Shown: positions 1 to 5,836 of the stretch, piece by piece
Layout of the letters: each line of letters begins with the position of its first letter
Numbering within the stretch: position 1 is the stretch's first letter
Assembly: GCA_946614205.1 (NCBI GenBank)
Contig: CAMOGR010000026.1
Span: 1 to 5,836 of the forward strand
Reading direction: 5' to 3'
Origin: an uncultured Bacteroidales bacterium
GTDB lineage: Bacteria; Bacteroidota; Bacteroidia; Bacteroidales; UBA932
DNA length: 5,836 nt
Notes under the pieces: model-generated
What the model saw: only the letters and a program-made list of their open reading frames with translations
Databases searched by the model: none
Told to the model about the DNA's origin: nothing
Program-made: the position numbers and the translations under genes

Positions 1-8
1 TCTAACAC

Positions 9-85
9 GGTGCGATTAGTTCAGTTGGTAGAGCACCAGATTGTGGTTCTGGGTGTCGTGGGTTCGAGCCCCACATCGCACCCCA
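9..85 (+). tRNA. tRNA-His (anticodon GTG)
   Basis: Complete cloverleaf that decodes His codons. The 7-bp acceptor stem pairs 10-16 with 75-81. The extra G at 9 (position -1) faces C82, the discriminator, and this G-1:C73 pair is the hallmark identity element of bacterial tRNA-His. The D-stem is 19-22/31-34, the anticodon stem 36-40/48-52 with a 7-nt loop containing GTG at 43-45, and the T-stem 58-62/70-74 with loop TTCGAGC. The CCA end is encoded at 83-85. The promoter lies upstream of the window or is very short. A hairpin terminator follows within 10 bases, so transcription probably ends right after the tRNA. Confidence 0.97.
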
Positions 86-91
86 AAGCAG

Positions 92-119
92 AAGGCCTCC
101 TTTTCGGGAGGCCTTTTGT
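92..119 (+). terminator. Intrinsic terminator after tRNA-His, possibly bidirectional
   Basis: A perfect 9-bp stem, AAGGCCTCC at 92-100 with GGAGGCCTT at 107-115, encloses a 6-nt loop (101-106). The stem runs into TTTT at 114-117 and then GTC. It lies between the tRNA (plus) and the stop codon of the convergent outer-membrane gene at 138, so it could serve both transcripts. Read on the minus strand, the stem is followed only by the weak T-run TTCTGCTTT, so termination is more convincing in the plus direction. Confidence 0.85.
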
Positions 120-137
120 CGTATGTTCAGCTGATTA

Positions 138-1517
138 TCAGAACTGATAGTTGATACCGATACCGAGCCACATGCCCGCATCGAGAGGCTTGTAGAAGCA
201 CTTGGCGAGTTCTACGGAAACTATGAAGTTCTGGTTCATGGCCACCTTGAGACCGGCTCCTGCGCTGTACACGAAATCGCCGACCTTGGAGGGATCGTAG
301 AGCTGGTCCAGAGTCATATAAGGCTTGTTCTCTTCGGTGAAGGTGAGTTTCTTGGCGGCCTCGAAAGCTGCTTCCCTGTAAGGCTTGGTGATGATACCGG
401 CGTCGAAGAAAGGATTCACAGCAATGTAGAAGAACTGGTTGAACAGCTTGAAGTTCACAAGCTTGACGCGGAGTTCGGTGTTAGCCCATGCAAAGCCCTC
501 GGCGAGAATGCGGTTCTCGCGGAGACCGCGGATGGTATTGGATGAACCGAAGCCCTCGGAAATCATGTTGCGCTGAACGAGCAGGGGGTTGTTCTGAATC
601 ATGTACAGCGGGGTTTCGCCGGCAATGGTCTGCTGCCAGGCAAGACGGTATGCGAAGACGGGGTCGCCTGCAGGGATATGGATGGGGATGTCGATGTAGT
701 GACGGAAGTACACGCAGGCCTTGAGGTAACGCTGGTTGAGTACGTTGCCGTTGAGGTATGCCTCGGCCCAGATGCCGCGGTTGGGTGCCGCCTCCATGTC
801 ACGGGTATCGTACACCAGACCGGCGTTGAACTCGAGGGCCATGCCGCCGTTCTTCTCGGCGTCGGTGATGAGACCGTACTTCTGATAGTCGCGGTAAAGG
901 GTGTTCTCCTTGTTGTATTTGACCTTATCGCTTACGCCTTCCTTGGTGTAGCCGTTGTCGCGCATGTCGCCGATGGTCCAGTTCCAGAAGTTTACGCCGG
1001 CAGCCCAGTTGAGGTTGTCGGTGATGCGGCCCTGCAAGTTGGCAAGGATGCGGAGCATCTGGCGGCTCATGCCGAAGTAATTGATGTCGGTGGTCTTGTT
1101 GGTCCAGTAAGTATCATAGGGAGCAGGCAGGTTTGCCAGGGAAGCGCCGCCGTTGTAGCCCCAGAAGCTGTACAGAGGGTCGTTCACATAGGTGGCGGAG
1201 GCGTTGAGGCGCATGCCGGGGATGAGATACTTGGAGTCGTAGGCCAGGTAGAAGCGGGAACGCTGGCTGTGGGTGAAATAGGAAGCCTCCCAGCTGATCT
1301 TGTGAAGGGGATCGGGATAGGTAGAGCCGTCGCCGTAATAATACACGTCGCCGAAGGCACCCGCCTGGAAACCGTTATCTACGGAATAGGTTGCCGTGGG
1401 GAGCACACCGAAGCTCCATCCGGTCTTCATTTCTTTTTCCTGGACATCCTGGGCGTTTGCGCTGAACATCGCGCAGGCGGCCAAAACTGCAAATGCAGAG
1501 ACAAAAAGTTTCTTCAT
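138..1517 (-). CDS. POTRA-less Omp85/BamA-family outer-membrane beta-barrel protein
   Basis: Encodes 459 aa. Residues 1-22 form a type I signal peptide (MKKLFVSAFAVLAACAMFSANA, cleavage before QDVQ), and the chain ends in the outer-membrane signature of a terminal Phe (GINYQF). The C-terminal half carries Omp85/bacterial surface antigen (D15) hallmarks: GLVYDTRD at about 233-240 followed by PNRGIWAEA; the strand-6 loop motif NTIRGLRENR at about 327-336 (the VRGF-type arginine) with AWANTELR; and FFDAGI at about 370-375. Omp85 proteins insert or translocate polypeptides or lipids at the outer membrane. BamA and TamA carry N-terminal POTRA domains, but here barrel-like aromatic alternation starts within about 20 residues of the mature N-terminus, so there is no room for one. 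The start at 1517 was chosen because the signal peptide begins there; an in-frame ATG at 1550 would add 11 residues and lies at the predicted transcription start. No Shine-Dalgarno is seen. Function beyond the fold is unknown. Confidence 0.88.
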   Translation of the reverse strand: MKKLFVSAFAVLAACAMFSANAQDVQEKEMKTGWSFGVLPTATYSVDNGFQAGAFGDVYYYGDGSTYPDPLHKISWEASYFTHSQRSRFYLAYDSKYLIPGMRLNASATYVNDPLYSFWGYNGGASLANLPAPYDTYWTNKTTDINYFGMSRQMLRILANLQGRITDNLNWAAGVNFWNWTIGDMRDNGYTKEGVSDKVKYNKENTLYRDYQKYGLITDAEKNGGMALEFNAGLVYDTRDMEAAPNRGIWAEAYLNGNVLNQRYLKACVYFRHYIDIPIHIPAGDPVFAYRLAWQQTIAGETPLYMIQNNPLLVQRNMISEGFGSSNTIRGLRENRILAEGFAWANTELRVKLVNFKLFNQFFYIAVNPFFDAGIITKPYREAAFEAAKKLTFTEENKPYMTLDQLYDPSKVGDFVYSAGAGLKVAMNQNFIVSVELAKCFYKPLDAGMWLGIGINYQF

Positions 1518-1558
1518 ATTCGTGTCAAGAATTAATTTGTGGTATTGCAATAAGTCCG

Positions 1559-1566
1559 CAAATGTA
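1559..1566 (-). promoter_or_regulatory. Promoter -7 element of the Omp85-like gene
   Basis: Read on the minus strand, 1566-1559 is TACATTTG, an exact match to the Bacteroidetes -7 consensus TAnnTTTG. Transcription would start near 1553, giving a leader of about 35 nt before the ATG at 1517. No well-spaced TTTG-type -33 box is visible; the nearest TTG is about 23 bases upstream. Confidence 0.6.
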
Positions 1567-1599
1567 CTAATTCTTTTTCATTTATTCGACAACTCTGGC

Positions 1600-1607
1600 T
1601 ATATTTG
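1600..1607 (+). promoter_or_regulatory. Promoter -7 element of the Big_2 lipoprotein gene
   Basis: TATATTTG matches the Bacteroidetes consensus TAnnTTTG exactly, in a local AT-rich patch. The predicted start is near 1613, about 13 nt before the ATG at 1626. A T-rich stretch (1571-1583) stands where a -33 box would be. This promoter is divergent from the one at 1559-1566, and the two -7 boxes are only 33 bp apart, so polymerases at the two could compete. Confidence 0.65.
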
Positions 1608-1625
1608 CATGTTAAAGCATAAGAG

Positions 1626-2453
1626 ATGAAAATTATCAGGTACATGGTATTCGGCGTTGCGCTGCTCGCACTTGCCGCCTGCAAGGGAAAAGACATACAT
1701 CTGGACAGGATAACCCTCGACCCTCCCGTCCTGCTGCTTACGACGGGCCAGGACGCGACCCTGGGCGTAAATTTCCTTTCCGGGACAAGCGAGGCCGTCA
1801 TCTGGTACTCCAGCGCCCCTGAAATCGCCACCGTGACGGACGGCAAGGTGACATGTCTTTCCCACGGCAAGGCAACAATATCCGCCGTCACGGAGAAGAC
1901 AGGCCTTAGGGCCGACTGCGAAGTAACCGTCCGCACCCCCGAGGAAATGGTTTCCGGAGTAACGGTTTCCCCGTCGGAACTCTCCCTGTACCTTGGGGAA
2001 TGGGCGGAACTGACGGCCAGCGTACAACCTTCGACAGCCACCGAACAGGACGTGGTCTGGAGCAGTTCCGACCTGACAATAGCCACCGTGGGCAGCAGCG
2101 GATACGTACTCTCGAGGGCCGAGGGGACCGCCATCATCACTGCAACTACCGTTGAAGGGGGCTATACCGCAACTTGCACCGTTACCGTACTGCCCGCCTT
2201 CGTGGAGGTGGAGTCCGTATCAATCGCTGATGAGCTTTACATAAAGGTCGGAGAATCGGTCAGGCTGACCCCCGAGATACTGCCGGAAAACGCCACGATA
2301 AAAGACGTGGAGTGGAAAAGTTACGACGAATCCATCGTAACCGTAGACAGCGACGGCGTGGTAACGGGAATCGCGCCCGGCTACATGTACGTCGAGGTAC
2401 AGACCGTAAACGGAGGCAAGAAGCACAAATGCTTCGTCGCCGTCACAGAATAG
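1626..2453 (+). CDS. Lipoprotein with three Big_2 (bacterial Ig-like) domains
   Basis: Encodes 275 aa. A lipoprotein signal peptide (residues 1-18) ends in lipobox LAAC, with the lipidated Cys at 19 followed by KGKD. Three Ig-like group 2 repeats follow at about 26-102, 109-188 and 195-274. Each has the Big_2 layout: a V-x-V-x-P type first strand, a central Trp (IWYSS, VWSSS, EWKSY at W60, W145 and W230, exactly 85 residues apart), I-A/V-T-V then G-x-V, and a final C-x-V strand (C98, C184, C269). Big_2 domains are structural or adhesive modules common in cell-surface proteins; no catalytic part is present. The four residues after Cys19 are not strongly acidic, so the Bacteroidetes surface-export signal is not clear-cut, and the protein could face either side of the outer membrane. 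Domain 1 is the most divergent and has an extra Cys77. The gene stands alone, divergent from the Omp85-like gene, and its 3' end overlaps the convergent LytTR gene by 11 bp. Confidence 0.88.
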   Translation: MKIIRYMVFGVALLALAACKGKDIHLDRITLDPPVLLLTTGQDATLGVNFLSGTSEAVIWYSSAPEIATVTDGKVTCLSHGKATISAVTEKTGLRADCEVTVRTPEEMVSGVTVSPSELSLYLGEWAELTASVQPSTATEQDVVWSSSDLTIATVGSSGYVLSRAEGTAIITATTVEGGYTATCTVTVLPAFVEVESVSIADELYIKVGESVRLTPEILPENATIKDVEWKSYDESIVTVDSDGVVTGIAPGYMYVEVQTVNGGKKHKCFVAVTE

Positions 2454-3258
2454 CCGAAAAGCTCTCGTAATATTTCTTCGAAATCGGGATTCCCTCATCG
2501 AGCCCCACATCGGCGACGTTCACACCGCCGGGCTCCCTGCGTATCAGTTTGACATGGAGAGGGTTGACTATATAGCTGCGGTGCGTACGGGCAAATCCGG
2601 CCTTTTCGCACAGGGGCTCGATGTTCTTCATGGAGTTGCGCAGCTGGTATTTTTTCTCGAGACCGTTCTCAAGATAATGAATAACGATGTAATTCTCGTT
2701 GGACTCAATGAAAACCACCGATGAAGCCTCGGTAATGAACTTGAGCTGATGGCGGCTGTCGTAGAACTTCAGGCGTGCGTCCTGCTCTGCTGAAGCCAGC
2801 CGAGGCTTTTCGCCGACAAGATAAAGCAGGCCGATTATTATATAAGGGTAAATCAACACCGAACCTATCGACGTGATGCCCCGGCCGAAGTAGTTGAAGA
2901 AGCCCCCCTCCGAAGATCGGTCGACCAGGACGAGGTATAGCCCGGTGAAGGCGCACATCACCACAATTTCCCCGAGGCACCAGAAAGAATAACGCCACAG
3001 GTCGGCCGGGAAGTGCCTGCGGACAAGCCATAGGGCCATGCGCGTAAGTACCATGGAAACCAGGATGATGGCAAAGCAGATGACCGTATTGAAAGTGCGC
3101 ACGTTGCTCACGGCAAGATAGCGGCTGCCTGATTCCATCAGGTGGTCGAGGGCCCTCGGTTCATAGAGCAGGACAGCGACCAGGAAGAACGCCGGCAGGG
3201 CCGCCATGTGCAGAAATGTGGCCGGAAGACGGGTAAGAGACCTTGGAAAACTTGTCAT
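2443..3258 (-). CDS. Membrane-embedded LytTR-family transcriptional regulator
   Basis: Encodes 271 aa. The N-terminal half has four hydrophobic segments at about 16-32, 55-79, 92-112 and 129-148, joined by short loops. A linker (about 150-170) leads to a LytTR DNA-binding domain at about 171-271. LytTR landmarks are visible: SSVVFIESNENYIVIHY (179-195), the FARTHRSYIVN block (222-232), and a C-terminal IPISKKYYESF (257-267). LytTR domains bind short direct repeats about two helical turns apart. There is no response-regulator receiver domain, so this is a one-component design in which the membrane part probably senses or is controlled by an envelope signal or partner. The start at 3258 places the first helix near the N-terminus and sits about 16 nt downstream of the predicted transcription start. 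The gene is divergent from the acyltransferase cassette and shares its repeat-rich promoter region. The fold assignment is firm; target and signal are unknown. Confidence 0.9.
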   Translation of the reverse strand: MTSFPRSLTRLPATFLHMAALPAFFLVAVLLYEPRALDHLMESGSRYLAVSNVRTFNTVICFAIILVSMVLTRMALWLVRRHFPADLWRYSFWCLGEIVVMCAFTGLYLVLVDRSSEGGFFNYFGRGITSIGSVLIYPYIIIGLLYLVGEKPRLASAEQDARLKFYDSRHQLKFITEASSVVFIESNENYIVIHYLENGLEKKYQLRNSMKNIEPLCEKAGFARTHRSYIVNPLHVKLIRREPGGVNVADVGLDEGIPISKKYYESFSAIL

Positions 3259-3260
3259 TC

Positions 3261-3373
3261 GTCACTAGTTTTGTTGTGACAAAGATAAATATTATTTTGA
3301 TTTCGTCACAAAAATCCCGGAATTTTGTCACAAAACAGGCATTTTTATCACAAAAATGCGTTTTAAATCACAC
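3261..3373. repeat. Ladder of TTTTGTCACAAAA-like sites (candidate operator array)
   Basis: Repeated near-palindromic sites share a TTGTCACAA core. Their centre bases are 3278 (TTGTGACAA, the complementary orientation), 3307 (TTTCGTCACAAAA), 3329 (TTTTGTCACAAAA, perfect 6+1+6 symmetry) and 3349 (TTTTATCACAAAA). A degenerate copy is centred at 3369 (AAATCACAC) and another at 3263 (GTCAC). The steps from 3307 are 22, 20 and 20 bp, about two helical turns each. The site at 3349 is also the centre of an 8-bp perfect inverted repeat, GCATTTTT (3339-3346) with AAAAATGC (3352-3359). The array covers the -33 box of the LytTR gene and ends just upstream of the -33 region of the divergent cassette. The spacing fits the way LytTR proteins bind, so the neighbouring regulator is the best candidate; this is inference. 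Confidence 0.72.
3280..3312 (-). promoter_or_regulatory. Promoter of the LytTR gene
   Basis: On the minus strand TATCTTTG (3287-3280) matches TAnnTTTG. TTTG at 3312-3309, 21 bases upstream, is a fitting -33 box. The predicted transcription start is near 3274, with a leader of about 16 nt. The -33 box is part of the repeat centred at 3307, and the -7 box abuts the repeat centred at 3278. A protein bound at these sites should block or alter this promoter, which suggests autoregulation. Confidence 0.68.
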
Positions 3374-3376
3374 TTC

Positions 3377-3408
3377 TTTCCTTAATGGAGCCCAAGTGTC
3401 TACTTTTG
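3377..3408 (+). promoter_or_regulatory. Promoter of the acyltransferase/ligase cassette
   Basis: TACTTTTG at 3401-3408 matches TAnnTTTG. TTTC at 3377-3380, 20 bases upstream, resembles the -33 box TTTG. The predicted start is near 3414. The repeat centres 3369, 3349, 3329 and 3307 would then lie at about -45, -65, -85 and -107, a usual place for activator sites. The ATG at 3411 would be at or before the transcript start, which argues for translation from 3435. Confidence 0.65.
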
Positions 3409-3434
3409 CAATGCCAAACAGAAAGACTACTACT

Positions 3435-4784
3435 ATGACAGCTCCTGAATGGACAAGACTTGAGAATTCAGCTATAATATATCCCTCTTGCCGCACACGC
3501 AAGTATGCAACAGTTTACCGCATGTCCATAACCCTGGACTCGCCGGTCGATCCGGAAAAACTTCAGCAGGCGCTTACGAGCGTAATGCGCCGTTTCCCCA
3601 GCTTCCGCTACACAGTCCGGCGCGGCCTCTTCTGGTGGTTCCTCCAGAAACTTGAGAACGACCCCGTGCTCGTCGCCCGCACAGACCTCTCCCCCATCAA
3701 TCTCAAACGCAACGGCGGATACATGTTCCGCCTCAGTTGCGAAGACTGCCGCATCGACATGGATGTCTACCATGCACTCACAGACGGCAACGGAGCCCTC
3801 ACTTTCCTGCTCAGCCTGGTGGCCGAATACCTCAAAATCGCATGCGGCACCTCTGTAGAATACGGGAAGTGGATTTACAACCCCGAAGACGAACCTGTAG
3901 CGGAAGAACTGGAGGACGGATTCGACAAGTTTTCCGGAACCAAGGGTTCGCTTGACGAAGAGAAGCGCGCATGGCACATATCCGGCACGGAGGAACGCCC
4001 CGACGTTCTCAATTCCATGGGCGTAAGCCTTTCGGTGGAAGAGGCAAAGGAAGCAGCCGGCAAATACGGATGCACGCTCACCGAGTTCCTTTCCGCCGTA
4101 ATGCTCGTCTCCCTGCAGGAAGTGCGCTCCGCACAGAAGGGAAGCAAGAGCCCGTACATCCGCATGGAAGTCCCCGTCAACCTCAGGCCTATTTTCGGCA
4201 GCAGGACACTGCGGAACTTCTCATCTTATGTTTACCTCACTCTTGACGTGAGCAACGGAGAAGCAAGCTTCGAGGACATCCTCAAGGAAGTCAAATACCA
4301 GAAACGCCTCTACACGCAGCCCGGACGCCTTACGAGGCGCATCGCAGCAAACGTGGCGCTCGAGGACAATCTCGGAATACGCCTCATCCCCCTCGCCATC
4401 AAGAAACCCATAATCAACCTTATCAATTACCTCAAGGGAGACAACTACGGGACGTACACTTTCTCCAACATAGGCAACGTAGAGCTGCCCGAAGAAGTGG
4501 CGGCGCACATCCGGGACATCGGTTTCGTGCTCGGACGCACCCGCAGCCGCTCCGGCTCATGCGCGGCAGTGAGTTTCGGCGGCCGTATGAACCTCAACTT
4601 CACCCGCAAGATAGCCCAGGACGATTTCGAGCGCATCTTCGTCCGCAGGCTCCGCGAAACCGGTGTCTGGGCCTCGGTTCAGGTCCCGGCATCACCCCTC
4701 CGCCCCACGGCCGGGCGGGATACCGGCACGAGGCGCGTATTCCGCAACCGTTCCCTCGTTCCGAAGTTCCTTTTGTCCATATAA
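3435..4784 (+). CDS. Condensation/acetyltransferase-fold (HxxxDG) acyltransferase
   Basis: Encodes 449 aa. Residues 113-118 read HALTDG, the HxxxDG active-site motif of the superfamily that includes chloramphenicol acetyltransferase, NRPS condensation domains, PapA5, alcohol O-acetyltransferases and wax ester synthases; H113 would be the general base. Supporting family features are FPSFRYTVRRGLFWWFL (54-70), PVNLRP (247-252) followed by RNFSS, and FSNIG with ELPEE (343-354). The family moves an acyl group from CoA or a carrier to an alcohol or amine. No membrane helix or signal peptide is seen, so the enzyme is probably cytoplasmic. The start at 3435 is preferred; ATGs at 3243 and 3411 are in frame, but the first reads through the repeat array and the second lies at the predicted transcript start. 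The last 30 or so residues (from about 418) form a Pro/Arg-rich tail that looks unlike the rest. The gene is followed after 22 bp by a PlsC-like gene. Donor and acceptor are unknown. Confidence 0.82.
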   Translation: MTAPEWTRLENSAIIYPSCRTRKYATVYRMSITLDSPVDPEKLQQALTSVMRRFPSFRYTVRRGLFWWFLQKLENDPVLVARTDLSPINLKRNGGYMFRLSCEDCRIDMDVYHALTDGNGALTFLLSLVAEYLKIACGTSVEYGKWIYNPEDEPVAEELEDGFDKFSGTKGSLDEEKRAWHISGTEERPDVLNSMGVSLSVEEAKEAAGKYGCTLTEFLSAVMLVSLQEVRSAQKGSKSPYIRMEVPVNLRPIFGSRTLRNFSSYVYLTLDVSNGEASFEDILKEVKYQKRLYTQPGRLTRRIAANVALEDNLGIRLIPLAIKKPIINLINYLKGDNYGTYTFSNIGNVELPEEVAAHIRDIGFVLGRTRSRSGSCAAVSFGGRMNLNFTRKIAQDDFERIFVRRLRETGVWASVQVPASPLRPTAGRDTGTRRVFRNRSLVPKFLLSI

Positions 4785-4789
4785 TTTAT

Positions 4790-4797
4790 TATCTTTG
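4790..4797 (+). promoter_or_regulatory. Possible internal promoter before the PlsC-like gene
   Basis: TATCTTTG matches TAnnTTTG exactly and sits in the only AT-rich patch of this region, overlapping nothing but the 22-bp gap. The -33 position is unclear: TTTG at 4772-4775 is only 14 bases upstream. If active, transcription would begin near 4803, leaving a leader of only a few bases before the ATG at 4807. Confidence 0.5.
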
Positions 4798-4806
4798 CGC
4801 CCTAAT

Positions 4807-5364
4807 ATGGACAATTGGGCTAAATTCTGCGGCTTCCTGCTGCGCAAACTCGGCTGGACTCGCGTCGACAAGCCGGCCGAGGAAGACAAATGCATCATAC
4901 TCGGAGTCCCTCATACGACAATCTGGGATTTCGTCATTTCCTACCTGTACTACCGTTCGTACGGCGAAAGGGCCAAGTGCATGGTGAAGAAGGAACTGTT
5001 CTTCCCGCCGCTTGGCTGGATAGTCCGCGCCATGGGAGGGATCCCCGTAGACCGCAGCAGCCCTACGCAGCTGGTACGCAGCGTCATACACCACATGGAG
5101 GCACCCGGACGCTTCCACCTCGCCATCGCCCCCGAAGGCACCCGGAAGCCCGTCAGGAACTGGAAGACCGGTTTCCACCTCATCGCCCGCACGGCCAACG
5201 TACCCGTATACCTGGGCTATTTCGACTGGGGCACCAAGAGGATCGGCCGTGGAGAGCGGGTCGAACTGACCGACGACGCCCGCGCCGACATGAAACGCAT
5301 CCAGCAGATCTATGAGGGCATGCACCTCACAGGCAAGCACCCCGAAAAGTACATTACACACTGA
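4807..5364 (+). CDS. PlsC-like (LPLAT) acyltransferase, compact form
   Basis: Encodes 185 aa. The glycerolipid acyltransferase blocks appear in order: H36-TTIW-D41 (catalytic HX4D), GGIPVDRS at 77-84 (substrate-binding block), APEGTRK at 108-114 (the EGTR block that contacts phosphate), and NVPVYLG at 131-137. Members of this family transfer acyl chains from acyl-CoA or acyl-ACP to lysophosphatidate or other hydroxyl or amine acceptors. The protein is shorter than typical PlsC (about 240 aa) and lacks a clear N-terminal membrane helix; residues 5-17 are at best a short amphipathic anchor. The start MDNWAKF was chosen because it directly follows a promoter-like box and leaves about 35 residues before the HX4D motif; an upstream in-frame ATG at 4663 would add 48 Pro/Arg-rich residues inside the previous gene. 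Its stop TGA overlaps the ATG of the next gene. Whether it makes phosphatidate or a special lipid cannot be told. Confidence 0.87.
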   Translation: MDNWAKFCGFLLRKLGWTRVDKPAEEDKCIILGVPHTTIWDFVISYLYYRSYGERAKCMVKKELFFPPLGWIVRAMGGIPVDRSSPTQLVRSVIHHMEAPGRFHLAIAPEGTRKPVRNWKTGFHLIARTANVPVYLGYFDWGTKRIGRGERVELTDDARADMKRIQQIYEGMHLTGKHPEKYITH

Positions 5365-5836
5365 TGAAACACAATTTCCAGACACTATCGGAAGTTTTTG
5401 AATACTCGACGAACAAGTATGCGGGACGCCCCGCATATCACCTCATAGACGGAGACCAGGACTACACCTACTCCGAATTCAAGGAGTCCTGCCGCCGCAT
5501 CTCCCGGCAGCTTTCCAACTTCGGCATCAACAGCGGCGACAAGGTAGCCATATTATCCCAGAACATGCCCAACTGGGACGTGGCGTTCTTCTCCATCACG
5601 GCATTCGGCCGCATAGCGGTTCCCCTGCTCACCGAACTGTCCGAGAACGAAATCTCCAACATCCTCATCCACAGTGAGACAAGGGCTCTCTTTGTCTCCC
5701 GGCGCCTTCTTGGCAAGGTCCCCGAAGAGCTGCTCGCATCGATGCGCATCGTCATCGCCACCGACGACCTGTCCATCATACGCACCGGAGAAGACGCCTA
5801 CACCTGCGACGGCAGCATTTCGAGCCCCCTCCCCGA
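5364..5836 (+). CDS. AMP-binding acyl-CoA synthetase-like protein, N-terminal part (cut by window edge)
   Basis: The frame stays open from ATG 5364 to the end, giving 157 residues of a protein that continues beyond the window. It begins MKHNFQTLSEVFEYSTNKYAG. It matches the N-terminal subdomain of long-chain fatty-acid-CoA ligases and related adenylate-forming enzymes: YTYSEFKESCRRISRQL (34-50), GDKVAILSQNMPNWDVAFFSITAFGRIAVPL (58-88), then the ELSENEISNILIHSETRALFVS stretch (91-112). These enzymes activate a carboxylic acid as acyl-AMP and pass it to CoA or a carrier. The diagnostic P-loop (YTSGTTG-like) and catalytic Lys lie off the edge, so activity cannot be judged. ATG overlaps the previous stop by one base (TGATG), a sign of translational coupling with the PlsC-like gene; it may supply acyl donors to both acyltransferases. 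Confidence 0.85.
   Translation, partial: MKHNFQTLSEVFEYSTNKYAGRPAYHLIDGDQDYTYSEFKESCRRISRQLSNFGINSGDKVAILSQNMPNWDVAFFSITAFGRIAVPLLTELSENEISNILIHSETRALFVSRRLLGKVPEELLASMRIVIATDDLSIIRTGEDAYTCDGSISSPLP

Follow-up and report, generated by a model that had tools for sequence, protein, structure and literature searches.

Genes of the locus

The stretch of DNA analysed, here called the window, comprises 5,836 nucleotides of contig CAMOGR010000026.1 (assembly GCA_946614205.1) from an uncultured Bacteroidales bacterium of the GTDB lineage UBA932. It begins with a tRNA-His (GTG) at 10–85, followed on the other strand by a gene for an Omp85-family protein (138–1550). At 1626–2453 lies a gene with three Big_2 stretches, relatives of which are found in the loci L001–L003. 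The Big_2 gene is convergent with, and by 11 bp overlaps, a minus-strand gene (2443–3258) for a LytTR regulator of 271 amino acids. Divergent from the regulator, on the plus strand, lies a cassette encoding an AATase-like acyltransferase (3435–4784; PF07247, E 2.5e-5, scanned from 3414), a PlsC-like acyltransferase (4807–5364; PF01553, E 6.3e-14) and an AMP-binding acyl ligase (5364–5834; PF00501, E 5.8e-22), the last cut by the end of the window. In the related locus L006 (196–5970) the cassette goes on, with AATase, PlsC and acyl ligase genes followed by a DUF3737 gene and a class I/II aminotransferase gene; the latter two were named by Pfam and similar frames occur in many loci. A literature search on DUF3737 found no paper.

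The LytTR domain covers residues 177–270 of the regulator (PF04397, E 1.8e-14, 54.2 bits against a cut-off of 22.6) and is its sole Pfam domain, with no match to a receiver, kinase or MHYT domain. Hydropathy gives four segments, corresponding to four predicted transmembrane helices within residues 13–149, and an AlphaFold2 model (mean pLDDT 87.6, pTM 0.59) likewise has four long helices. The best Foldseek matches of the model are the LytTR proteins 3d6w, ComE (4cbv) and AgrA (4xqj and 3bs1); the fold of the DNA-binding domain is shared with AgrA and ComE at 11–16% identity in the structural match. AgrA and ComE are response regulators and are not membrane-fused. Combining a LytTR DNA-binding domain, identified by Pfam and by structural match, with transmembrane segments in one chain, the protein can be placed both among the LytTR transcription regulators and among the transmembrane one-component regulators (TTR). 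The locus is not built like an LRS, in which a LytTR regulator shares an operon with a separate membrane protein: the regulator itself carries the membrane part, and the gene after it is the Big_2 gene on the opposite strand. Nor does the protein belong to the CoxC subfamily, which is defined by a seven-helix MHYT domain, as it has four helices and no MHYT match.

Sites between the divergent genes

Between the two genes a ladder of five cores was identified, centred at 3349 (A), 3329 (B), 3307 (C), 3278 (D) and 3263 (E), giving steps of 20, 22, 29 and 15 bp, together with a weak sixth core (site 0) centred at 3369. The directional core reads GTGAYNAA on the LytTR strand and D is an inverted copy of it. 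Sites A (3343–3355, core 3347–3351), B (3323–3335, core 3327–3331) and C (3301–3313, core 3305–3309) lie on the minus strand, where C spans what is presumed, from placement by eye, to be the -33 region of the LytTR gene; their plus-strand letters are TTTTATCACAAAA, TTTTGTCACAAAA and TTTCGTCACAAAA, respectively. Site D (3271–3283, plus strand, core 3276–3280) has the plus-strand letters TGTTGTGACAAAG and reads TTTGTCACAACAA on the minus strand. Its left part is the TTTG of the putative -7 element of the LytTR gene, TATCTTTG (3280–3287, minus strand), proposed from column conservation and sequence, which we take to be of the Bacteroidetes -7 type. The core of E (3261–3265, minus strand, GTGAC) adjoins the LytTR start codon and, as GTCAC on the plus strand, stands at two mismatches to the 9-mer, while the core of site 0 (3367–3371, minus strand) is GTGAT in the window, within the plus-strand letters TTAAATCACACTT. 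On the cassette side a putative -7 element, TACTTTTG, is found at 3401–3408 on the plus strand, with the sequence TTTCC (3377–3381, plus strand) at the place of a -33 element, 19 bp from it.

A preliminary description of this DNA had named copies at 3278, 3307, 3329 and 3349 and a decayed one at 3369, all of which are present at these centres, and the 20–22 bp steps it reported are found from 3349 to 3329 (20 bp) and from 3329 to 3307 (22 bp); the core at 3263, just before the LytTR start codon, had been overlooked. Its general picture agrees with what was found here: next to a gene for a membrane LytTR protein stand direct repeats of the LytTR type, at steps of two helical turns, which overlap the promoter of that gene and lie upstream of the divergent cassette.

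A repeat search grouped the copies at 3307, 3329 and 3349 into one family. The 9-mer TTGTSACAA occurs within one mismatch at four places in 3259–3413, a number that was not reached once when these 155 bp were shuffled 20,000 times with dinucleotides preserved (three places were reached by 6 shuffles), and the similarity of three copies at 18–24 bp spacing scored 32, which none of 1000 shuffles reached, the largest score being 27. Over the whole window the 9-mer with two mismatches shows no enrichment (12 matches against 12.65 expected), and the evidence therefore lies in the clustering, spacing and conservation of the copies, not in the word itself.

Conservation and direction of the sites

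Using a profile built from 41 of 120 family proteins among the matches listed, 44 loci were found in contigs of the genome collection, where the nearest loci to the window come from ruminant-gut MAGs. L004 and L042 were dropped first and then rows of more than 85% identity, leaving 39 representatives, the window and 38 relatives. The upstream regions of the profile-matched loci align across the array, and in relatives that keep the LytTR/acyltransferase pair, the comparison set in advance as the one on which the reading should stand or fall, the repeats are conserved. All five cores are kept in 26 of the 39 representatives. Sites B to E keep the exact core in 33–38 of them (GTGAC at B in 36, at C in 34 and at E in 33; GTCAC, on the minus strand, at D in 38), GTGAY is found at A in 35, and site 0 has GCCAC in 12 and GCCAT in 4, the rest being scattered. 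The columns between the sites are mostly weak, except for both -7 elements, the cassette TTTCC and part of the B–C spacer; the TA and TTTG positions of the cassette -7 element are invariant in 39/39, and so are two of the three T in TTTCC (3378 and 3379).

The copies had been described as individually near-palindromic, and they have that appearance. The base at their centre hardly varies, however, being G in the four direct sites A, B, C and E and C in D, the inverted one, and recognition is for that reason predicted to be directional. The copies are accordingly not to be taken as sites read as palindromes; A, B, C and E face one way and D the opposite way. The direct cores are mostly 20–22 bp apart, directional and near a promoter, as expected of a LytTR operator.

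Spacing of C and D in the wider LytTR family

Of 398 genomes sampled from a single group of family rank, 120 have a match to the LytTR family (1e-50). With the same profile, matches at E ≤ 1e-54 were obtained in 29 of 199 genomes and, in the order, matches at 1e-45 in 7 of 393; the order-wide search yielded six new loci, with the C/D pair present in L111–L115 and absent in L116. Sixty further regions were taken from about 90 additional matches, best-scoring first and with two skipped. The resulting 165 upstream regions included 146 non-identical ones (differing in the last 150 bases), in which a direct and an inverted core of the GTGAY or GGGAY type were searched for at any distance from 20 to 38 bp. 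Such a pair is present in 90 of the 146, at 28 bp in 68 and at 29 bp in 22. When direct-to-inverted distances from 5 to 80 bp were collected without selection they fell at 28–29 bp (90), 48–51 bp (77) and 68–71 bp (59), with 10 others. The 56 regions that failed the strict C/D test are in part somewhat degenerate and in part devoid of sites, and four distant paralogues (L082–L084 and L110) have no C/D pair. The same grammar is also seen in arrays at L192, L194, L197 and L237, where a gene for a DcuC-like carrier lies nearby and on the same strand; it was named by Pfam for L192 and is alike by eye for the other three.

Exchange of neighbours and unlinked target genes

Typing the neighbours of the 90 C/D regions by BLAST to 11 representatives revealed a divergent acyl-chemistry gene in 63, namely AATase (32), acyl ligase (13), GDSL lipase (10), thioesterase (6) or PlsC (2). 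The neighbours in L106 and L032 had no Pfam match and served as BLAST representatives named by reading. One of the other regions has a same-strand Mfa2-like gene and 26 have no typed neighbour, among them L195, where Pfam identifies a family-8 glycosyltransferase. Judged from this comparison of sequences, the array stays with the LytTR gene when the neighbour changes.

The two can also be separated. An AATase gene was found in 21 of the 199 sampled genomes, and the sites are present upstream of all 10 genes of 41–70% identity and of none of the 11 of 27–33%. Nine of the 10 genomes with an array-bearing AATase gene also have a close LytTR gene (E ≤ 1e-54, a cut set after seeing a gap from 6.0e-55 to 2.5e-43), as does 1 of the 11 others (Fisher p 3e-4, inflated by shared ancestry); at 1e-20 the profile matches 110 of the 199 genomes. 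In 8 of these 9 genomes the close LytTR gene is on another contig, and 9 of the 10 close AATase homologues are unlinked to a close LytTR gene yet have the upstream sites. One array-bearing genome, G143, of which the completeness is not given, has no LytTR match at 1e-20. At the seven nearest unlinked AATase loci (L148–L154, among them that of G143) the C/D distance is 28 bp in 7/7 and the D/E distance 15 bp in 5/7; sites are present at L155 and L156 too, which fall outside this count. Since the D/E spacing is kept at unlinked AATase genes, it is not kept merely through overlap with the LytTR promoter and start codon.

At ten loci (L078, L079, L081, L086–L089, L095, L185 and L188) the LytTR orthologue stands behind an Mfa2-like fimbrial anchor gene, typed by BLAST to L086, the Pfam match of which (PF08842) is just at the cut-off. 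The C/D pair is found at one of these Mfa2-adjacent loci, two direct cores alone at three and no cores at six; autoregulation is thus not general, and at these loci the regulator seems to work chiefly in trans.

Covariation of the core bases

Some lineages have GGGAC as their direct cores and GTCCC as the inverted one. Comparing the variable base of C with that of D in the 90 regions gave T/A in 61, G/C in 20, G/A in 9 and T/C in none (Fisher 2e-13, inflated by shared ancestry). On a tree of 88 rows the base in C and the base in D have each changed at least 7 times, and a paired test on the tree found three supported independent pairs and none contrary, too few to reach significance. The covariation suggests that a single reader recognises all sites. 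Residues 168, 170, 188 and 220 of the regulator, among others, go with GGGAC, which with so few independent changes makes them leads only.

Copies elsewhere in the genomes

Copies of the array were also counted throughout the genomes of the relatives. The relaxed pattern GTGAYNAAN{11,15}GTGAYNAA matched 58 times across 34 genomes, against 3 matches for the reversed control; as read from the table of matches, 49 of the 58 are at this locus and 9 elsewhere. A strict pattern searched in 30 genomes gave 19 matches in 12 genomes and none in the control, with two extra places, G025:C81 (L046) and G011:C27 (L050). In L046 (1500–1530) a TPR-like gene and a lipoprotein-like gene flank two cores at a distance of 20 bp, and in L050 (1440–1640) two GTCAC cores 21 bp apart, with a third further on, lie between an XRE-like gene and a short open reading frame; the TPR-, lipoprotein- and XRE-like genes were named by eye. 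In the 199 genomes the strict search gave 13 matches in 10 genomes and 2 control matches. The matches in G068, G135, G153, G177 and G185 were set aside by eye as unlike the operator, the one in G153 being a minisatellite, that in G185 likewise by its translated repeats, and those in G068, G135 and G177 single pairs; with all ten genomes counted, a close LytTR gene is present in 5/10. The regulon beyond this locus would be small at most, and the array appears to be mainly a local switch.

Function of the array

At the level of DNA sequence the array, its geometry and directionality, and its association with the LytTR family as well as with unlinked AATase genes are established. The array is most probably the operator of the adjacent membrane LytTR regulator, through which the divergent acyl cassette and the regulator's own promoter would be controlled; sites C–E do coincide with promoter and start-codon sequence and D–E can form a weak hairpin, a caveat to this reading. 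Several LytTR domains would bind the GTGAYNAA cores A, B and C at steps of two helical turns, and the regulator would also bind the inverted site D inside its own -7 element and site E at its start codon. The bound regulator would in this way control the AATase, PlsC and acyl ligase cassette together with its own promoter. The membrane domain with its four helices is likely to be the sensor; judged from the neighbouring genes alone, the signal may be a state of the membrane or of acyl lipids. That the cassette is activated and the regulator represses itself is a guess, to which we give somewhat less than an even chance. Activation is favoured because the cassette has a weak -33 element (TTTCC) with the phased sites 0, A and B upstream, and self-repression because C, D and E cover the LytTR promoter (C the -33 and D the -7 element, by eye). 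There are LytTR activators that bind just upstream of the -35 element (available part of PMC6193735), and the operator of the repressor CoxC overlaps the -35 element (available part of PMC11347149).

An operator of some other, unlinked transcription factor controlling both promoters, for example a CRP/FNR-like dimer, is an unlikely alternative. The word TGTGA is a CRP-type half-site, every copy can be read as the odd near-palindrome TTTTGTSACAAAA, and G143 carries the array at its AATase gene with no LytTR gene detected. The nearly fixed centre base, however, argues against symmetric reading, repetition in the same direction every 20–22 bp is a habit of LytTR regulators, and array and LytTR family remain together through changes of neighbour and mostly through unlinking.

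Two further explanations would take part or all of the array away from DNA-binding proteins. If D and E acted mainly as an RNA hairpin (GUCAC...GUGAC) at the start of the LytTR message, controlling translation, only A–C would be protein sites; the minus strand can indeed fold into a stem of 5 bp (-5.6 kcal/mol, z -1.62) and a longer piece reaches -8.9 kcal/mol (z -2.19, 6 of 200 shuffles as good), but the shorter piece is matched by 16 of 200 shuffles, D lies at the presumed transcription start, the bases of the D and E cores disagree in 7 of 53 regions, and the 15-bp D/E arrangement recurs in front of AATase genes, with no LytTR gene after it, at 5 of the 7 loci, all of which makes the hairpin very improbable. 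We give even less credence to the repeats being coding, as a repetitive N-terminal extension of the AATase. An open frame of 513 amino acids does run from a TTG at 3243 through the array into the AATase gene (3243–4784), with longer frames in several relatives as well; steps of 20 and 22 bp nevertheless shift the frame between copies, conservation falls on the base cores and the -7 elements, and many relatives have the short frame (448–450 amino acids).

Relation to known LytTR systems

The LytTR operators known so far consist of direct repeats at a distance of about two turns (available text of PMC11347149 and PMC6193735), and Bacteroidia are enriched in transmembrane regulators, which are numerous there (PMC10269533, available text). 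The operator reading brings the locus close to CoxC of Afipia carboxidovorans, an MHYT-LytTR one-component regulator in which a membrane domain is likewise fused to LytTR and three direct repeats at two-turn steps (18–21 bp) form an operator overlapping a promoter element. CoxC differs in its seven-helix MHYT gas sensor, its TTNNNGCN repeats and its CO-oxidation targets, and the available part of the report describes no inverted site or acyl cassette such as those of the window (PMC11347149).

Closer in taxonomy are the Bacteroides LRS-like operons (Btheta7330_RS19915 and Bovatus_RS21375), also Bacteroidales LytTR regulators with several transmembrane segments, direct repeats upstream of a promoter and proposed autoregulation; the promoter sequence given for them in Table 3 of PMC6193735 is the same TATCTTTG. 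They have two 11-bp repeats of the TCCGG- and ACCG-type, 11 bp apart and 11 bp upstream of the promoter, and carry an NfeD/DUF2154 membrane protein, whereas the window has up to five GTGAY cores, the one within the -7 element being inverted, and its acyl cassette is divergent; its core GTGAYNAA does not conform to the motif published there. HdrR, BrsR and other LRS regulators share 9-bp direct repeats with gaps of 11–13 bp near a promoter, and autoregulation, but are soluble, with a separate membrane inhibitor protein and ACCACTTAC-like repeats (PMC6193735, available part). The two Bacteroides operators of that table are the only membrane-LytTR operators in this genus that our literature search found, and the same search did not find the GTGAYNAA core, the inverted site in a -7 element, the five-site geometry or the acyl-cassette target, a weak negative as regards the core word. 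In the literature as far as available, membrane LytTR regulators with direct-repeat operators are thus already known; the core, the inverted -7 site and the target were not found described.

We tentatively propose, at rather less than even odds, that these loci represent an undescribed class of Bacteroidales membrane LytTR switches with one rigid operator grammar, consisting of GTGAC or GGGAC direct cores every 20–22 bp, an inverted core 28–29 bp further on inside the -7 element and often a last core 14–15 bp beyond it. A membrane-tethered assembly would span both divergent promoters and tie the expression of acyl-lipid genes to the membrane, and in some lineages the core would have been re-specified in concert. 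In the present loci the operator can be read directly from sequence, the spacing rule being exact to the base in 90 upstream regions, and it suggests that genes of acyl chemistry are frequent targets. Genomes in which the two are unlinked allow target and regulator to be tested apart, and the lineages with GGGAC in place of GTGAC offer a natural way into the question of base choice by LytTR domains.
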